Below are positions 1 through 64,000 of a stretch of 64,000 nt of DNA, piece by piece (position 1 is the first letter of the stretch; each line of letters opens with the position of its first letter). Position numbers and translations under genes: made by a program. The stretch covers positions 62,001 to 126,000 of the forward strand of contig DASXUQ010000002.1 of the NCBI GenBank assembly GCA_036504735.1, given 5' to 3'. This DNA is from a bacterium (lineage in GTDB: Bacteria > Electryoneota > RPQS01). Under the pieces are notes generated by a model that was given only the letters and a program-made list of their open reading frames with translations, was not told where the DNA came from and did no database searches.

Positions 1-780
1 GGCGTCGCGGTCCTCCTCGGCTCCTGGGGGATCAAAAATGCCTTCGGGCGGGCAAATGTGATCGAGGTTAAGGTCCCGGTCAAGCACTCCAGCCCGGAAC
101 TGCGGCACCTGAGAATTGCCTTAGCCTCCGATTTTCACGCCGGGGTAATTATCGGCCCCAAGGAAATTGCCCGGATGTCCCGCCAGATCATGAGCCTCAA
201 GCCGGATATTATCCTGCTTCCCGGTGACCTCGTGGACCGCAGCGCCGATGACATTATGCATCTTGTCGATTCCTTCAAGCTCATGCAGGCGCCGCTGGGA
301 ATCTACGGCACCACCGGTAATCATGAGTACTATGCCGGGTTGGAAGGCGCACTGGCCTTCTGCAAGGCGGCGGGCATACAGATGCTGATGAATGAAAAGG
401 TGGAACTGCCCAACGGTCTGGTGATTGCCGGCATCGAAGACCGTACGGCAATCTCGATGCACCGCTCACGTCCCAGCGTGACACAGTTCCTCGCGGATAT
501 TCCTGCCGACAAGTCGGTGATTCTGATGAATCATCAGCCGGAAACCCATGAAGCCCTCGAAGCGGGCAAAGCGGGAGCGGACCTGGTGGTATCGGGACAT
601 ACCCACGGTGGGCAGATTTGGCCGTTTACACTTCTGACCAAAGCTACATACCGCTTCCAGCACGGCTATTACAGCTTGGACGGCAGCGGCCATATTATTG
701 TTTCGGACGGTATCGGGAACTGGGGTCCGCCCATGCGGTTGAAGGCCCCGCCGGAAATCGTCCTGATTACTCTGGAGTAA
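1..780 (+). CDS. Metallophosphoesterase, membrane-anchored (5' end outside window)
   Basis: Calcineurin-like phosphoesterase of the YkuE/YaeI type; in characterised relatives these are membrane-associated and hydrolyse lipid-linked or small phosphoesters. The metal-ligand motifs appear in order: DFHAG, GDLVDR, GNHE, NHQPE and SGHTHGGQ. The frame is open to base 1 and reads a hydrophobic stretch (VAVLLGSWGI) just before the catalytic domain, so the true start lies to the left and the GTG at 58 is only an internal codon. The stop at 780 lies 3 bases before the ATG of the YHS ORF, so the two are probably co-transcribed and translationally coupled. The substrate cannot be told from sequence. Confidence 0.88.
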   Translation, partial: GVAVLLGSWGIKNAFGRANVIEVKVPVKHSSPELRHLRIALASDFHAGVIIGPKEIARMSRQIMSLKPDIILLPGDLVDRSADDIMHLVDSFKLMQAPLGIYGTTGNHEYYAGLEGALAFCKAAGIQMLMNEKVELPNGLVIAGIEDRTAISMHRSRPSVTQFLADIPADKSVILMNHQPETHEALEAGKAGADLVVSGHTHGGQIWPFTLLTKATYRFQHGYYSLDGSGHIIVSDGIGNWGPPMRLKAPPEIVLITLE

Positions 781-783
781 CCG

Positions 784-960
784 ATGGAAGCGCGCAAGAC
801 CTTAGATCCTGTGTGCGGGATGGAGGTGGACCCCCTTTCCGCCATGTATACCGCGACTTATAAAGACGAAACCTATTACTTCTGCTCGGCGTCATGCAAG
901 GAAAAATTTCAGGCAAACCCTGAGTCCTTCGCCGGCGGAGGCACCTTCCCAAAACTGTAG
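784..960 (+). CDS. YHS-domain protein, 58 aa; zero-frame product of a copper ATPase recoding site
   Basis: A short ORF with a complete YHS metal-binding domain: DPVCGMEV near residue 8, then YYFCSASCKEKF and NPESF. It starts at an ATG 7 bases after a GGAG Shine-Dalgarno that lies in the end of the preceding gene. YHS domains of this type normally form the N-terminus of CopA-like ATPases or exist as free metal chaperones. Here the zero frame stops at TAG 958-960, but the -1 frame continues without a stop into the copper ATPase, whose own frame has no start codon between its upstream stop (921) and 1005. I infer two products: this free YHS protein and a 763-residue YHS-ATPase fusion made by -1 frameshifting. 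Confidence 0.8.
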   Translation: MEARKTLDPVCGMEVDPLSAMYTATYKDETYYFCSASCKEKFQANPESFAGGGTFPKL

Positions 961-993
961 ACTCCGCCGCAGAAGAGGCAGAGGCGGCGGAGT
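937..993 (+). promoter_or_regulatory. Putative programmed -1 ribosomal frameshift signal
   Basis: Four elements in standard order. An internal Shine-Dalgarno GGAGG lies at 937-941. The slippery heptamer C CCA AAA lies at 948-954, in phase with the zero frame and fitting X XXY YYZ. A 6-nt spacer (955-960) includes the zero-frame stop. A perfect 10-bp G+C-rich stem pairs 961-970 with 984-993 around a 13-nt loop. Slippage puts the ribosome in the frame of the copper ATPase. Known precedents are dnaX (internal Shine-Dalgarno plus hairpin) and E. coli copA, which uses a CCCAAAG site to make a short copper chaperone. The alternative is a one-base deletion in the A run (mutation or assembly error). 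Confidence 0.75.
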
Positions 994-1004
994 ACTTCTG
1001 CCCG

Positions 1005-3074
1005 ATGCACCCCGAGGTGGTGTCGGATAAGCCCGGCGTCTGCCCCAAGTGCGGCATGGCGCTGGAACCGCGCGCCGCTCTCGGCGCCGAGACGGAAGGA
1101 GAATCTTCTCACACCCGCAATCTGCGGCGGCGGTTTCTGGTTTGCCTGGTCCTGACCGTGCCAGTGATGGCACTGTCCATGCTCGACATGGTTCCGGCCT
1201 TTCACGGAATGCTTGCGCCACGGCTGAATGCTCTCCTGCAGGCCGTATTGACTGCGCCGGTGGTGCTGTGGGGCGCGATTCCGTTCTATTACAGCGCGTG
1301 GGCCGGACTGAAGGCCCACTCCACGAACATGTACACGCTGATTAGCATTGGCGTGGGTGCGGCTTTTCTGTTCAGCATAGCGGTGCTGGTTGCACCGCAG
1401 ACCTTCGCGCCATCGGCTCACGGGATGCTGCCCGTGTACTTTGACACGGCGGCGGTGATCACCACCCTGATCCTGCTCGGGGAATGGCTGCAACTGGTGG
1501 CGCGGGGTAGAACCTCACAGGCCATCCGCCGTCTGGCCGGCTTGCAGGCCCACAGCGCGCATGTGGTGCGGGACGGACAGGAGATCGAGGTGCCGCTGGT
1601 AAACTTGCGGCTCGATGATCTGCTGCGAATCAAGCCCGGCGAGAAGATTCCCGCCGACGGTGTGGTGGTGGAAGGCAGCGCACTGGCCGATGAAGCGATG
1701 ATCACCGGAGAAAGCGCGCCCGTGCGCAAGACGGCGGGGGATGCGGTGATTGGCGCCACCACCATCAGCGGTGGAACGCTGTTAGTCCGGGCCACGAAAC
1801 TTGGCAAAGATACGCTGCTGGCGCAGATCATCCGGTTGGTGGGTGAGGCGCAGACCTCGCGCGCCCCGGTGCAGAAGCTGGCCGACCGTATTTCAGCGAT
1901 CTTCGTTCCGGCGGTGATGGCCGTGGCCGTTATCACGTTTGCGGCATGGTCGCTGTGGGGACCGGATCCGCGCGCGCTGCACGCCCTGGTCAATGCCGTG
2001 GCCGTGCTGATCATTGCCTGCCCCTGCGCGCTCGGACTGGCAACACCCATGGCCGTCACCACGGCCGTGGGGCGCGGCGCGCAGATGGGAATTCTGATCC
2101 GCAACGGCGAAGCCCTCGAGCATGTCGCCACCGCCACAGCGGTGGTGCTCGACAAAACAGGCACGCTGACGCTGGGCAAACCGCAGATTGTGTCCATCCA
2201 TGCGAATGGCGGCGCGGGCGAACAGGATGTGCTGTCTCTTGCCGCGGCGGTGGAAGCCTTCTCCGAGCATCCTCTGGCACAGGCGGTGCTCGATGCTGCC
2301 CGCGAGCGGCAGATCGCCCTGCCCAAAGCCGAGGCCTTTGAAACTGTCACCGGACGCGGGGTGCGCGCGCAAATAAACGGGACCACCGTCACCGTCGGCA
2401 ATCGCGCCTTCCTCGAAGAGAATGGCATTCACGTGGGAAGCGCGCGTTCCAACGGGAACGGCACGGAGATTCGCGTGGCCCGGGACGGTCAGGAAATCGG
2501 CGCGCTGTACGTGGCCGATCCCGTGCGGCCCACCACCCGCGCGGCCCTCGACAGCCTGCGGCGGATGGGGATCGACATCATCATGGCCAGCGGCGACCGG
2601 GAAGAGACGGCGCGCGCCGTGGCAAACGAGCTGGGAATCGAGCGGGTCTATGCTCCCGTGCTGCCGGCGGACAAGGTGAAGATCGTGAGAGATTTGCAGG
2701 CGCAGGGAAAGCGCGTGCTGTTTGCGGGGGATGGAATTAATGATGCTCCGGCACTTGCACAAGCCGATGCAGGCGTGGCTATGGCCACAGGAACCGACAT
2801 TGCGATGGAAAGTGCGGACATCACTCTATTGCGCGGCGATTTGACGCGGCTGGTGGAAGCCATTGATCTGGGCCGCCGCACGCGCGCCATTATCCGGCAG
2901 AATCTGTTCTGGGCCTTTCTCTACAATACCATCGGTGTGCCGGTCGCCGCCGGCGCCCTCTATCCCGCCTTTGGCCTGCTCTTAAGTCCGGTCATCGCCT
3001 CCGCCGCCATGAGCGTCAGCTCCCTCTCTGTGGTGATGAACAGCCTGCGGCTGAGAAGCGGCGCTGCCCTCTGA
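1005..3074 (+). CDS. copA: Copper-exporting P1B-type ATPase (CopA-like); full protein probably starts at 784 via -1 frameshift
   Basis: ATP-driven export of Cu(I) across the inner membrane. The ATG at 1005 falls inside the heavy-metal-binding motif FCPMHPEVV...CPKCGM and would remove its first Cys, which argues against real initiation there. The frame is open upstream to 924 with no start codon, in line with entry by -1 slippage at 948-954. Visible motifs: actuator TGES (MITGESAPV), CPCALGLATP in the transport helix, DKTGTLT with the phosphorylated Asp, SEHPLA, GDGINDAPAL, and YN plus MSVSS in the last helices, which together mark the Cu(I) (P1B-1) class. It follows the YHS ORF; no copper-responsive regulator is visible nearby. 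Confidence 0.93.
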   Translation: MHPEVVSDKPGVCPKCGMALEPRAALGAETEGESSHTRNLRRRFLVCLVLTVPVMALSMLDMVPAFHGMLAPRLNALLQAVLTAPVVLWGAIPFYYSAWAGLKAHSTNMYTLISIGVGAAFLFSIAVLVAPQTFAPSAHGMLPVYFDTAAVITTLILLGEWLQLVARGRTSQAIRRLAGLQAHSAHVVRDGQEIEVPLVNLRLDDLLRIKPGEKIPADGVVVEGSALADEAMITGESAPVRKTAGDAVIGATTISGGTLLVRATKLGKDTLLAQIIRLVGEAQTSRAPVQKLADRISAIFVPAVMAVAVITFAAWSLWGPDPRALHALVNAVAVLIIACPCALGLATPMAVTTAVGRGAQMGILIRNGEALEHVATATAVVLDKTGTLTLGKPQIVSIHANGGAGEQDVLSLAAAVEAFSEHPLAQAVLDAARERQIALPKAEAFETVTGRGVRAQINGTTVTVGNRAFLEENGIHVGSARSNGNGTEIRVARDGQEIGALYVADPVRPTTRAALDSLRRMGIDIIMASGDREETARAVANELGIERVYAPVLPADKVKIVRDLQAQGKRVLFAGDGINDAPALAQADAGVAMATGTDIAMESADITLLRGDLTRLVEAIDLGRRTRAIIRQNLFWAFLYNTIGVPVAAGALYPAFGLLLSPVIASAAMSVSSLSVVMNSLRLRSGAAL

Positions 3075-3109
3075 ATCTTCCTTGCCCGTTGTCCTATCCC
3101 GGGTGTCCC

Positions 3110-4288
3110 ATGTCCACATCCACGCGATTTCTGTTTCTTTTTCTGCTGGCGATCTCCCTCGGCACGGCCTCCTGTACCAAAAAAAGCAACCCCACAGCGC
3201 CGCCGGATAGCAATACCATCCCGCAGGGCATGGCGCGGATTGCGGGCACCGTCAAGGATGCTGCGGGCAACCCGCTGAATGATGTGGCCCTGCATCTGGT
3301 CTACCAGTTCTCCGAACCGTCCAACTCGCCCGCCGCGCCGATGGTGTCATCGTCGGTTACGTTTTATGATGCCGACCAGGTGCTGTATACCGAATGTGGT
3401 GGGACGACGCCGCTTTCCGACAGCGTGATGGTCAAGATCTTCTGGGACCGCAACAGCAGCGGCCCGGACAGCACCGATCCTCAGCCGCCGCTCTGCGCCG
3501 ATCCGCCGGATTGTCCCAACGGCGAGCCGCCGTTTACGGTGAACCTGACCGAGTTTCCGGTGAACGGTGTGGCCGAGGGAATCGGCGCCGGTCTGTTTGT
3601 CATGACCCGCGATTTCTCCACCAACGGCGACGTGCTGAGTCCCAACCGTTATTACTGCCGCATCTACTGTTCCGATGGCAGCGTGCTCTACACCAGTCAA
3701 GTGGTGGATGTGCCGCCCGGCTCCAGCCAGACCGCGCTGCACTTCACCTGTACCCCTTGCAGCGGCGCGCCCGGCGTGCCCGCGTGGCAGCTCGGCCAGG
3801 CCTATCCCAATCCGGCCACCGATTCTGTGACGGTGCCGTACGGCCTGCACGAGACCGCGTCCACCCTGTTGACGCTGACATGGCCCGGCAGCAGCCGCAC
3901 GGATTCCATTGTCCATGCCACCTTCGGCACGGGCAACCGCACGGCTATCTTCCGTCTCGGGTCGCGTCCCAACGGCTTGTACACGCTGCGCCTGCAGGTC
4001 TCAAGTTTCGACCGCAGCGTAACGTTGCTGAAGAACGTCTCCAATCCTGATGTGCTCAGCACCACCGACGCCGCGGTCCGCACGCCCAGCGACGGCAGTT
4101 TTGCGCTGACGACTCCCGCCGGAACCACCATTGCCAACTATGGCGCCAGCGGAAACAGCCTCGGCACCTTGTCGCTGACACGGGTAAAAGTCATCGCCAT
4201 CCGGTCCGGCTACTTCACATTGGACACCACGCTCTCCATTGCCAGTCAGCAGAACTATCCGCTGGATCTGCGATTGATTTCGCGCTGA
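3110..4288 (+). CDS. Secreted lipoprotein with carboxypeptidase-regulatory-like and FlgD-like modules
   Basis: 392 residues. A lipoprotein signal peptide ends in GTASC, followed by KKSNPTAP; I take the ATG at 3110 because it heads this signal, rather than the TTG at 3089. An N-terminal module opens IAGTVKDAAGNPL, typical of carboxypeptidase-regulatory-like folds. Mid-protein, AYPNPATDSVTV resembles the type IX sorting/FlgD-like module but is internal, not terminal, and is followed by a second regulatory-like segment (NYGASGNSLGTL...). It is 35 bases after copA on the same strand without an obvious Shine-Dalgarno, then followed by a terminator. Role unknown; an envelope-anchored surface protein is likely. 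Confidence 0.7.
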   Translation: MSTSTRFLFLFLLAISLGTASCTKKSNPTAPPDSNTIPQGMARIAGTVKDAAGNPLNDVALHLVYQFSEPSNSPAAPMVSSSVTFYDADQVLYTECGGTTPLSDSVMVKIFWDRNSSGPDSTDPQPPLCADPPDCPNGEPPFTVNLTEFPVNGVAEGIGAGLFVMTRDFSTNGDVLSPNRYYCRIYCSDGSVLYTSQVVDVPPGSSQTALHFTCTPCSGAPGVPAWQLGQAYPNPATDSVTVPYGLHETASTLLTLTWPGSSRTDSIVHATFGTGNRTAIFRLGSRPNGLYTLRLQVSSFDRSVTLLKNVSNPDVLSTTDAAVRTPSDGSFALTTPAGTTIANYGASGNSLGTLSLTRVKVIAIRSGYFTLDTTLSIASQQNYPLDLRLISR

Positions 4289-4316
4289 ACTTTTTTTTTG
4301 CAGCAGGCCTAATACG

Positions 4317-4350
4317 AGCGGGCGAACCTGAAAGGGTTCGCCCGCTTTGT
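4317..4350 (+). terminator. Rho-independent terminator after the lipoprotein gene
   Basis: A 12-bp perfect stem (4317-4328 with 4335-4346), 6-nt loop and a short T-rich tail. A run of nine T lies directly after the stop codon at 4291-4299. Confidence 0.75.
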
Positions 4351-4365
4351 ATGGGTGGTTGCTCA

Positions 4366-4446
4366 GAAAGAACCCCCTTCTGATTCCCCCTTTTTCAAAG
4401 GGGGAAGGCTCGGAGACTCCCCCCGCTTCAGCGGGGGGCAAGGGGA
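4366..4446. repeat. C-rich dispersed repeat, family A, copy 1
   Basis: Begins AACCCCCTTCTGATTCCCCC, continues into TTTTTCAAAGGGGGAAGG (self-complementary around CCCCCTTTTTCAAAGGGGG) and then a second hairpin (CCCCCCGCTTCAGCGGGGGG). Near-identical starts are at 12176, 20012 and 22791, always between genes. Confidence 0.85.
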
Positions 4447-4468
4447 ATGAGTAAGGCCGCGTCCGCGT

Positions 4469-4542
4469 GCTGGATTCCCTGTGCGCACCACGCAGGAGCG
4501 TGGCGCTTAGTAGGCGTGTGGGCAAGGGGCTTAAGCCCCTTG
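4469..4542. repeat. Dispersed repeat family F plus 20-bp perfect palindrome
   Basis: 4469-4513 shares TGCTGGATTC and GCACCACGC.GGAGCGTGGCGC with 12114-12170. It is followed at 4523-4542 by the palindrome CAAGGGGCTTAAGCCCCTTG, just beyond the stop of the minus-strand gene; a close relative sits at 22851-22870. The palindrome may end minus-strand transcription but has no T tail on that strand. Confidence 0.7.
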
Positions 4543-4545
4543 TCT

Positions 4546-6984
4546 TTACTTCGCCGCCGTCACCTGAAAGTAGAACTCGTCGAAGTGGATGTCCTTCATG
4601 GGGACGGAGAGCGTGGTGTCGCCGGTGGTGGTGTAGAGGTTTTCCGGGGTGATGACGTTGTTCGGATCACCCGAAACGTATACGCGGTAGAGCGAGGCCC
4701 CGTCCGAGTGCCGCCACTTGAGCATCACCTGATCGAACTGCACGTCCATGGTCAAATCACGCGGGGGCTCGGGGACGCTGGGCGCGCCGATGATCGAGAT
4801 GTCATCCACCGCCGCTTCGATCAGCGAGCCGGGGCCTTCATCCTCGGCGAGAAACTGCAGCAGCATGCGGTCGGTGGGTAGCAGGAAATTGCTGACCGGA
4901 ACCTTGACCGTACGCCAGCCGTGTGTGGACGCCGCGGTGTTGATGATGTTCACCCACGTTGCACCGCCGTCGTTGGAGATCTGCACCCGGAAGAAATCCG
5001 AACCCGCGCTGGGGCCTTTGTCATTGCTGTACCAGTAGGCAAACTTCAATTCGGGATCGGACAGCTCACTCAAATTGAACTGCGGTGAGCGCAGCGTGGT
5101 GCGGCCACCATCCACGTCCGCTTCCATGGCATCGGCGGTGGGAGAACTGGCATTGCCCGTGACAAAGCAGTAGCCGTCATGCGGCGGCGCGTCATTGTCC
5201 GGCTGAATCTGCGAGCCTTGATAAGTTGAGCCTACCGGTTTGGCCCGCACCCACACGCCGCCCGTAGCATTATCACCCTCCACCCCGAGGCTCCATCCCT
5301 GGTCCTGCGTGGCATCATCCTCAAAGCCGCGTTCGAGGGCAATCACCGTGGTGGTGGTCAGTCCGGCATTTACGGAAATCGAATCATAGCGCACAAAATT
5401 GCGGAAGCCGAATCGCCCGGCGCGGAGCGCGTAGCTATGCCCGGCCACCACATGATCGAAACGGAACGTGCCGCCATACGCCGTGGCCGTCTGCGTGCCC
5501 AGATCGCTCGTGAGCATCACCTCCGCGCCGGAAATCGGTTGCCCGCCGTATTGCACCACGCCTTCAATGGTTCCGCTCGGCCCGCTGTTCAGCGCCAGAT
5601 TTACCGCCCGGCCTGCATTCAAGAGTCCCGCACCGGACGCATTGTCTTCACCGGGCGCACCCATATCCGTAGCCGAAGTGCGCAGCAGCCGTTTGATTTC
5701 ATCGGTGGAAAGATTCGGATTGGCCTGCCGCATCAGCGCCACCGTTCCTGCGGCGTACGCCGCCGCCACCGTGGTGCCGCTCACGCGGGTGTAGCCGTTG
5801 GACTTGGCGGTAGTGCGCACCGCCGTGCCCGGCGCTGCCAGATCCGGCTTGATAAGTGACAGATCACAAGGCGACGGTCCCTTGCCTGACGACGGCGCGA
5901 CATCCACACTCGCGCCGCGCGTGTCCGCATTTCCCACCGCAAAACATTCGGCCAAAGATTCCGGCGCGCGCACCGAGCCCGAACCTGCCGCTCCCGTGTT
6001 TGCCGCGGCGAAAATCAAAACCGGCCCCAGAGCTTCGGCATTGGCCACCGCTTCGAAGGCGCTGGGTGGAAGCGCGCCCAGGCAAGGAGTCTCTATACCC
6101 CACGCGTTGCAGATGGCATCGGGCACATCGGCAAAGGTGGAGGATTGGCCATCGGGATCCACGGCCCATTGCAGGGCCAGCAGCACGTCGGAGAGCCGCG
6201 TCGCGCCACAGAAGAGCCGCGCGGCAATCCACGCTGCCGCCGGAGCGATGCCGGTGGTGTCACCCGCCGCATCCGCACCGCAGAGCGCACCTGCCATCTG
6301 GGTGCCTTCGCCGCCGCACGATGCCGGACTGCCACTGCCGGAAGGATCATACCAGCCCTGCGCGGCACTGCCGCCCCGGCCTTTCCAGTGCGAACTTAGG
6401 GCGCTGTGAGTGCCGTCCACACCGTCGCTGATGGAGCACACGGTCCGTCCCCGGCCATCAAACCCAAGCTGCCACGCGTCGCGCGCTCCGGCGCGGAGCA
6501 GAGCATCTTCCACGTGGGCACGCATGGCTTCGGCGGGAGCGCTCTCCACCGGCTTACGCACGGCCACGGTTTCATCTAAACCGACCTCGCTGACCTCGGC
6601 CATATTCGCCACAAGTTCGGCCCCGGCGCGGGTCAGCTCGGCGGAGATCATATTGCCGATCCACAAAGCGCGCGCGTTTTTTGCCATGCCGCTGGATTTC
6701 AGAATATCGAGGGACTTCAGCACCGCACCCTGCGTGGCGGCGGCGCGCATCTGAAGCGAGTCCATCACCACCTGATGAATCTCGGCAAGGTTGAGTCCGA
6801 GGCGCGGCATGCGGTCGGCAATGCCCGGGGCTTGCACGCGGTCCGAGAGCACAATCAGCACGGGCAGAGTCTCCCCTGCGCCTTTGCCGGTGAAGACCTG
6901 ATCGAGCCCCGGACTGAGCGTTCCCGCCTGCCCAAAGCTCACGTAAAGCAAAACAAGACTAAAAACCAACGCAAGGTGTTTCAT
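4546..6984 (-). CDS. Secreted subtilase-fold protein with all three catalytic residues replaced
   Basis: 812 residues. The start at 6984 gives a clean signal peptide (MKHLALVFSLVLLYVSFGQA) with GGGAG upstream. The bacillopeptidase F-like S8 fold is clear at residues ~165-460, but the catalytic positions differ: the family IDTG reads ISDG (Ser186), GHGTH reads GEGTQ (Glu226) and SGTSMAAP reads SGTTVAAA (Thr405). The oxyanion Asn (AAANTG, Asn329) is kept. Next come a carboxypeptidase-regulatory-like module (GTIEGVVQYGGQPISGAEV), a jelly-roll-like region ending in DDISI, and a fibronectin-like C-terminus. I infer a non-proteolytic binding or scaffold protein. No YPNPFN sorting end is present. 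Confidence 0.85.
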   Translation of the reverse strand: MKHLALVFSLVLLYVSFGQAGTLSPGLDQVFTGKGAGETLPVLIVLSDRVQAPGIADRMPRLGLNLAEIHQVVMDSLQMRAAATQGAVLKSLDILKSSGMAKNARALWIGNMISAELTRAGAELVANMAEVSEVGLDETVAVRKPVESAPAEAMRAHVEDALLRAGARDAWQLGFDGRGRTVCSISDGVDGTHSALSSHWKGRGGSAAQGWYDPSGSGSPASCGGEGTQMAGALCGADAAGDTTGIAPAAAWIAARLFCGATRLSDVLLALQWAVDPDGQSSTFADVPDAICNAWGIETPCLGALPPSAFEAVANAEALGPVLIFAAANTGAAGSGSVRAPESLAECFAVGNADTRGASVDVAPSSGKGPSPCDLSLIKPDLAAPGTAVRTTAKSNGYTRVSGTTVAAAYAAGTVALMRQANPNLSTDEIKRLLRTSATDMGAPGEDNASGAGLLNAGRAVNLALNSGPSGTIEGVVQYGGQPISGAEVMLTSDLGTQTATAYGGTFRFDHVVAGHSYALRAGRFGFRNFVRYDSISVNAGLTTTTVIALERGFEDDATQDQGWSLGVEGDNATGGVWVRAKPVGSTYQGSQIQPDNDAPPHDGYCFVTGNASSPTADAMEADVDGGRTTLRSPQFNLSELSDPELKFAYWYSNDKGPSAGSDFFRVQISNDGGATWVNIINTAASTHGWRTVKVPVSNFLLPTDRMLLQFLAEDEGPGSLIEAAVDDISIIGAPSVPEPPRDLTMDVQFDQVMLKWRHSDGASLYRVYVSGDPNNVITPENLYTTTGDTTLSVPMKDIHFDEFYFQVTAAK

Positions 6985-7101
6985 GCAGGTCTCCCGCCGC
7001 ATCCGCATCCATTCATCGTGGCACTCACTCTCTGTCCGAACTCACAGTCAAAAGCCAAAATCGGATCGGAAAGCGATCCGCTGTACTGGCGTCTTCATTG
7101 A

Positions 7102-7138
7102 GGCTTTTTGGCTTTTTATACTTTTGGTTTTTAGATTC
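7102..7138. repeat. GGCTTTTTGG-type repeat, family D, intergenic copy
   Basis: GGCTTTTTGGCTTTTT followed by CTTTTGGTTTTTAG, touching the stop codon of the DinB gene. Same family as 23665, 27759, 28531 and 50392, where three copies encode signal peptides. Confidence 0.7.
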
Positions 7139-7604
7139 AGTGCTGTTCGCTGAAGTCATAGATGAACACCGGCTCGATGCCCATCAGCCGCAGATACACG
7201 GTGAGTTGGCCGCGGTGATGCAGGTGTTCCTGATAGGCAAAGTCCAGCATCTGCCACCCGCTGAAGGTCTCTCCCCATGCTTCAATCTTTGCTTCGAGCT
7301 GCTTGTCGGTGAGCTTGGCGAAACCCGCAAACGCCTCGGCGACCTGAACATCCATCCATGTCATCAGCGCCGCCTTGCTGTCGAAGGTCGGCTCTTTGTG
7401 ATCGATATGGCGGCCAGCGGTCACGGTCTCCACCGATTCGGCCAAGAAGTTAAAGGCGTGCGTGATCAGTTCCATCGCGCTGCGCACTTCCGGCGTGGGT
7501 CGGAAGTCCATTTTGTCTTCCGGAATCTGGTCCACCAATTTGCGGCTGACGCCCAGCACCATGTAAAAGTACTTCCACTCCCGGTCCAATGTCTGCTTAT
7601 TCAT
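7137..7604 (-). CDS. DinB family protein
   Basis: 155 residues from the ATG at 7604, which has AGGA upstream; the TTG at 7610 is less likely. It has the four-helix DinB/YfiT-like layout, with a His in helix 2 (LITHAFNFLAESV) and the HLHHRGQLTVYLR motif of the last helix, whose His residues are typical metal ligands in this superfamily. The length matches the family. Members are putative metal-dependent transferases; the substrate is unknown. Confidence 0.85.
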   Translation of the reverse strand: MNKQTLDREWKYFYMVLGVSRKLVDQIPEDKMDFRPTPEVRSAMELITHAFNFLAESVETVTAGRHIDHKEPTFDSKAALMTWMDVQVAEAFAGFAKLTDKQLEAKIEAWGETFSGWQMLDFAYQEHLHHRGQLTVYLRLMGIEPVFIYDFSEQH

Positions 7605-7656
7605 CAGCAATTGTCCTATGTAAAAATGACGAGTATTTCTTTCGGGTCTTCGAGAT

Positions 7657-7695
7657 CTCCTTCATCCTTCCGCCTTCATCCTTCATCCTTTCTTC
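7657..7695. repeat. CTTCATC heptamer repeat, family C, copy 1, supplies a stop codon
   Basis: Three to four units of TTCATCC with one CCGCC interruption. It lies between two minus-strand genes, and its complement (GGATGAAGGATGAA) provides the TGA that ends the POT transporter ORF. Related stretches are at 25811, 26978-27179 and 45643. Confidence 0.8.
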
Positions 7696-8999
7696 AACGC
7701 CATCTGCTCCGCTTCCTGAATGGTGGGACGGATCTGCTTCAGCACCAGAAACAGCACCAGCGCCGCCACAAGGGACGCTACCAGCAAAATTATGAAAAGC
7801 GTGCTGTGCGCCATCTGATCCCAGAAGCTGCCCACCAAGCCGCTCAGATAGTTGCCGATGGCTGTGGCGGCAAACCATCCGCCCATCAGCAGGCCGCGCA
7901 TCCGCGCCGGCGCAAGCTTGTTGACCAGCGACAATCCCATCGGCGACAGGCACAACTCACCCAGCGTCAGCACCCCATAGGTGGAAATCAGCCAGTTAAT
8001 GCTCACGCGGCCTGTGTCCCCGCCGGAGAAGGCGGCAACCGTCATAATGGTATAGGCCACGGCGGTGAGCAGCATGCCGATGCCGATCTTAGCCGCGGTG
8101 GACGGTTCATTTTTCCGGCGGCGTAGCAGTCCCCAACCGGCCACCAACAGCGGTGTGAAGGCCAACACAAAGAACGGATTGATTGCCTGCGAAAGTTCCG
8201 GCTTGAGTTTGGTAGCGGTGGCATCGCGCGCCCAGAAGGTCAGCGTCAGGCCGTTCTGATGGAAGGCCATCCAGAACACGGTGACAATGGCAAACACCAA
8301 CAGCAGCGCGCCGATCCGCCGCTTTTCCTGCGCGGGCGTCAGCACCATCTCCTGCAGAGCCGACGCCGCATTCAGGTTGCCGGTTTCGCCTATAGCGACA
8401 TGCTTGCGCAGCAGCGAGAACAGGATCAGCGAGACGAACATTCCCACACCCGCCGCGGCAAAGGCAAAGCCCCAGCCGAAATTCGTGCGCATGTACGAGG
8501 CCACCAGCGGCGAGAACAGCGCGCCGACATTGATGCCCATGTAAAAGATATTGTAAGCTTCGTCGCGCTTCTCGGGACGGTCGCGGTACAGATTGCCCAG
8601 CAACGTGGAGATGTTCGGCTTGAACAGTCCGTTGCCGATGATCACGCAGGAGAGCCCCGCAAAGAATGCGGGCAGCGGCGGCAGCGCCAGCAGGAAATAG
8701 CCCGCGCCCATAAACACCGCGCCGAGCAGAATCGCCCGGCTGAAACCCAGCCAGCGGTCGGCCAGCAAGCCTCCGGCCAGCGGTGTGAAATAGACCAGCG
8801 CAATGTACGCGCCGTAAATCTGGCCCACGGTGGCGGTGCTGAAGCCGAGGCTCTCATTCATGTACAGCGACAGAATGGAGAGCATGCAGTAGAAACCGAA
8901 ACGCTCCCACATTTCCGTGAAGAACAGCACATACAATCCGGCGGGGTGTTTGTGCTTGACAGGTGGAGCGACCGCAGTGAGAGTGGAACTCTGGGTCAT
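7683..8999 (-). CDS. POT/PTR2 family proton-dependent peptide transporter
   Basis: 438 residues, about 12 hydrophobic helices. The family signatures are plain: FFTEMWERFGFYCM in helix 1 (the proton-coupling ExxERFxYY-like motif), then FYMGINVGALFSPLVASYM and FGWGFAFAAAG. Function: H+-driven import of di- and tripeptides through the inner membrane. GGAG precedes the ATG. The last codons (ALKKG-stop) run into a family C repeat, so the original C-terminus may have been altered by repeat insertion. It is followed by DinB and preceded by a secreted M28 peptidase on the same strand, a plausible peptide-scavenging pair. Confidence 0.92.
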   Translation of the reverse strand: MTQSSTLTAVAPPVKHKHPAGLYVLFFTEMWERFGFYCMLSILSLYMNESLGFSTATVGQIYGAYIALVYFTPLAGGLLADRWLGFSRAILLGAVFMGAGYFLLALPPLPAFFAGLSCVIIGNGLFKPNISTLLGNLYRDRPEKRDEAYNIFYMGINVGALFSPLVASYMRTNFGWGFAFAAAGVGMFVSLILFSLLRKHVAIGETGNLNAASALQEMVLTPAQEKRRIGALLLVFAIVTVFWMAFHQNGLTLTFWARDATATKLKPELSQAINPFFVLAFTPLLVAGWGLLRRRKNEPSTAAKIGIGMLLTAVAYTIMTVAAFSGGDTGRVSINWLISTYGVLTLGELCLSPMGLSLVNKLAPARMRGLLMGGWFAATAIGNYLSGLVGSFWDQMAHSTLFIILLVASLVAALVLFLVLKQIRPTIQEAEQMALKKG

Positions 9000-9039
9000 G
9001 GTGTGATCTCCGTGCCGAAGGTAAGGCGGGCGGGTTTTG

Positions 9040-10605
9040 TCAGCGCAGATAGAGGATTTTTTGTGTGATGGTGTCGTGGTCGGTATCCAGCCGGACCAGA
9101 TAAATACCGCTGGCCGCGCGCTGCGGTGACCACACCGCGCGTTGCGTTCCCGCGGAAAATGGCCTGCTGACCAGATCCGCCACGCGGCGGCCCATGATGT
9201 CGAACACGCTCAGGTGAACCGTGCCGGCAACGGGCAGCTCATAGGACAGCGTCACGTCATTATTGAAGGGATTGGGATAAGCATGCAGGTTGATGCGGTT
9301 GGGCAGCAGGTCGCGCGCAGGGCCGGCCTCCGCCGTGAAGGATTGAATCTCTGAAGAGAACGGCGATGGAAAGCCCGCCGCATTGGAGCGGGAAATGGAG
9401 AAACCGTAGATGACAGCCTGATCGGCAACGGTGTAGCTGAACTCGCGGCCCGTGCCCAGATCTACAATGGAGTCGAAATCCGAGCTGTAGTAGTTGCGGA
9501 TGGCCAGAAAGAAGTGCCCGCCTTGGGGAAGGGCTACGCTGTCGGGAATCTGTCCGTGCAGCAGCGTGGCATTTTCCCAGTTCAGGAGCGGCGGTGCGGG
9601 ACGGGCGGGAGATTGCAGCATGGTCAGCAGTCCGCCAAAGGTGACCATCGCCACCTTGCGCGCATAGCTGCACGACATGTTGCCGATCACATCATTGGGG
9701 TTGTGCTGAAAGGCGAGGTCTTCATTGCGCTCGATCACGCGCAACGCCGGAAAGCCCGCGGCGGAAAAGCTCAAATGGTCGCTGCCCCGTCCGGGGCGGT
9801 CGGCGGCGGCAATCAGGTGCATGTCGAAGTCCGGCACGTAGCTCTCCCCCACCCAGCGCAGATACCGCTGCAACTGACGCGAAGGGCTGGAGGTGCCGCC
9901 CTGATCGGACGCGCCGTCCGCATAGAGCCGCACCGAAGAAGAATCCACCGCGCCATTGGCCAGCGCAATGTGGCCGATCATGTCCATGCAGATCATCCCG
10001 TCCACGCGCTCTTGCTGCGTAGCCATCTCGTTCGCCAGGGCCGCGCTGCCATAGAGGCCCTCTTCCTCGCCCGTAAACCAGATCACATCGAGGTTGTGGG
10101 CAAAGGAATCCGGCAGCACGCGCAGCAGTTCGAGAAAGGCCGCACACGAACTGCCGTTGTCGTCCGCGCCGGGAGCAAGGCTGGTGACGTCGCTGATGTT
10201 GGCCGCGCGGGAATCGAGATGTCCGCCGATCAGGTACCGCACCGAGTCATTTTCCGTACCCACAACATGGCACATCACATTATGCCGCACAACCGGCTGC
10301 CCGCCCCAGCTTTGCGTGTACGGAACCAGCTCGAAGTAACGTCCGTCCGTGCCGAAGCTGCCGGCCTTCGCCCTTACCCACCCCATCGCCGCGCCGATGC
10401 CCACGGTGCCACTGGCGGTATCGCTGTAGGTGTGCCGTGTGTGAAAGGATGAAAGCTGCTCGATATACGCCCGCAGGCTATCCGCGCTGATCTGGTTGAC
10501 CACGGCCTGAATGGACGCGCTGGGCGGATACGGCGGAGCCGCTCCAAATGCTGAGAGGCTGAAAAGCTGAAAGGCTGTAAGGAAGAGGAGAAGAGCAGTG
10601 CGCAT
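9040..10605 (-). CDS. Secreted M28 family zinc aminopeptidase with type IX sorting domain
   Basis: 521 residues. The zinc-site residues of M28 are all visible: H129 and D131 (GGHLDS), D148 (GADDNGS), E180/E181 (TGEEEGLYGS), D208 (MDMIGH) and H277 (GSDHLSF). The C-terminus starts about residue 440 and carries YPNPFN...SGIYLVRLDT...KILYLR, the typical type IX sorting module, so the enzyme is probably exported to the surface. The signal peptide (LFLTAFQLFSLSAF) is encoded by a family E repeat at 10546-10580. It probably releases amino acids from external peptides; the POT transporter lies 41 bases downstream. Confidence 0.92.
   Translation of the reverse strand: MRTALLLFLTAFQLFSLSAFGAAPPYPPSASIQAVVNQISADSLRAYIEQLSSFHTRHTYSDTASGTVGIGAAMGWVRAKAGSFGTDGRYFELVPYTQSWGGQPVVRHNVMCHVVGTENDSVRYLIGGHLDSRAANISDVTSLAPGADDNGSSCAAFLELLRVLPDSFAHNLDVIWFTGEEEGLYGSAALANEMATQQERVDGMICMDMIGHIALANGAVDSSSVRLYADGASDQGGTSSPSRQLQRYLRWVGESYVPDFDMHLIAAADRPGRGSDHLSFSAAGFPALRVIERNEDLAFQHNPNDVIGNMSCSYARKVAMVTFGGLLTMLQSPARPAPPLLNWENATLLHGQIPDSVALPQGGHFFLAIRNYYSSDFDSIVDLGTGREFSYTVADQAVIYGFSISRSNAAGFPSPFSSEIQSFTAEAGPARDLLPNRINLHAYPNPFNNDVTLSYELPVAGTVHLSVFDIMGRRVADLVSRPFSAGTQRAVWSPQRAASGIYLVRLDTDHDTITQKILYLR
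10546..10580 (-). repeat. TTTCAGC-type repeat, family E, encoding a signal peptide
   Basis: On the minus strand it reads (TTTCAGCN)n with small changes and translates as AFQLFSLSAF within the M28 peptidase signal sequence. A matching stretch at 17584-17621 lies in front of lgt and would translate as AFQIFSLSAF. Confidence 0.75.
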
Positions 10606-10622
10606 AGGACATCCGAGATAGG

Positions 10623-10687
10623 GACATGGCCTGCCATGTCTATTTCTGTCACCAACATGTGGGGCGTGGCCGGATGGAACCGGCCAC
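10623..10687. terminator. Two hairpins between aceF and the M28 peptidase gene
   Basis: GACATGGC-CT-GCCATGTC at 10623-10640 and GTGGCCGG...CCGGCCAC at 10666-10687. Both lie downstream of the aceF stop on the minus strand. There is no clear T tail, so termination is not certain. Confidence 0.4.
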
Positions 10688-10713
10688 CTAATCAGCGTGC
10701 TGGGGAGAAGTTT

Positions 10714-12018
10714 TTATCCTTCCAAGGCCAGAAAGAACGGCTGCTCGAGAGCCTCGCAGATCCAGCGGAGGAACCGTGCACCATCCGCGCCGTCGATCAC
10801 GCGATGATCATAGGACAGTGACAGCGGCAGCAGCAGGCGAGGTTCGAACTTGTCCTCTTTCCACACCGGCTCCATCGCGCCGCGGCTGATGCCGAGGATC
10901 GACACCTCCGGCCAGTTGATGATGGGCGTGAAGTGCGTGCCGCCGATGGTGCCGAGATTGGTAATCGAGAACGTGCCGCCTTCGAGGTCCGCCGGCTTCA
11001 GTTCGCGCTTATGGGCGCGTTCGGTAAGCTTGGCCAGTTCCACGGACAGATCCAGAATATTCTTCTTGTCCGCGTCGCGGATTACAGGCACCAACAGGCC
11101 GCGCTCCGTATTCACCGCCACGCCGACATTCACATAGTCCTTGGCAATGATCGCCCGCGCGGGCATGTCCACACTGGTGTTGAAGCGCGGGAACTGCCGT
11201 AACGCGGAAGCTACCACCTTCAGCAGCACGGCAGTCACGGTGAGTTTGCCGCCCATCTGCTCGACATTGGCCGCATACCGCTTGCGCAGCACATCCAGTT
11301 CGGTGACGTCCGCATGATCATACTGCGTGACCTGCGGAATGGTGGTCCAGGCGCGCGTCAGATGCTCGGCGGTGGCCTGCCGCACGCTGGTCATGGGCTT
11401 GCGTTCGACGTTGCCCCAGCGGGAGAAGTCCGGCAACTGCGCGGCGGCGCCCATAGTGGGAGCAATCGGTCGCGGCGCTTGCGCGGTTTTCAAATCCTCT
11501 TCGGTAATCCGTCCGCCCGAGCCGCTGCCCTTGACGGTGGAGAGATCGATTCCGCGTTCGCGCGCCATGCGGCGCACAATCGGCGAGGCGGGAATATCCA
11601 CTCCGTCGCGCGAACCGCCATTAGATGCTGTTCCCGGCGCGGGCGAGGCCGGTGCCGGTTGCCGCAGTTGCGGCGAGACATGATCGCGCGCGGGCGGTAC
11701 GCTGCGTTCGACTTGCGGCGGACGCTCCTTCTCGGGCTCCGGCGCGGGCACAGCTTCCACCTTGGAAATATCGGCGGACGCATCGGTTTCAATCTTCACT
11801 AAGGGCTGGCCGACGGTGACCTTCTCGCCTTCCTTGGTCAGAATGGCCGCTACGCGCCCGGCGGTATTGGAGGGAACCTCCACCACCGCCTTGCCGGTTT
11901 CCAATTCCACCAGCGGCTGCTCGGCACGGATCTCATCGCCCACCTTCACCATCATCCGCACCACGTCACCGCTGTCAATGCCTTCCCCTAAATCCGGCAG
12001 CTTAAAATCCACTAACAT
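10714..12018 (-). CDS. aceF: Pyruvate dehydrogenase E2, dihydrolipoamide acetyltransferase
   Basis: 434 residues from the ATG at 12018, chosen because MLVDFKLPDLGEGI is the usual family start and GGAG lies 6 bases upstream. One lipoyl domain (ETGKAVVEVPS with the lipoylated Lys), a peripheral-subunit-binding domain (IPASPIVRRMARERGIDL...RITEEDL) joined by Pro/Ala-rich linkers, and the CoA acyltransferase core ending with SLSYDHRVIDGADGARFL (catalytic HxxxDG). It transfers the acetyl group from E1 to CoA. The E1 gene lies upstream on the same strand, but a 390-base stretch of small gene, pseudogene and repeats intervenes. No E3 gene is visible. Confidence 0.93.
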   Translation of the reverse strand: MLVDFKLPDLGEGIDSGDVVRMMVKVGDEIRAEQPLVELETGKAVVEVPSNTAGRVAAILTKEGEKVTVGQPLVKIETDASADISKVEAVPAPEPEKERPPQVERSVPPARDHVSPQLRQPAPASPAPGTASNGGSRDGVDIPASPIVRRMARERGIDLSTVKGSGSGGRITEEDLKTAQAPRPIAPTMGAAAQLPDFSRWGNVERKPMTSVRQATAEHLTRAWTTIPQVTQYDHADVTELDVLRKRYAANVEQMGGKLTVTAVLLKVVASALRQFPRFNTSVDMPARAIIAKDYVNVGVAVNTERGLLVPVIRDADKKNILDLSVELAKLTERAHKRELKPADLEGGTFSITNLGTIGGTHFTPIINWPEVSILGISRGAMEPVWKEDKFEPRLLLPLSLSYDHRVIDGADGARFLRWICEALEQPFFLALEG

Positions 12019-12113
12019 GACTGTCTCCGCGTATAGTCTTGAATGAAATGTTCGTTGGTATGTATGTTCCTTTTCAGAGATGCAGGATCTCTTCGTGATG
12101 GCCACTAGCCAGC

Positions 12114-12170
12114 ACGCTCCCGCTGCTGGATTCATTGGATGCACCACGCGGGAGCGTGGCGCGTAGTGGG
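12114..12170. repeat. Dispersed repeat family F, copy 2
   Basis: Shares the TGCTGGATTC...GCACCACGC.GGAGCGTGGCGC core with 4469-4513. A fragment GATGCAGGATCTCT at 12078 also matches part of the palindromic element at 52321. Confidence 0.6.
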
Positions 12171-12175
12171 ATTTG

Positions 12176-12301
12176 GAAAGAACCCCCTTCTGATTCCCCC
12201 TTTTTCAAAGGGGGAAGGGCAGATCGGGTCTCCCCCCGTTTACGGGGGGTAAGGGGGGTCGGGTCTCCCCCCTTAGCATAAGGGGGGACTAAGGGGGGTT
12301 C
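12176..12301. repeat. C-rich dispersed repeat, family A, copy 2
   Basis: Same start as copy 1, followed by CCCCCCGTTTACGGGGGG and CCCCCCTTAGCATAAGGGGGG hairpins. The closest relative is at 20012-20134, so these two copies share the full three-hairpin form. Confidence 0.85.
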
Positions 12302-12310
12302 CGTTCCCGG

Positions 12311-12631
12311 TCAGTGTTGCGACGCCGGAATGGCATCGGCAATCATCGTGGTGGCAACCACTTCGAAAAGCGACATCGCGGGCTCAACACCGAGCTTGCG
12401 GAACATCAGCACGCCGCGCGGCGTGCCCGCCTTGCGTACGGCGTCGAAGTCGTCGCGGGTGTTCCACACACCCATCAGCCGCCAGACGTTGACGTCTTCA
12501 TCGCTCTGCAACAGAAGGCTCTGCACCGGTGTCTGTCCCGGCACGGAGTTCTTAACCAGTTCCTGATAGGCCGCCTTCAGTTCATTCCACTGTCTCGGAG
12601 AGACTTCCGCTTCCAATACGGTTAGCACCAT
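12311..12631 (-). CDS. Small dimeric alpha/beta-barrel protein, antibiotic biosynthesis monooxygenase-like
   Basis: 106 residues. The pattern of a short N-terminal strand (MVLTVLEAEV), a helix (WNELKAAYQELV), paired strands (SLLLQS...WRLMGVW) and a DDFDAVRK helix before a closing strand fits the ABM/YgiN-like fold. AGGAG lies upstream of the ATG. Members range from quinol monooxygenases to proteins without known activity, so no substrate is assigned. Family assignment is by eye only. Confidence 0.6.
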   Translation of the reverse strand: MVLTVLEAEVSPRQWNELKAAYQELVKNSVPGQTPVQSLLLQSDEDVNVWRLMGVWNTRDDFDAVRKAGTPRGVLMFRKLGVEPAMSLFEVVATTMIADAIPASQH

Positions 12632-12678
12632 GATTAGATCTCCTGTTACTGCGTTTCATATCTATTCAGACCGTTCCA

Positions 12679-12804
12679 TTATCGCTTCACACTGACCGCC
12701 ACACCGTCGCCTATGGGCAAAAAGACGGTGTCTAAATCGCCCCGCGCTGCAAGCGGGAATATCCATCACCGGAAACAGAATATCATCGGTGACCAGCAGC
12801 CCGC
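12679..12804 (-). pseudogene. O-methyltransferase remnant, C-terminal fragment
   Basis: Minus-strand reading gives GLLVTDDILFPVMDIP (12757-12804), which matches the GGLLVADNVLW region of class I (family 3) O-methyltransferases. In another frame, LDTVFLPIGDGVAVSVKR-stop (12679-12735) matches their typical C-terminal PIGDGL.L..K end. The two parts are frameshifted and most of the intervening ~40 residues are lost. The upstream part is cut by repeat element G (12803-13003). I infer a gene destroyed by repeat insertion and deletion. Confidence 0.65.
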
Positions 12805-13003
12805 GCAACCCGCCCGTTATGATCCCGGCATGGTTTCGGCCGGGTTGTGTTCTCGGTGGATGTAAAAATGCGATCCGGCTCAACCCGGCTCGGCAGGGGT
12901 TGGGGATGCAGGGATTGGGATGTGCGGTGGTTGTTGCGCGGGAGGGTTGCGCGTGTTGCCTTGTTCAAGCGGCAAGATTTTGCGCTTAACCCTCCCCTAC
13001 ACC
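12803..13003. repeat. Element G copy 1 with a REP unit nested inside
   Basis: The ends GCGCAACCCGCCCGTTATGA and CTTAACCCTCCCCTACACC match the element at 46450-46576. Between them lies a REP unit (12832-12899: GGCCGGGTTGTG...CCGGCTCAACCCGGCTCGG). Its left end cuts into the O-methyltransferase remnant. The order of events appears to be gene, then element G, then REP. Confidence 0.75.
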
Positions 13004-13029
13004 CCGTCTTCTTTCAGCCTTTTCTCCGA

Positions 13030-15738
13030 TCACGCCTTCACCGGCTCTTCCTTTTCCGGGTCGATCTGCAAGTCCTTGATGGCCTGCGCCAGGACATTGG
13101 CTTTGAGCTTGCCAGCGCGGAAGAGCTGATACAGCGCGGCATAGGTCACATAGCGGCGATCCACTTCGAAGAAGGCCCGCAGGGAATCGCGGCCATCGGA
13201 GCGGCCAAAGCCGTCGGTGCCCAAAGAGTGCAGCGGGCCGGGCAAATACGCCGAGATCGAATCGGGCAGCGCCTTCACATAGTCGCTGGCCGCCACAAAG
13301 GGCTGAGTTGATCCGGCAAACAGGCCGCTGACATAGGGCACGCGCGGCTTGTCCGAGGGATGCAGCATGTTCCAACGGTCGGCGGACATGGCATCATAGT
13401 AGAGCGACTTGTAACTGGTCACGCTCCACACATCGGCAGAAACACCGTACTTTTCCGCCAGCATCTCTTGTGCATGCACCACTTCATTCAGAATGGTGCC
13501 GCTGCCCAAAAGATGCAGGTCCGGTTTGGCATTCGGCTCGAGCGGACCGCGAAGCCTGTACGCGCCGCGCAGGATTCCCTCTTCGGAGCCGTCGGGCATG
13601 GCCGGCTGCGCGTAGTTCTCGTTCATCACGGTGATGTAATAGAACAACGATTCCTGATCGGTGTACATCCGCTTCATGCCGTCGCGGATGATCACCGCCA
13701 ATTCATAGGCATAGGCCGGATCGTAGGCGAGGAGCGTGGGATGCGGATAGACCAGCAGATGGCTGTGCCCGTCCTGATGCTGCAAGCCTTCTCCGGCCAG
13801 CGTGGTCCGTCCCGCCGTGGCGCCGATCAAAAAGCCGCGCGTGCGAATATCACCCGCCGCCCACAGCAGGTCACCGATGCGTTGCGGTCCGAACATCGAA
13901 TAGAGCAGAAAGAACGGAATCACCGGCAGGCCGTGGTTGGCATAGCTGGTGCCTGCCGCAATGAACGCGCTCATCGCTCCGGCTTCGGTGATGCCTTCTT
14001 CGAGGATCTGTCCGTCGGTAGCCTCGCGGTAGTACAAGAGGTTCTCCGCATCCACCGGCTGGTAGAGCTGGCCCATATGGGAGTAGATGCCGAACTGCCG
14101 GAAGAGCGATTCCATGCCGAAGGTCCGCGCTTCATCGGGGACAATCGGCGCAATCAGCTTGCCGAGCTTGGGATCCCGCAGCAGCTTGGCGATAATCCTC
14201 ACCATCACCATGGTGGTGGAGACTTCGCGGCCTTCCGTGCCCTTGTAGAACTCATCCATAAAGTCGGAAGGCAGCAGATCGAGTCCCGGACAACTGACAA
14301 TCCGCTTGGGAGCAAAGCCGCCCAGCCGCGCGCGGGTCTCGCGCATATAGACCATCTCGGGGCTGTCTTCCGGCGGCTTGAAGTAGGGAACCGTGTCCTC
14401 GGAGCCGCGGGGAATCTCGATCTGGAAACGGTCGGCGAATTCGCGCACCGCCTGCGTCTCCAGCTTCTTCTGCTGATGGGCCACATTGCGCGCCTGGCCG
14501 GCTTCTCCGAGGCCATAGCCTTTTATGGTCTTGGCCAATATAACCGTAGGGCTTCCTCTGTGCTCCACCGCCGCCTTGTAAGCGGCATAGACCTTCAGCG
14601 GATCATGGCCGCCGCGCCGCATGCGCTGGATCTGGTCATCGGAGAGATTCTCCACCATCTTCAGAAGACGCGGATCGGTGCCGAAGAAATGCTCGCGGGT
14701 GTAGCTGCCCGGTTCCACCGAATACTTCTGATAATCGCCGTCGAGGGCATCTTCCATCCGCCGCAGCAGGGCGCCGTCATGGTCTTGCTCCAGCAACGGA
14801 TCCCAGTCTTCTCCCCAGATGACCTTGATCACATTCCAGCCTGCGCCACGGAACACCGCTTCCAGTTCCTGAATCACCTTGCCGTTGCCGCGCACCGGGC
14901 CATCCAGCCGCTGCAAATTGCAGTTGACCACAAAAATCAGATTGTCCAACTTCTCGCGTCCGGCAAGAGAGATTGAGCCGAGAGCTTCGGGTTCATCGCA
15001 CTCGCCGTCGCCCATAAAGCACCAGATCTTCTGCTGGGAGACAGACTTCAGACCGCGATCCTGCAAATAGTGATTGAACTGCGCCTGATAGATCGCCATG
15101 ATCGGCCCGAGGCCCATCGACACCGTGGGAAATTCCCAGAAGTCCGGCATCAGCCACGGATGCGGATAGGAGGACAGTCCGCCGCCGGGAGCCAGTTCCG
15201 CCCGGAAATTGTCCAGATCATCTTCGGTCAGGCGGCCAATTAAGAAGGCGCGGGAATAGATGCCCGGAGAGGAGTGCCCCTGAAAATAGATCAGGTCTCC
15301 GCCCGATGGATCATTCTTGCCTCTAAAGAAGTGGTTGTAACCGATCTCGTAGAGGGTGGCGATGGACTGGTAGGTGGAAATGTGCCCGCCGATCACCGGG
15401 TCACGGCGATTGGCCCGCACCACCATGGCCAGAGCATTCCAGCGGGTGAGGCTTTTGATCCGCCGCTCCATCTCCCGGTCTCCGGGAAAAGGCGGCTGAT
15501 TCTCCAGAGGGATGGTATTGACATAGGGTGTGTTCAGCGTCATGGTGACGGGCACACCCTGCCGTTCGGCATAGCCGCGCACCCGGCGCAGCAGTTCTCC
15601 GGCGTGCTGGGCACCTTCCGACTTCAGCACATAATCATAAGAATCAATCCATTCACGCAGTTCGGTGGGGTCCAGATCAATGGTGTGGCCATCCCGGCCA
15701 TTCCGCTCTATCGGGCTCTTGTGGGTAATGTCATTCAT
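13030..15738 (-). CDS. aceE: Pyruvate dehydrogenase E1, homodimeric type
   Basis: 902 residues, the usual length of the single-chain (AceE) E1 of Proteobacteria-type complexes. It decarboxylates pyruvate and acetylates the E2 lipoyl group using thiamine diphosphate. The ThDP motif GDGE...NCN is present (GDGECDEPEALG...NLIFVVNCNLQRLDGPVRG), with the conserved N-terminal PYVNTIP and GGHISTYQS, and the C-terminal TSYKSLYYDAMSADRWN. The start MNDITHKS follows AGGGG-like sequence weakly. aceF lies 1 kb downstream on the same strand. Confidence 0.95.
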   Translation of the reverse strand: MNDITHKSPIERNGRDGHTIDLDPTELREWIDSYDYVLKSEGAQHAGELLRRVRGYAERQGVPVTMTLNTPYVNTIPLENQPPFPGDREMERRIKSLTRWNALAMVVRANRRDPVIGGHISTYQSIATLYEIGYNHFFRGKNDPSGGDLIYFQGHSSPGIYSRAFLIGRLTEDDLDNFRAELAPGGGLSSYPHPWLMPDFWEFPTVSMGLGPIMAIYQAQFNHYLQDRGLKSVSQQKIWCFMGDGECDEPEALGSISLAGREKLDNLIFVVNCNLQRLDGPVRGNGKVIQELEAVFRGAGWNVIKVIWGEDWDPLLEQDHDGALLRRMEDALDGDYQKYSVEPGSYTREHFFGTDPRLLKMVENLSDDQIQRMRRGGHDPLKVYAAYKAAVEHRGSPTVILAKTIKGYGLGEAGQARNVAHQQKKLETQAVREFADRFQIEIPRGSEDTVPYFKPPEDSPEMVYMRETRARLGGFAPKRIVSCPGLDLLPSDFMDEFYKGTEGREVSTTMVMVRIIAKLLRDPKLGKLIAPIVPDEARTFGMESLFRQFGIYSHMGQLYQPVDAENLLYYREATDGQILEEGITEAGAMSAFIAAGTSYANHGLPVIPFFLLYSMFGPQRIGDLLWAAGDIRTRGFLIGATAGRTTLAGEGLQHQDGHSHLLVYPHPTLLAYDPAYAYELAVIIRDGMKRMYTDQESLFYYITVMNENYAQPAMPDGSEEGILRGAYRLRGPLEPNAKPDLHLLGSGTILNEVVHAQEMLAEKYGVSADVWSVTSYKSLYYDAMSADRWNMLHPSDKPRVPYVSGLFAGSTQPFVAASDYVKALPDSISAYLPGPLHSLGTDGFGRSDGRDSLRAFFEVDRRYVTYAALYQLFRAGKLKANVLAQAIKDLQIDPEKEEPVKA

Positions 15739-16183
15739 AAGGGGTACGGTAGTTTCTAAAACACGGTTTGATTAAGTACGGCGGCGTAACCTGAAGGTCA
15801 ATGTCCACAGGGCTCCGCAAGCTTTGAAATATAAGGATCTCAAGGCGGAAGGTCAAATGGGAGGCACTTGCTCAAGTTTGTTCTTTCACGCGGCGTGGCT
15901 CGTATGGGTTTCCCATCCCGGCACCTGTTCATAAATTCACAATGCTCGTGCTTTTGAGGATTTTCGTGTGTATATTTTGCTGGCACCCACTACAGCCTAT
16001 CCTTCGCCGCGGCATGCGTCTGGAGCATTCGCATGCCCGCTTAGGCAGGATTGGGCGCGGCAGGCCCTCTTTGACGGTATCGCCCAGCGGGGCAGGGCCA
16101 AGTCCCAAGAGCCCTGCCGCCGCGAAGGTTTGGGCCGTGCTATGAAATAGCAACACCGCAAGATATTCCTTCATGGAGCCCTC
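15739..16183. other. Intergenic region without a supported gene
   Basis: Separates minus-strand aceE from the plus-strand MGMT-like gene, so it should hold divergent promoters. GTGTATATT at 15967-15976 matches the -10 region at 16772-16780 but lacks a good -35. A stem GGCAGGGC/GCCCTGCC lies at about 16092-16122. The open frames here (for example 15942-16145) show no coding character or family signal. Confidence 0.5.
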
Positions 16184-16669
16184 ATGAAACCCAAAGCCAC
16201 CACCCGCAAGAGCTGGCGGGAGAAGATGCAGACCGAGCAGCAGCCGAAGATCGTGCAGATTCCGCTCGAAGGTCAAAAGAGAATGGGCGGAGCCACCATG
16301 CTGGTCTCCACGCCGCACGATGTGGACGCGATGATCCGCACGGTACCCAAGGGCAAGCTCATCACCTCGGCACAAATGCGCTCCAAGCTTGCGGCAGAGG
16401 CCGGAGCCGAGTGCGCCTGCCCGACATCTACCGGGATCTTCATTCGCATTGCCGCCGAGGCTGCCGAAGAAGACCGCGCCGAAGGCAAAACCCGGATTAC
16501 TCCCTACTGGCGGGTGATCCGGCCCGATGGCAGTCTGAATGAGAAGTTGCCCGGCGGCACGGAGGCACAGGCCTCTTACCTCGAAGCCGAGGGACATTTT
16601 ATTGAACTTGGTGCGGGCAAGAAGCCTCCCAAAGTGAGGGATTTCGAAAAGAAACTGGTAAAGGCTTAG
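16184..16669 (+). CDS. MGMT-like winged-helix protein without the methyl-acceptor Cys motif
   Basis: 161 residues with GGAG 5 bases before the ATG. The central part (PKGKLITSAQMRSKL...STGIFIRIAAEAAEE) resembles the DNA-binding winged-helix part of O6-alkylguanine transferases and a family often annotated as MGMT family protein. At the place of the PCHRV acceptor motif it reads TPYWRVI, so the acceptor Cys is absent, as in alkyltransferase-like proteins. It may bind alkylated DNA without repairing it, or have another role. C- and N-termini are Lys-rich. Single gene with its own upstream region. Confidence 0.6.
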   Translation: MKPKATTRKSWREKMQTEQQPKIVQIPLEGQKRMGGATMLVSTPHDVDAMIRTVPKGKLITSAQMRSKLAAEAGAECACPTSTGIFIRIAAEAAEEDRAEGKTRITPYWRVIRPDGSLNEKLPGGTEAQASYLEAEGHFIELGAGKKPPKVRDFEKKLVKA

Positions 16670-16751
16670 AACAGAAAGCAGACCCCCGGGGCGGATAGGG
16701 CGCTCCAAGGTCTGTTGTGTTCATAACTTGAACAAAAAAGCAAAAAGCAGC

Positions 16752-16780
16752 TTGCGTTCGGGGCATTTCAGGTGTATATT
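16752..16780 (+). promoter_or_regulatory. Sigma-70-type promoter for the winged-helix gene
   Basis: TTGCGT (16752-16757), 17-bp spacer, TATATT (16775-16780). Transcription would start near 16787, after the GTG at 16772, which supports a later start codon for the gene. Confidence 0.55.
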
Positions 16781-16822
16781 AGTGCCCGGATGTTCAGATG
16801 GATTAACCAAAGGTTTTCCCAT

Positions 16823-17512
16823 ATGATGCGCAAACCTTTTCGCATTGCCCCCTGCTCCCTCTTCGGGAGCTTTCTCTGGCCCCCCAATGTCCGGCGGACA
16901 CCTTATGAGGCCTATCATGATCTCCTCAGGCGGGCCAGCCTGTATCCGAGCACGGTCCGGATCCGGGGTGAACTCGTAACGTTAAAGCCTTATCAAGTCT
17001 TGTGTTCCATGGTCCGGCTGGCCGAAGATTGGGGCTGGCACCGCTCCACAGTGTGGGACTTTTTGCGGGCACTGCGGGCCAACGGACTGGCGGTCATCAA
17101 TACCGACCATAAGGTGACCATCTTGACACTTTTTCCCGACGGGGATGCGTCCAACGAAATCAGCGACTTGCTCAGTTCCGAGGACCCGCTTAACTTCTGC
17201 CCTTCCGGAAAGGGGAAATCGCATTCAACCGACAGCCCACCGGCACATTCTAAGAGTAAAGAGTCTTTATTGAATTCTATTTTAGATTCAAAGAAAGAAT
17301 TCTTAGAATCGTCCGGCAGGGCGTCCGGCCCCTTCGAAGGCCACGAGTTCACCGACTTCCTCCGCTCGCGGCTTACCGGACCCGACCGGGTGCGGTTGAC
17401 CCCGGACATTCTGCCGCGGCTGCGGGCCGAGTATCTGGATAAACTGATTTCCGAAGGTCGCTTGAACGTCGCGGAGAAAGACCGTATATTGTTGAGTTCA
17501 AACGGCATGTAA
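16823..17512 (+). CDS. Winged-helix protein resembling phage or plasmid replication (DnaD/replisome-organiser) proteins
   Basis: 229 residues from the ATG at 16823 (AAAGG 8 bases upstream and downstream of the promoter). Residues ~45-100 read RGELVTLKPYQVLCSMVRLA, then WGWHRSTVWDFLRALRANGL and a wing KVTILTLF. This is the helix-turn-helix layout used by phage replication initiators and primosome-loading proteins (typically EDWGWSRSTVRRFLRKLE). The rest is Ser/Lys-rich and low in structure, with an acidic/basic C-terminus. No integrase or other phage gene lies nearby, so it is an orphan, possibly a domesticated relic. Role inferred only. Confidence 0.55.
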   Translation: MMRKPFRIAPCSLFGSFLWPPNVRRTPYEAYHDLLRRASLYPSTVRIRGELVTLKPYQVLCSMVRLAEDWGWHRSTVWDFLRALRANGLAVINTDHKVTILTLFPDGDASNEISDLLSSEDPLNFCPSGKGKSHSTDSPPAHSKSKESLLNSILDSKKEFLESSGRASGPFEGHEFTDFLRSRLTGPDRVRLTPDILPRLRAEYLDKLISEGRLNVAEKDRILLSSNGM

Positions 17513-17519
17513 ACACGTG

Positions 17520-17621
17520 TCCGGAACGATGAACGATAAACGATGAACGAGGAACGCACGCCATCCTCCTTCGGCGCGGGTCGTCTTTCAGCATTTCAGA
17601 TTTTCAGCCTTTCAGCATTCT
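17520..17621. repeat. Two low-complexity repeats before lgt (AACGATGA type and family E)
   Basis: 17520-17553 holds four AACGATGA/AACGATAA-like units. 17584-17621 is a family E stretch (TTTCAGCATTTCAGATTTTC...). The lgt frame is open through both, so a longer lgt product starting at 17543 cannot be ruled out by frame alone. Confidence 0.7.
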
Positions 17622-17626
17622 TTTGC

Positions 17627-18469
17627 ATGTACCCCATTCTCTTCACCATCGGTCCCTTTTCCCTGCACACCTACGGCCTGGCCATGGCGGTGGCGTTTGG
17701 GCTGGGAATCTGGATTGCCATGAAACGGGCGGACGCGCACGGCTTTGGAGCCAAGTACGCGCTCGACCTGTCCATCATGATTCTGATCTTCTCTCTGGTG
17801 GGTGCGCGCTTCGCCTATGTGGTCACCCACTGGGATGAGTTCGCGCAGCATCCGCTGGACATTATCTCGCCGGTGCAGCACAACGGGCAGATCGGCATTG
17901 CCGGCCTGGTGCTGCTGGGCGGTGTGGCCGCGGCGTTCGCCACGGTGTATTATTACTCCCGCCGGCATGGCCACACATTCCTGTCGACCACCGATCTGTT
18001 TATTCCGTCGACGGCGCTGGGAATTGCCATTGGCCGGGTGGGCTGCTTTTTCAACGGCTGCTGTTTCGGCGAACCGTGTGACGCCGCGTGGTGCGTGGTC
18101 TTTCCCAAGGACAGCCTGGCGGGGTACATCTTCCCCAACACGCCGGTCCATCCCACGCAGCTTTATGAAACCACCGCCATGCTGCTGCTGTTCGGCGCGA
18201 TGATGTTTTATGACCGCCATCGCCATCCCGAAGGCCGCATGACGGGCATTTTTCTGCTGGCGTACGGTGTGTGGCGGTTCTTCAATGAGAGCCTGCGCTG
18301 GTACGAAAACGAGATGATCGTCTTTCAGACCGACGCCTTCCGCCTGACCGTCTCGCAGGTCCTGTCCGCCATCATGGTGGTTTGCGGCGCGTACTTGCTG
18401 TGGAGATCGTACCGGAAAGGTGCGGCGCGGTCAAATGCCTCAACCCTGCCGAGCCGGGTTGAGCCGTAA
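17627..18469 (+). CDS. lgt: Phosphatidylglycerol-prolipoprotein diacylglyceryl transferase
   Basis: 280 residues. It attaches diacylglycerol to the lipobox Cys of prolipoproteins in the inner membrane. The start MYPILFTIGPFSLHTYG is the usual Lgt beginning; I chose it over the upstream ATG at 17543, which lies in repeat DNA. The Lgt signature is clear (GRVGCFFNGCCFG), as are HPTQLYE and seven hydrophobic segments. The last codons (STLPSRVEP-stop) are encoded by a REP unit, so the C-terminus was rewritten by repeat insertion. Several lipoproteins in this window are clients. Confidence 0.95.
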   Translation: MYPILFTIGPFSLHTYGLAMAVAFGLGIWIAMKRADAHGFGAKYALDLSIMILIFSLVGARFAYVVTHWDEFAQHPLDIISPVQHNGQIGIAGLVLLGGVAAAFATVYYYSRRHGHTFLSTTDLFIPSTALGIAIGRVGCFFNGCCFGEPCDAAWCVVFPKDSLAGYIFPNTPVHPTQLYETTAMLLLFGAMMFYDRHRHPEGRMTGIFLLAYGVWRFFNESLRWYENEMIVFQTDAFRLTVSQVLSAIMVVCGAYLLWRSYRKGAARSNASTLPSRVEP

Positions 18470-18585
18470 GATGCCTTAGCCAGAACCGAGTACACAACCC
18501 GGCCGAAATGCCACCCCACGCACCGCCGAGCCGGGTTGAGCCGAACGCCGTACTGACCGTGACGAAGAACACAACCCGGCCGAAA
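18444..18585 (+). repeat. Two REP units upstream of the RAYT gene
   Basis: Units at 18444-18508 and 18523-18585. Each starts CCGAGCCGGGTTGAGCCG and ends ACACAACCCGGCCGAAA about 65 bp later, so GCCGGGTTG can pair with CAACCCGGC. The second ends 2 bases before the RAYT start codon; no Shine-Dalgarno is visible. Confidence 0.85.
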
Positions 18586-18587
18586 CT

Positions 18588-19112
18588 ATGCGCCGTCGGC
18601 ACGCACTTTACTCTTACCCTCACACCCTCCACTTCGTGACCACCGTTACCGCAGTGCGAGGGAAATGGTTTGTGGAGGAGGCGGTTTGCACGCGCATTCT
18701 GAAACGGTTTGAAAGCTGCTTGCAGCGGTTCGGTCTTGATTGTTGTGGCTATGTTCTGATGCCCGACCACATCCACACCCTATTGCGGCAAGTGGAGGAA
18801 GGGCTCATCATCTCAAAGTTTATGCAGGCCTTCAAGCGCGAAACCTCGGCATATGCGCGCCCGAAGTCCTACACGGCATCATCGCTGTGGCTCCCGCACT
18901 TCGATGATGTTCCCATACCAAATTCCAAAGCGGCGGCAACCCGGCTGTCGTACATGAACTACAACCCACTACGGCGGGGGCTTGCCGATGAGGTTGAGAA
19001 GTACTTATGGTCCAGCGCCCGGGATTATGCCGGTGCAGGTCATGGCATAGTGACAGTGACGAATCCTTTCACTGGAGAAGTCTTCGGACCGGGGCGGGCT
19101 GCGGAGGCTTAG
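18588..19112 (+). CDS. REP-associated tyrosine transposase (RAYT, IS200-like Y1 family)
   Basis: 174 residues. It has the single-domain Y1 fold: FVTTVTAVRGKWF, the HUH motif in CGYVLMPDHIHTLL, KFMQAFKRETSAY, and YMNYNPLRRGLADEVEKYLW with the presumed nucleophile Tyr in the last helix region. RAYTs cut and join single-stranded REP hairpins and are usually single-copy, non-self-mobile genes that maintain REP families. The context fits: two REP units in one orientation upstream, three in the other orientation downstream, and one more at 12832. It sits between lgt and tmk, probably as an insertion in a housekeeping cluster. Confidence 0.9.
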   Translation: MRRRHALYSYPHTLHFVTTVTAVRGKWFVEEAVCTRILKRFESCLQRFGLDCCGYVLMPDHIHTLLRQVEEGLIISKFMQAFKRETSAYARPKSYTASSLWLPHFDDVPIPNSKAAATRLSYMNYNPLRRGLADEVEKYLWSSARDYAGAGHGIVTVTNPFTGEVFGPGRAAEA

Positions 19113-19308
19113 TTTCGGTCGGGTTGTGTCCTCGGCGCATGTGAATGAATGGTCCGGCTCAACCCGGCTCGGCAAGGTTTCGGTCGGGTTGTGTCCTCGG
19201 CGCGTGTGAATGAAAGATCCGGCTCAACCCGACTCGGCAAGGGTTAGGTCGGGTTGTGTCCTCGGCGCATGTGAATGAATGGTCCGGCTCAACCCGACTC
19301 GGCAGGGG
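19113..19308 (-). repeat. Three tandem REP units downstream of the RAYT gene, inverted orientation
   Basis: Units at 19113-19177, 19178-19243 and 19244-19308, 65-66 bp each. They read TTTCGGTCGGGTTGTGTCCT...GGTCCGGCTCAACCCGGCTC, the reverse complement of the upstream pair. Two differ from the first by CCCGGCTC to CCCGACTC, so copies two and three share a change. Confidence 0.88.
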
Positions 19309-19342
19309 TTGGGTGCTCGGCGGGCAAAAAAAGAGAAGCACC

Positions 19343-19966
19343 TTGTTCCTCACCTTTGAAGGCATCGACGGCAGCGGGAAGTCAACACAGATTGCCCGCA
19401 CAGAAAACTACCTGAAGGCGCGCGGCTTTGATGTGCTGGTGGCGCGTGAACCGGGCGGGACGCGGCTGGGAGAAGCCATCCGCGCCATTCTGCTGGACCC
19501 GCGCTGGAGTGAGATGACCGCCCGCGCGGAATTCTTTTTGTATTCGGCCTCGCGCGCGCAGCTTGTGGAGCAGACCGTGCGGCCACATCTTGCCAAAGAG
19601 CGCGCGGTGATGATTCTCGACCGCTACGATGATTCGTCGTCGGCCTATCAGGGCGGCGGGCGCGAACTGGGCCTCGATGCCATCGAAGCAATCAACCGTT
19701 TTGCCACGGGCGGACTGGCACCCGATATGACCTTTGTGCTGGATCTGGACTGGCCGACCTCCTGTGCGCGGCGCGCCAAGGCGGGAATGGAAAATGACCG
19801 CCTCGAGCAGAATGCCCATGACTTTTTCGAGCGTACCCGCGCCGCCTATCACGACCTCGCCGCGCGCCATCCCGGCCGCATGGTGCTGATCGACGCCACG
19901 CAGAGCGAAGACGCGGTGTTTGCAGAGATCAAGCAGGCGCTGGAAGAGAAATTGCCCCTATCCTGA
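19343..19966 (+). CDS. tmk: Thymidylate kinase
   Basis: 207 residues. It phosphorylates dTMP to dTDP. Start taken as TTG at 19343, since the protein then begins (M)FLTFEGIDGSGKST, the exact family start, with AGAGAAG just upstream. Earlier in-frame GTG codons at 19256 lie in REP DNA. P-loop GIDGSGKST, DRYDDSSSAYQG and the LID region (RAKAGMENDRLEQ) are present. Its upstream region has been replaced by three REP units, so it probably depends on transcription from lgt or on a promoter in the REP array. Confidence 0.95.
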   Translation: MFLTFEGIDGSGKSTQIARTENYLKARGFDVLVAREPGGTRLGEAIRAILLDPRWSEMTARAEFFLYSASRAQLVEQTVRPHLAKERAVMILDRYDDSSSAYQGGGRELGLDAIEAINRFATGGLAPDMTFVLDLDWPTSCARRAKAGMENDRLEQNAHDFFERTRAAYHDLAARHPGRMVLIDATQSEDAVFAEIKQALEEKLPLS

Positions 19967-20011
19967 CTTTCCCGTCCCGTGATAAATCGGGGTCCCACAG
20001 TAAGAGAAGGG

Positions 20012-20160
20012 AGAAGAACCCCCTTCTGATTCCCCCTTTTTCAAAGGGGGAAGGGCCGTCGGATCTCCCCCGTTTACGGGGGATTCAGGGGGTCTGGTCT
20101 CCCCCCTTAGAATAAGGGGGGACCAAGGGGGGTATTTCTTTCAGCATTTCGGATTTTTCC
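20012..20160. repeat. C-rich repeat family A (copy 3) followed by a family E stretch
   Basis: 20012-20134 is near-identical to 12176-12301, including the CCCGTTTACGGGGG and CCCCCCTTAGAATAAGGGGG hairpins. TTTCTTTCAGCATTTCGG at 20137 is a short family E copy right before the next gene. Confidence 0.85.
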
Positions 20161-20181
20161 AAGGTGTGAAAACAAAATAAT

Positions 20182-21690
20182 ATGGCAGAACCTTCTTCCG
20201 GCATCCTGACCACTGAGCAGGTGCTTTCGGTGGGTCAAAAACTGTTTGAACTGCGGCCGCTCTCCGAGGTGCTGGATGCCGTATTGACCGCCTGTGCCAG
20301 CGCCATGCGCGCGGAAACGGCCATGGTCTTTTTGAAGGATGAGCAGGGACTGCCGCAGGTGGCCGCGCAGAGTTACAAAGGCGCCGGGCAGCCGCGCACT
20401 CTGGCCGACGTCTCCTCTTCGATGCTCGACGATGTGTTTGCCAAGGGTGAACCGGTGCTCACCGAAAGCGCGATTGAAGACCCGCGCTTCTCGGGCCGCT
20501 CCTCGATTATTCTGCAGGGCATTCAGTCGGCAGTGATCATGCCGCTCTCCGGCAAGGGCGGAGTGTTCGGCGCGATTTACCTCGACAGCCGCTCGGACCG
20601 CACGCGCTTTCTGAAGGCTAATCTTGGCCCGTTGTCCACGCTGGCGGCCTTCTCCACACTGGCCATCGAAAACGCGCGGCGCTATGAGCATGCGCGCCGC
20701 AGTCATCAGAGCGGAGAGGCCGGGCAACTGGTGGGATCATCTCCCGCCATGCAGGAGCTGTTTAACCTGATCGAACGCGTGGCCGGATCGGATCTGCCCG
20801 CGCTGATTCTCGGCGAATCGGGCACAGGCAAAGAGTTGGCCGCGCGGGAGATTCACACCCGCAGCCCGCGCAAGGAGAAACCGTTCCTCGCGCTCTACTG
20901 CGGCAATGTGTCCGATCAGCTTTTCGAAAGTGAACTCTTCGGCCATAAGAAAGGCTCCTTCACCGGAGCCACCGCCGATAAGCAGGGCCTGGTGGAAGCC
21001 GCCGCCGGCGGCTCGCTGTTTCTGGATGAAGTGGCGGACATTCCCGCCGACCTGCAGACCAAGCTGCTGCGCTTTCTGCAGGAAGGGGAATACCGCGCGG
21101 TGGGCGACACAAAAGTGCGCAAGGCCGACGTGCGGATTATTACCGCCACTAACCGCGATCTGCGCAAGGAAGTCAGGGAAGGCCGCTTCCGCGACGATCT
21201 GTTTTACCGCCTGTATATTCTGCCGGTGACCATGCCGCCGCTGCGCGCCCGCGCCACGGATGTGCCGCATCTGGTCCGGCATTTTTTAGACAAATACGCT
21301 CCCAAGGGCCGCGGGGCCAGCGGCATCTCTCCCGACGCGCTGCGTCGGCTGACTTCTTACGGTTGGCCGGGTAATGTGCGGGAACTGGAGAACACCGTCG
21401 CCCGGGCGATGGTCGTCGCGCGCGGCGACCGGATCGAAGCCGATGACGTGCTGCTGCCCGAAGGCATGGCCTTGCAGGACAGCCTCGACGATCTGAGCTG
21501 GAAGGGCGCGGAGAAGCGGCATATCCTGTTCGTGCTGAACCAGTGCGGCGGGAACAAGAGCCGCACGGCGGAGGTGCTGGGCATCTCGCGCCGCTATCTG
21601 CACTACCGCCTCAAGGAATGGGAAGACGGCATCGAATCGCCCGAGGGAGCCGACCTGAAACCCGATAACGAAAAAGGAACTCGCCTATGA
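20182..21690 (+). CDS. Sigma-54-dependent transcriptional activator with GAF sensor domain
   Basis: 502 residues. GAF domain at ~15-170 ([16 protein letters not shown]...[10 protein letters not shown]). AAA+ domain with Walker A (GESGTGKE), the sigma-54-contact loop as GSFTGA instead of GAFTGA, Walker B (GGSLFLDEV) and arginine finger region (FRDDLFYRL). Fis-type helix-turn-helix at the C-terminus ([20 protein letters not shown]). It should bind upstream elements and melt sigma-54 promoters after a small-molecule or redox cue. Its TGA overlaps the ATG of the TPR gene by 4 bases. I found no clear -24/-12 promoter near it. Confidence 0.92.
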
Positions 21691-22784
21691 AGCGCGTGCT
21701 CTCCGGCATGGGCTGCGGCCTGGTGCTGATGTGCCTCGTTGCCGCCGTTGCGCCAGCGTCTGCGCAAACCTCAGCCGCCCCCGCCGACTCGGCGGAGGTC
21801 TGGTATGACAAGGGCTTTGAATTTGTGCAGGCCGGGGAGATGGAACAGGCCCTTGCCGCGTTCGAAAACGCCATCCGCCTGAAACCAACCTATGCCGAAG
21901 CGTGGCGCGGCAAAGGCGCGGCGCTGGCCGCCATGCACCGCTCTGCCGAAGGCGTCGCTGCCTGCGACACGGCCATCATGCTCGATCCCACCGACTGGAA
22001 GGCGTGGTCCAACAAGGGCGGCGCACTGGTGGACATGCAGCGCTATGCCGATGCTCTGGAGGCTTTCAACCATGCGACGGAGATCGAGCCCAAGGACGGC
22101 CCCACGTGGTCAAACAAGGGCGCGACGCTGATGCATCTGAATCGCGGCGACGATGCTCTGAAAGCCTTCGACAAGGCCATCAAGCTCGATCCGGACAACG
22201 ACCAGTTGTGGATGAACAAGGCCGCGGCGCTGGCGCAGCTCGGACGCACCGAGCAGATGCTCGCCTTCCTGGACCAGATGATCGCCGCCAAGCCCAATGA
22301 CCCGCAGCGCTGGCTGACCAAGGCTCTGGCCTCGGGAGAAGTCGGCAAGATGGATCAGGCCATGACGGCGTTCACGCGGATTACGGAGATTTTGCCGGAC
22401 AGCGCGATTGGTTGGATTGGCCGCGCACAGGCGCTTGCTAATATGGACAGTCTGGAACCCGCGCTGGAATCCATTCATCGCGCCACAACTCTCGCGCCCG
22501 GTTCACCGGATGCATGGAATGCACAGGGCGTGATCTGCGCGCGGATGAACCGGTACGATGAGGCGATTGCCGCGTATAATAAGACAATAGACCTCGTGCC
22601 GAAATTCCCCGGCGCGTGGTATGACCGTGCCTGCGTATATGCGCTTAAGGGAGACAAGGCCGCCGCACTGACGAACCTGCGGCGAGCGGTTGCGCTGGAT
22701 CCCACGATGAAGGAGACCGCCCGCAAGGACGGCGACTTCAAGAGCCTGATGGACGACACCGATTTCAAGGCGCTCACGGAGTAA
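21687..22784 (+). CDS. Periplasmic TPR protein
   Basis: 365 residues. Signal peptide to about residue 26 (LVAAVAPASAQ), then nine to ten tetratricopeptide repeats with the usual W/G/Y-A-F-P spacing (AFENAIRLKPTYAEAWRGKG, AFNHATEIEPKDGPTWSNKG and so on) to the end. TPR arrays bind proteins; nothing catalytic is visible. It starts inside the stop codon of the activator gene (ATGA overlap), so the two are coupled, unusual for a regulator and a periplasmic protein, and suggests the regulator controls its own cluster. Confidence 0.85.
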   Translation: MKRVLSGMGCGLVLMCLVAAVAPASAQTSAAPADSAEVWYDKGFEFVQAGEMEQALAAFENAIRLKPTYAEAWRGKGAALAAMHRSAEGVAACDTAIMLDPTDWKAWSNKGGALVDMQRYADALEAFNHATEIEPKDGPTWSNKGATLMHLNRGDDALKAFDKAIKLDPDNDQLWMNKAAALAQLGRTEQMLAFLDQMIAAKPNDPQRWLTKALASGEVGKMDQAMTAFTRITEILPDSAIGWIGRAQALANMDSLEPALESIHRATTLAPGSPDAWNAQGVICARMNRYDEAIAAYNKTIDLVPKFPGAWYDRACVYALKGDKAAALTNLRRAVALDPTMKETARKDGDFKSLMDDTDFKALTE

Positions 22785-22790
22785 AAAGCA

Positions 22791-22973
22791 AAACCCCCTT
22801 CTTATTCCCCCTTCTTATTCCCCCTTTTTCAAAGGGGGAAGGACCAGAGACAAGGGGCTGAAGCCCCTTGCCCGCCCCTAGCGGCGGCCTCCGGCCGTCA
22901 GTCCGAAGGACAGCATTTGGCCTCGGAGACCAAAGGGCATTTATCAGCAATTTCGGCCTTTCAGCCTTTTCTT
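22791..22973. repeat. Intergenic cluster of repeats (families A, B and E)
   Basis: 22791-22843: family A with TTCTTATTCCCCC duplicated. 22851-22870: CAAGGGGCTGAAGCCCCTTG palindrome. 22943-22973: family E. Between 22880 and 22925 a GGCGGCCTCCGGCCGTCAG stem-like sequence is seen. It splits the cluster between the first and second TPR genes. Confidence 0.75.
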
Positions 22974-22983
22974 AAGGGTCTAC

Positions 22984-23634
22984 ATGCGTTTTCTTCTTCC
23001 GTTGCTCCTCGTTCTCGCCCTGCTCCTTGCAGCGTGTCAGCGCAAAGAGGTGAAGTGGCTGCGGGAAGGAACCAAAGAGGGCAAGGCGGGGGCGTATGAC
23101 CAGGCGCTGCAGGCCTTCGAAATGGCGCTGCGGGAGAATCCGCGTTCGGCGCAGGCATGGCAGGGGAAAGGGTATTCGCTGGAACTGCTCGGCAAGCCCA
23201 CCGAGGCCATGGCGGCTTATGACAGCGCGATTGCGCTGGATGATAAATACCCGCAGCCGTGGCTGTCCAAAGGGATGCTCTATTTGAAACTGCATCGCGC
23301 CCCCGATGCCAACATGGCCTTTACCCGCGCACTGCAGCTTCAACCCGACTGGGACCAGGCCCACTATGAGCGGGGCCTTGCGCTGGCCGAGACCGGACGG
23401 TATGACGACGCCATTGCCGAGTACAACCAGGCCCTCGAACTGCGGCCCAATCTGGGGGCGATTTTCTACGCGCGGGGCAAGACCTATCTGGCCAAGGGAG
23501 ATACCACGCGCTTCTACACCGATCTGAAGAGCGCGGTAAAGCTCGACACCGCCATCGTGTCCAGGGCGCAGAGTGATTCGACACTGGATGCCATGCGGGG
23601 AACCACGGATTTTGAAGGAGTGCTCCGCCGATAG
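22984..23634 (+). CDS. TPR lipoprotein
   Basis: 216 residues. AAGGG lies 5 bases before the ATG. Lipoprotein signal with lipobox LLLAAC (Cys at about residue 18), then four to five TPR motifs (ALQAFEMALRENPRSAQAWQ, YNQALELRPNLGAIFYARGK). The likely location is the inner leaflet of the outer membrane or the outer leaflet of the inner membrane. Followed after 1 base by the next gene. Possibly a scaffold partner for the other TPR proteins of the cluster. Confidence 0.85.
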   Translation: MRFLLPLLLVLALLLAACQRKEVKWLREGTKEGKAGAYDQALQAFEMALRENPRSAQAWQGKGYSLELLGKPTEAMAAYDSAIALDDKYPQPWLSKGMLYLKLHRAPDANMAFTRALQLQPDWDQAHYERGLALAETGRYDDAIAEYNQALELRPNLGAIFYARGKTYLAKGDTTRFYTDLKSAVKLDTAIVSRAQSDSTLDAMRGTTDFEGVLRR

Positions 23635-23635
23635 T

Positions 23636-24601
23636 ATGCATGCACCTCTCCGGCATCTGAAATTGTGGCTTTTCGGCTTTTTGGCTTTTTGGCTTTTCTC
23701 GTCGGCCCTTGCCGCGCCCGATTCGACGGCGCACAAGCCGCCGGTGGGAAAAGCCGCTCCCGCGCCGCAGTGGGCGCTGGACCGCTTCAAGCTCTGCTGG
23801 GATGCGCTGAAGGAAGACTCCCTGCCGGAGCGCGTGTACCAAATCTGCTGGCGTGATCTGCGCCATACGGGCAACATCGCGCCGTTTAAGGATACATTGC
23901 AGGAATGGGCGCTGCAGGGCATCACGCCCGGCGGGCCGCCATTGCTGCGGTTTCACTCCGCGGAACTGCTGGCCCTGTTCCGCAATGACACCACGCAGCA
24001 GGCGCTGCGCTCGCTGATTGCGCACAACGACACCTTGCAGGTGTTTGCCGCGCAGACTCTGATTACGTGGGGCGACTGGGAAAATGCCGCGCCGGTGCTG
24101 GAAGCGCGCGGGCTGTACAACGATTTGGCGGCCGATCAGCGAGCGCTTCCCGTGCTCTATCGCGCCCTGCGCTCTCCGGACCTCAGCCGCCGGCTGCTGG
24201 CGGCCAGCGCGCTTTATGGCAAGCTGCAGCGGCCGGACTCTTTGCATGATGCGGCGCGGCAGATTCTGGCGCTGCCCTCTTCCGAGCGCAGCGTCAGCGT
24301 CACCAAACAGGCGGTGGATCTGATCGCCCGCAATCCGGGAGCGCCCGACCTGCTGGCCCTGACGCATCTTGTGAACACCGACACCAGTCGCTGGGCCCGG
24401 CTCGGCGCGTTCGGCGCCGTGGTTACGGCGGCTTTCACGGGCGATTCCACGGCGCTCACGCAATTGGATATCATCAGCCAAACGTGCCCCGATGCGCAGA
24501 TTCGCGAGCGTGCCCACGGCTATGTGAACACGGTTCGCAAAGGCGCCCGGGGCGGCACCGTTCCGAATGCAACCGATACGACAAACACGAGACAGCCATG
24601 A
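23636..24601 (+). CDS. Secreted helical-repeat (HEAT-like) protein with repeat-derived signal peptide
   Basis: 321 residues from the ATG at 23636, which lies 1 base after the previous stop. The signal peptide is LKLWLFGFLAFWLFSSALAA; its core is encoded by a family D DNA repeat (23665-23700) and is almost identical to the signals of the proteins at 27698 and 50337. The mature part consists of paired amphipathic helices (QQALRSLIAHNDTLQVFAAQ, SRRLLAASALYGKLQRPDSL), which fits a HEAT-like or TPR-like solenoid, not a specific family. The stop overlaps the next ATG (ATGA). Function unknown. Confidence 0.75.
   Translation: MHAPLRHLKLWLFGFLAFWLFSSALAAPDSTAHKPPVGKAAPAPQWALDRFKLCWDALKEDSLPERVYQICWRDLRHTGNIAPFKDTLQEWALQGITPGGPPLLRFHSAELLALFRNDTTQQALRSLIAHNDTLQVFAAQTLITWGDWENAAPVLEARGLYNDLAADQRALPVLYRALRSPDLSRRLLAASALYGKLQRPDSLHDAARQILALPSSERSVSVTKQAVDLIARNPGAPDLLALTHLVNTDTSRWARLGAFGAVVTAAFTGDSTALTQLDIISQTCPDAQIRERAHGYVNTVRKGARGGTVPNATDTTNTRQP
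23665..23700 (+). repeat. Family D repeat inside coding sequence (signal peptide)
   Basis: GTGGCTTTTCGGCTTTTTGG followed by CTTTTTGGCTTTTC; translates as WLFGFLAFWLF. Confidence 0.8.
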
Positions 24602-25722
24602 AACGTGCAGCAGCTCTCTTACTCGCCGTGCTTACGGTCTGCCTGTATGCCGCCGCCGATCCCGGCCCGGCTACAGACCCTTCGAGCCAGGCGCAGGATT
24701 TTCTGCGTTTCGGCAGACAAGATATGGCACATGGTCTGGCCACTTCGGCTCTCTATTACTTCAATGAATCCCTCGCGCTGCAGCCCGATTCTCCCGACGC
24801 GTGGATCGGCAAAGCCCGCGCGCTCGAGAGACTGAAACGCTATGAAGAGGCCCGCGCCGCCGCCGACAAGGCCGTGCAGCTCGCGCCTTTCGACCGGACC
24901 TCCTGGGCGATCCAGGGCAGAATTTACTTCGATCAAAAGCAGTACGGGCAGGCCCTGACCTCGCTCGACAAGAGTTTGACGCTGGGCAACGCGGACACGA
25001 TGGTGTGGCGCTGGAAAGGCCAGACCCTCGATTCGCTGAACCGCCATGATGAAGCGCTGAATGCCTATGCCAAAGCGACGCCTCCCGAGACGCCGTATCG
25101 CGGTGGCATCACGCGGGTGACACGCGGCGGCCCCGCGGAAGCAACGCCCAACGCGCGCAACCGCGGCAGCGCGCCCACGCCGGATCAGGAAAATGGTGAC
25201 GGCAACGAGGAAGAAGCGCCGTCGCCGCAGAGCCCACAGGGCTATCTGGAATACGGCCCGGGCTACGGGAATCCCAATTCCGCGTATGGACAGCCGTTCG
25301 GCGAGTCCTTCGGCCAGCCTGTGGCCACCTATTATGAAGACATCACGCCGCAGGGCTACACTGAGTTGTACGGCAACGCGGGCAGGCACCACCGGCGGCA
25401 CACCTACGGCGACTACTATTACAACGGCGATGAAGACGGCGGCAACCGGGGCGGCAACGGTCCCACTCCCTCTTCGCCGCGCACGAGGCCCGTCTATCGC
25501 GGCGTGGAACCGCTGTACCAGCAGAGTGTGGTCCCGCAGTATTTCCAGAGCGTGACCCCGTCCACCGATTTCCGCTCCTCGCCGGACTATCACGGCGCGG
25601 CGGGTGTGCCGATTATCAGTGACCGCTGGAATTTCGATTCCGGCTCCAACAACGGCTACATGCCCTACGGCCGCCACAACCGTGGCGGCCGCTACGGCGG
25701 TCGCGGCGGCGGACGGCATTGA
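24598..25722 (+). CDS. Secreted TPR protein with disordered Gly/Pro/Tyr-rich C-terminus
   Basis: 374 residues from the ATG at 24598, which heads the signal peptide MKRAAALLLAVLTVCLYAAA. Residues ~35-170 hold three to four TPR motifs (ALYYFNESLALQPDSPDAWI, ARAAADKAVQLAPFDRTSWA). From ~175 on it becomes low complexity, rich in Gly, Pro, Asn and Tyr, and ends in an RGG-like tail (GGRYGGRGGGRH). The start overlaps the previous stop. The tail could interact with surface polymers or other proteins, but nothing specific can be assigned. Confidence 0.8.
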   Translation: MKRAAALLLAVLTVCLYAAADPGPATDPSSQAQDFLRFGRQDMAHGLATSALYYFNESLALQPDSPDAWIGKARALERLKRYEEARAAADKAVQLAPFDRTSWAIQGRIYFDQKQYGQALTSLDKSLTLGNADTMVWRWKGQTLDSLNRHDEALNAYAKATPPETPYRGGITRVTRGGPAEATPNARNRGSAPTPDQENGDGNEEEAPSPQSPQGYLEYGPGYGNPNSAYGQPFGESFGQPVATYYEDITPQGYTELYGNAGRHHRRHTYGDYYYNGDEDGGNRGGNGPTPSSPRTRPVYRGVEPLYQQSVVPQYFQSVTPSTDFRSSPDYHGAAGVPIISDRWNFDSGSNNGYMPYGRHNRGGRYGGRGGGRH

Positions 25723-25810
25723 TTCGTTAGATGATTAAGGCAGCAAGGGATGCACCTTCCGTATCCCTTGCTGCCTACCATCCGGATGCGCTCCCTGCGT
25801 CCGGGCTATT

Positions 25811-25846
25811 GCTTTCATCCTTCATCCCTCAGCCTTCATCCTTTTT

Positions 25847-25849
<3 letters not shown>
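25811..25849. repeat. Family C repeat at the start of the kinase gene
   Basis: CTTTCATCCTTCATCC...CAGCCTTCATCCTTTTTTTG; the final TTG is the best candidate start codon of the kinase. Confidence 0.75.
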
Positions 25850-27676
<1,827 letters not shown>

Positions 27677-27697
27677 CGTGGAGAATTCCCCATCCGC

Positions 27698-28516
27698 ATG
27701 ACTGCTATGAGCGTGTTTTCCATCGTAACGGCAAGAGCGCAACAATCGCTGTATCTGCGCTTTTGGCTTTTTGGCTTTTTGGCCTTTTGGCTTTTAGCCT
27801 CTCCCTCCTTTGCCCAAACCACTCCCGATCTTCAGGCCGTAGATTCCGCGTTCGCCAGCGCGCAATATGAAAAGACCGAACTGCTGGCGCTGCGGATTCT
27901 GCAAGGGAACAGTGCCCTGACAGCCGATCAGCGGGCGCAGTTGAACCTGTTCATGGGCTATGCGGCTATAATGCTGGGGCACGATGAGGATGCCCGCACG
28001 GACTTTGCCCGCGCACTGGATGCCGTACCGAATCTGACGCTCGATCCGGTGCAGGTCAGTCCCAAGTTCCGCGTGCTGTTCGATGAAGTCAAGACGGCGC
28101 ACCGGACGGGAAGGAGCAGCGAAGAAAGCCAACTGTTGCAGCATCCCTCGCTGCGCACGGCACGTCTGACCAATCTGCTGCTCCCCGGCAGCGGTCAGTG
28201 GCAGGAAGGCTATCCGTGGCGCGGGGCGGTTGTTTTCGGCCTCCAAGCCGCGACCGTAGCCGCGCTGATCTATGAAGCCGGACAGATGCACGATTCCCGC
28301 GAGGACTATCTGGCGCAAACCGATCCTGCCCGTGTCCGCTCCGGCTATGACCGCTACAACCGCGACTACCGCGCCACATGGATGACAGGGATTGCCGCAA
28401 GTCTGGTTTACCTCGCCGCCCAGGCCGACCTCGTCTGGCTGCGACCCCATATCCAAACCGTTCGGATCACCCTCGCTCCCCAGCCCGGCGGCGTTGCGCT
28501 GGCCATTGCGTGGTAA
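27698..28516 (+). CDS. DUF5683-like membrane protein with repeat-derived signal peptide
   Basis: 272 residues. The signal or first membrane segment (FWLFGFLAFWLLASPSFAQ) is encoded by a family D repeat at 27759-27800. A TPR-like region follows (LLALRILQGNSALTADQRAQ ... ARTDFARALDAVPNLTLDP), then a C-terminal membrane region starting TNLLLPGSGQWQEGYPWRGA, the pattern seen in DUF5683-type proteins (LLPGSGQ...G...KG). It is the last gene of the plus-strand cluster that starts with the sigma-54 activator and lies 21 bases after the kinase. Role unknown. Confidence 0.75.
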   Translation: MTAMSVFSIVTARAQQSLYLRFWLFGFLAFWLLASPSFAQTTPDLQAVDSAFASAQYEKTELLALRILQGNSALTADQRAQLNLFMGYAAIMLGHDEDARTDFARALDAVPNLTLDPVQVSPKFRVLFDEVKTAHRTGRSSEESQLLQHPSLRTARLTNLLLPGSGQWQEGYPWRGAVVFGLQAATVAALIYEAGQMHDSREDYLAQTDPARVRSGYDRYNRDYRATWMTGIAASLVYLAAQADLVWLRPHIQTVRITLAPQPGGVALAIAW

Positions 28517-28530
28517 CCCCTCCGAATTTT

Positions 28531-28559
28531 GGCTTTTTACCCTTTTGGCTTTTAGGTTT
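28531..28559. repeat. Family D repeat, intergenic copy
   Basis: TTTTGGCTTTTTACCCTTTTGGCTTTTAG, just after the stop of the DUF5683-like gene. Confidence 0.65.
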
Positions 28560-28603
28560 CTGCGCATTCCCTGCGCAAAGGTGGGCATCGGGATTACAGC
28601 CGG

Positions 28604-28633
28604 TTGACCGATAGCCACCGTTAACTGTATACT
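28604..28633 (+). promoter_or_regulatory. Sigma-70-type promoter for the secreted protein gene at 28713
   Basis: TTGACC (28604-28609), 18-bp spacer, TATACT (28628-28633). It gives a 5' leader of about 70 bases, ending with a strong AAGGAGG Shine-Dalgarno before the ATG. Confidence 0.65.
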
Positions 28634-28712
28634 TGCACAGTAACTACACCGTTGGCAAGGCAATTGCCATGAGTAAGTTCGGGAGCAGAGCGTAGGCTCC
28701 AAGGAGGTTCGG

Positions 28713-29999
28713 ATGGTACAGCGTATTCTACTTGCAGTCTCTCTCATCTTGCTGTTCAGCACTCTGGTGTTTGCACAGGCGGGAGCGGTGCAGGGGACGG
28801 TCTATCGCGCCAACGGAACACCTGCCTGGGGAGCCTTTGTCACCCTCGATGCGGTCGATGGCGGCGGCCATCACCACTTCCATATGGGCCTGTACACCAA
28901 TCAGGCCGGGGAAGTGCTCTTCCGCTCGGTCCCGGTGGGCGCATACAACATTGCGGCGTCCCAACCCGGCGAAGGATTTGCCAGCGCACTGATCGATGTG
29001 GCCGCCAACCAGACCACCCACGTGACGCTGAACCTGCAAGACCCGATGCACCATCCGGGAGATGGTTTGACGCCGGTGGATCTGGAAGGCACAGCCATCG
29101 TGGTGGGACCGGACAGCCTGCACCGCGTGACGACCTACTATCTGAATACCGACAACGACGCCAGCCCGGAATATATTCTTTCGTTCGGTCCTCCGTGGTA
29201 CACTCCCGGCAATGGCGCCGAGCGCCCGACCGACGGCCAGCATGTCACGATTCACGGCGGATTGTTCAGCTACGCCTCGCCGCAGATGGTCGTCGTCTGG
29301 CAGATTAACGGTCACGACTGGCGGGACCCGGATCGGGGAGGACATGGCGGGTACGGCGGCGACCACGGTTCGGACTGCGATCCCGACAGCGTGACTCGCG
29401 TGGAACTGAACGGCCACATCATTGTAACTGCCGACCCCGGCTGGCACGAAGAGCACCACAGCTACTGGATTACCGTCAGCAATACCGATCCCCGCGCGGA
29501 CTTCCGGCTGGATTTCGGCGCCGAGGATTACAGTCCGGAGAATGGCGCGGTGCGGCCCGTCAACGGCCAGCAGGTGAGCATTGTGGGCGGGCAGATTCTG
29601 TGTCCCGGTGAACCGCTGCCGATTGTCATTGTCTATGAGATCAACGGCCAGTTCTGGCGGCAGCCCGGCGACACTACCGGCATGGGACCAATGGTTCCCG
29701 ATGCGGCCGGTGAACCCATAGTGATCGGCGCGCCGGAGTCCTACATCACCGCCGGCAACTATCCCAATCCTTTCAATCCGGCTACGACGATTCGCTATTC
29801 GATTCCCGAAGCCGGTGATGTCCAGCTTTCCATCTACGATTTATCCGGTCGGCAGGTTGCCGAAGTGGTCCACGGTTTCCAGAGTGCAGGTAGCTATACC
29901 GTAGCATGGGACGGCAACGCGTTCGCATCGGGAATCTATTTCTATCGCGTGAAGGTGAATAGGCTCAGTCTCTCTCATCGTATGGTATTGATGAAGTAA
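28713..29999 (+). CDS. Secreted protein with type IX sorting domain and His/Gly-rich segment
   Basis: 428 residues, AAGGAGG 5 bases before the ATG. Signal peptide to ~22 (LILLFSTLVFAQAG), a carboxypeptidase-regulatory-like module (VQGTVYRANGTPAWGAFVTL ... PVGAYNIAASQPGEG), then two similar segments (YYLNTDNDASPEYILSFGPP and YWITVSNTDPRADFRLDFGA) separated by a His/Asp/Gly-rich stretch that could bind metal. The C-terminus YPNPFNPATTIRYSIPEAGD...GIYFYRVKV...MVLMK is a standard type IX sorting module. Surface protein; function unknown. Confidence 0.85.
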   Translation: MVQRILLAVSLILLFSTLVFAQAGAVQGTVYRANGTPAWGAFVTLDAVDGGGHHHFHMGLYTNQAGEVLFRSVPVGAYNIAASQPGEGFASALIDVAANQTTHVTLNLQDPMHHPGDGLTPVDLEGTAIVVGPDSLHRVTTYYLNTDNDASPEYILSFGPPWYTPGNGAERPTDGQHVTIHGGLFSYASPQMVVVWQINGHDWRDPDRGGHGGYGGDHGSDCDPDSVTRVELNGHIIVTADPGWHEEHHSYWITVSNTDPRADFRLDFGAEDYSPENGAVRPVNGQQVSIVGGQILCPGEPLPIVIVYEINGQFWRQPGDTTGMGPMVPDAAGEPIVIGAPESYITAGNYPNPFNPATTIRYSIPEAGDVQLSIYDLSGRQVAEVVHGFQSAGSYTVAWDGNAFASGIYFYRVKVNRLSLSHRMVLMK

Positions 30000-30050
30000 T
30001 CCGTGTTTGGTGGTCGAGACGTTCGTGACGGTCTCGATGCTCTCCCCGGC

Positions 30051-30082
30051 AAGCCCCTTCTCTTGAAGGGGCTTGTTGTTTT
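30051..30082 (+). terminator. Rho-independent terminator
   Basis: AAGCCCCTTC-TCTT-GAAGGGGCTT followed by GTTGTTTT. A weaker hairpin (TCGAGAC/GTCTCGA) lies before it at about 30014-30037. Confidence 0.85.
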
Positions 30083-30228
30083 GGGCGCCGCAGATTTCAT
30101 AGCGGGATGCACAGCAACTTCGGCACCGTTTCACCTCAGGTGTTTTCGTGGTGACCCGGCGCGTGGCGCTGGTCTATGGCTTGCCTTTATCCGAGGGAGT
30201 ACTTATGGAATAACGACCAGAAGAGACG

Positions 30229-33200
30229 ATGCACAGAACCGATAAAGCCCTTCAGCGGCAAACACTTAAGCCACTCCTGCGGATCATCGCCACGGCGCTG
30301 ATCGTTGCAACCGCCATGATTCCGCTCTGCAACGTGTTGCGCGCAGAAAACGCGAGCACGGGTCAGCCCTCCAATGCCGGACAGGCGGCTGACCTGCTGC
30401 AACGCACGGGCACCAGGGTGTCGGACCGTCTGAATTGGTTCTATGCGCAGCGCGCCTTTCCATCAGGAGAGATTCCCGCTTCGGCCCGTCTCGCGGCCTG
30501 GCAGCAGCAATCCCGTTCCCATCCGCAGCCCCTTGATGAAGCGTGGACGCAATCCGGTCCGGCCAATCTGGCGGGCCGCATGCTGTGCATCGCGTGGCAT
30601 CCGACCAACACCAATATTATCTATGCCGGTTCGGCTTCGGGCGGCCTGTGGAAGACCACCAATGCCGGAGCCAATTGGTTTCCACTGACGGATAATCTTC
30701 CCAGCCTCGCCGTGGGCGCGGTGGCCCTCGATCCCTCCAACCCCAATATCGTCTACATGGGCACGGGAGAAGGCGCGTTCAACGTGGATGCCGTCTACGG
30801 CGCGGGAATTTTCAAATCCACCGACGGCGGAACCACGTGGAACGTCACCGGCATGTCCTGGACGCAGTTTCAGGGACGCGCCGTCAACAAGATTATCGTC
30901 CATCCCACCAATCCTCAGATTCTGTGGGCGGCAACGAATATCGCCAATGGCGGCGGTGTCTTCAAATCCACCGATGGCGGCGCAAACTGGATGCTCTATC
31001 TTGCCGGTGACGCGCGCGATCTGATCATCCGCAGCGACTCCGTGAATGTACTTTATGCCGCGCTGGGTTATCCGTGGGGCGGCGCGGGCAACGGCATCTA
31101 CCGTTCGGGCAACGGCGGCGTCAGTTGGACCCTGCTCACGTCTGGATTGCCGTCCGCGTCCCAGATGGGCCGCATTACCCTTTCGCATGCCAACGGCCAG
31201 ACCCTGTACGCAGGAATTTCCCAAACGGTTACCGCCGGAGCAGCGTTGCTGGGAATCTATAGGACCACCGACGGCGGTGTGGCCTGGACCTTGCAGGCCA
31301 CGTCCCCCGACATGTACGGCGGACAGGGTTGGTACAACATGGTCTGCGCGCAGTCTCCCGCCACTCCCGCCGTTGTCTATTCAGGCGGACTGAATTGCTA
31401 CAAGTCCACGGACTTTGGCGTGAGCTGGACGCAGAAGAGTTTCGGCACCTATGCCACAAGTCATCCGCAATACGCGCATTCCGATCAGCATGCGCTCGCC
31501 TTCAAGCCGGATGATCCGAATACCGTTTTGATGGCCACCGGCGGCGGCATGTTCCGTTCCACCAATGGCGGCGATACATGGTCGAGTGTGAATACCGGAC
31601 TGGCGACCTACCAGTTCTACACCACGGCCAATGATCAGCAGTACAGCAATTACATCTACGGCGGCGCGCAGGACAACGGCTCGCTGCGCGGTTCGGGCAG
31701 CATGTGGACGTCCCTCTACGGCGGCGACGGCGGCTACTGCAACGTGGACTTCACCAACCCCAGCACAATTTATGTGGAGACCGAGCGCGGAAGCCATTAC
31801 AAGTCGATCAACGGCGGCTCATCCTTCAGCGCAATTCAGACCGGAATTACCGGCAGCGGCGCGTGGGTGACGCCGGTGGTGATGGATCCGTCCAACCCGC
31901 AGGTGCTCTACACCGCCACCGACCGCGTCTATAAAACCACCAACGGCGGCATTAACTGGGCTGCAATTTCCCCGGCGCTGTCCAACAATGTGATCAGCAC
32001 GATTGGGGTCGCACCGTCCAACCCTGCGGTGATGTATGCCGGCTGCGAAAACGGCGGGATGATCTACCGGACCACCAACGGCGGATCGACATGGACCGGT
32101 GCGTCCGATGGCTTGCCGCTGGCCTTCGTCACCCGCGTAGCGGTGCATCCCACTGATCCGGCCACAGTGTACGCGACGTTTTCAAGCTATGGCATCAGCC
32201 ACGTCTTCAAGAGCACAAACGGCGGCGACGTGTGGACCGACATCAGCGGCACTCTGCCCGATGTCCCCTGCAACGTGATCATCGTTCACCCGTCCGACGG
32301 TTCGCGGCTCTATCTCGGCACGGATCTTGGCGTCTACACCAGTTCCGATGCGGGGCAGACGTGGAACAGCTATTCGAGCGGCCTGCCCGCCGTCGTGATC
32401 GATGACTTGACCTTGCATCCGATTACCGGCACACTGCGCGCGGCGACTCACGGGCGCGGCATCTGGCAGACCGCCACCAGCACTCCCGCGCTGACGGTCA
32501 TCGCTCCCAATGGCGGCGAGAGCTGGCTGACGGGCGCGTCGCAGAACATCACTTGGGCACAGGGCGGCCTCGGCGGCAATGTGCGGATCGAACTCAACCG
32601 CGACTATCCCAACGGAAGCTGGGAAACCATCGTAACGTCCACGCCCAATGACGGCGGAAACTACTGTACCGTAACCGGCCCCGCCACGAGCCACGCGCGG
32701 ATTCGCATCACGTCCGTCGAATTTCCGGCCAGCAGCGATCTGTCCAACGGCGATTTCGGCATCGTGCAGCCGCGCATAACGCTGCTCTCGCCCAACGGCG
32801 GCGAAACCTGGCTGGTCGGCGCGACGCAGACGATTTCGTGGAACACGCAGGGTGTCAGCGACATGATGGTGCTGCAGATTAATCGCAGCTACCCGTCCAG
32901 TAGTTGGACCACCATCACCTCCACCAATCTTTCCAGCTACAACTGGCCGGTGACCGGCACGGGCAGCACCATACGGTTCCGGATTTATTCGTCGGTAAAC
33001 TCCGCGCTCGGAGATACCAGCGACGGCAATCTCTCGATCATCAATCCGCAAATCACGCTGCTGAATCCCAATGGCGGCGAGGTCCTCGTGCCGGGCAGTA
33101 TCCAGATTGCCCGCTGGACCGATTCCGGCCTTACCGGCACTGTGCGCGTGGAACTTTGTTATGCGTATCCCACCGGCGCGTGGGATACCCTGGCTGCGGC

Positions 33201-36200
33201 GGTGAGTGTGGATAGCCTGGTGTGGAATGTGCGCGCCTCCGGCTCGTCTGCGGTGCGGATGCGGGTGATTTCCAATTCCTTCTCCACCGTCTTTGACATC
33301 TCCGATGCCAATTTCTCCATTCGCACGCCGTCGCTGACGCTGAACTCTCCCAATGGCGGCGAAGCGTGGAATCCGGGAACGACGCACACGATCCGCTGGA
33401 CGCGCATGAATGTAGAAGGTCCGATGAACCTCTACATCAACCGCAACTATCCGGCGAACGAGTGGACGCCGTTGGCGGTGGGTGTGGTGGATGCGGATAC
33501 CTTTTCCTGGCTGGTGACCGAACCGCTCAGCAGCACAGCGCGAATTCGCGTGCTCGCCGCGCGGCTGGGAACACTCTCCGATGAATCCAACGCCAATTTC
33601 GGCATCGGCACGGCGCTGGACCTGTCGGAGCCGAATGGTGGCGAGACGTGGGACAACGGCACCACCCAAACCATCTCGTGGGCGCGCTATAACGCCGCAG
33701 GCGCCGCCACGGTGCAGATCAACCGCAGCTACCCCTCGGCCGCATGGGAGACTCTGACCGCATCGGCCACCACCAACGGCTATGCGTGGACCGTGAGCGG
33801 CAATGCCTCCACCACGGCGCGTGTACGGGTCTTCCTGAATGCTTCGCCCACCGTCGGCGACACATCGGCGGCCAACTTTACCATAACCGCGCCGGGATTG
33901 CTGGTTACATCTCCCAATGGCGGCGAAGCGTGGCCCATCGGAAGCCAGCAGACCATTTCGTGGTCGCGCAATAATTCGCCGGGCAATGTAACGGTGCAGG
34001 TGAACCGCAGCTATCCCTCTCTCGGCTGGGAAATGCTGACCTCCACCGCATCGGGCAACAGCCTCACGTGGACGGTGGCCGGAGCCGCCAGCGCAACGGC
34101 GCGGGTGCGCGTGTACCTAACCAACGATCCGGGGATTGGCGATACCAGCAACGGCAACCTTGCGCTGTTGGCGCAGGGTCTTACGGTACTGCTGCCCAAC
34201 GGCGGCGAGCAGTGGACGCTCGGGTCGCCGCAGACGATCCGCTTTGCGCGTGTCAATGCCCCCGGTGCGGCGACGCTGCAGCTCAAGCGCAACTATCCGG
34301 GCGGCTCATGGGAGACCATCAGCACCAGCGTTACGGACACGCTCTTCACGTGGACGCCGGGCGGCGCGGCTTCAACCACCAGCCGGATTCGTGTCTATCT
34401 CACGGCGAATTCGAACATCGGCGACACGTCCAATGCCGGCTTCTCGCTGATCAGTCCTTCCCTTACGGTAACGTCACCCAATGGCGGCGAACTGTGGGGA
34501 CTGGGCAGCAGCCATACGATCAGTTGGACGCGCACCAATGCAGTGGGCGGCGTGCTGGTCAGCCTCAATCGCACCTATCCCAGTGGCACGTGGGAAACCC
34601 TCGCCGCCGCGGATACGGGCACCAGCCTGGCCTGGTCTGCCGGCGGCGCGGCATCAGCCACAGCGCGGGTGCGCGTAACGCTGAACAGTGTGCCGACAGT
34701 GATGGATGAATCCAATGCCAGCTTCTCCCTTGTGCAGCCCGCGTTGAATCTGTCCGTGCCCAATGGCGGCAGCACCTATACGATGGGTTCCACGCTCACG
34801 GTACGCTGGACCCGCGCGGCGGCTCCCGGCGCAGTAAGCGTGCTCCTCAATCGCACTTACCCCACTGGAGCATGGGAGTTGCTGACCTCCGCCGTTACCG
34901 CCGACACCTTTGCCTGGACCTCCTCCGGCGCGGCCTCAAGCAGTTGCCGCATGAAGATCCGGCTGACGGCGGACAGCACCATCAGTGACCTTTCCACCAG
35001 CAATTTTACGCTACAGGTCCGCTCCGTGGTGCTGACCGCGCCCAATGGCGGCGAGGCGCTCTACACCGGTTCCACCACACCGGTTACCTTTGTGCGCACC
35101 AATGCCAGCACCAATGTGACGGTACAACTCAACCGCACGTACCCCTCGGGCAACTGGGAAACGCTGGCCACAACGGTGTCGGGGTCGAGCTTTACCTGGA
35201 GCGTCTCAGGCGCGGCCTCCAACAGTGCGCGGATCCGCGCGTTTCTGACGGCGGAGCCTGCCATCGGCGATACCTCCAACTCGAACTTCGTGATTGTGAT
35301 TCCCACGCTCACCCTGACCGCTCCTAACGGCGGTGACGTGTGGGCCGTGGGCTCATCGCAGAACATTATCTGGCAGCGCAGCGGCATGTGGGACAATGTG
35401 CGCGTGGAACTGAAGCGCAACTATCCGGCAGGCACGTGGGAAACGCTGGCCGCGTCCGCCTCCGGCAACTTTCTGGCATGGACCGTCACCGGACCTGCCA
35501 CCGGCGCGGCCCGCGTGCGCGTGGTGTCTACCGTCACCAACACTATTGGCGACACCTCGGCTTCGGCTTTCAGCATTACCAGCGCGCAGATCACCCTCAC
35601 AACGCCCAACGGCGGCGAGACGGCCACCGTCGGCGCGCCTTACGTCATCCGCTTCAACCGTTCACTGGCCGCAGGCGATGCGCGTGTGATGTTGAACCGC
35701 ACCTATCCGGCAGGAACATGGGAAACTCTCGGCACCACCACCGCCGATACGCTGGCCTGGAGTGTAACCGCTCCCGCCGGCAACAGTGCGCGAATCAAAG
35801 TGTATCTGTTGAGTGATGCCACCGTGGGTGACACCTCGGCCTCGAACTTCACCATTCTCCAGCCGAGCATCACCCTGACCGCGCCCAATGGTGGCGAAGT
35901 GCTGCGCACGGGAGCAGCCACGTGGATTTCCTGGACGCGCTCCGGCGTCTCTTCGGTGGACGTTCTGGTCAACCGCGCTTTTCCTTCGGGCACGTGGGAG
36001 ACCCTTGCGCAGGATGTCACCGCGAACCAGTATGCATGGACGGCGCCGAATCTGCCGTCTCTCACCTGCCGCATCAAGGTGCAGTCCCACACTGATCCGA
36101 CGGTGTACGGCATGTCGGCCATGAACTTCGAACTTCAGAAGCCACAGGTCATGCTGACCTATCCTGCGCCCGGAGACACGCTGGCAGTGGGTGTTGCCAA

Positions 36201-38967
36201 TACTATCCGCTGGTCGCGCAATACCGTCGCCACCGACACGGTGCGGGTGGAATTGAATCTGCAGTATCCATCGGATAACTGGGCGATGCTGGAGACCACC
36301 ACCGCCAGCGCCATCACGTGGATCGCACTCTCGCCGCCGACCTCCGCCGCCCGTCTGCGCGTAGTTTCTGTGGCTGCCCCCGAAGTCAGCGACACGCTCA
36401 GCGGTGACTTTGCCATTCTCCCCGCGGCGTTGATGATCACATCGCCTGCCACCGGCGACAGTGTGCTCGCCGGACATTCGCTGACCGTAAGTTGGACGCG
36501 CGACAATGTCAGCACGGGCGCATCGCTCTACCTGTGCCGCAGTGGCAGTGACGGACCGTGGGAAACGCTGGCTTCGGATGTGACGGAGGACAGTTGGTCC
36601 GGCATCATCAGCGGGCCGCGCGCGCCGGATGCAAGTCTGCGCGTCGTCTCCACCCGCATTCCCGCGCTGGCGGACACCGTGGGCAGCCTGCATGTGCTGG
36701 TGCCCGCCGTTACCCTCACGAGCCCCAACGCGGGCGCGATGGGCATCGGCACCACGGAAGTCTTCCACTGTCTGCGCACGGACCTGTCCGCGCCGGTGTC
36801 CTTCGATGTCACGTATCACTATCCGTCAGGGCCGTGGTACATGGTCGCTATCGGCGTGACGTCGGATTCGTTCAGTTGGTCTGTGCCGGACAGTCAGACC
36901 ACCCACGCCCGCGTCCGGGTGCGTTGCACGTCGCCTTCACTTTCCGACCTTAGCGATAATGACATTTCCATCGGCGACCCGCACCTTGCGCTGCTTGCGC
37001 CGAGCGGCGGCGATTCGCTGGTGATCGGACAGTCCTATGCTATCCGCTGGCTGCGTACGGGCGCGCCCGGTCTGGTCAAGGTCGAACTGAACCGCGTCTA
37101 TCCCGACAGTGCGTGGACCACTCTCGCCGCCGGTGTTGCCCCGGACTCCTTCGGCTGGACCGTCAGCGGAGCCATCACGGATCGTGCCCGCGTGCGCGTT
37201 TCGCTGGCCGCCGATGCAACGGTGGGCGACAGTTCTAACAGCGATCTTCATCTCGTGCAGCCCAGCCTTGTGCTCTTAAGTCCCGTGGCGGGAGACTCTC
37301 TGGCGCTGACGCTTCCGGCGCAAATCCGTTGGGGCGGTGTGGGCAGCAACGCGGGCGTCACCATTCAGCTCATGCGTGTCTGGCCGGCAGGATCGTGGGA
37401 AACCCTCGCCTCCAATGTTTTGGGCAACACGTGGACATGGACCGCTTCGGGCAGCGCGTCGGAGACTGCGCGCTTCCGCATCGTGAACTCGCACAACTCC
37501 GCCGTGGCCGACACCACGGACGGCGCGGTGCGCATCGGACAGGCCTCCTTTGTGTTCAGCCAGCCGCAAGCGGCGGATACGTTCCTCGTCGGCGATCAGA
37601 TCGGTTTGGCCTGGAATCGCCGCTTTGCCGCCGGTTTCGTGCGCGTCGATATTTCGCGCGGCGGCACCGGCGGGCCGTGGGAGCAGATCGGCACCACGGA
37701 AGGCAACACCATGTCATGGACCGTGACCGCGCCTGTATCCAACATCGTGCGCTTCCGCATTACATCGCTCAACGCGTCGTGGATTGCCGGCATGACTCCC
37801 TTCAACTGCACCATTCTGTCTCCCGCGCTGGCCTTCACCTCGCCGTCGGGCAGCGGCACAGATACGGTGGGGAACACCCTGCAGCTTGCGTGGCAGTGGA
37901 GCAACTTCAGCGGCGCGGTGCGGCTCGAGGTCTCCCGCGATTCCTTGAACGGCACGTGGCAAACCCTGGCCGATTCTCTCGCCGACCCGCACTACACGTT
38001 CCCCGTCACCGAGCCCGAAACCGACTCCCTGCGCTTCCGCGTGACGTCGCTGTCCAATTCGGCGGTGTTCGGCTTCAGTCCGGTGCGGCGCGTGATCGTC
38101 AACCGGAGCATTGCCCTCGAAGTGGATGGCGGCGGCAGCGTCTGGTACATCGGCCAGCAGAAGTGGATTCACTGGACGCGCACCAACTGCCCGGGCACGG
38201 TCAATCTTGAAGTGACCAACATGGAGCGCTCGCAGCCGTGGACTCCGTTGGCGCAGACCACCGCCGATTCGTTTCTCTGGACCGTAAGCGGCCCCGAAGC
38301 GGATTTTGTCGCCCTGCGTGTGGCGGTAGCGGACCGGCCTACAGTAATGGACACCACCGACACGCCCGTCTCGGTGCGTCAGCCGTACATTGACCTGCTG
38401 GAGCCCAACGGTGGCGATACACTGATCATCGGCCAGGATATTCGTCTGCGCTGGGTAGGTGTGGGCTTTGCCGGCGACGTGGCCATCGGTCTCTATCGCG
38501 GAGCACCGGTGGATCGCATCGACACGCTCTTCATGCCCACGCCCAACGACTCCTCACAGATCTGGCACGTGGCAGGCCCCGCCGCGCGCGGCTGCATGGT
38601 GATCATTCTGTCTGTCAGCGACAGCGCCATCTTCGACACCAGTGCCGCCCGGTTTGTGATTCTCGATTCCGTGACGAACGCGGCCAATGACTTGCGGCAG
38701 CCGCGCGAGTATGCGCTCGCCGCGCCCTATCCGAACCCCTTCAACAGCACCAGCACCCTCGAATTCTCTCTGCCCCACGATGGCCGCGTCACGCTCACGG
38801 TGTACGATCTGCTGGGCCGGGAAGTGGCGGTGCTGGCCAACGACATACGCCGCGCGGGAACGCATCGTATTTCCTGGAACGCGCAGAATGTAGCCACCGG
38901 CGCGTACTTTGTGCGGATGCAGAGCGGCAGCTTTGTAGCCGTGCGCAAACTGCAGCTCATCAAATGA
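30229..38967 (+). CDS. Giant secreted multidomain protein: BNR/VPS10-like propeller, 22 Ig-like repeats, type IX sorting domain
   Basis: 2912 residues. A hydrophobic signal segment (IIATALIVATAMIPL) is followed at ~100-750 by repeated propeller blades with the Asp-box-like motif SxDGGxxW (GIFKSTDGGTTW, GVFKSTDGGANW, MIYRTTNGGSTW), as in sialidase-like and xyloglucanase-like proteins. From ~755 to ~2810 there are 22 modules of about 94 residues opening LTSPNGGExWxxGSxxTIxW and centred on VxLNRxYPSGxWETL, close to the Ser/Thr-rich Kre9/KNH-like Ig family. A C-terminal module (YPNPFNSTSTLEFSLP ... RKLQLIK) follows. I infer a long surface stalk or adhesin with a carbohydrate-binding head; no catalytic residues are proven. 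Confidence 0.88.
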   Translation: MHRTDKALQRQTLKPLLRIIATALIVATAMIPLCNVLRAENASTGQPSNAGQAADLLQRTGTRVSDRLNWFYAQRAFPSGEIPASARLAAWQQQSRSHPQPLDEAWTQSGPANLAGRMLCIAWHPTNTNIIYAGSASGGLWKTTNAGANWFPLTDNLPSLAVGAVALDPSNPNIVYMGTGEGAFNVDAVYGAGIFKSTDGGTTWNVTGMSWTQFQGRAVNKIIVHPTNPQILWAATNIANGGGVFKSTDGGANWMLYLAGDARDLIIRSDSVNVLYAALGYPWGGAGNGIYRSGNGGVSWTLLTSGLPSASQMGRITLSHANGQTLYAGISQTVTAGAALLGIYRTTDGGVAWTLQATSPDMYGGQGWYNMVCAQSPATPAVVYSGGLNCYKSTDFGVSWTQKSFGTYATSHPQYAHSDQHALAFKPDDPNTVLMATGGGMFRSTNGGDTWSSVNTGLATYQFYTTANDQQYSNYIYGGAQDNGSLRGSGSMWTSLYGGDGGYCNVDFTNPSTIYVETERGSHYKSINGGSSFSAIQTGITGSGAWVTPVVMDPSNPQVLYTATDRVYKTTNGGINWAAISPALSNNVISTIGVAPSNPAVMYAGCENGGMIYRTTNGGSTWTGASDGLPLAFVTRVAVHPTDPATVYATFSSYGISHVFKSTNGGDVWTDISGTLPDVPCNVIIVHPSDGSRLYLGTDLGVYTSSDAGQTWNSYSSGLPAVVIDDLTLHPITGTLRAATHGRGIWQTATSTPALTVIAPNGGESWLTGASQNITWAQGGLGGNVRIELNRDYPNGSWETIVTSTPNDGGNYCTVTGPATSHARIRITSVEFPASSDLSNGDFGIVQPRITLLSPNGGETWLVGATQTISWNTQGVSDMMVLQINRSYPSSSWTTITSTNLSSYNWPVTGTGSTIRFRIYSSVNSALGDTSDGNLSIINPQITLLNPNGGEVLVPGSIQIARWTDSGLTGTVRVELCYAYPTGAWDTLAAAVSVDSLVWNVRASGSSAVRMRVISNSFSTVFDISDANFSIRTPSLTLNSPNGGEAWNPGTTHTIRWTRMNVEGPMNLYINRNYPANEWTPLAVGVVDADTFSWLVTEPLSSTARIRVLAARLGTLSDESNANFGIGTALDLSEPNGGETWDNGTTQTISWARYNAAGAATVQINRSYPSAAWETLTASATTNGYAWTVSGNASTTARVRVFLNASPTVGDTSAANFTITAPGLLVTSPNGGEAWPIGSQQTISWSRNNSPGNVTVQVNRSYPSLGWEMLTSTASGNSLTWTVAGAASATARVRVYLTNDPGIGDTSNGNLALLAQGLTVLLPNGGEQWTLGSPQTIRFARVNAPGAATLQLKRNYPGGSWETISTSVTDTLFTWTPGGAASTTSRIRVYLTANSNIGDTSNAGFSLISPSLTVTSPNGGELWGLGSSHTISWTRTNAVGGVLVSLNRTYPSGTWETLAAADTGTSLAWSAGGAASATARVRVTLNSVPTVMDESNASFSLVQPALNLSVPNGGSTYTMGSTLTVRWTRAAAPGAVSVLLNRTYPTGAWELLTSAVTADTFAWTSSGAASSSCRMKIRLTADSTISDLSTSNFTLQVRSVVLTAPNGGEALYTGSTTPVTFVRTNASTNVTVQLNRTYPSGNWETLATTVSGSSFTWSVSGAASNSARIRAFLTAEPAIGDTSNSNFVIVIPTLTLTAPNGGDVWAVGSSQNIIWQRSGMWDNVRVELKRNYPAGTWETLAASASGNFLAWTVTGPATGAARVRVVSTVTNTIGDTSASAFSITSAQITLTTPNGGETATVGAPYVIRFNRSLAAGDARVMLNRTYPAGTWETLGTTTADTLAWSVTAPAGNSARIKVYLLSDATVGDTSASNFTILQPSITLTAPNGGEVLRTGAATWISWTRSGVSSVDVLVNRAFPSGTWETLAQDVTANQYAWTAPNLPSLTCRIKVQSHTDPTVYGMSAMNFELQKPQVMLTYPAPGDTLAVGVANTIRWSRNTVATDTVRVELNLQYPSDNWAMLETTTASAITWIALSPPTSAARLRVVSVAAPEVSDTLSGDFAILPAALMITSPATGDSVLAGHSLTVSWTRDNVSTGASLYLCRSGSDGPWETLASDVTEDSWSGIISGPRAPDASLRVVSTRIPALADTVGSLHVLVPAVTLTSPNAGAMGIGTTEVFHCLRTDLSAPVSFDVTYHYPSGPWYMVAIGVTSDSFSWSVPDSQTTHARVRVRCTSPSLSDLSDNDISIGDPHLALLAPSGGDSLVIGQSYAIRWLRTGAPGLVKVELNRVYPDSAWTTLAAGVAPDSFGWTVSGAITDRARVRVSLAADATVGDSSNSDLHLVQPSLVLLSPVAGDSLALTLPAQIRWGGVGSNAGVTIQLMRVWPAGSWETLASNVLGNTWTWTASGSASETARFRIVNSHNSAVADTTDGAVRIGQASFVFSQPQAADTFLVGDQIGLAWNRRFAAGFVRVDISRGGTGGPWEQIGTTEGNTMSWTVTAPVSNIVRFRITSLNASWIAGMTPFNCTILSPALAFTSPSGSGTDTVGNTLQLAWQWSNFSGAVRLEVSRDSLNGTWQTLADSLADPHYTFPVTEPETDSLRFRVTSLSNSAVFGFSPVRRVIVNRSIALEVDGGGSVWYIGQQKWIHWTRTNCPGTVNLEVTNMERSQPWTPLAQTTADSFLWTVSGPEADFVALRVAVADRPTVMDTTDTPVSVRQPYIDLLEPNGGDTLIIGQDIRLRWVGVGFAGDVAIGLYRGAPVDRIDTLFMPTPNDSSQIWHVAGPAARGCMVIILSVSDSAIFDTSAARFVILDSVTNAANDLRQPREYALAAPYPNPFNSTSTLEFSLPHDGRVTLTVYDLLGREVAVLANDIRRAGTHRISWNAQNVATGAYFVRMQSGSFVAVRKLQLIK
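32491..38670 (+). repeat. 22 tandem coding modules of about 282 bp
   Basis: Module starts are recognised by PNGGE-type codons (CCCAATGGCGGCGA is frequent). The first 13 modules are well conserved; modules 14-22 lose the PNGGE core (PAPGD, PATGD, PVAGD, PQAAD, PSGSG, DGGGS), except the last, which reads PNGGD. Confidence 0.85.
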
Positions 38968-38975
38968 TGCCCATG

Positions 38976-39085
38976 GGATCTCCTTTGCCCGAGGAGATCC
39001 TCTTGCCCACGGTGCGGCGGCCGCCCTCCGCCGCACCGCACCCTACAGCAAACGGCCCGCGATAAATTTCGCGGGCCGTTTGTTT
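38976..39085. terminator. Three successive hairpins between convergent transcription units
   Basis: GGATCTCC/GGAGATCC at 38976-39000, GGTGCGGCGG/CCGCCGCACC at 39011-39037, and a 13-bp stem AAACGGCCCGCGA/TCGCGGGCCGTTT at 39050-39081 flanked by T-rich sequence. The last is a convincing bidirectional terminator for the giant gene and the opposing leucine-rich-repeat genes. Confidence 0.8.
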
Positions 39086-39111
39086 GCGTTTCAGAAGATT
39101 TTTCGGAGCCC

Positions 39112-39310
39112 TTAATACCGCACAGCCACGCCCCGCAAATTATGGGACACATTCACGAGGTCTCCTGCACCTATGGCAATCTGGCTATAGCTGGCATTCA
39201 GGGTGTGCAGGTGGGTACACGCGGCAAATGTTGAAACACGACACCGCTCCCAGCCCCATCATGAGAAGCAGGACCGCACACGCCATTCTGACGGGCGCAC
39301 TCTTTCGCAT
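39112..39310 (-). pseudogene. Collapsed third leucine-rich-repeat lipoprotein gene
   Basis: On the minus strand the ATG at 39310 overlaps the TGA of the preceding leucine-rich-repeat gene (TGATG) and opens a lipoprotein signal ending GAVSCFN, but the frame stops at 39185 after 41 codons. In another frame, THLHTLNASYSQIA, then GAGDLVNVSHNLRGVAVRY-stop (39112) matches the ends of the two intact paralogues (SGDHVNIGNN...RGVSLDH and SGDAIQVQGN...RGVSVNY). So the N- and C-terminal ends of the family remain while nearly all repeats are gone, with a frameshift near 39235. Confidence 0.65.
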
Positions 39311-41589
39311 CAGTGATCCAGGCTCACGCCGCGCGCTTCCAGCGCAGGAATTTGGGTGCTCAAGGCGGGGATGCCCAGCGGGTTGTTGCCGATATTCACA
39401 TGGTCGCCGCTGTCCAGCAGCGCATTCTCCACCAGCGGCTGCAGATCGGTGATCTGATTACGCGCAAGCGACAGCCAGTGAATCTCCGGCAGGGCGCGCA
39501 GCGGCGATAGATCCGTAATGCTGTTCTGATCGGCATAGAGGGTTCTCAAATGCGGGGCACTCGCCACCGCAGCAAGGTCCCGCACCTGCCCATCATCGAT
39601 ATCCAGATCCTCCAGCGCGGGCAAATTCTCCAGACCGTTCACATCGGTCAGCAGGCACCCCCAGGCATAGAGGTTTGTCAGCGCAGGCAAGCTGCCCACG
39701 CCGGTAAACGTGGTCAGGCGGTTGTGCGACACATCGAGCGTGGTCAGAGCCGGCAGGTCCGTAAGTCCGCTGAGGCTGCCGATCTGATTGTAACCGGCGC
39801 TGATGTACGCCAATGCTGAATGGCCGCCGGCATGCGAGAAATCGGTCAGCTTGTCGCCCTGCACGAACAGATTCGCCAGATACGGAATCTGCTCCAAGCC
39901 CTCCAGCGAAACAAGTTCGCCCCAGGAAAGATCCAGAGTATACAAAGACGGCAGATTCGAAAGGCCGCTCAAGCTCACCACGTCGCAGTTTCGCGCCAAA
40001 ATTATCCGTAACGACGGAAGGCCCGCAAGCCCGAAGAGGCTGGTCAGGGGGTTGCCGGTGACATTAACGGAATCCAGCACGGGCAGGTCCACGAGCGCAG
40101 GCAGCGTACTGAGGTGGCTGTTGTACACACTCAGCGACCGAAGTTGCGGCATCCGGCAAAGCGAGTCGATGTGCTGCAAACCGCTTTCGGTCAGGCTCAG
40201 GCTGGTCAGGCTGCCAAGATCGGTGATGCTGCCGATGGAATCCACCTGCACCCCTCGCAAATACAGGGTGGTCAGCGCCGGCAAATCGTGCAACGCCTCG
40301 ATACCGGCCAGGCTGCCATCCCATAGGCTGAGATGCTGCAAAGCAGGAAGCCCCGACAGACCACTCAGATCACCGATCCGGCAATCGTCGAAATAGATGT
40401 CGCTTAAAACGGGAAGATTCGCCCATCCCGTGGGGTTCACGATATCACAGTCCCGCAGGGCCAGGTTGGTCAGGGCAGGCAGGTTTTCCAGGCCTGTGAG
40501 CGTGCGCAGCGGATTGGATTGCAACGTCAGCGACGTCAGCCGCGGCAGGTTGGAGATTCCTTCCGCCGAGGTAAGATAATTGTTGTCTGCGCTGAAAGAC
40601 TGCAGGGCGGGTAGATAGGACAACCCGTTCAGTGTGGTCAGCCGGTTGTAACTCAGCGACACGTCCACCAGCGAATCGAGCGTCGCCGAGAGTTCTAACG
40701 TCAGAAGGTGGTTGTGCTCTGCTTGTAATGACCGCAAGGCAGGAAAACGCTCTAATCCGGCGAGCGATGTCAACTCGTTTTCATGCACATAGAGTTGTTG
40801 TACGCTGCGAAATGCGCCCGGCCCGGCCAGCGACTGCAACGCATTCTCATAGAGGTCAAGCGTCTTCAGGAGGTGCTGTTCGGGGAGGTCTGCCAGGCTT
40901 CTCAGATGGTTCGACCGCAAGCTCAGGGTCTGAAGCACCGGCAAGGATGCAAGTCCGGCCAGCGTCTCCAGGCCACAGTTATCAAGATACAGAGTTTGCA
41001 GCGAGAAGCCAGAGTTCAGTCCCGAAAGGTCCGTCAGAGGATTATAGGATAGGTCCACAAATCGAAGATATGGGACGCCTGCCAGCAGCGTTACACGGGA
41101 GATCTGGTTATGGCGAAGGTAGAGTTCGCTCAAGGATTGCAGCCGGGAAAAGTCAGGCAGTGCGGTGAGCGAATCGGAGGAAAGGTCCAGAATCCGCAAT
41201 CGGCTGAGGACGGCCACAGCCCCGCAATCCAACAGCGGCTGATGGCTCAACACAAGCTGCTCCAGTTCACCGCAGGCCATCAGCGGTGCGATGGAGCGGA
41301 GACGCCCGCCCGGCAGTTCCAGTATGCGCAGATGCGGTAGTTTCTCGATGCCGGTCAGGTCCACCACTTCGTAGGAGTTTCCCCACTGTGCGCGGAGCAC
41401 CGTAACCGTATCCAGTATGTCCGCCGTCAATGGAGAACTGTCCAGGCCGACGTGCCGGCGCACGAGCCTTTCCAGACCCGGATCGGCAAACAGGCCGCTC
41501 TGAGCGGCAGGCTCGTCCTCATCCTTTACGCAAGAGACAAGAAACAGCGCGCACAGCAGCAGCATCGCCAGCGGAAGGTGCTTCATCAT
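39310..41589 (-). CDS. Leucine-rich-repeat lipoprotein (internalin-like), paralogue 2
   Basis: 759 residues. Lipoprotein signal with lipobox LVSC (Cys at about residue 20), then an N-terminal cap (LFADPGLERLVRRHVG), about 30 leucine-rich repeats of 21-23 residues (LxxLxxLDLSxNxLTxLxGL), and a short C-terminal cap (SGDHVNIGNNPL). The repeats follow the internalin/SDS22-like pattern, so the protein should be a curved solenoid on the cell surface for protein binding. It lies 16 bases after paralogue 1, with which it shares architecture and end motifs. Confidence 0.88.
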   Translation of the reverse strand: MMKHLPLAMLLLCALFLVSCVKDEDEPAAQSGLFADPGLERLVRRHVGLDSSPLTADILDTVTVLRAQWGNSYEVVDLTGIEKLPHLRILELPGGRLRSIAPLMACGELEQLVLSHQPLLDCGAVAVLSRLRILDLSSDSLTALPDFSRLQSLSELYLRHNQISRVTLLAGVPYLRFVDLSYNPLTDLSGLNSGFSLQTLYLDNCGLETLAGLASLPVLQTLSLRSNHLRSLADLPEQHLLKTLDLYENALQSLAGPGAFRSVQQLYVHENELTSLAGLERFPALRSLQAEHNHLLTLELSATLDSLVDVSLSYNRLTTLNGLSYLPALQSFSADNNYLTSAEGISNLPRLTSLTLQSNPLRTLTGLENLPALTNLALRDCDIVNPTGWANLPVLSDIYFDDCRIGDLSGLSGLPALQHLSLWDGSLAGIEALHDLPALTTLYLRGVQVDSIGSITDLGSLTSLSLTESGLQHIDSLCRMPQLRSLSVYNSHLSTLPALVDLPVLDSVNVTGNPLTSLFGLAGLPSLRIILARNCDVVSLSGLSNLPSLYTLDLSWGELVSLEGLEQIPYLANLFVQGDKLTDFSHAGGHSALAYISAGYNQIGSLSGLTDLPALTTLDVSHNRLTTFTGVGSLPALTNLYAWGCLLTDVNGLENLPALEDLDIDDGQVRDLAAVASAPHLRTLYADQNSITDLSPLRALPEIHWLSLARNQITDLQPLVENALLDSGDHVNIGNNPLGIPALSTQIPALEARGVSLDH

Positions 41590-41605
41590 ACTCTTTCTGA
41601 TAGCG

Positions 41606-43894
41606 TCAGTAATTTACGGACACGCCGCGTACAATCAGCGTGGGAATTTGATCCTGAAGGGCGTGCAAACTGAGCGGATTTCCCTGCACCTGTATCGCGT
41701 CGCCGGATGCCAGGCTCAGGTTGTCCACCAGCGGCTGTAGATCGGAAATCATGTTCTCGTTGACCGCCACATAGGTCAGCGAGTCCAGGTCGCGGAGCGG
41801 CTCCACATTCTGGATGGCGTTCTGGTACGCATACATGCGGGTCAGATGCGTCAGTGCGGCGACCGGCGCGAGGCTGGTCAGATTGCACTGGTAGACAAAT
41901 AATTGCTGCGTCGCCGGAAAATTCTCGAGTCCCGACAGACTGCCCAGCGGGCATCCGCTGACATCCAGATCGCTGACCTGCGGATGACTGCCCGCGCCGG
42001 CGAGCGATTCCAAGGGATTATTGCTCAAGACCAGCCTCGTCAGACTGGGGATTTCCGTCAGACCGGTCAGGGACCGGATCTGATTGCCGTACACATCCAG
42101 TTCCAGCAGTCCGGGATACCCCGTCACCGGCGTCAGATCCGTCAATTGATTGCTGCGGGCTCGCAGCGAAAGCAGATTCGGCAGCGGCGGCAATCCGGCC
42201 AGCGAGGTCAACTCATTCGTGCTCAGGTCCAACGTTTCGAGCGCATCCAGACTCGCCAGCCCGCTCACATCCCGCAGGCGGTTATAGTTCACTTCAAGGG
42301 ACCGCAGCGAAGTGAGCCCTTCCAGCCCGCGAAGACTGGTCAGGGCATTGTTCGTCATCCGCAAGGTCTGCAATAGCGGCAACTGAAACATCGCCGGGAA
42401 AGCCGTGAGGTCGTTGACGCTCAGATCCAGCGTCGCCAGCAGCGGCATTCCGCCAATACTGTCCAGGGACCGCAGCCCGCAGTTCATGATCGTCAGCGAT
42501 GTCAGACTGGACAGGTCGGCAAGGCTGCCGATGGAATCGATCTGGATGTTCTCCAGATACAGGGAGCTCAGAGACGGCAGGCTGTGCAGCGCACGAATGG
42601 ATCCGATGCGCCCGCCGTCCGTAAACCCGAGATAGGTCAGACCGGACATTCCCGACAGACCGCTCAGATTGTCGATGATGCAATCATGGAAAGCGATTTG
42701 GGAGAGTTGCGGCAGATTGGACCAGCCGCCAAGATCCGTGAAGTGGCAGCCGTCGAACGTGAGCGAACTGAGTTGTTCGAGGTTGGACAATCCCTGCAAG
42801 GAATGCAGCGGATTCTCGCTCAGGTCGAGTGAAACAAGGTGGGGAAGATCGGACAGCCCTTCGCATGACTCAAGCAGGTTGTCGCGAACATTCAGATTCG
42901 AGACACGCTGCAAGGCCGATGCTCCAGTCAGGGTCGTCAGGCGGTTGGACGACAAATCCACAGTCAGGAGGGTATTGTTCGGGTTAATCGTGCCGATCTG
43001 TTCGAGGCCGCAATGGTAAGCCCGCAGATAGGTAAGCCCCGTAAACCGCTCCAATCCGGACAAATTCGCCAGCGGGTTGTCCGAAACTTCCAGCGTGCGC
43101 ACGTGCGGCAGCTCCGTTGTACCGGACAGGGTGGCAATCTCGTTCCCTGCCACCGACAGCGACGCCAGCGCGGGCAGATCCGGAAGATCCGACAGCGTCC
43201 GCAGACGATTGTCTCCCAGATACAGGTTCTGCAAACTCGCCAGGGACGGCAGGCCCGACAGGTTGCTGAACCAGCAACCGCTTATGCCAAGCCATAACAC
43301 ATGCCCATAATTCTCGATCCCCGCCCAACTCTCGATCCGATTGCGGGACAACGACAGGAACGTGACCGAATCCGCGTTGTGGTGCATTGGAATACCGGTC
43401 AGATAGTTCTGATCGAGGTACAACATATTCAGGTGCACGAGAGCGGACAGATCCGGGAGCGTCGTCAGATTGTTGTTCGTCAGGTTCAGTTGCCTCAGTT
43501 CCGTCAGCGACGCCACGGCGGACGCATCGGTCAAGTGCTGGTTGATGATCGTCAGAGTCTCAAGGTGCGCCATCTGCACCAGCGGCTGCAACGTCGAGAT
43601 GGATCCGTAGCTTATGGTGAGCGACTTGAGTTGCCGCAGCCGTTGAATGCCTTCGAGGTCGACAATCGAATAGCTATTGCGTGAGCGGCCGCCGTTCTGC
43701 GACAACACCGTAATCGTGTCCAGATCCGCAGACAGCAGTTCGCCCGTCCGCTTGCCGAGATAATCCCGCACCATAAGTTCGAGGGCCGGATCGGCAAACG
43801 GTCCGCCGCCGAGGATAACCGTCTCATCGTCCTTGACACAAGAGACCACGAGCAGACACGTCATGGCGAGCGTCAGCCAGAGGAAGTACTTCAT
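41606..43894 (-). CDS. Leucine-rich-repeat lipoprotein (internalin-like), paralogue 1
   Basis: 762 residues from the ATG at 43894 (AGGA 8 bases upstream), chosen because it starts the lipoprotein signal MKYFLWLTLAMTCLLVVSC. The mature protein begins VKDDETVILGGGPFADPALE, close to VKDEDEPAAQSGLFADPGLE of paralogue 2, then about 30 leucine-rich repeats and the end SGDAIQVQGN...RGVSVNY. The gene follows tatC by 32 bases on the same strand, so it probably shares its transcript. Ligand unknown. Confidence 0.88.
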   Translation of the reverse strand: MKYFLWLTLAMTCLLVVSCVKDDETVILGGGPFADPALELMVRDYLGKRTGELLSADLDTITVLSQNGGRSRNSYSIVDLEGIQRLRQLKSLTISYGSISTLQPLVQMAHLETLTIINQHLTDASAVASLTELRQLNLTNNNLTTLPDLSALVHLNMLYLDQNYLTGIPMHHNADSVTFLSLSRNRIESWAGIENYGHVLWLGISGCWFSNLSGLPSLASLQNLYLGDNRLRTLSDLPDLPALASLSVAGNEIATLSGTTELPHVRTLEVSDNPLANLSGLERFTGLTYLRAYHCGLEQIGTINPNNTLLTVDLSSNRLTTLTGASALQRVSNLNVRDNLLESCEGLSDLPHLVSLDLSENPLHSLQGLSNLEQLSSLTFDGCHFTDLGGWSNLPQLSQIAFHDCIIDNLSGLSGMSGLTYLGFTDGGRIGSIRALHSLPSLSSLYLENIQIDSIGSLADLSSLTSLTIMNCGLRSLDSIGGMPLLATLDLSVNDLTAFPAMFQLPLLQTLRMTNNALTSLRGLEGLTSLRSLEVNYNRLRDVSGLASLDALETLDLSTNELTSLAGLPPLPNLLSLRARSNQLTDLTPVTGYPGLLELDVYGNQIRSLTGLTEIPSLTRLVLSNNPLESLAGAGSHPQVSDLDVSGCPLGSLSGLENFPATQQLFVYQCNLTSLAPVAALTHLTRMYAYQNAIQNVEPLRDLDSLTYVAVNENMISDLQPLVDNLSLASGDAIQVQGNPLSLHALQDQIPTLIVRGVSVNY

Positions 43895-43926
43895 AAGCGG
43901 AGTCCTTACGGTGAGAAGTTGCGGAG

Positions 43927-44673
43927 CTATTGAGCGGCGGGCAGCTTGGCCTTGCGGCGGCTTTCGATGATGATGCCCACCCAGATGGACATTTCGTAGA
44001 GGATGCACAGCGGGATCGCCATGGCCAGCATCGTCACCATATCCGTGGTCGGTGTGGCCACGGCGGCAATCACGAAGTTGGCAATGATCGCAAAGCGTCG
44101 GTGCTCGCGGAAGAATTTGGAGGGAACAAGACCGGTGGCAATGAGGATGCCGATGATCAGCGGCAGTTGAAAGATGATGCCGAAGGCCAGCAGCAGAAAC
44201 AGCAGCAGGTTAATATAGTTTTTCAGCGACCAGAGGTTCTGCACCCCTTCGCCGCCGTAGGAGCCGAAGAACTCGAGGGCCACGGGCAGGCAGTACCAGG
44301 CAAAGGCGATCCCGACCCAGAAGAGCAGATTGGCGATGATCACCACTGGCCAGATCCACCTCTTCTCCTTCGGCTTAAGGCCCGGGCCGATGAAGCCGTA
44401 CAGTTCAAAGGCCACAAACGGCAGGGCGATGGCAATGCCGATGATGATCGAAATCTTCATCTGCACCATAAAGCCGTCAGCGGGAGCCAGCAGCGCCAGG
44501 CTGCCCTGCACCTTGTCCAAAAAAGGCCGCATCAGAAAGGTCTGGGCGGGTCCCGACAGCAGAAATCCAATGATCGACGCCACCACAATCGCCGCAAGCG
44601 AGCGCAGCAGGCGCTTCCGTAGTTCGTCAAGATGATCCCAGAAAGTCATGCTGGGTCCGTCAGTATCGGCCAT
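43927..44673 (-). CDS. tatC: Sec-independent protein translocase TatC
   Basis: 248 residues, six membrane helices. TatC recognises twin-arginine signal peptides in the inner membrane. Conserved N-terminal motif MTFWDHLDELRKRLLRSL, the periplasmic cap with FxPxxKE-like GPGLKPKEKR, LPFVAFELYGF and late PTTDMVTMLAMAIPLCILYEMSIW are all typical. An internal ATG at 44649 is an alternative start. No tatA/B is visible in the window. Located between an SRPBCC gene and the leucine-rich-repeat lipoprotein genes on the same strand. Confidence 0.95.
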   Translation of the reverse strand: MADTDGPSMTFWDHLDELRKRLLRSLAAIVVASIIGFLLSGPAQTFLMRPFLDKVQGSLALLAPADGFMVQMKISIIIGIAIALPFVAFELYGFIGPGLKPKEKRWIWPVVIIANLLFWVGIAFAWYCLPVALEFFGSYGGEGVQNLWSLKNYINLLLFLLLAFGIIFQLPLIIGILIATGLVPSKFFREHRRFAIIANFVIAAVATPTTDMVTMLAMAIPLCILYEMSIWVGIIIESRRKAKLPAAQ

Positions 44674-44720
44674 GCGCTATGACCTTGCCAATCCGGAAAA
44701 GGAATGGTACATTTATCCTG

Positions 44721-45155
44721 TTACTTTCTCAGATCGATTCCGTGCTGTACGTAGGCCTTGGGGCCGTAGAGCCATTCACTCCAGCCGCCGCAGTTTTCCA
44801 GCGCACCATCCACGTGGGTCTCCTTCCAGCCCGCCTCAAACACTTTGACCACCGTGCGGCCCTTGGCCCGGGAAAACTCCATCCGCACCTGTGTGCGGTC
44901 CTTCTGCCCCGGCGCGGTCCAGCGGAATTCAAAAGCCTTGTGCGGCTCGCAGCTCACCACGTCAATTTCGGCGCACAGCTTTCCCCAGCGCCACGTCACC
45001 GGCTCGAGGTCCGGGCAGATATCGCCCTTGGCGGCACTGGTGAAAAAGCCGTTCAGATGCTCCGCCTGAGTCGCCGCCTCCCACACGGTTTTCAGCGGTA
45101 CGCGGTAGGTCTGGTCCCGGTAGAAGCCGAGCAGGGTCTTGGAAGCCTTGGGCAT
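44721..45155 (-). CDS. SRPBCC (START-like) domain protein
   Basis: 144 residues. The helix-grip pattern starts YRVPLKTVWEAATQAEHLNG FF, includes the AHSA1-like WRWGKLCAEIDVVSCEPHKA...FEFRW, and a C-terminal helix GWSEWLYGPKAYVQHGIDLR. Proteins of this size (AHSA1/Bet v1-like) bind hydrophobic ligands or act as co-chaperones; the ligand is unknown. It is the first gene of the minus-strand unit with tatC, divergent from queG across 112 bases. Confidence 0.82.
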   Translation of the reverse strand: MPKASKTLLGFYRDQTYRVPLKTVWEAATQAEHLNGFFTSAAKGDICPDLEPVTWRWGKLCAEIDVVSCEPHKAFEFRWTAPGQKDRTQVRMEFSRAKGRTVVKVFEAGWKETHVDGALENCGGWSEWLYGPKAYVQHGIDLRK

Positions 45156-45267
45156 GTGGGGATTTCCCTTGGTGGAAGTGGAGCGGGAAAAATGGCAGGA
45201 GAACGGCAGACGTGTCGCCGCTCATGTTCTCTAATTTTACAACTAAATTCCGAGAAATTCAAGTCTT

Positions 45268-46425
45268 TTGACCGCATCGTCACTACAAGATCAGGCCACG
45301 GCCATTCAAACGCGCGCCCGTGAATTGGGTTTTGAGCGCGTTGGCTTTGCTCCGGCTTCGCCCCCCGCCCGCGCGGACACGTTCCGCCGGTGGCTTTCCG
45401 AAGGCAAGGCGGGCACGATGACCTACCTGAACCGCTCCGCTGACCGCCGTAGCGATCCGCAACTTGTTCTGCCGGGTGCCCGCACCATCATCTCCGTCGC
45501 CCAATCCTACTTTTCCGGCAGGCTTCCCGCTGATATCCGCAACGACCCCTCCCGCGGCCTCATCGCCTCCTATGCCTGGGGCCACGACTACCATGACGTG
45601 TTACTCAAAAAGTTGGAGGCGCTGGCCGACTTCATTTCCAGTCTTCCTTCATCCTTCATCCTTCATCCTTCATCCTTTCAGAAAGCCTACACCGACACCG
45701 GCCCGCTGCTCGAGCGCGAGTTCGGCGAGCGCGCGGGGATCGGCTTCATCGGCAAGAACACGCTGCTGATCGCGCCGAAAATGGGCTCGACCTTCTTTCT
45801 CGGGGAGATCATCACCACGCTCGAGTTGCCGCCTTCGCCCCTCGCCGCGATGCCGTCCTGCGGCTCCTGCACACGCTGCCTGGACATCTGCCCCACCCAT
45901 GCCTTTCCAACGGCTTTTGTGCTGGACAGCACCCTCTGCATTTCTTATCTGACCATCGAGCTGAAAGGCGTTATTCCGCGTGCATTGCGTTCGAAAATGG
46001 GCAACCATATCTTCGGTTGTGATGATTGTCAGGATTGCTGCCCGTGGAATCAGCGCTTTTCCACTGAAACCCGGGAAGCCGCCTACCGCGCTACCCTCGA
46101 GCGTCAGGCTCCGCATCTGGCCGGTCTGGCCCGTCTTTCCGAAGCGGAATTCAAAGAGAAATTCGTCCATTCCCCCGTTCTGCGCCCCGGCTATGCAGGG
46201 TTCCTGCGCAATGTCGCCGTTGCCTTGGGCAACTGGGCCACGCCCGAAGCCCTTGACGCCTTAGAGCCCCTGCTGATACACCCCAGCCCGTTGGTCCGCC
46301 TCCACGCCGCCTGGGCCGCCGCCCAAATCCCCGGACAGGCAGCCCGCCTGCGCCTCCAAACTATGTCCGAGACCGAGCAGGACCCTGCGGTGCACGAAGA
46401 AATCGGAGCTGACCGGCTGGGATGA
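45268..46425 (+). CDS. queG: Epoxyqueuosine reductase
   Basis: 385 residues, TTG start with no good Shine-Dalgarno. Cobalamin-dependent last step of queuosine synthesis in tRNA. Two 4Fe-4S motifs are intact: CGSCTRCLDICPTHAF and CDDCQDCCPWN. The cobalamin-domain motif YAWGHDYHDVLLKKL and IGFIGKNTLL are present, with a C-terminal HEAT-like stretch (HPSPLVRLHAAWAA). At residues ~125-139 there is SSLPSSFILHPSSF, encoded by a family C DNA repeat and absent from the usual sequence; it lies in a surface loop before the TDTGPLLE motif. The enzyme may tolerate it, since the frame is kept. Confidence 0.94.
   Translation: MTASSLQDQATAIQTRARELGFERVGFAPASPPARADTFRRWLSEGKAGTMTYLNRSADRRSDPQLVLPGARTIISVAQSYFSGRLPADIRNDPSRGLIASYAWGHDYHDVLLKKLEALADFISSLPSSFILHPSSFQKAYTDTGPLLEREFGERAGIGFIGKNTLLIAPKMGSTFFLGEIITTLELPPSPLAAMPSCGSCTRCLDICPTHAFPTAFVLDSTLCISYLTIELKGVIPRALRSKMGNHIFGCDDCQDCCPWNQRFSTETREAAYRATLERQAPHLAGLARLSEAEFKEKFVHSPVLRPGYAGFLRNVAVALGNWATPEALDALEPLLIHPSPLVRLHAAWAAAQIPGQAARLRLQTMSETEQDPAVHEEIGADRLG
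45643..45680 (+). repeat. Family C repeat inserted in frame in queG
   Basis: Four CTTCATC units in succession after CCAGTCTTC; encodes LPSSFILHPSSF. The same unit in the same or opposite orientation lies at 7657, 25811 and 26978-27179. Confidence 0.85.
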
Positions 46426-46449
46426 TCCAACGAGCAGACCTCCGGTCGC

Positions 46450-46576
46450 GGTGTAGGGGCGGGTTAAGCAGAAGACGCCACACCTCAGAGAATGCCTCAC
46501 GCGCAACCCGCCCGTTATGATCCCGGCAATAGGTAACACGGGAGGGTTGCGGCAGACCTTAACCCTCCCCTACGCC
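46450..46576. repeat. Element G copy 2: 127-bp element with terminal inverted repeats
   Basis: Ends GGTGTAGGGGCGGGTTAAG (46450-46468) and CTTAACCCTCCCCTACGCC (46558-46576), 17 of 19 complementary. Internally GGGCGGGTT pairs with AACCCGCCC and GGGAGGGTT with AACCCTCCC, giving a double hairpin. MITE-like, no coding capacity. The disrupted copy is at 12803. Confidence 0.75.
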
Positions 46577-46608
46577 CGATCTGCTTTCAGATTGGCCGAG
46601 AGTGAAAA

Positions 46609-46640
46609 AACCCCGGTGTGCGGAGCACCGGGGTTCTGGC
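46609..46640. terminator. Terminator between queG and the small membrane-protein gene
   Basis: AACCCCGGTG/CACCGGGGTT stem with 7-nt loop, preceded by six A, so it functions best for the minus strand; convergent genes flank it. Confidence 0.75.
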
Positions 46641-46674
46641 ATGCATAGAGTCTTCACTACCTTCGGCTTCTTCC

Positions 46675-46875
46675 TCAATACCCTGCCACCACCACTTCAT
46701 CGGCTGTTCGCGGAGTGGCCTCCTGTTTCAACTGTTCATGCAGTGAACTGATTTCCTGCTTCTGCCTCACCGCCGAGCGGCGGGCAATGCTCTGTGTATC
46801 CACCCCGAAAATGAGCGACCCCACGCAGAAAACACCAGCGATAACACCCATGAGTATGTAGAAGCGGCGATCCAT
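46675..46875 (-). CDS. Small membrane protein with coiled-coil tail
   Basis: 66 residues from the ATG at 46875 (AAGGA 8 bases upstream). One N-terminal membrane helix (FYILMGVIAGVFCVGSLIFG) and a charged helical tail (RRSAVRQKQEISSLHEQLKQ) ending TADEVVVAGY. Similar in build to small envelope or division-related proteins, but no family is recognised. Confidence 0.55.
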   Translation of the reverse strand: MDRRFYILMGVIAGVFCVGSLIFGVDTQSIARRSAVRQKQEISSLHEQLKQEATPRTADEVVVAGY

Positions 46876-47217
46876 ACTTGGTTTCCTTTTCTCCTCCCGA
46901 TGTTTACTTGAGCAAACACAGGACCCAAGCATTCCCGCCCCACCTGGCATCTTAAACTTTTGAATTTACAGAACCTTGAAAGTCGATCCGATGAACCTTG
47001 TCGACCACTGGTTGATCTGCCGCCACCGCCCTTGGGCATTTGCCCCGCAGGTGGCGATTTGCACCAAGCCAACCCAAAAAATTACGAACTCAAAACAAAA
47101 AGGAATCTTCCGACTCCTCTTTAGTTTCTAATTTCTGATTTCCGATTTCTCCGCTGGCGCTTCTACCTGTGTGGTTGTCGTCTTGCCTCGATCCTCGAGG
47201 CTGCATGAGTTCGACAT

Positions 47218-47304
47218 TCAAGAACTCACCCCAAAGCGGGGCAGGACGAACTTCATCACCACAAACCAGCCAATCAACACCAGTATCCAGCCATAGTCGC
47301 TCAT
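47218..47304 (-). CDS. 28-residue membrane peptide; possible N-terminal part of a TGA-encoded selenoprotein
   Basis: Starts ATG 47304 (GGAAA upstream) and reads one hydrophobic helix (WILVLIGWFVVMKFVLPRFG) then VSS and TGA (47218-47220). The frame continues after the TGA for 29 more codons (MSNSCSLEDRGK..., stop TAG at 47128). Sixteen bases past the TGA is the hairpin GCCTCGA-GGA-TCGAGGC. If the TGA is read as selenocysteine, a 58-residue protein with a U-x4-C motif results. If not, this is a tiny membrane peptide. No selenocysteine genes are in the window. Confidence 0.4.
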   Translation of the reverse strand: MSDYGWILVLIGWFVVMKFVLPRFGVSS

Positions 47305-47394
47305 AATCGATTTCCAGATTCTCGCCATTTGCCCTTACCCTCACTTGGTCAACCTTTCACGCATTGGCCGACCCAGAGTTCCTGCTCATTGAAA

Positions 47395-48081
47395 TTACTT
47401 GCTTTGTCCCTGCTTTGCGGGGTCTCCTGCACCTTGTGAAAGCTCGTGGAAGCGCACCGCAAAGTCCACCACAGCCTGCTGCTTCTCGAATCGCACCCGA
47501 TGGCTGATAATCGAGAACTCCACATCCTCCCGCACATCCAGCGGCTTCTTCACACTGAAATGCGTGAACAGGGGCAGATGACTTAGCAGACGGACATTCA
47601 TATCGGACGGTGCCAGATTCAGCCGGTCCAGCGGAATCCCCAGCACCTTGGCATCGGTGTGCGCCTCGAGCTGGTGCAAATCCATATACAGTTCCTTGGC
47701 CAGTGAATCGTAGCGGATCGCGCCCTTGCCCCGTGCCTGAACCACGTGCGTCTTCCCCAGAATGTGCACCTGGGCATCCGCTGTGAAGATCGGCCCGTCT
47801 GCCGTCATTTCCACATGCGGGTTTTCCACCTTCCAGCTATAGGGAAGTGAGATCGGTTTGTGCATGACCTCCCCTGCGCCTTCAATGGGAAAGATCGCCT
47901 GCAGCAGGTTATTCACAGCGGACTGGTGGACATACACCGTGACATTGGGACCCTCCCCCATCTCCTGCGGGCTCGTCTTTGCCACGGCGGGCGGCGCAGC
48001 GGAGCGGGCATAGAGCCAGACCAGTGTGCCGCCCAATGCGGCAATGATCACCAGCAGAATAATCAGTAGCCATTTGAACAT
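47395..48081 (-). CDS. Membrane-anchored hypothetical protein
   Basis: 228 residues. An N-terminal anchor (WLLIILLVIIAALGGTLVWL) followed by a beta-rich soluble part facing the periplasm (NVTVYVHQSAVNNLLQAIFP ... DAQVHILGKTHVVQARGKGA ... IRYDSLAKELYMDLHQLEAH). The pattern of alternating strands, including the VHQSAVNNLLQ start, recalls lipid-binding DUF2993/DUF4403-like folds, but I cannot assign one. Preceded by a plausible promoter; single gene. Confidence 0.6.
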   Translation of the reverse strand: MFKWLLIILLVIIAALGGTLVWLYARSAAPPAVAKTSPQEMGEGPNVTVYVHQSAVNNLLQAIFPIEGAGEVMHKPISLPYSWKVENPHVEMTADGPIFTADAQVHILGKTHVVQARGKGAIRYDSLAKELYMDLHQLEAHTDAKVLGIPLDRLNLAPSDMNVRLLSHLPLFTHFSVKKPLDVREDVEFSIISHRVRFEKQQAVVDFAVRFHELSQGAGDPAKQGQSK

Positions 48082-48164
48082 CGTAAAGACCTCCCGGAAT
48101 GGCCCTTAGAGTGCCGCCGGGCTGTGGTAGATGGCACCTCAGCAAACGGCCACAACTAAACTAT

Positions 48165-48192
48165 TGTATAATAAGTCAATACCTCAACGCAA
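48165..48192 (-). promoter_or_regulatory. Putative sigma-70 promoter for the membrane-anchored hypothetical gene
   Basis: On the minus strand TTGCGT (48192-48187), 16-bp spacer, TATACA (48170-48165). It sits in an A+T-rich stretch (48150-48260) unlike the rest of the window, which probably also holds the promoter of the plus-strand gene at 48329. Confidence 0.45.
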
Positions 48193-48328
48193 GAGATTCT
48201 AAATCATAGTCATTCCGCTTGTTAACTTCAACTATTATTTTTATTTTAAGTTTTCTGGTATTCTATCCCTCCAACTGGTCTTTTCTGACTCCTTTCCAAC
48301 CTAACGTCGCACTTCCAGCAGAGAATTC

Positions 48329-50335
48329 ATGCACCGACACCTTCTTCTCCCGCTTGCTCTCCTCCTGCTCCTCCTCGCATCCGTTTCCGTCCACGCTCAA
48401 TCCGCACCGCAGAGTCCGTTTAAGGACCTGATCACCTCGACCGGCGAAGCCAAGGACTTCGAAGGACACGACGTGGTGCTGGTGTTTGACTCCACATGGG
48501 TGGATGTGGACTCCACGGGGCTCTCGGACAAGCGCTCGCACACCCTGACCAAGGTTTTGACTCCCGGCGGCATTGCCAAGACCCGCGCCGCCCGCTTCGA
48601 CTACGATCCCGCATCCAACAAGATCGAGATCACCACGGCGCGCATCCACCGCAAGGATGGCCGCGTCGAGCAGATCCCGCTGACGGCCATTCAGGATTTG
48701 CCGCAGCCTACGCATCTGATTTACTGGGGCGCGCGCATGAAGGTCCTGCCGATCCCGCCGCTCGAAGTCGGGGACGCCGTGGAAACCGAATGCCGGATGG
48801 TGGGTTTCATGATTGCCTACCTCGCGTCCAACGGCGAAGAAGAACGGTACATTCCGCCGATGCGCGGCACCTACTATGACGTCATCACCTTCGGCAGCGA
48901 CGTGCTGGAAGGCCCCACACCGCCTATCAAGCTCAAATCTTACACGGTGACCATGCCGGAAGACAAGCCCGCGCAGTACGATACCTACAACGGCGAAGTC
49001 CACGCGGGAATGACCTTCGGCAATCACCGCCTGATTTACAAGTTCTGGAAAGAAAACATCCCCGCGTACGAACCGGAGATGCGCGCACCCGACGCGCCGG
49101 ACGTCGTCACCAAGGTCGTGTTCACCAACGTCAAGAGCTGGGGCGAGAAATCCCGCTGGTTCTACAACGTCAATGAGCAGGCCCACGTGTTCGATTCGGA
49201 CGCCGCTATCAAGGCCGAAGTGGCCAAGATCACCGCCGGCTGCAAATCCGACACCTGCAAGTTCTACGCTCTGCTGCACTGGGTCGCGCAGGAAATCCGC
49301 TACAGCGGCGTTTCCATGGGCAAGGGCGAAGGCTACACGCTGCACCCCGGCACCATGACCTTCCGTGACCGCGCCGGTGTCTGCAAGGACATCGCCGGCA
49401 TGCTCGTCACCATGCTCCGCGCCGCGGGCTATACCACCTATCCGGTGATGACCAAGGCCGGCGCCCGTGTGGAAGATATTCCCGCCGATCAATTCAATCA
49501 CTGCGTCGTCGCCGTCAAGCGTCCCGACGGCAGCTTCCTGATGCTCGATCCCACGTGGTCGCCGTTCAATATGGAACTCTGGAGCCGGGCTGAATCCGAG
49601 CAGCATGTCGTTGTCGGCAGCCCCGAAGGCGAGAAGCTCGGGCAGATCAGCAAGTTCACGCCCGAGCAGAATGATTTCGCCATTACCATGAAGACCGCGC
49701 TGGACAAAGAGGGCAACCTCACCGGCACCGTCCACATTCAGGGCAAGGCGCAGGCGGACGCCCGCGTTCGCCGTCCTTTCAGTGATGCCGGACAGGATCA
49801 ATGGGAAGGCATTTGCCGCGCCTGGTTCTTCAAGGCCAACCCCGCCGCAGAAATGGGCAAGATCACCTACGGCGACCTGTGGGACTTTTACAAGCCCTTC
49901 ACCGTGGACATTGCCTTCCGCGTTCCCGCTTATGCACGCGCCGTCGGCAGCCGCATGGACTACGCCCCCTTCAGTCAGAAGCTGGTGTGGGCCGGCGGGT
50001 ACCAGATGAATCTGCTCTCGGGTCTCGATGATGAGAAGCGTACGCAGCCTATCTTCTCCTACAATCCCCGCCAGGTCACCATCAAGGAGACCCTCTCGCT
50101 GCCCTCCGGCTATTCCGTGCGCAAGCTGCCGGATGACCGCAAGGAAGGCGGCGACGTGGCCTGGACCAAGGGCGGCTGGAAGAAGAACGGCGGCAGTCTG
50201 GAACTGTCCGAAATCTGGCATGTGAGCGAGCGCTGGCTGCCCGCTAAAGACTATTCTGAAGTGAAACAAGCGACCGATGCCCTGAAAAACGCGGATGCTT
50301 TGAACGTGGTTTTGGATCGCGAAGGAAGCAAATAA
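48329..50335 (+). CDS. Secreted DUF3857 and transglutaminase-like protein, catalytic triad intact
   Basis: 668 residues. Signal peptide MHRHLLLPLALLLLLLASVS. An N-terminal DUF3857 domain (~60-260; TKVLTPGGIAKTRAARFDYD ... ARIHRKDGRVEQIPLTAIQD) is followed by a transglutaminase-like core with Cys352 (RAGVCKDIAGML), His391 (FNHCVVAV) and Asp407 (MLDPTW) in place, then a beta-rich domain. Such proteins are common in this superphylum as cell-surface or periplasmic peptidase/crosslinking candidates of unknown substrate. The next gene starts one base after its stop and encodes an inactive relative. Confidence 0.85.
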   Translation: MHRHLLLPLALLLLLLASVSVHAQSAPQSPFKDLITSTGEAKDFEGHDVVLVFDSTWVDVDSTGLSDKRSHTLTKVLTPGGIAKTRAARFDYDPASNKIEITTARIHRKDGRVEQIPLTAIQDLPQPTHLIYWGARMKVLPIPPLEVGDAVETECRMVGFMIAYLASNGEEERYIPPMRGTYYDVITFGSDVLEGPTPPIKLKSYTVTMPEDKPAQYDTYNGEVHAGMTFGNHRLIYKFWKENIPAYEPEMRAPDAPDVVTKVVFTNVKSWGEKSRWFYNVNEQAHVFDSDAAIKAEVAKITAGCKSDTCKFYALLHWVAQEIRYSGVSMGKGEGYTLHPGTMTFRDRAGVCKDIAGMLVTMLRAAGYTTYPVMTKAGARVEDIPADQFNHCVVAVKRPDGSFLMLDPTWSPFNMELWSRAESEQHVVVGSPEGEKLGQISKFTPEQNDFAITMKTALDKEGNLTGTVHIQGKAQADARVRRPFSDAGQDQWEGICRAWFFKANPAAEMGKITYGDLWDFYKPFTVDIAFRVPAYARAVGSRMDYAPFSQKLVWAGGYQMNLLSGLDDEKRTQPIFSYNPRQVTIKETLSLPSGYSVRKLPDDRKEGGDVAWTKGGWKKNGGSLELSEIWHVSERWLPAKDYSEVKQATDALKNADALNVVLDREGSK

Positions 50336-50336
50336 G

Positions 50337-52274
50337 ATGAAGAACCTGATCGTTCACTCCCCCCTGCACATAATCCCCGCATCAGCCAGATGCTTTTGGC
50401 TTTTTGGCTTTTTGGCTTTTTGGCTTTTGTGTTCTGCGGCTTTCGCCGATTTCAAGGATCTTCCGCCCGAGGTGCAGAAGAACCTTTCCGCTCTGAAAAA
50501 ATATCCCAAGGCATCGAGCATCGTGCTCTGGACCGAGGACAGCTACGTGCTGCGCTCCGACGGCAGCAAGACGGTCGAAAGCCACGTGTTCCGCTACCTG
50601 CCCGATGAAGCCTCCCGCGACAACTTCGGCGATCCCCGCATCAACTACCTCGCGGGCCGCGATTCGCTGATGATCCTCACCGCGCGCACCTACACCAAAG
50701 ACGGCCGCACCATTGACTGTACGCCGCACAATGCCTACAATCCCGTGGTGCCCGATGGCCTCGACAAGGCTCCCGATTACGCGCCCTACCGTCAGATGGT
50801 CGTCACGCTGATGGGCCTTGAAAACGGCTGCATTACCGAACTGCACTACTGTCTGAACACTCCCAAGCCGCAGTTCCCGTGGCTCGAAGGCCGCGTTTAT
50901 CTGCGGGAAGAGAATCCCGTGATCGCCCGCCGCCTCGTGGTGCAGATTCCCGATGGCCAGACGCTGAATTACAAAGTGGATCGCGGCGCTCCCGAGCCCG
51001 CCGTCAGCGGAGCCACCTACACGTGGACCGTGGGCGAGCAGTCCGGCTACGACAAGCAGGATCTGCAAGGCCATCGCGTGCTGCTGCCCAATGTAGCCTT
51101 CACTTCGGCCAGGAACTGGGAACAGATCCAGACCGAACTGAAGTTGCGTCTCGACGCCGCCTCCGCCGGGGATCTGGTGATTCCCGAATCGCTGGGCAAG
51201 ACGCTCGTCGGCGTTTCCGGCGACGAGAACCGTCTCGACGCCATCAAGACGTGGGTCAAGGGACGCTTCAACCGCTACGAATTCGATCATCCGGACTTCG
51301 GTTTGACGCTCCGCCCGGTGAAGGATGTTCTCGCCAGCGGCTACGGCAACGGCCTCGAACTGGCCGCGATGGTTTCCAAAATCGCCAATCAGTTTGGACT
51401 CTCCACACAGGTGGTGCCATGCTTTGTGCCCGATGCTCCCGTGCCCTGTGTGCATGAGATCTCCGGCGCCGTGGTGGCGATGCGCGCTCCCGGCGGCGCC
51501 TACGGCTACAGCGATCCGGTGATACCGGGCAGCGAATTCGGCAGCGCCGATCTGCTGGGCTACTGGCTGGTCCCGCTGGACAATACCAAAGAGCCGCCCT
51601 TCGAGTTCGCCTCCAAGGTCAAGAATCCCTTCATCACCCTGTCGCTCTCCTTCGACGGTCTGAACCAGGACACGCTGAAGGGTACGGGCACGCTGTCGGC
51701 GCAGGGTGAATTCGGAATGTATGAGACCGTGCGCGAATCCGGCCCTGAAGCGATCCTGAAGCGCAACGTCCGCGTGAAGGGCTTCACCATTACCAAGGCA
51801 GCCATCAAGGATCTGGAGTCCCCGCGCCATGGCAGCACGGTGGCCATTGACTTCAGCTTCACCGCCGTTCATGCCATGGATACGCTGGACCGTTACCATG
51901 TCCTGCCACTGTCCATCGCGCCCTTCGAGCATGTCGTCGCCGACGCGCCGCTTTCGCTTACCACGCGAGAATTCCGCCAGGAAGTCCGCTCCCCCATTAC
52001 CGCGACGCTTCACGTCGAATGTGCCATTCCCGACGCGTGGCAGGTGAAGGATATGCCGAAGAACCTCACCCGCAAATGGGACTTCGATGAGGGCACCGTC
52101 AAGAGCGAGGTCAAGGATGGCCGCTTCGTGTTCGAACGCACGCTGAAACTTTCCAAGGAATGGATTCCCCCCGAAAGCTGGAGTTCCTTCCGCGCCTTCA
52201 TGCTCGATGCCGGCAAGCGCCCCGACAACACCGTCGTCTTCGAACCCAAAGACGCCAAGACCGCCAAGAAGTAA
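50337..52274 (+). CDS. Secreted DUF3857/transglutaminase-like protein without the catalytic Cys
   Basis: 645 residues. Signal peptide CFWLFGFLAFWLLCSAAFA, encoded by a family D repeat (50392-50428). The same order as its neighbour: DUF3857 region (TYTKDGRTIDCTPHNAY), then a transglutaminase-like core. At the position of the catalytic Cys the protein has Gly339 (SGYGNGLELAAMVSKIA against RAGVCKDIAGML), so catalysis is not expected; VHEISGAVVAM and YSDP occupy the His and Asp regions. One base after the active paralogue, so both are made together. I infer a partner or substrate-binding subunit. Confidence 0.8.
   Translation: MKNLIVHSPLHIIPASARCFWLFGFLAFWLLCSAAFADFKDLPPEVQKNLSALKKYPKASSIVLWTEDSYVLRSDGSKTVESHVFRYLPDEASRDNFGDPRINYLAGRDSLMILTARTYTKDGRTIDCTPHNAYNPVVPDGLDKAPDYAPYRQMVVTLMGLENGCITELHYCLNTPKPQFPWLEGRVYLREENPVIARRLVVQIPDGQTLNYKVDRGAPEPAVSGATYTWTVGEQSGYDKQDLQGHRVLLPNVAFTSARNWEQIQTELKLRLDAASAGDLVIPESLGKTLVGVSGDENRLDAIKTWVKGRFNRYEFDHPDFGLTLRPVKDVLASGYGNGLELAAMVSKIANQFGLSTQVVPCFVPDAPVPCVHEISGAVVAMRAPGGAYGYSDPVIPGSEFGSADLLGYWLVPLDNTKEPPFEFASKVKNPFITLSLSFDGLNQDTLKGTGTLSAQGEFGMYETVRESGPEAILKRNVRVKGFTITKAAIKDLESPRHGSTVAIDFSFTAVHAMDTLDRYHVLPLSIAPFEHVVADAPLSLTTREFRQEVRSPITATLHVECAIPDAWQVKDMPKNLTRKWDFDEGTVKSEVKDGRFVFERTLKLSKEWIPPESWSSFRAFMLDAGKRPDNTVVFEPKDAKTAKK
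50392..50428 (+). repeat. Family D repeat inside coding sequence (signal peptide)
   Basis: CTTTTTGG repeated in near-perfect 9-base steps; gives FWLFGFLAFWLL, the same peptide as at 23665 and 27759. Confidence 0.82.
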
Positions 52275-52320
52275 CATCGCTGGCGCTGCGCACACTTCGC
52301 TCCGCACCACGATCCGGACC

Positions 52321-52413
52321 TTGTCATCCTGCAGCCCGTCTTCGGGATGCAGGATCTCTCGGGGATACTGATGAAGAGAGCTCCGGCATTTGAGGACAAA
52401 TGCCGGATGACAA
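52321..52413. repeat. 93-bp palindromic MITE-like element
   Basis: Outer inverted repeat TTGTCATCC (52321-52329) and GGATGACAA (52405-52413). Inner hairpins TCCTGCA/TGCAGGA (52327-52353) and TCCGGCATTTG-AGGA-CAAATGCCGGA (52382-52407). It lies between the transglutaminase-like and OPT transporter genes; a fragment is at 12078. Confidence 0.65.
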
Positions 52414-52492
52414 TCGAGAGTGTGTTCAGACTCCAGGCCAGTACGATCAGACGATTTCCTCTTTTCTCATATAACCCATACGAGGCACCCCC

Positions 52493-54781
52493 ATGCCGGA
52501 CCCAGCAGCAGTAGCCGGGAAGAAAGTCGAAGGAGCACCGCCGGAAGACGGCGTGTTGCAGCGCGACCTTGACTGGCTGAAGAACGTTTATCAGGGCGAT
52601 TCACAACCGCAACTCACCGCTCGCGCGATCATCTCCGGAATGATCTTCGGCGGCATCATGTCCGTCTCCAATCTCTACATCGGCTTGAAATCCGGTTGGG
52701 GATTGGGCGTGGACATCGCCGCGATCATCATCATGTTCGCCCTCTTCAAGGCGTTCAAAGGCATGGGCCTCGTCAAGAAGGAATTCGGCATGATGGAGAG
52801 CACCATCATGATGACCGCCGCCGTGGCCGCAAGCTGGATCTCCTCGGCCGGCCTCGTCTCCGCGGTGCCCGCCCTGACCATGCTCACCGGCTACCAGTTC
52901 GTATGGTGGCAGCTCACCTTGCTCATCGGCATCATTCTCTATTCCGGTCTGTTCATGGCCATCCCCTTCAAGCGGCAGATGATTCAGGTGGACCATCTCC
53001 GCTTCCCGGGCAACGTCCCCACGGGCGAAACGCTCAAGGCCATGTATTCCGCCGGCGGTGACGCCATGAAGAAGGCCAAGGCCCTCGGCTTCGCCGGATT
53101 GTCGGGCATCGTGCTCGTCCTGTTCCGCGATATTCTCGCGCCCATGACCACCGCTATCGGCTCGTGGATGAAGCCGCAGTATGCCCTGCCGCTGCGTATT
53201 AAGGGTGTGTCCCTCTCCAAGCTTACCCTGACCTTCGAGCCCAGCTTCATCTTCGTCGGCATCGGCGCGCTGATGGGGATCAAGGTCGGCATGAGTATGC
53301 TTGTCGGCTTCCTCTTCAACTACGCGGTTCTGGCGCCCAACCTGATCAATGCCAAGATTATCCACCATTATCCGCCGCAGGTGACGGCGGTGGCGCAGGC
53401 TCATGCGCCCATGGCTATGCAGAACGGCAGCACCTTTATGGTGGTGCTCGAAGAAGCCACCAAGGGTCCGGAAATGGCGGATGGTTCGCGTCTCGACACC
53501 TTCCGCTATACGTGGACCCAGCCGGCTCAGTACAAAAATCTTCAGGAACTGAAGCAGGATCTGAATGCCCCCAAGCTGCTGGACGGCACGACTCCCAATC
53601 CGCTCTATGGCGTGATTTCGGTGCGCGATACCCTGAACAAGAGCGTCGGCGGCGCCGTGCTGCTTGCCGAAGCCTCGAAGGCCATCAACTGGGAAGCCCG
53701 CCTTTCCTTCCCCGCAAATCAAGATCCGGCGATGCTCAAGGACATGGGGTTTGATCCCGAAACCGCCAACATGCGAACCGTGGGCGGCTTCCGCAATATC
53801 AGTGCGTGGAGTCTCTGGCCGGGCGCTACCGTGCTCGTCGTCGGTGGTCTGCTCGCACTGGCTTTCCAGTGGCGTACGCTTGGCCGCACCTTCGGCAGCA
53901 TCTTCTCCAGTTTCGGCAAGAAGGCGAAGAATGGCAAGAAGGGTCCGCTCGATGACATCGAAATTCCCATGAGCTGGTTTGTGCCGGGATTTCTGATTAC
54001 CGGCCTTGCCTCCATTGTGCTCTTGATGTGGATGTTTAACATCCACTGGTATATGGGTGCCATTGCCGTTCTGCTCACGTTCTTTCTCGCGGCGGTTGCT
54101 GCTCGTGCCGGAGCCGAAATCGGCATCAACCCCATCGGCGCACTGGGCAAAGTCACCCAGCTCACCTTTGGCGCCATTTCTCCCGGAAACATGACCACCA
54201 ATCTGATGACCGCCAGCGTCACGGCAGGTGCGGCTGCTTCGTGCAGTGACACCGTCGGTAACCTGTTTGTCGGTTACATGGTCGGCGCTAATCCGCGCAA
54301 GCAGTTCATCGCCCAGCTCTTCGGCGTCATCTCCGGTGCCTTTATGGCGGTACCCGCCTACTTCCTGCTCGTCCCCGATGCCAGCATCCTCGGCGGCGAC
54401 AAGTTCCCCGCCCCGTCCGCGCTGGTCTGGCAGGGTGTGGCCAAGGTGCTTGCCAAGGGCCTGTCGACCTTGCCGCCCAGTGCCGTGGTGGCGATTATCG
54501 TCGCCTTCGTGCTCGGCGTAACGATTGTCATTCTGGATCGCATGTTCCCCAAGATCAAGCCCTACACGCCTTCCCCGGCGGCCTTGGGCATTGCCATGAC
54601 GATCAACGGCTACACCAGCTTCTCCATGTTCCTCGGTGCGGCCATCGTCTGGGTTCTTGAACGCAAAGCGGCGAAGTGGAATGACATGAACACTGTTCCC
54701 ATCGCTTCCGGCTGGATCGCAGGCGAGAGCATCATGGGTGTGGTGGTCGCGTTGCTTATGTACCTCGGCTTCGTACAATAA
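52493..54781 (+). CDS. OPT family oligopeptide/metal-chelate transporter
   Basis: 762 residues, about 15 hydrophobic segments. GAGG 7 bases before the ATG. Typical OPT features: N-terminal LTARAIISGMIFGGIMSVSNLYIGLKSGWG, VDHLRFPGNVPTGETL, and late GNMTTNLMTASVTAGAAASC and GYTSFSMFLGAAIVW. OPT carriers import peptides or siderophore-like metal complexes with protons. It ends with its own terminator; the upstream stretch (52275-52492) carries a MITE-like element. Confidence 0.92.
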   Translation: MPDPAAVAGKKVEGAPPEDGVLQRDLDWLKNVYQGDSQPQLTARAIISGMIFGGIMSVSNLYIGLKSGWGLGVDIAAIIIMFALFKAFKGMGLVKKEFGMMESTIMMTAAVAASWISSAGLVSAVPALTMLTGYQFVWWQLTLLIGIILYSGLFMAIPFKRQMIQVDHLRFPGNVPTGETLKAMYSAGGDAMKKAKALGFAGLSGIVLVLFRDILAPMTTAIGSWMKPQYALPLRIKGVSLSKLTLTFEPSFIFVGIGALMGIKVGMSMLVGFLFNYAVLAPNLINAKIIHHYPPQVTAVAQAHAPMAMQNGSTFMVVLEEATKGPEMADGSRLDTFRYTWTQPAQYKNLQELKQDLNAPKLLDGTTPNPLYGVISVRDTLNKSVGGAVLLAEASKAINWEARLSFPANQDPAMLKDMGFDPETANMRTVGGFRNISAWSLWPGATVLVVGGLLALAFQWRTLGRTFGSIFSSFGKKAKNGKKGPLDDIEIPMSWFVPGFLITGLASIVLLMWMFNIHWYMGAIAVLLTFFLAAVAARAGAEIGINPIGALGKVTQLTFGAISPGNMTTNLMTASVTAGAAASCSDTVGNLFVGYMVGANPRKQFIAQLFGVISGAFMAVPAYFLLVPDASILGGDKFPAPSALVWQGVAKVLAKGLSTLPPSAVVAIIVAFVLGVTIVILDRMFPKIKPYTPSPAALGIAMTINGYTSFSMFLGAAIVWVLERKAAKWNDMNTVPIASGWIAGESIMGVVVALLMYLGFVQ

Positions 54782-54802
54782 GCCAGTGCTTCTCGAAATG
54801 AA

Positions 54803-54836
54803 AGAAGGCGCACCAAACGGTGCGCCTTCTTCTTGT
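54803..54836 (+). terminator. Rho-independent terminator of the OPT gene
   Basis: AGAAGGCGCACC (54803-54814), AAAC loop, GGTGCGCCTTCT (54819-54830), then TCTTGTTCTT. Confidence 0.88.
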
Positions 54837-54975
54837 TCTTAGATATCTTAGCCGCCCATCACTTCAGCAACACCATCAGCAACATGCTGCGCACACAGGA
54901 GTTGTTAATAAGCCTCATTATTCGTATATTCAAAAACTGCTTTACAAACAGAACCTGCGTAAAGGTGAACAGAAG

Positions 54976-55671
54976 ATGAGCAAAGCCAATATTCTCATCG
55001 TAGATGACGAGGAAGACATCCTCGAAATGATCGAGTACAACCTCGTCAAAGAGGGCTACGGAGTAACCCGCGCCCAGACGGGCGAGAAGGCACTGCGCAA
55101 ATTGAAAGATGAGCCGCCCGATCTTGTGGTTCTCGATCTGATGCTTCCCGGCATCGATGGCCTCGATGTCTGCCGCCAGATCAAATCCCACCCCGAGACC
55201 GCTCATCTGCCGGTCATCATGCTCACGGCCAAGGGCACCGAAGCCGACATCGTGACGGGGCTGGAAATCGGCGCGGACGATTATGTGATCAAACCCTTCA
55301 GCATGCGCGTGCTCCTGGCACGCATCCGCGCCGCGCTGCGCCGCAAGAAGGCTCCTGGCGATGAAAACACGCCGCTCGATTTCGGCGATCTGGTAATCTA
55401 TCCCGCCCGCCATGCCGTGTACGTCGGTGTGAATGACGTGCAGCTCACGGCCCGTGAATTCCGCATCCTGATGATGCTGGCCCGCAGACCAGGCTGGGTC
55501 TTCAGCCGCGAGCAGATCATGGATTCCACGCAGGATTCCAACGTAGACTATTCCAGCCGCGCCGTGGATGTGCATGTCATGTCCCTCCGCCGCAAGCTCG
55601 GCCCGCGTGGCTCCCACATCGAAACCCTTCGCGGTGTCGGTTACCGCTTCTCCGATGCCGTAGAAGAGTAA
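54976..55671 (+). CDS. phoB: PhoB-like response regulator (OmpR/PhoB family)
   Basis: 231 residues from the ATG at 54976, which starts the receiver domain MSKANILIVDDEEDILEMIE with AAAGGTGAAC upstream; the longer ORF from 54820 is the terminator region. Receiver: acidic pair DDEE, phospho-acceptor in VVLDLMLPG, Thr in MLTAKG and Lys in VIKPFS. A winged-helix effector domain follows (LTAREFRILMMLARRPGWVF ... VDVHVMSLRRKL). Its position 5' of porin-pstSCAB-phoU points to phosphate control. No PhoR kinase gene is in the window, so the symbol rests on context. Confidence 0.85.
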   Translation: MSKANILIVDDEEDILEMIEYNLVKEGYGVTRAQTGEKALRKLKDEPPDLVVLDLMLPGIDGLDVCRQIKSHPETAHLPVIMLTAKGTEADIVTGLEIGADDYVIKPFSMRVLLARIRAALRRKKAPGDENTPLDFGDLVIYPARHAVYVGVNDVQLTAREFRILMMLARRPGWVFSREQIMDSTQDSNVDYSSRAVDVHVMSLRRKLGPRGSHIETLRGVGYRFSDAVEE

Positions 55672-55746
55672 GTGAGCCCATGTCCACCCCGTCCTAAAAA
55701 CGTCTTCTTTTCAGCTTTTCGATTTTTGCTTTTCTTTTGGAGGCAC

Positions 55747-55776
55747 AGGCGCGAATTATCGCGCCTTTTTTGTTTC
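55747..55776 (+). terminator. Terminator of the response-regulator gene
   Basis: AGGCGCGA-ATTA-TCGCGCCT followed by TTTTTGTTTC. A family E stretch (TTTTCAGCTTTTCGATTTTT) lies just before it at 55706-55740. Confidence 0.88.
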
Positions 55777-55830
55777 TTTACACTTTCTTAACAGTCGCCT
55801 TATGGTCTGTTTACTTTGGTTCGGTAAATT
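55777..55830 (+). promoter_or_regulatory. Pho box with four hexamers at exact 11-bp spacing, plus -10
   Basis: TTTACA (55777), TTAACA (55788), CTTATG (55799) and TTTACT (55810), each starting 11 bp after the previous. This matches the TT(A/T)ACA direct-repeat pattern bound by PhoP/PhoB-type regulators, and a -10-like TAAATT (55825-55830) lies 9 bp after the last hexamer with no -35, as in activator-dependent promoters. It would drive porin, pstSCAB and phoU. Confidence 0.65.
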
Positions 55831-55878
55831 TACAATCGACAAAACAAAAGCCAACCCAACCCAATTGAAAGCATCTTA

Positions 55879-57111
55879 ATGGATCGGAAACACACTCTCG
55901 CTATCTTTGCCCTGCTGGCCCTCGCGCTGCCCAGCCTGTTATTTGCCGAAGAGACCAAGAGCTGGACGGATAAAATCAAGCTCAGCGGAGATTTCCGCTA
56001 CCGTTACGAGTTCATAGGTGCGGAAGCCTATAACAGCGCTACCGCATCCAAGATTCGTATCTACGACCGCAATCGCAATCGCATCCGCGTGCGTCTCGGC
56101 CTGCAGGCAATCGTCAATCCCGATATCGATGCCTACTTCCGCCTTGCCACCAGCACCGGAACATCCAATACCAGCAATCCCGTCGCGGGCGATCCCGTGT
56201 CCACCAATCAGGATCTTTCCGGCGGCTTTACTCCCAAGCCCATCTGGGTTGACCGCGCCTACGTTGACTTCCATCCGGGCCGCGCCAAGTGGTTTGATGG
56301 CCGCGCGGGACGTCAGCCGGTTCCCTTTGAGACTAACGGTGACGAGCTGGTCTACGACAATGATCTGAATGTCGAAGGCGCATCCCTGCTGCTGAACCAC
56401 AAGCTCGGCGCGCATGAACTCTTCTTCCGTGCCGGCGGTTATTGGGCGGGTGAACGCGCTCCCAGCAGTACGACGAAACATGCCTTAACGCAAGGCCTGT
56501 TTGAAGCCCAGCTCGGCGGCAAGCTCGCCGTCAACACTGTCGCCGCGCAACTCGCCGTCGCCTACATCGACTACGGCAATGTGAAGGGCAACCCCACGCT
56601 CTATGCGCCCAACAACGGCTTCGGCAATTCTCTTGTTCCGATCTCGGGCCGTGGCACGGACACACTGGGTTACAAGTTCGATTACAACCTGATCAACGTC
56701 AACGGTATGGCCAAGATCAAGCTCGACAAAATTGAACCCGGAGTGCTCTTCGACTTCGTCACCAACAGCGACGTTAAGAAGGACACGTCCGCCGCCTATA
56801 ACAAGAAGTTGAACATGGGCTGGCTGGCCGGAGCCTTCGTGAAGTTCAAGGGAATGCCCATCGACTGGGATTTCAGCTATGATTACCGTGTCCTGCAGAA
56901 GGACGCCACCATCGGCGCTTTCAGTTTCTCCGATCCTGCCGGAGGCGGCACCAATTTCAACGGTCACAAGATCAGTCTGGGCTTTAACACCATGGCCAAC
57001 ACCCGCCTCGCCGCTACCTACTTCCGGAATGTCAAGGATCCGGATAACACCGGCAGCGCGCGGCATCTGAATTATGACCGCATTCAGGCCGACCTCGAAG
57101 TTAAGTTTTAG
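55879..57111 (+). CDS. Outer-membrane beta-barrel porin of the phosphate locus
   Basis: 410 residues. Signal peptide to ~23 (LALALPSLLFAEE), then alternating amphipathic strands typical of a 16-18 strand barrel (WTDKIKLSGDFRYRYEF ... IRVRLGLQAIVNPDIDAYFRL ... HKISLGFNTMANTRLAATYF) and a C-terminal Phe (DLEVKF), as in outer-membrane barrels. Closest in pattern to putative porins of the Porin_5/phosphate-selective OprP-like groups. Directly behind a Pho box and before pstS, so phosphate or phosphorylated compounds are the likely cargo; this is from context. Confidence 0.82.
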   Translation: MDRKHTLAIFALLALALPSLLFAEETKSWTDKIKLSGDFRYRYEFIGAEAYNSATASKIRIYDRNRNRIRVRLGLQAIVNPDIDAYFRLATSTGTSNTSNPVAGDPVSTNQDLSGGFTPKPIWVDRAYVDFHPGRAKWFDGRAGRQPVPFETNGDELVYDNDLNVEGASLLLNHKLGAHELFFRAGGYWAGERAPSSTTKHALTQGLFEAQLGGKLAVNTVAAQLAVAYIDYGNVKGNPTLYAPNNGFGNSLVPISGRGTDTLGYKFDYNLINVNGMAKIKLDKIEPGVLFDFVTNSDVKKDTSAAYNKKLNMGWLAGAFVKFKGMPIDWDFSYDYRVLQKDATIGAFSFSDPAGGGTNFNGHKISLGFNTMANTRLAATYFRNVKDPDNTGSARHLNYDRIQADLEVKF

Positions 57112-57122
57112 ATAAATGCCGG

Positions 57123-57163
57123 GCAGGTCCCGTGGCGTTTTGAGCATGACGCCGCGGGCCTGT
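57123..57163 (+). terminator. Intercistronic hairpin between porin and pstS genes
   Basis: CAGG.CCCG.GGCG pairs with CGCC.CGGG.CCTG around a TTTTGAGCATGA loop. No T tail; it more likely protects the upstream mRNA or attenuates than terminates. Confidence 0.5.
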
Positions 57164-57235
57164 TACGGCATATTAGGTTGCAGTCAACACTCGATCACCC
57201 GGATCAATAATCCAAGTTGTCCATCAGGAGACTAC

Positions 57236-58255
57236 ATGTTAGTTCCCATCAAAGTTCGCGCGCTTGTTCTGAGTTTCGCCCTGATGCTTTTTGTCGGTTC
57301 CGCACTGGCGACAGACGTCACGGGAGCCGGTTCGTCATTTGTCTATCCCGTGCTCTCCAAATGGGCGGCGGACTACGCCGCGAAGACCGGCGATAAAATC
57401 AACTATCAGTCCGTCGGCTCCGGTGCTGGCATCGCCCAGATCAAGGCGTCCACGGTGGACTTCGGCGCCAGCGACAAACCCTTGAAGCCGTCGGAACTGT
57501 CCGAAGCCGGATTGGCCCAATTCCCCGTGGTCATCGGCGGCGTCGTACCGGTGGTCCATGTCCCCGGAATCCAGGCCGGTCAAATGAAATTCACCGGTGC
57601 CTTGCTGGCCGACATCTTTCTCGGCAAAGTCATCAAGTGGAATGACGCCGCCATTACCCAGTTGAACCCCGATCTCAAACTTCCGGATAAGCTGATTACC
57701 GTGGTGCACCGCTCCGATGGTTCGGGCACGACCTTTAACTGGGCCAACTATCTGTCCAAGGTCAGCGACGAGTGGAAGACCAAGGTCGGAGAAGGCACGT
57801 CGGTCAACTGGCCCACGGGTGTCGGCGGCAAAGGCAATGAAGGCGTGTCCGCCTACGTGAATCAGCTCGATGGCGCTCTCGGCTACGTCGAACTCACCTA
57901 CGCGTTGCAAAACAAGATGGCCTATGCGCAGGTCAAAAACAGCGCGGGCAACTTCATCACCCCGAGCCTCGCGTCTTTCCAGAAGGCCGCCGAGAGCGCC
58001 GAGTGGACCAAGGAGCCCGACTTTTATCAGATCATCACCGATGCTCCCGGTGCGGAGTCCTGGCCCATCGCCGCGTCGGTCTTTGTGCTGATGCACAAGC
58101 AGCCGACCAACGCCGCCAATTCCAAGGCCGCGCTTGGCTTCTTCAAGTATGCGCTGGAAAACGGTCAGGATCAGGCCCACACACTTCAGTATGTGCCGCT
58201 GCCTCCGGCTCTCGTTCAACAAATCGAGACCTATTGGTCGCAGCAGATTCACTGA
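57236..58255 (+). CDS. pstS: Phosphate ABC transporter substrate-binding protein
   Basis: 339 residues from the ATG at 57236 (CAGGAG 5 bases upstream), which starts the signal peptide. It binds phosphate in the periplasm. Family motifs: TGAGSSFVYPVLSKWA, YQSVGSGAGIAQI, DFGASDKPL, IFLGKVIKWND, HRSDGSGTTFNW and NEGVSAYVNQLDGALGYVE. Phosphate-ligand Ser/Thr/Asp positions appear intact. The mature end is FKYALENGQDQAHTLQYVPL. Second gene of the porin-pst operon, with a hairpin downstream that could raise its level over the pstCAB part. Confidence 0.95.
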   Translation: MLVPIKVRALVLSFALMLFVGSALATDVTGAGSSFVYPVLSKWAADYAAKTGDKINYQSVGSGAGIAQIKASTVDFGASDKPLKPSELSEAGLAQFPVVIGGVVPVVHVPGIQAGQMKFTGALLADIFLGKVIKWNDAAITQLNPDLKLPDKLITVVHRSDGSGTTFNWANYLSKVSDEWKTKVGEGTSVNWPTGVGGKGNEGVSAYVNQLDGALGYVELTYALQNKMAYAQVKNSAGNFITPSLASFQKAAESAEWTKEPDFYQIITDAPGAESWPIAASVFVLMHKQPTNAANSKAALGFFKYALENGQDQAHTLQYVPLPPALVQQIETYWSQQIH

Positions 58256-58285
58256 CACCTTTTCATGATCTCCGATCCGGTAGGG

Positions 58286-58315
58286 CGGGTGCTGTCTGCA
58301 ATCCAGCGGCACCCG
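58286..58315 (+). terminator. Intercistronic hairpin between pstS and pstC
   Basis: CGGGTGC pairs with GCACCCG around a 16-nt loop. Such hairpins after pstS usually lower, not stop, read-through into the permease genes. Confidence 0.5.
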
Positions 58316-58344
58316 TTTCCGGTGTCTAAACATCCTGTCAGCAC

Positions 58345-59319
58345 ATGTTGAATGTGAAAAGTCCGGCCCTTGATCCTCTGCGGCGTCTCGACCTGCGGGA
58401 TCGGCGTGCCGACAAACTATTCCACCTTATTGTCCTGGGCTGCGCCGTCTTCGTGCTCGTGGCCCTGCTCGGCGCGGCATTGTCCATGCTCTGGGGTGGA
58501 CGCGAAGCTTTCTTGACTTTCGGCTGGAAGTTTCTCTGGAGCAGCCAGTGGGATGCCGTGCAGAAAAACTTCGGCGCGCTCATTCCGATCTACGGAACCC
58601 TGATCACCGCGCTGCTCGCCATGACCATGGCCGTGCCGGTCAGTTTCGGCGTTGCCTTGTTCCTTACCGAAATCGCGCCCAAGTGGCTGCGCATGCCCGT
58701 CGCCTCGGCGATTGATCTGCTCGCCGGAATCCCGTCCATCATCTACGGCATGTGGGGCCTCTTTGTATTTGTCCCTTTCATGGCCAAGTATGTGGATCCC
58801 TGGCTGACCAATCATCTGGGAACGCTGCCGGTGGTTGGGACCCTGTTCAGAGGTCCCGCGATTGGCCTGGGAATGCTCACGGCAGGAATCGTGCTGGCCG
58901 TGATGGTCATCCCGTTTATTGCGGCTGTGATGCGTGAAGTCTTCGCCACCGTCCCCTCCACCTTGAAAGAGTCGGCCTATGCGCTGGGATCCACCACCTG
59001 GGAGGTGGTGTGGCATGTGGTTCTGCCCTACACCCGCTCGGCGGTCACCGGCGGTGTCTTTCTCGGGCTGGGCCGCGCCCTCGGCGAGACCATGGCCGTA
59101 ACCTTCGTGCTGGGCAATTCGCACCGGCTGTCGGCGTCGCTGCTCGAACCCGGCAATTCCATTGCGGCCACCATCGCTAATGAATTTACGGAAGCCGATT
59201 CCTCGCTTTATCTGTCTTCGCTGATTGCCCTCGGCTTCCTGCTGTTCGTCGTCACCTTCATCGTGCTGGCTATTGCCCGCCTGATGCTGCGCCGCATGTC
59301 GCGCATGGAGGGCAACTGA
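58345..59319 (+). CDS. pstC: Phosphate ABC transporter permease
   Basis: 324 residues, six membrane helices with a longer first periplasmic loop. EAA-type motif near [22 protein letters not shown], and [16 protein letters not shown] typical of PstC. The stop (59317-59319) overlaps the next ATG by one base. With PstA it forms the membrane channel. Confidence 0.95.
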
Positions 59320-60176
59320 TGGATGTGAATGATCGCCTGCTCTACCGCCGCCGTCTCGCAGACGGCGCCGCGAGGACTCTTGCCACGCTCGCCGCCGTCA
59401 TCGGCCTGTTCTGGTTAAGCTGGATATTGTGGACCACCTTAAGCAAAGGCCTGCCGGTGCTGACGTGGCGGCTCTTCACGGAATTGACTCCGCCCCCCGG
59501 ATCCGACGGCGGCCTGCTCAATGCCTTTGTGGGCAGCATCCTCATGAGCGGACTTGCGGTGCTTATGGGAACACCCATCGGCATCGGCGCCGGAATGTAT
59601 CTCGCCGAATACGCGCGCCATACAAGGCTCGGCCATACCATCCGTTTTGTGAACGACATTCTGCTCTCGGCGCCGTCGATTGTCATCGGCCTGTTCGTGT
59701 ATACCATTACGGTCAAGCAAATGGGACACTTTTCCGCCCTCGCGGGCGCGGTGGCGCTGGCGTTCATCGTGCTGCCCGTGGTGGTTCGGACGACGGACGA
59801 AATGCTCCAGTTAGTTCCGTCCGCCACCAAGGAAGCTGCGCTGGCACTGGGAGTGCCACGGCACAAAGTGATCCGGCACGTGCTCTTCCGCGCCTCGCTG
59901 TCCGGCGTGCTCACGGGAGTCCTGCTGGCGCTGGCCCGCATCTCCGGCGAAACCGCGCCGCTCCTGTTCACGGCGCTGAACAACCCGTATTGGAGTCTGA
60001 AACTGAACCAGCCTATGGCCAATGTGCCTGTGGTCATTTTTCAATATGCCATGAGTCCCTACGAGTACTGGCACGCTCTGGCCTGGGCCGGAGCCTTCGT
60101 GATGACCATGCTCGTGCTGGCTCTGGGGATCATCTCCCGCATCATCCTGTTACGCAACCGGCGGCAAAATGGTTAG
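59319..60176 (+). CDS. pstA: Phosphate ABC transporter permease
   Basis: 285 residues, six membrane helices. ABC permease EAA motif in [20 protein letters not shown], and [16 protein letters not shown] characteristic of PstA. ATG overlaps the pstC stop (TGATG); its own end overlaps pstB by 8 bases. Confidence 0.95.
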
Positions 60177-60993
60177 TCCTGTGCATACTGTACCCTCCAG
60201 AAGAGCCGAGTTCCAGCAAGAACCCACACCGGCGGGAACACCGACCAAGATCGAAGTGGTAGACCTTACGTTCAATTACGGCAAGTTCAGGGCGCTGCAG
60301 TCGCTGAACATGAACATCCCGGAACGATCCATCACCGCGCTGATCGGCCCGTCCGGCTGCGGCAAGTCCACCCTGCTGCGCATCTTCAATCGCATCTACG
60401 AAATCTATCCGGGTCAGGTTGCCACAGGCAAGGTCCTGCTCGACGGCGAGAATGTGATCGACCGCAATTACTCGATCCATCGCCTTCGCAGCAAGGTCGG
60501 CATGGTGTTCCAGAAACCCGTGCCCTTTCCCATGACCATTTACGAAAACGTGGCATTCGCCATTCGCCATTTCGAACATCTCACCCGCCACGGGATGGAT
60601 GAGCGGGTCGAACAGGCCCTGCGCGATTCCGCTCTGTGGGATGAAGTCAAGGACAAACTCGCCCAGAGCGCTCTGAGCCTGTCCGGAGGCCAGCAGCAGC
60701 GGCTCTGTATTGCCCGGGCGGTTGCCCTGCACCCGGACGTGCTCCTGCTCGACGAACCGACCTCCGCGCTGGACCCGATCTCGACGGCCAAAATCGAACA
60801 ACTCGTCGCCGATCTCACCAAGCAGTACACCTTCGTGATCGTCACTCACAACATGCAGCAGGCCGCCCGCGTCTCCGACTACACCGGCTTCATGTTCCTC
60901 GGCGAACTGGTGGAGTTCGGCACCACCAAGGATATTTTCGAAAATCCCCGAAAGCGTCAGACGGAAGATTACATTACCGGACGTTTCGGATAA
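60169..60993 (+). CDS. pstB: Phosphate ABC transporter ATP-binding protein
   Basis: 274 residues. Walker [11 protein letters not shown]-loop [10 protein letters not shown], signature [14 protein letters not shown], Walker [12 protein letters not shown] and switch His in [15 protein letters not shown]. The C-terminus matches PstB ([17 protein letters not shown]). N-terminal ~28 residues are a non-conserved extension; initiation inside the pstA end couples the two. Confidence 0.97.
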
Positions 60994-61011
60994 GCCCTTA
61001 GGATCACACTC

Positions 61012-61722
61012 ATGCCCGCACATCTCCAAAAAGATCTCGAGAAACTCAAGAAGATCATCCTCGAAATGGGAACCATTATCGAGGAGAGCATCTCGCTCGC
61101 CATCACCGCGCTGAGCACCAATGACCGCACCATCGCCGAGCAGGTGATTGCCGAAGACGCGGACGTGGACCAGCGGGAAGTGCATATCGAAGAGGAATGC
61201 CTGAAGATCCTCGCGCTGCACCAGCCCGTGGCCCGCGATCTCCGCTTTGTCGTCGCGGTGCTCAAGATGAACAACGATCTCGAACGCATCGGTGACTTCG
61301 CCGTGAACACCGCCGAGCGCGTGATCTTCCTGTCCGAGCGCGGTCCCGTGCCGGTTCCCAAAGGCCTGAACGCGATGGCCCAGAAAGCGGCGCAGATGGT
61401 GCGACAGTGCCTCGATGCCCTGATCGAGTCCGACGTCAAACTCGCCAAGAGCGTCATTCTCTCCGATGATGACGTGGATGAGCAGCGGGACAGACTCTTC
61501 ACCATTGTGTTGAATGAAATCCGCCGCGATCCCGAACACCTCGATCAGTGGATTCAGATTCTCTCCTGCATTCGCTACCTCGAGCGCATCGCCGATCTGT
61601 CGACCAATATCGCGCAGGACGTCGTGTACCTCGTCGAAGGGGAAGTGGTGCGGCACCGCGAATTGTCCGTGGAGGCCGATCCCCGCAGGCATTCCGGCGG
61701 CGGACCGAAGCCGCATCCCTGA
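61012..61722 (+). CDS. phoU: Phosphate signalling regulator PhoU
   Basis: 236 residues, all helical, two three-helix bundles. E/DxxxD metal-cluster motifs are visible (NNDLERIGDFAVNTAERVIF and RYLERIADLSTNIAQDVVYL). PhoU holds the Pst transporter and PhoR in the off state when phosphate is plentiful. Follows pstB by 18 bases, closes the operon, and is followed by a strong terminator. Confidence 0.95.
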   Translation: MPAHLQKDLEKLKKIILEMGTIIEESISLAITALSTNDRTIAEQVIAEDADVDQREVHIEEECLKILALHQPVARDLRFVVAVLKMNNDLERIGDFAVNTAERVIFLSERGPVPVPKGLNAMAQKAAQMVRQCLDALIESDVKLAKSVILSDDDVDEQRDRLFTIVLNEIRRDPEHLDQWIQILSCIRYLERIADLSTNIAQDVVYLVEGEVVRHRELSVEADPRRHSGGGPKPHP

Positions 61723-61749
61723 CACCGTTTTCCATAGCGAGGCAAGCAA

Positions 61750-61785
61750 AGCGGCCGATGCTTCAGCATCGGCCGCTTTTTTTCT
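61750..61785. terminator. Strong terminator closing the pst-phoU operon
   Basis: 14-bp perfect stem (61750-61763 with 61766-61779), minimal loop, and a run of seven T. Also suited to end the convergent minus-strand gene. Confidence 0.92.
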
Positions 61786-61830
61786 CTCAGGTTCATGGCG
61801 TTCCCGGTGTGAACCGGCACGCCGGGAATG

Positions 61831-64000
61831 TTACGGACAGTTGTGGATGACCACGTACCGCTTGTACGTCTGCACCGTGCCCGTATCCGTCCAGACATGC
61901 TCGCCCGACGTCACCGTCACCGTGGTCTCCAGTGTCCAGCCCGGGTTCGGATAGCCGATCGTCTTGTCCGTCGTACTGTAAATCCGGTAGTCACCGTCCA
62001 CCGGCGCGTGGAAGTTAATCCACGGATGCACGTTGTCCGGGGACATGTACGCGGTTACATGAGAGGCCAGCACAGTGGCATCGCAACCCGACGCCAGGCA
62101 CAGCGCCAGGCTTCCATAGCCCGGATTCGACCACTGCAAAAGCTGGCCGTTCCACTGCCACATGGTGGCGTCGCCGAACGGCGAAGCCGCCCACAGGAAC
62201 CAGCAGGTGGTCGAACCGCCGGCAACGATCTCGATCCAGCCGGACAACTGCGTGCACGGCGGCGACAGCACGGCATCATACTCCCACACCGGGAAGTTCA
62301 GCGTGCCCGACACGTAATTCATGCCGGTCGCCACACGGGTCAGCGACACGTCATACGAGCAGACCGCGGCGGAGGCCGGATAGCCGAGGCTGTCCAGATG
62401 GAAGCTGATGGTAAACGGCATCGGGTCTTCGTCACACGTGGCCCAACTGCCGCCGTTGTAAGCATCCAGACCCCAGAAGCGGACGCTGCCAATCGGGCTG
62501 CTGACCGAGTAGTTGTCATAGGCCAGATAGGTCTGGCTCGCTTCGCTGGTCACACCGGCCCACGCTTCGTCGGCGTTGTAGGGCGGCTGCGTGAGCATGA
62601 TGTTGCCCGTCTGACAGGCAAGGTGCGTCGGGCACGGATTGCCCGCGCAAGTCATGGTGACATCCCATGCGCCTCCGAGAGCCGTGCAGGCCGGCTCCAC
62701 GTTATCCGCGCAGAGCGGATTGGCCGGATCGCTCCCATAGCAGCAGCGGCCCGTGGGACAGGTGCCGCACGTCAGCGTAGCCCGGTAATCGAACGGCGCT
62801 GCCGAAGGACTGGACTTATAGCAGCCTACCCACATGTAGTAGGTGCCCGGAAGCAGACAGGCCGAGACCGTGGCTGTCGAGCACATGCCCGCCGATACCG
62901 CCGCCGTCAGACTGAGCGTTGAGCAAGGATCCATCACATGCTTGACGATGATCGCCGCCAGTGAGTCTTCACCGGTCACCGACCACGTCGCATAGGTGGT
63001 GGTGTTCACGACCAGACGATACCAGTCGGTGTCGCGATAAAGCAGGCCGCTGATGTTGTCCGTGTACATGAACGTCTTGCCGAAGATGGTCTCGCCGCAC
63101 TGAATATTCTGGAACAGCGGAGTGCCGGGACGGTTGTTGCAACCGCCATCCGGATCGTTCTGCGAGAAGTTGTTGGGGATCGGCCAGGGTTCGGTCACCT
63201 CGGCGATGTCGCCCGCCTGCTCCTGAATGTCACAGAAGCACGCCGTGCCCAGCAAGGTGTAGTTGCCCGATTCGCCGCCGTAACCGTCCACGACGATGAA
63301 GTAGGTAGTGCCCGCCGTCAACTGCAGGCAGGCCACACGCGACACGTACGGATTGGGAAAGAGTGGAGCCGTGCAGGCATCGTCATTGCACCCGACGGGA
63401 GTGCCATCACAGCTTCCGGCAAACACAAACAGCTTCGTGTCGTAGTCGGTCGTCCCCTGGCACAGGCTGAAGGTCACCAACTGGTCAACGGACGGCGTGT
63501 AGCTATAGACCACATCCGGCGATGTGCTGCTGTACGGACACACGGATTCATAGTTGTCCTGGAAGCCCACGGTCGTACCGTTATAGGGCGTATCCAGTGT
63601 AAACGGCAGGGCGTTCGCGCACGTTTCTCCCGGCGCGATCTCCGTCGCCACATAGTATTGCATCGTGAACGTGCTCGCTGCCGTTCCGGTGCAGGTGTGG
63701 CTGGCGTACGAAGAGTACGGCGCCAGCACGACGTAATAGGTCCCAGATGTGACCGGCGTCCAGGTGAAGTCATTGGGATGATAGGAGAGCGCCGTGCAGG
63801 CGCCGTCCTGCCCCGCCAGAATCGTACCCGCCGCATCGCAGATCTTAATATCAACGTCAAAGCTCGCGGTGCCCGCTCCCGGTGCGTCCGGGCAAAGGTC
63901 GAAATGGTACGTGTACCCCGCCGTGGCGCTGAACGAACCATCCCACTTGCCGCCATTGCCGCAATTTCCCGTCACCGATCCGGCCCACGGAGTCGTCGGA
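61831..64000 (-). CDS. Large secreted Cys-rich protein with PPC-like modules (5' end outside window)
   Basis: At least 722 residues; the frame is open to base 64000, so the start lies beyond the window and the GTG at 63975 is only internal. It contains repeated pre-peptidase C-terminal-like beta modules (DVVYSYTPSVDQLVTFSLCQ ... YDTKLFVFAGSCDGTPVGCN ... LTAGTTYFIVVDGYGGESGN), many Cys pairs (GRCCYGSDPANPLC, CADNVEPACTALGGAW) and Trp/Tyr-rich C-terminal modules. It ends YVVIHNCP, without a YPNPFN sorting end. A surface protein held by disulphides is likely. No enzymatic motif seen. Confidence 0.75.
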   Translation of the reverse strand, partial: PTTPWAGSVTGNCGNGGKWDGSFSATAGYTYHFDLCPDAPGAGTASFDVDIKICDAAGTILAGQDGACTALSYHPNDFTWTPVTSGTYYVVLAPYSSYASHTCTGTAASTFTMQYYVATEIAPGETCANALPFTLDTPYNGTTVGFQDNYESVCPYSSTSPDVVYSYTPSVDQLVTFSLCQGTTDYDTKLFVFAGSCDGTPVGCNDDACTAPLFPNPYVSRVACLQLTAGTTYFIVVDGYGGESGNYTLLGTACFCDIQEQAGDIAEVTEPWPIPNNFSQNDPDGGCNNRPGTPLFQNIQCGETIFGKTFMYTDNISGLLYRDTDWYRLVVNTTTYATWSVTGEDSLAAIIVKHVMDPCSTLSLTAAVSAGMCSTATVSACLLPGTYYMWVGCYKSSPSAAPFDYRATLTCGTCPTGRCCYGSDPANPLCADNVEPACTALGGAWDVTMTCAGNPCPTHLACQTGNIMLTQPPYNADEAWAGVTSEASQTYLAYDNYSVSSPIGSVRFWGLDAYNGGSWATCDEDPMPFTISFHLDSLGYPASAAVCSYDVSLTRVATGMNYVSGTLNFPVWEYDAVLSPPCTQLSGWIEIVAGGSTTCWFLWAASPFGDATMWQWNGQLLQWSNPGYGSLALCLASGCDATVLASHVTAYMSPDNVHPWINFHAPVDGDYRIYSTTDKTIGYPNPGWTLETTVTVTSGEHVWTDTGTVQTYKRYVVIHNCP

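Follow-up and report, generated by a model that had tools for sequence, protein, structure and literature searches.

A candidate −1 ribosomal slippage site between a YHS domain and a copper/silver ATPase in a bacterium of the Electryoneota

Recoding and YHS domains in copper-pump genes

The copper-pump gene copA of Escherichia coli carries the slippery heptamer CCCAAAG. According to the accounts of Meydan et al. 2017 given in PMC5009743 and PMC9548414, −1 slippage in this gene yields a short form of 70 amino acids, as compared with 834 amino acids for the pump. The signals that support such events in bacteria have been condensed into search rules (PMC4066793): heptamers of the V_VV.A_AA.R class, which includes C_CC.A_AA.A, are efficient in E. 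coli, a hairpin of at least 7.6 kcal/mol is sought 4-10 nt past the motif, and spacings of 6-17 nt are given for Shine-Dalgarno (SD) stimulators. YHS domains at the N-terminus of Cu/Ag ATPases are already documented (PMC4626032, PMC5552934), SilP being one such pump, and their binding of copper in these ATPases had not been demonstrated as of PMC4626032. An earlier note on the DNA described here had taken a YHS domain in a copper-pump role to be new. This claim does not hold: since YHS domains of Cu-ATPases are known, the domain is not the novelty of the locus, and any novelty would lie in the frameshift arrangement alone.

The analysis concerns a window of 64,000 nucleotides of one bacterial genome, in which a YHS domain and a P-type ATPase lie in overlapping reading frames. 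In the following we describe the layout of this locus and its candidate slippage signals, estimate how often such signals coincide by chance, compare the gene with its relatives and weigh the explanations for the frame break.

Layout of the locus and signals in the overlap

The domain order YHS, HMBD, E1-E2 ATPase and HAD is that of SilP-like pumps, but here it is spread over two frames (Table 1) and not contained in the single continuous open reading frame (ORF) that characterizes this family. The earlier note had claimed such a break between a YHS ORF and a −1 ATPase ORF, and the sequence confirms it in all coordinates. Read codon by codon, the ATPase frame contains no ATG, GTG, TTG, CTG or ATT between 924 and 1004; the zero-frame YHS ORF thus overlaps a −1 ORF without a usable start, as is looked for in bacterial −1 sites. 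Of the two YHS matches in the genome, this locus holds the stronger, and the other falls below the Pfam cut-off. The HMBD codons 5' of the ATG at 1005 still give the family consensus Y-x-C-P (here Y-F-C-P), and no break interrupts the remainder of the frame, which argues that the fused protein is, or until recently was, translated.

Table 1. Features of the YHS-ATPase locus (positions in the window)
Feature	Position	Strand	Remarks
Metallophosphoesterase gene, upstream neighbour	58-780		Pfam Metallophos
SD sequence GGAG of the YHS ORF	774-777	+	6 nt 5' of ATG 784, at the end of the metallophosphoesterase gene; read from sequence
YHS ORF, zero frame, 58 aa, complete YHS domain, terminal CTG TAG	784-960	+	Pfam YHS, 52.4 bits
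−1 frame ORF: HMBD (993-1070), E1-E2 ATPase, HAD; DKTG and CPC motifs; Cu/Ag P1B-type ATPase	924-3074	+	Pfam matches
GGAGG, possible internal SD stimulator	937-941	+	Separated by 7 nt from heptamer base 2
Slippery heptamer C CCA AAA, YHS frame	948-954	+	Read from sequence
TAG stop of the YHS ORF	958-960	+	One codon past the heptamer
10-bp stem, 5' arm	961-970	+	Perfect pairing with 984-993, 13-nt loop
10-bp stem, 3' arm	984-993	+	Perfect pairing; includes GGAG 989-992
ATG, first start codon in the ATPase frame	1005-1007	+	Within the CPMHP motif of the HMBD

The overlap holds every signal that the earlier note had listed, namely GGAGG, the heptamer, a 6-nt spacer and the 10-bp stem, and the class of the heptamer, the spacing and stability of the hairpin and the SD distance all fall within the search rules of PMC4066793. 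The stem begins 6 nt past the heptamer, its first C-G pair 7 nt past, and the predicted folding energy amounts to -22.0 kcal/mol for 955-1004 and -20.1 kcal/mol for 960-1000. In a slip from CCA-AAA to CCC-AAA the Lys pairing would be fully retained. The genome carries tRNA-Lys(UUU) and tRNA-Pro(UGG), which suit such a slip, as well as tRNA-Pro(GGG, CGG); it also encodes tRNA-Lys(CUU), which is relevant to AAG and not to the AAA codon used here. On paper, then, the site works like a programmed frameshift. Transcriptional slippage was set aside, since by general knowledge a run of four A is too short. The genome's own dnaX gene contains no A-rich slippery site, and −1 decoding elsewhere in the organism is therefore unsupported.

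A second P-type ATPase of the same genome (L143; G000:C17:129500-134000) is an intact frame of 838 codons with an HMA domain. It adjoins what by eye appears to be a gene for haem-copper oxidase subunit I, and it resembles a CcoI/FixI-type pump. A TGA that seemed to interrupt this gene proved to be an alignment artefact.

Chance expectation and comparison with relatives

Chance rates were estimated from the same genome, on about 119,000-130,000 codons. An in-frame X XXY YYZ heptamer was counted at 0.2% of the codons and one of the efficient V VVA AAR class at 0.02%; at none of the 24 in-frame V VVA AAR sites of the sample does the sequence downstream fold as stably as here. Perfect stems of at least 10 bp with at least eight G-C pairs, 4-10 nt downstream, were found at 0.003% of codons, and 50-nt folds at -22 or lower at 2.2%. 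Other elements are common: an SD-like motif lies at the right distance for 17% of codons, so that GGAGG alone is weak evidence, and about 56% offer a hairpin that roughly satisfies the published rule. Dinucleotide shuffles of 955-1004 produced a stem of at least 10 bp in 0.02% of trials, and random synonymous codons for the fixed Ala/Glu-rich peptide did so in 3.6%. In the linkers of relatives, stems of at least 10 bp occupy 2 of 5040 positions and folds at least as stable as here account for 4.5%; the fold of 955-1020 taken alone scores z = -1.6, and 16 of 200 shuffles were equally good.

Multiplied over an overlap of about 12 codon positions, these rates put the chance of the full combination per overlap at roughly 1e-3 (any heptamer, stem conditioned on the peptide), at roughly 1e-5 with an efficient heptamer, an SD sequence and a strong fold, and at about 1% in the most lenient case, where any heptamer counts and the hairpin need only come close to the published rule; the lower of these figures overstate the case, because a deletion in an A run itself favours an A-rich heptamer. 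By the same token the raw rate makes the heptamer look more surprising than it is, since the loss of one base from the run automatically leaves four A. The elements nevertheless coincide beyond chance expectation, and to this extent the reading of the junction in the earlier note is supported.

Relatives were collected by tblastn and whole-genome searches, which show YHS-HMBD-ATPase (SilP-like) to be a very common architecture encoded by a single gene; the loci were fetched and checked for both domains in one ORF. All 98 of 98 other fetched genes with both domains, from many phyla, encode YHS and HMBD-ATPase in one uninterrupted frame, and only the gene in the window is split. The only genome of the same family that has the gene (G010) contains a continuous ORF of 798 amino acids with 51% identity, and a scan of genome contigs yielded relatives of at most about 53%. 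In surveys of 347, 349 and 298 genomes from three further phyla, no stop interrupts the matches listed, and the junction mostly lies in long open frames; among the few shorter frames in these lists, which were followed in part, one (L201) runs off its contig end. Among plasmids, the fused N-terminal query is matched over at least 80% of its length, and hence across the junction, at one place in 3207 records, many of which are annotated as SilP. The junction pattern had no match in the viral contigs searched. Heptamers in the linkers of relatives are found at about chance level (20 in 4528 codons).

Conservation of the frame break and its signals, which defines a programmed site, is thus absent at the distances compared (51% identity for the relative of the same family), and the locus is for this reason not classed as an established programmed frameshift. 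The alignment to relatives that the earlier note had proposed as a check speaks against a conserved programmed site of the YHS-HMBD-ATPase family. As judged from these relatives, the ancestor of the gene was a YHS-HMBD-copper/silver ATPase of the ordinary kind, encoded in a single ORF; the fused state is ancestral and the frame break specific to the lineage or to the assembly. For a young, lineage-specific site the same relatives are no test, since they are too distant for a base-by-base comparison of the linker.

Several of the loci deserve mention in their own right. Two intact fused relatives contain an in-frame CCCAAAA, one in the YHS-HMBD linker (L240, position 1668, minus strand) and one inside the HMBD (L206, 1734); slippage at these sites would, in the manner of E. 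coli copA, release a short YHS product. In a genome from one of the surveyed phyla (L182, about 1100-1900) a separate small YHS ORF ends just 5' of another ORF, which shares its frame but begins with its own ATG and encodes several YHS domains and the ATPase, possibly a natural free YHS mini-protein beside a YHS-ATPase. Finally, L255 encodes, starting at 1492, a YHS protein that stands alone: it spans about 99 codons, ends in a long His-rich tail and adjoins no ATPase in the fetched stretch.

Explanations for the frame break and comparison with known systems

With the rarity of a chance coincidence set against a low prior and the missing conservation, we slightly prefer, at a little less than even odds and as a tentative judgement, not a computed posterior, that ribosomal slippage is used at this junction and gives a free YHS domain and a whole pump from one gene. 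In such a scheme a single base would have disappeared in this lineage, the simplest case being the loss of one A from a run of five at 951, whereupon YHS would end at TAG 958 and the pump would fall into the −1 frame. Some ribosomes at C CCA AAA would then slip back one base, helped by the downstream stem and perhaps by the GGAGG upstream. The majority would terminate past YHS and free a metal-binding mini-protein of 58 amino acids, and the remaining ribosomes would read on as ...GTFPK-TVDSAAEE... (junction peptide GTFPKTVDSAAEE) into the whole pump. The selection of slippage as a regulatory device and a role of the free YHS domain as a copper chaperone would be further, unproven steps.

An error of assembly or sequencing would make the true genome one base longer where the assembly reads CCCAAAAC, and the gene an ordinary continuous YHS-HMBD-ATPase like those of its relatives. 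With 19 contigs of up to 1 Mb, the assembly appears to have been built from long reads, for which homopolymer indels are typical. Against an error, a frame-tracking model combined with inspection of candidates revealed no convincing broken gene in 464 kb and 400 kb of the same genome (about 864 kb), at a sensitivity of roughly 70% as estimated from simulated single-base deletions in the genome's genes (84 of 120 detected). The candidate frame breaks it raised elsewhere turned out on inspection to be ordinary neighbour genes with overlapping or nearby starts, and the junction in the window is itself not flagged, because the YHS ORF is short. Zero breaks correspond by our calculation to an upper 95% bound of roughly 5 per Mb. 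Given that the 464-kb part alone includes 567 coding homopolymers of five or more and 2429 of length four, yet no other broken gene, an error at this one A4 run is improbable, though possible; a sequencing error looks less likely than usual, and we regard it as unlikely overall.

A stronger contender, and a quite conceivable one, is a real and recent one-base deletion in the A run that broke the fused gene, such that the pump was lost or is made at a reduced level through a restart at ATG 1005. All relatives are fused, indels are common at A runs, and P1B ATPases often function without their N-terminal metal-binding domains; a restart product would lack the first Cys of the HMBD and retain the membrane and catalytic core. 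The stem might even serve such a restart: its 3' arm sequesters the GGAG at 989-992, which lies 5' of ATG 1005, and a ribosome that stops at 958-960 would occupy the 5' arm and expose this GGAG, thus coupling translation of the two frames. The 12-nt spacing from this SD sequence to the ATG is long, however, and the still consensus-like Y-F-C-P 5' of 1005 implies that restart has not been the sole mode for long, so that only a recent restart would be compatible with it. Nor would a mere deletion lead one to expect a heptamer in the proper frame and a strong stem suitably spaced behind it.

Functional slippage remains the slightly preferred reading. Its most specific form, a lineage-specific programmed −1 frameshift of independent origin in which termination supplies the YHS mini-protein in excess and slippage the pump, reversing the logic of copA, is less likely than not. 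If slippage is real and used, copper-pump genes would have acquired recoding independently at one and the same place, directly behind an N-terminal metal-binding domain, with opposite polarity. Separating such a free domain from the pump would then seem to be repeatedly favoured, and the locus would illustrate how the loss of one base can give rise to a programmed site. If the break is a lesion or an error, the locus is a broken gene of the usual kind, in a family that is common.

Among the described systems, SilP and the other YHS-HMBD P1B-type Cu/Ag ATPases, which are related to the P1B-1a group (PMC5552934), share the order of YHS, linker, HMBD and ATPase with the gene in the window. Plasmid SilP aligns over YHS and HMBD with 36-37% identity, and other relatives reach about 50%; unlike the gene described here, all relatives examined read from YHS to ATPase in one open frame that no stop in the linker interrupts. 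As in the −1 sites of dnaX (tau/gamma) and of the IS3 family, an SD-like sequence, a heptamer, a short spacer and a G+C-rich hairpin follow one another (rules in PMC4066793). Those sites, in contrast, are conserved across strains or families, and the organism's own dnaX lacks one. The closest parallel is E. coli copA, where a −1 shift likewise occurs in a copper-ATPase gene just past the N-terminal metal-binding domain, and where one gene with a heptamer of the C CCA AAR type encodes both the full pump and a short form that binds metal. The domain in the window is YHS and not HMA, and none of the 98 relatives compared shares the arrangement. The polarity also differs: in copA the pump is the zero-frame product, whereas here the short form comes from termination and the pump would require slippage.
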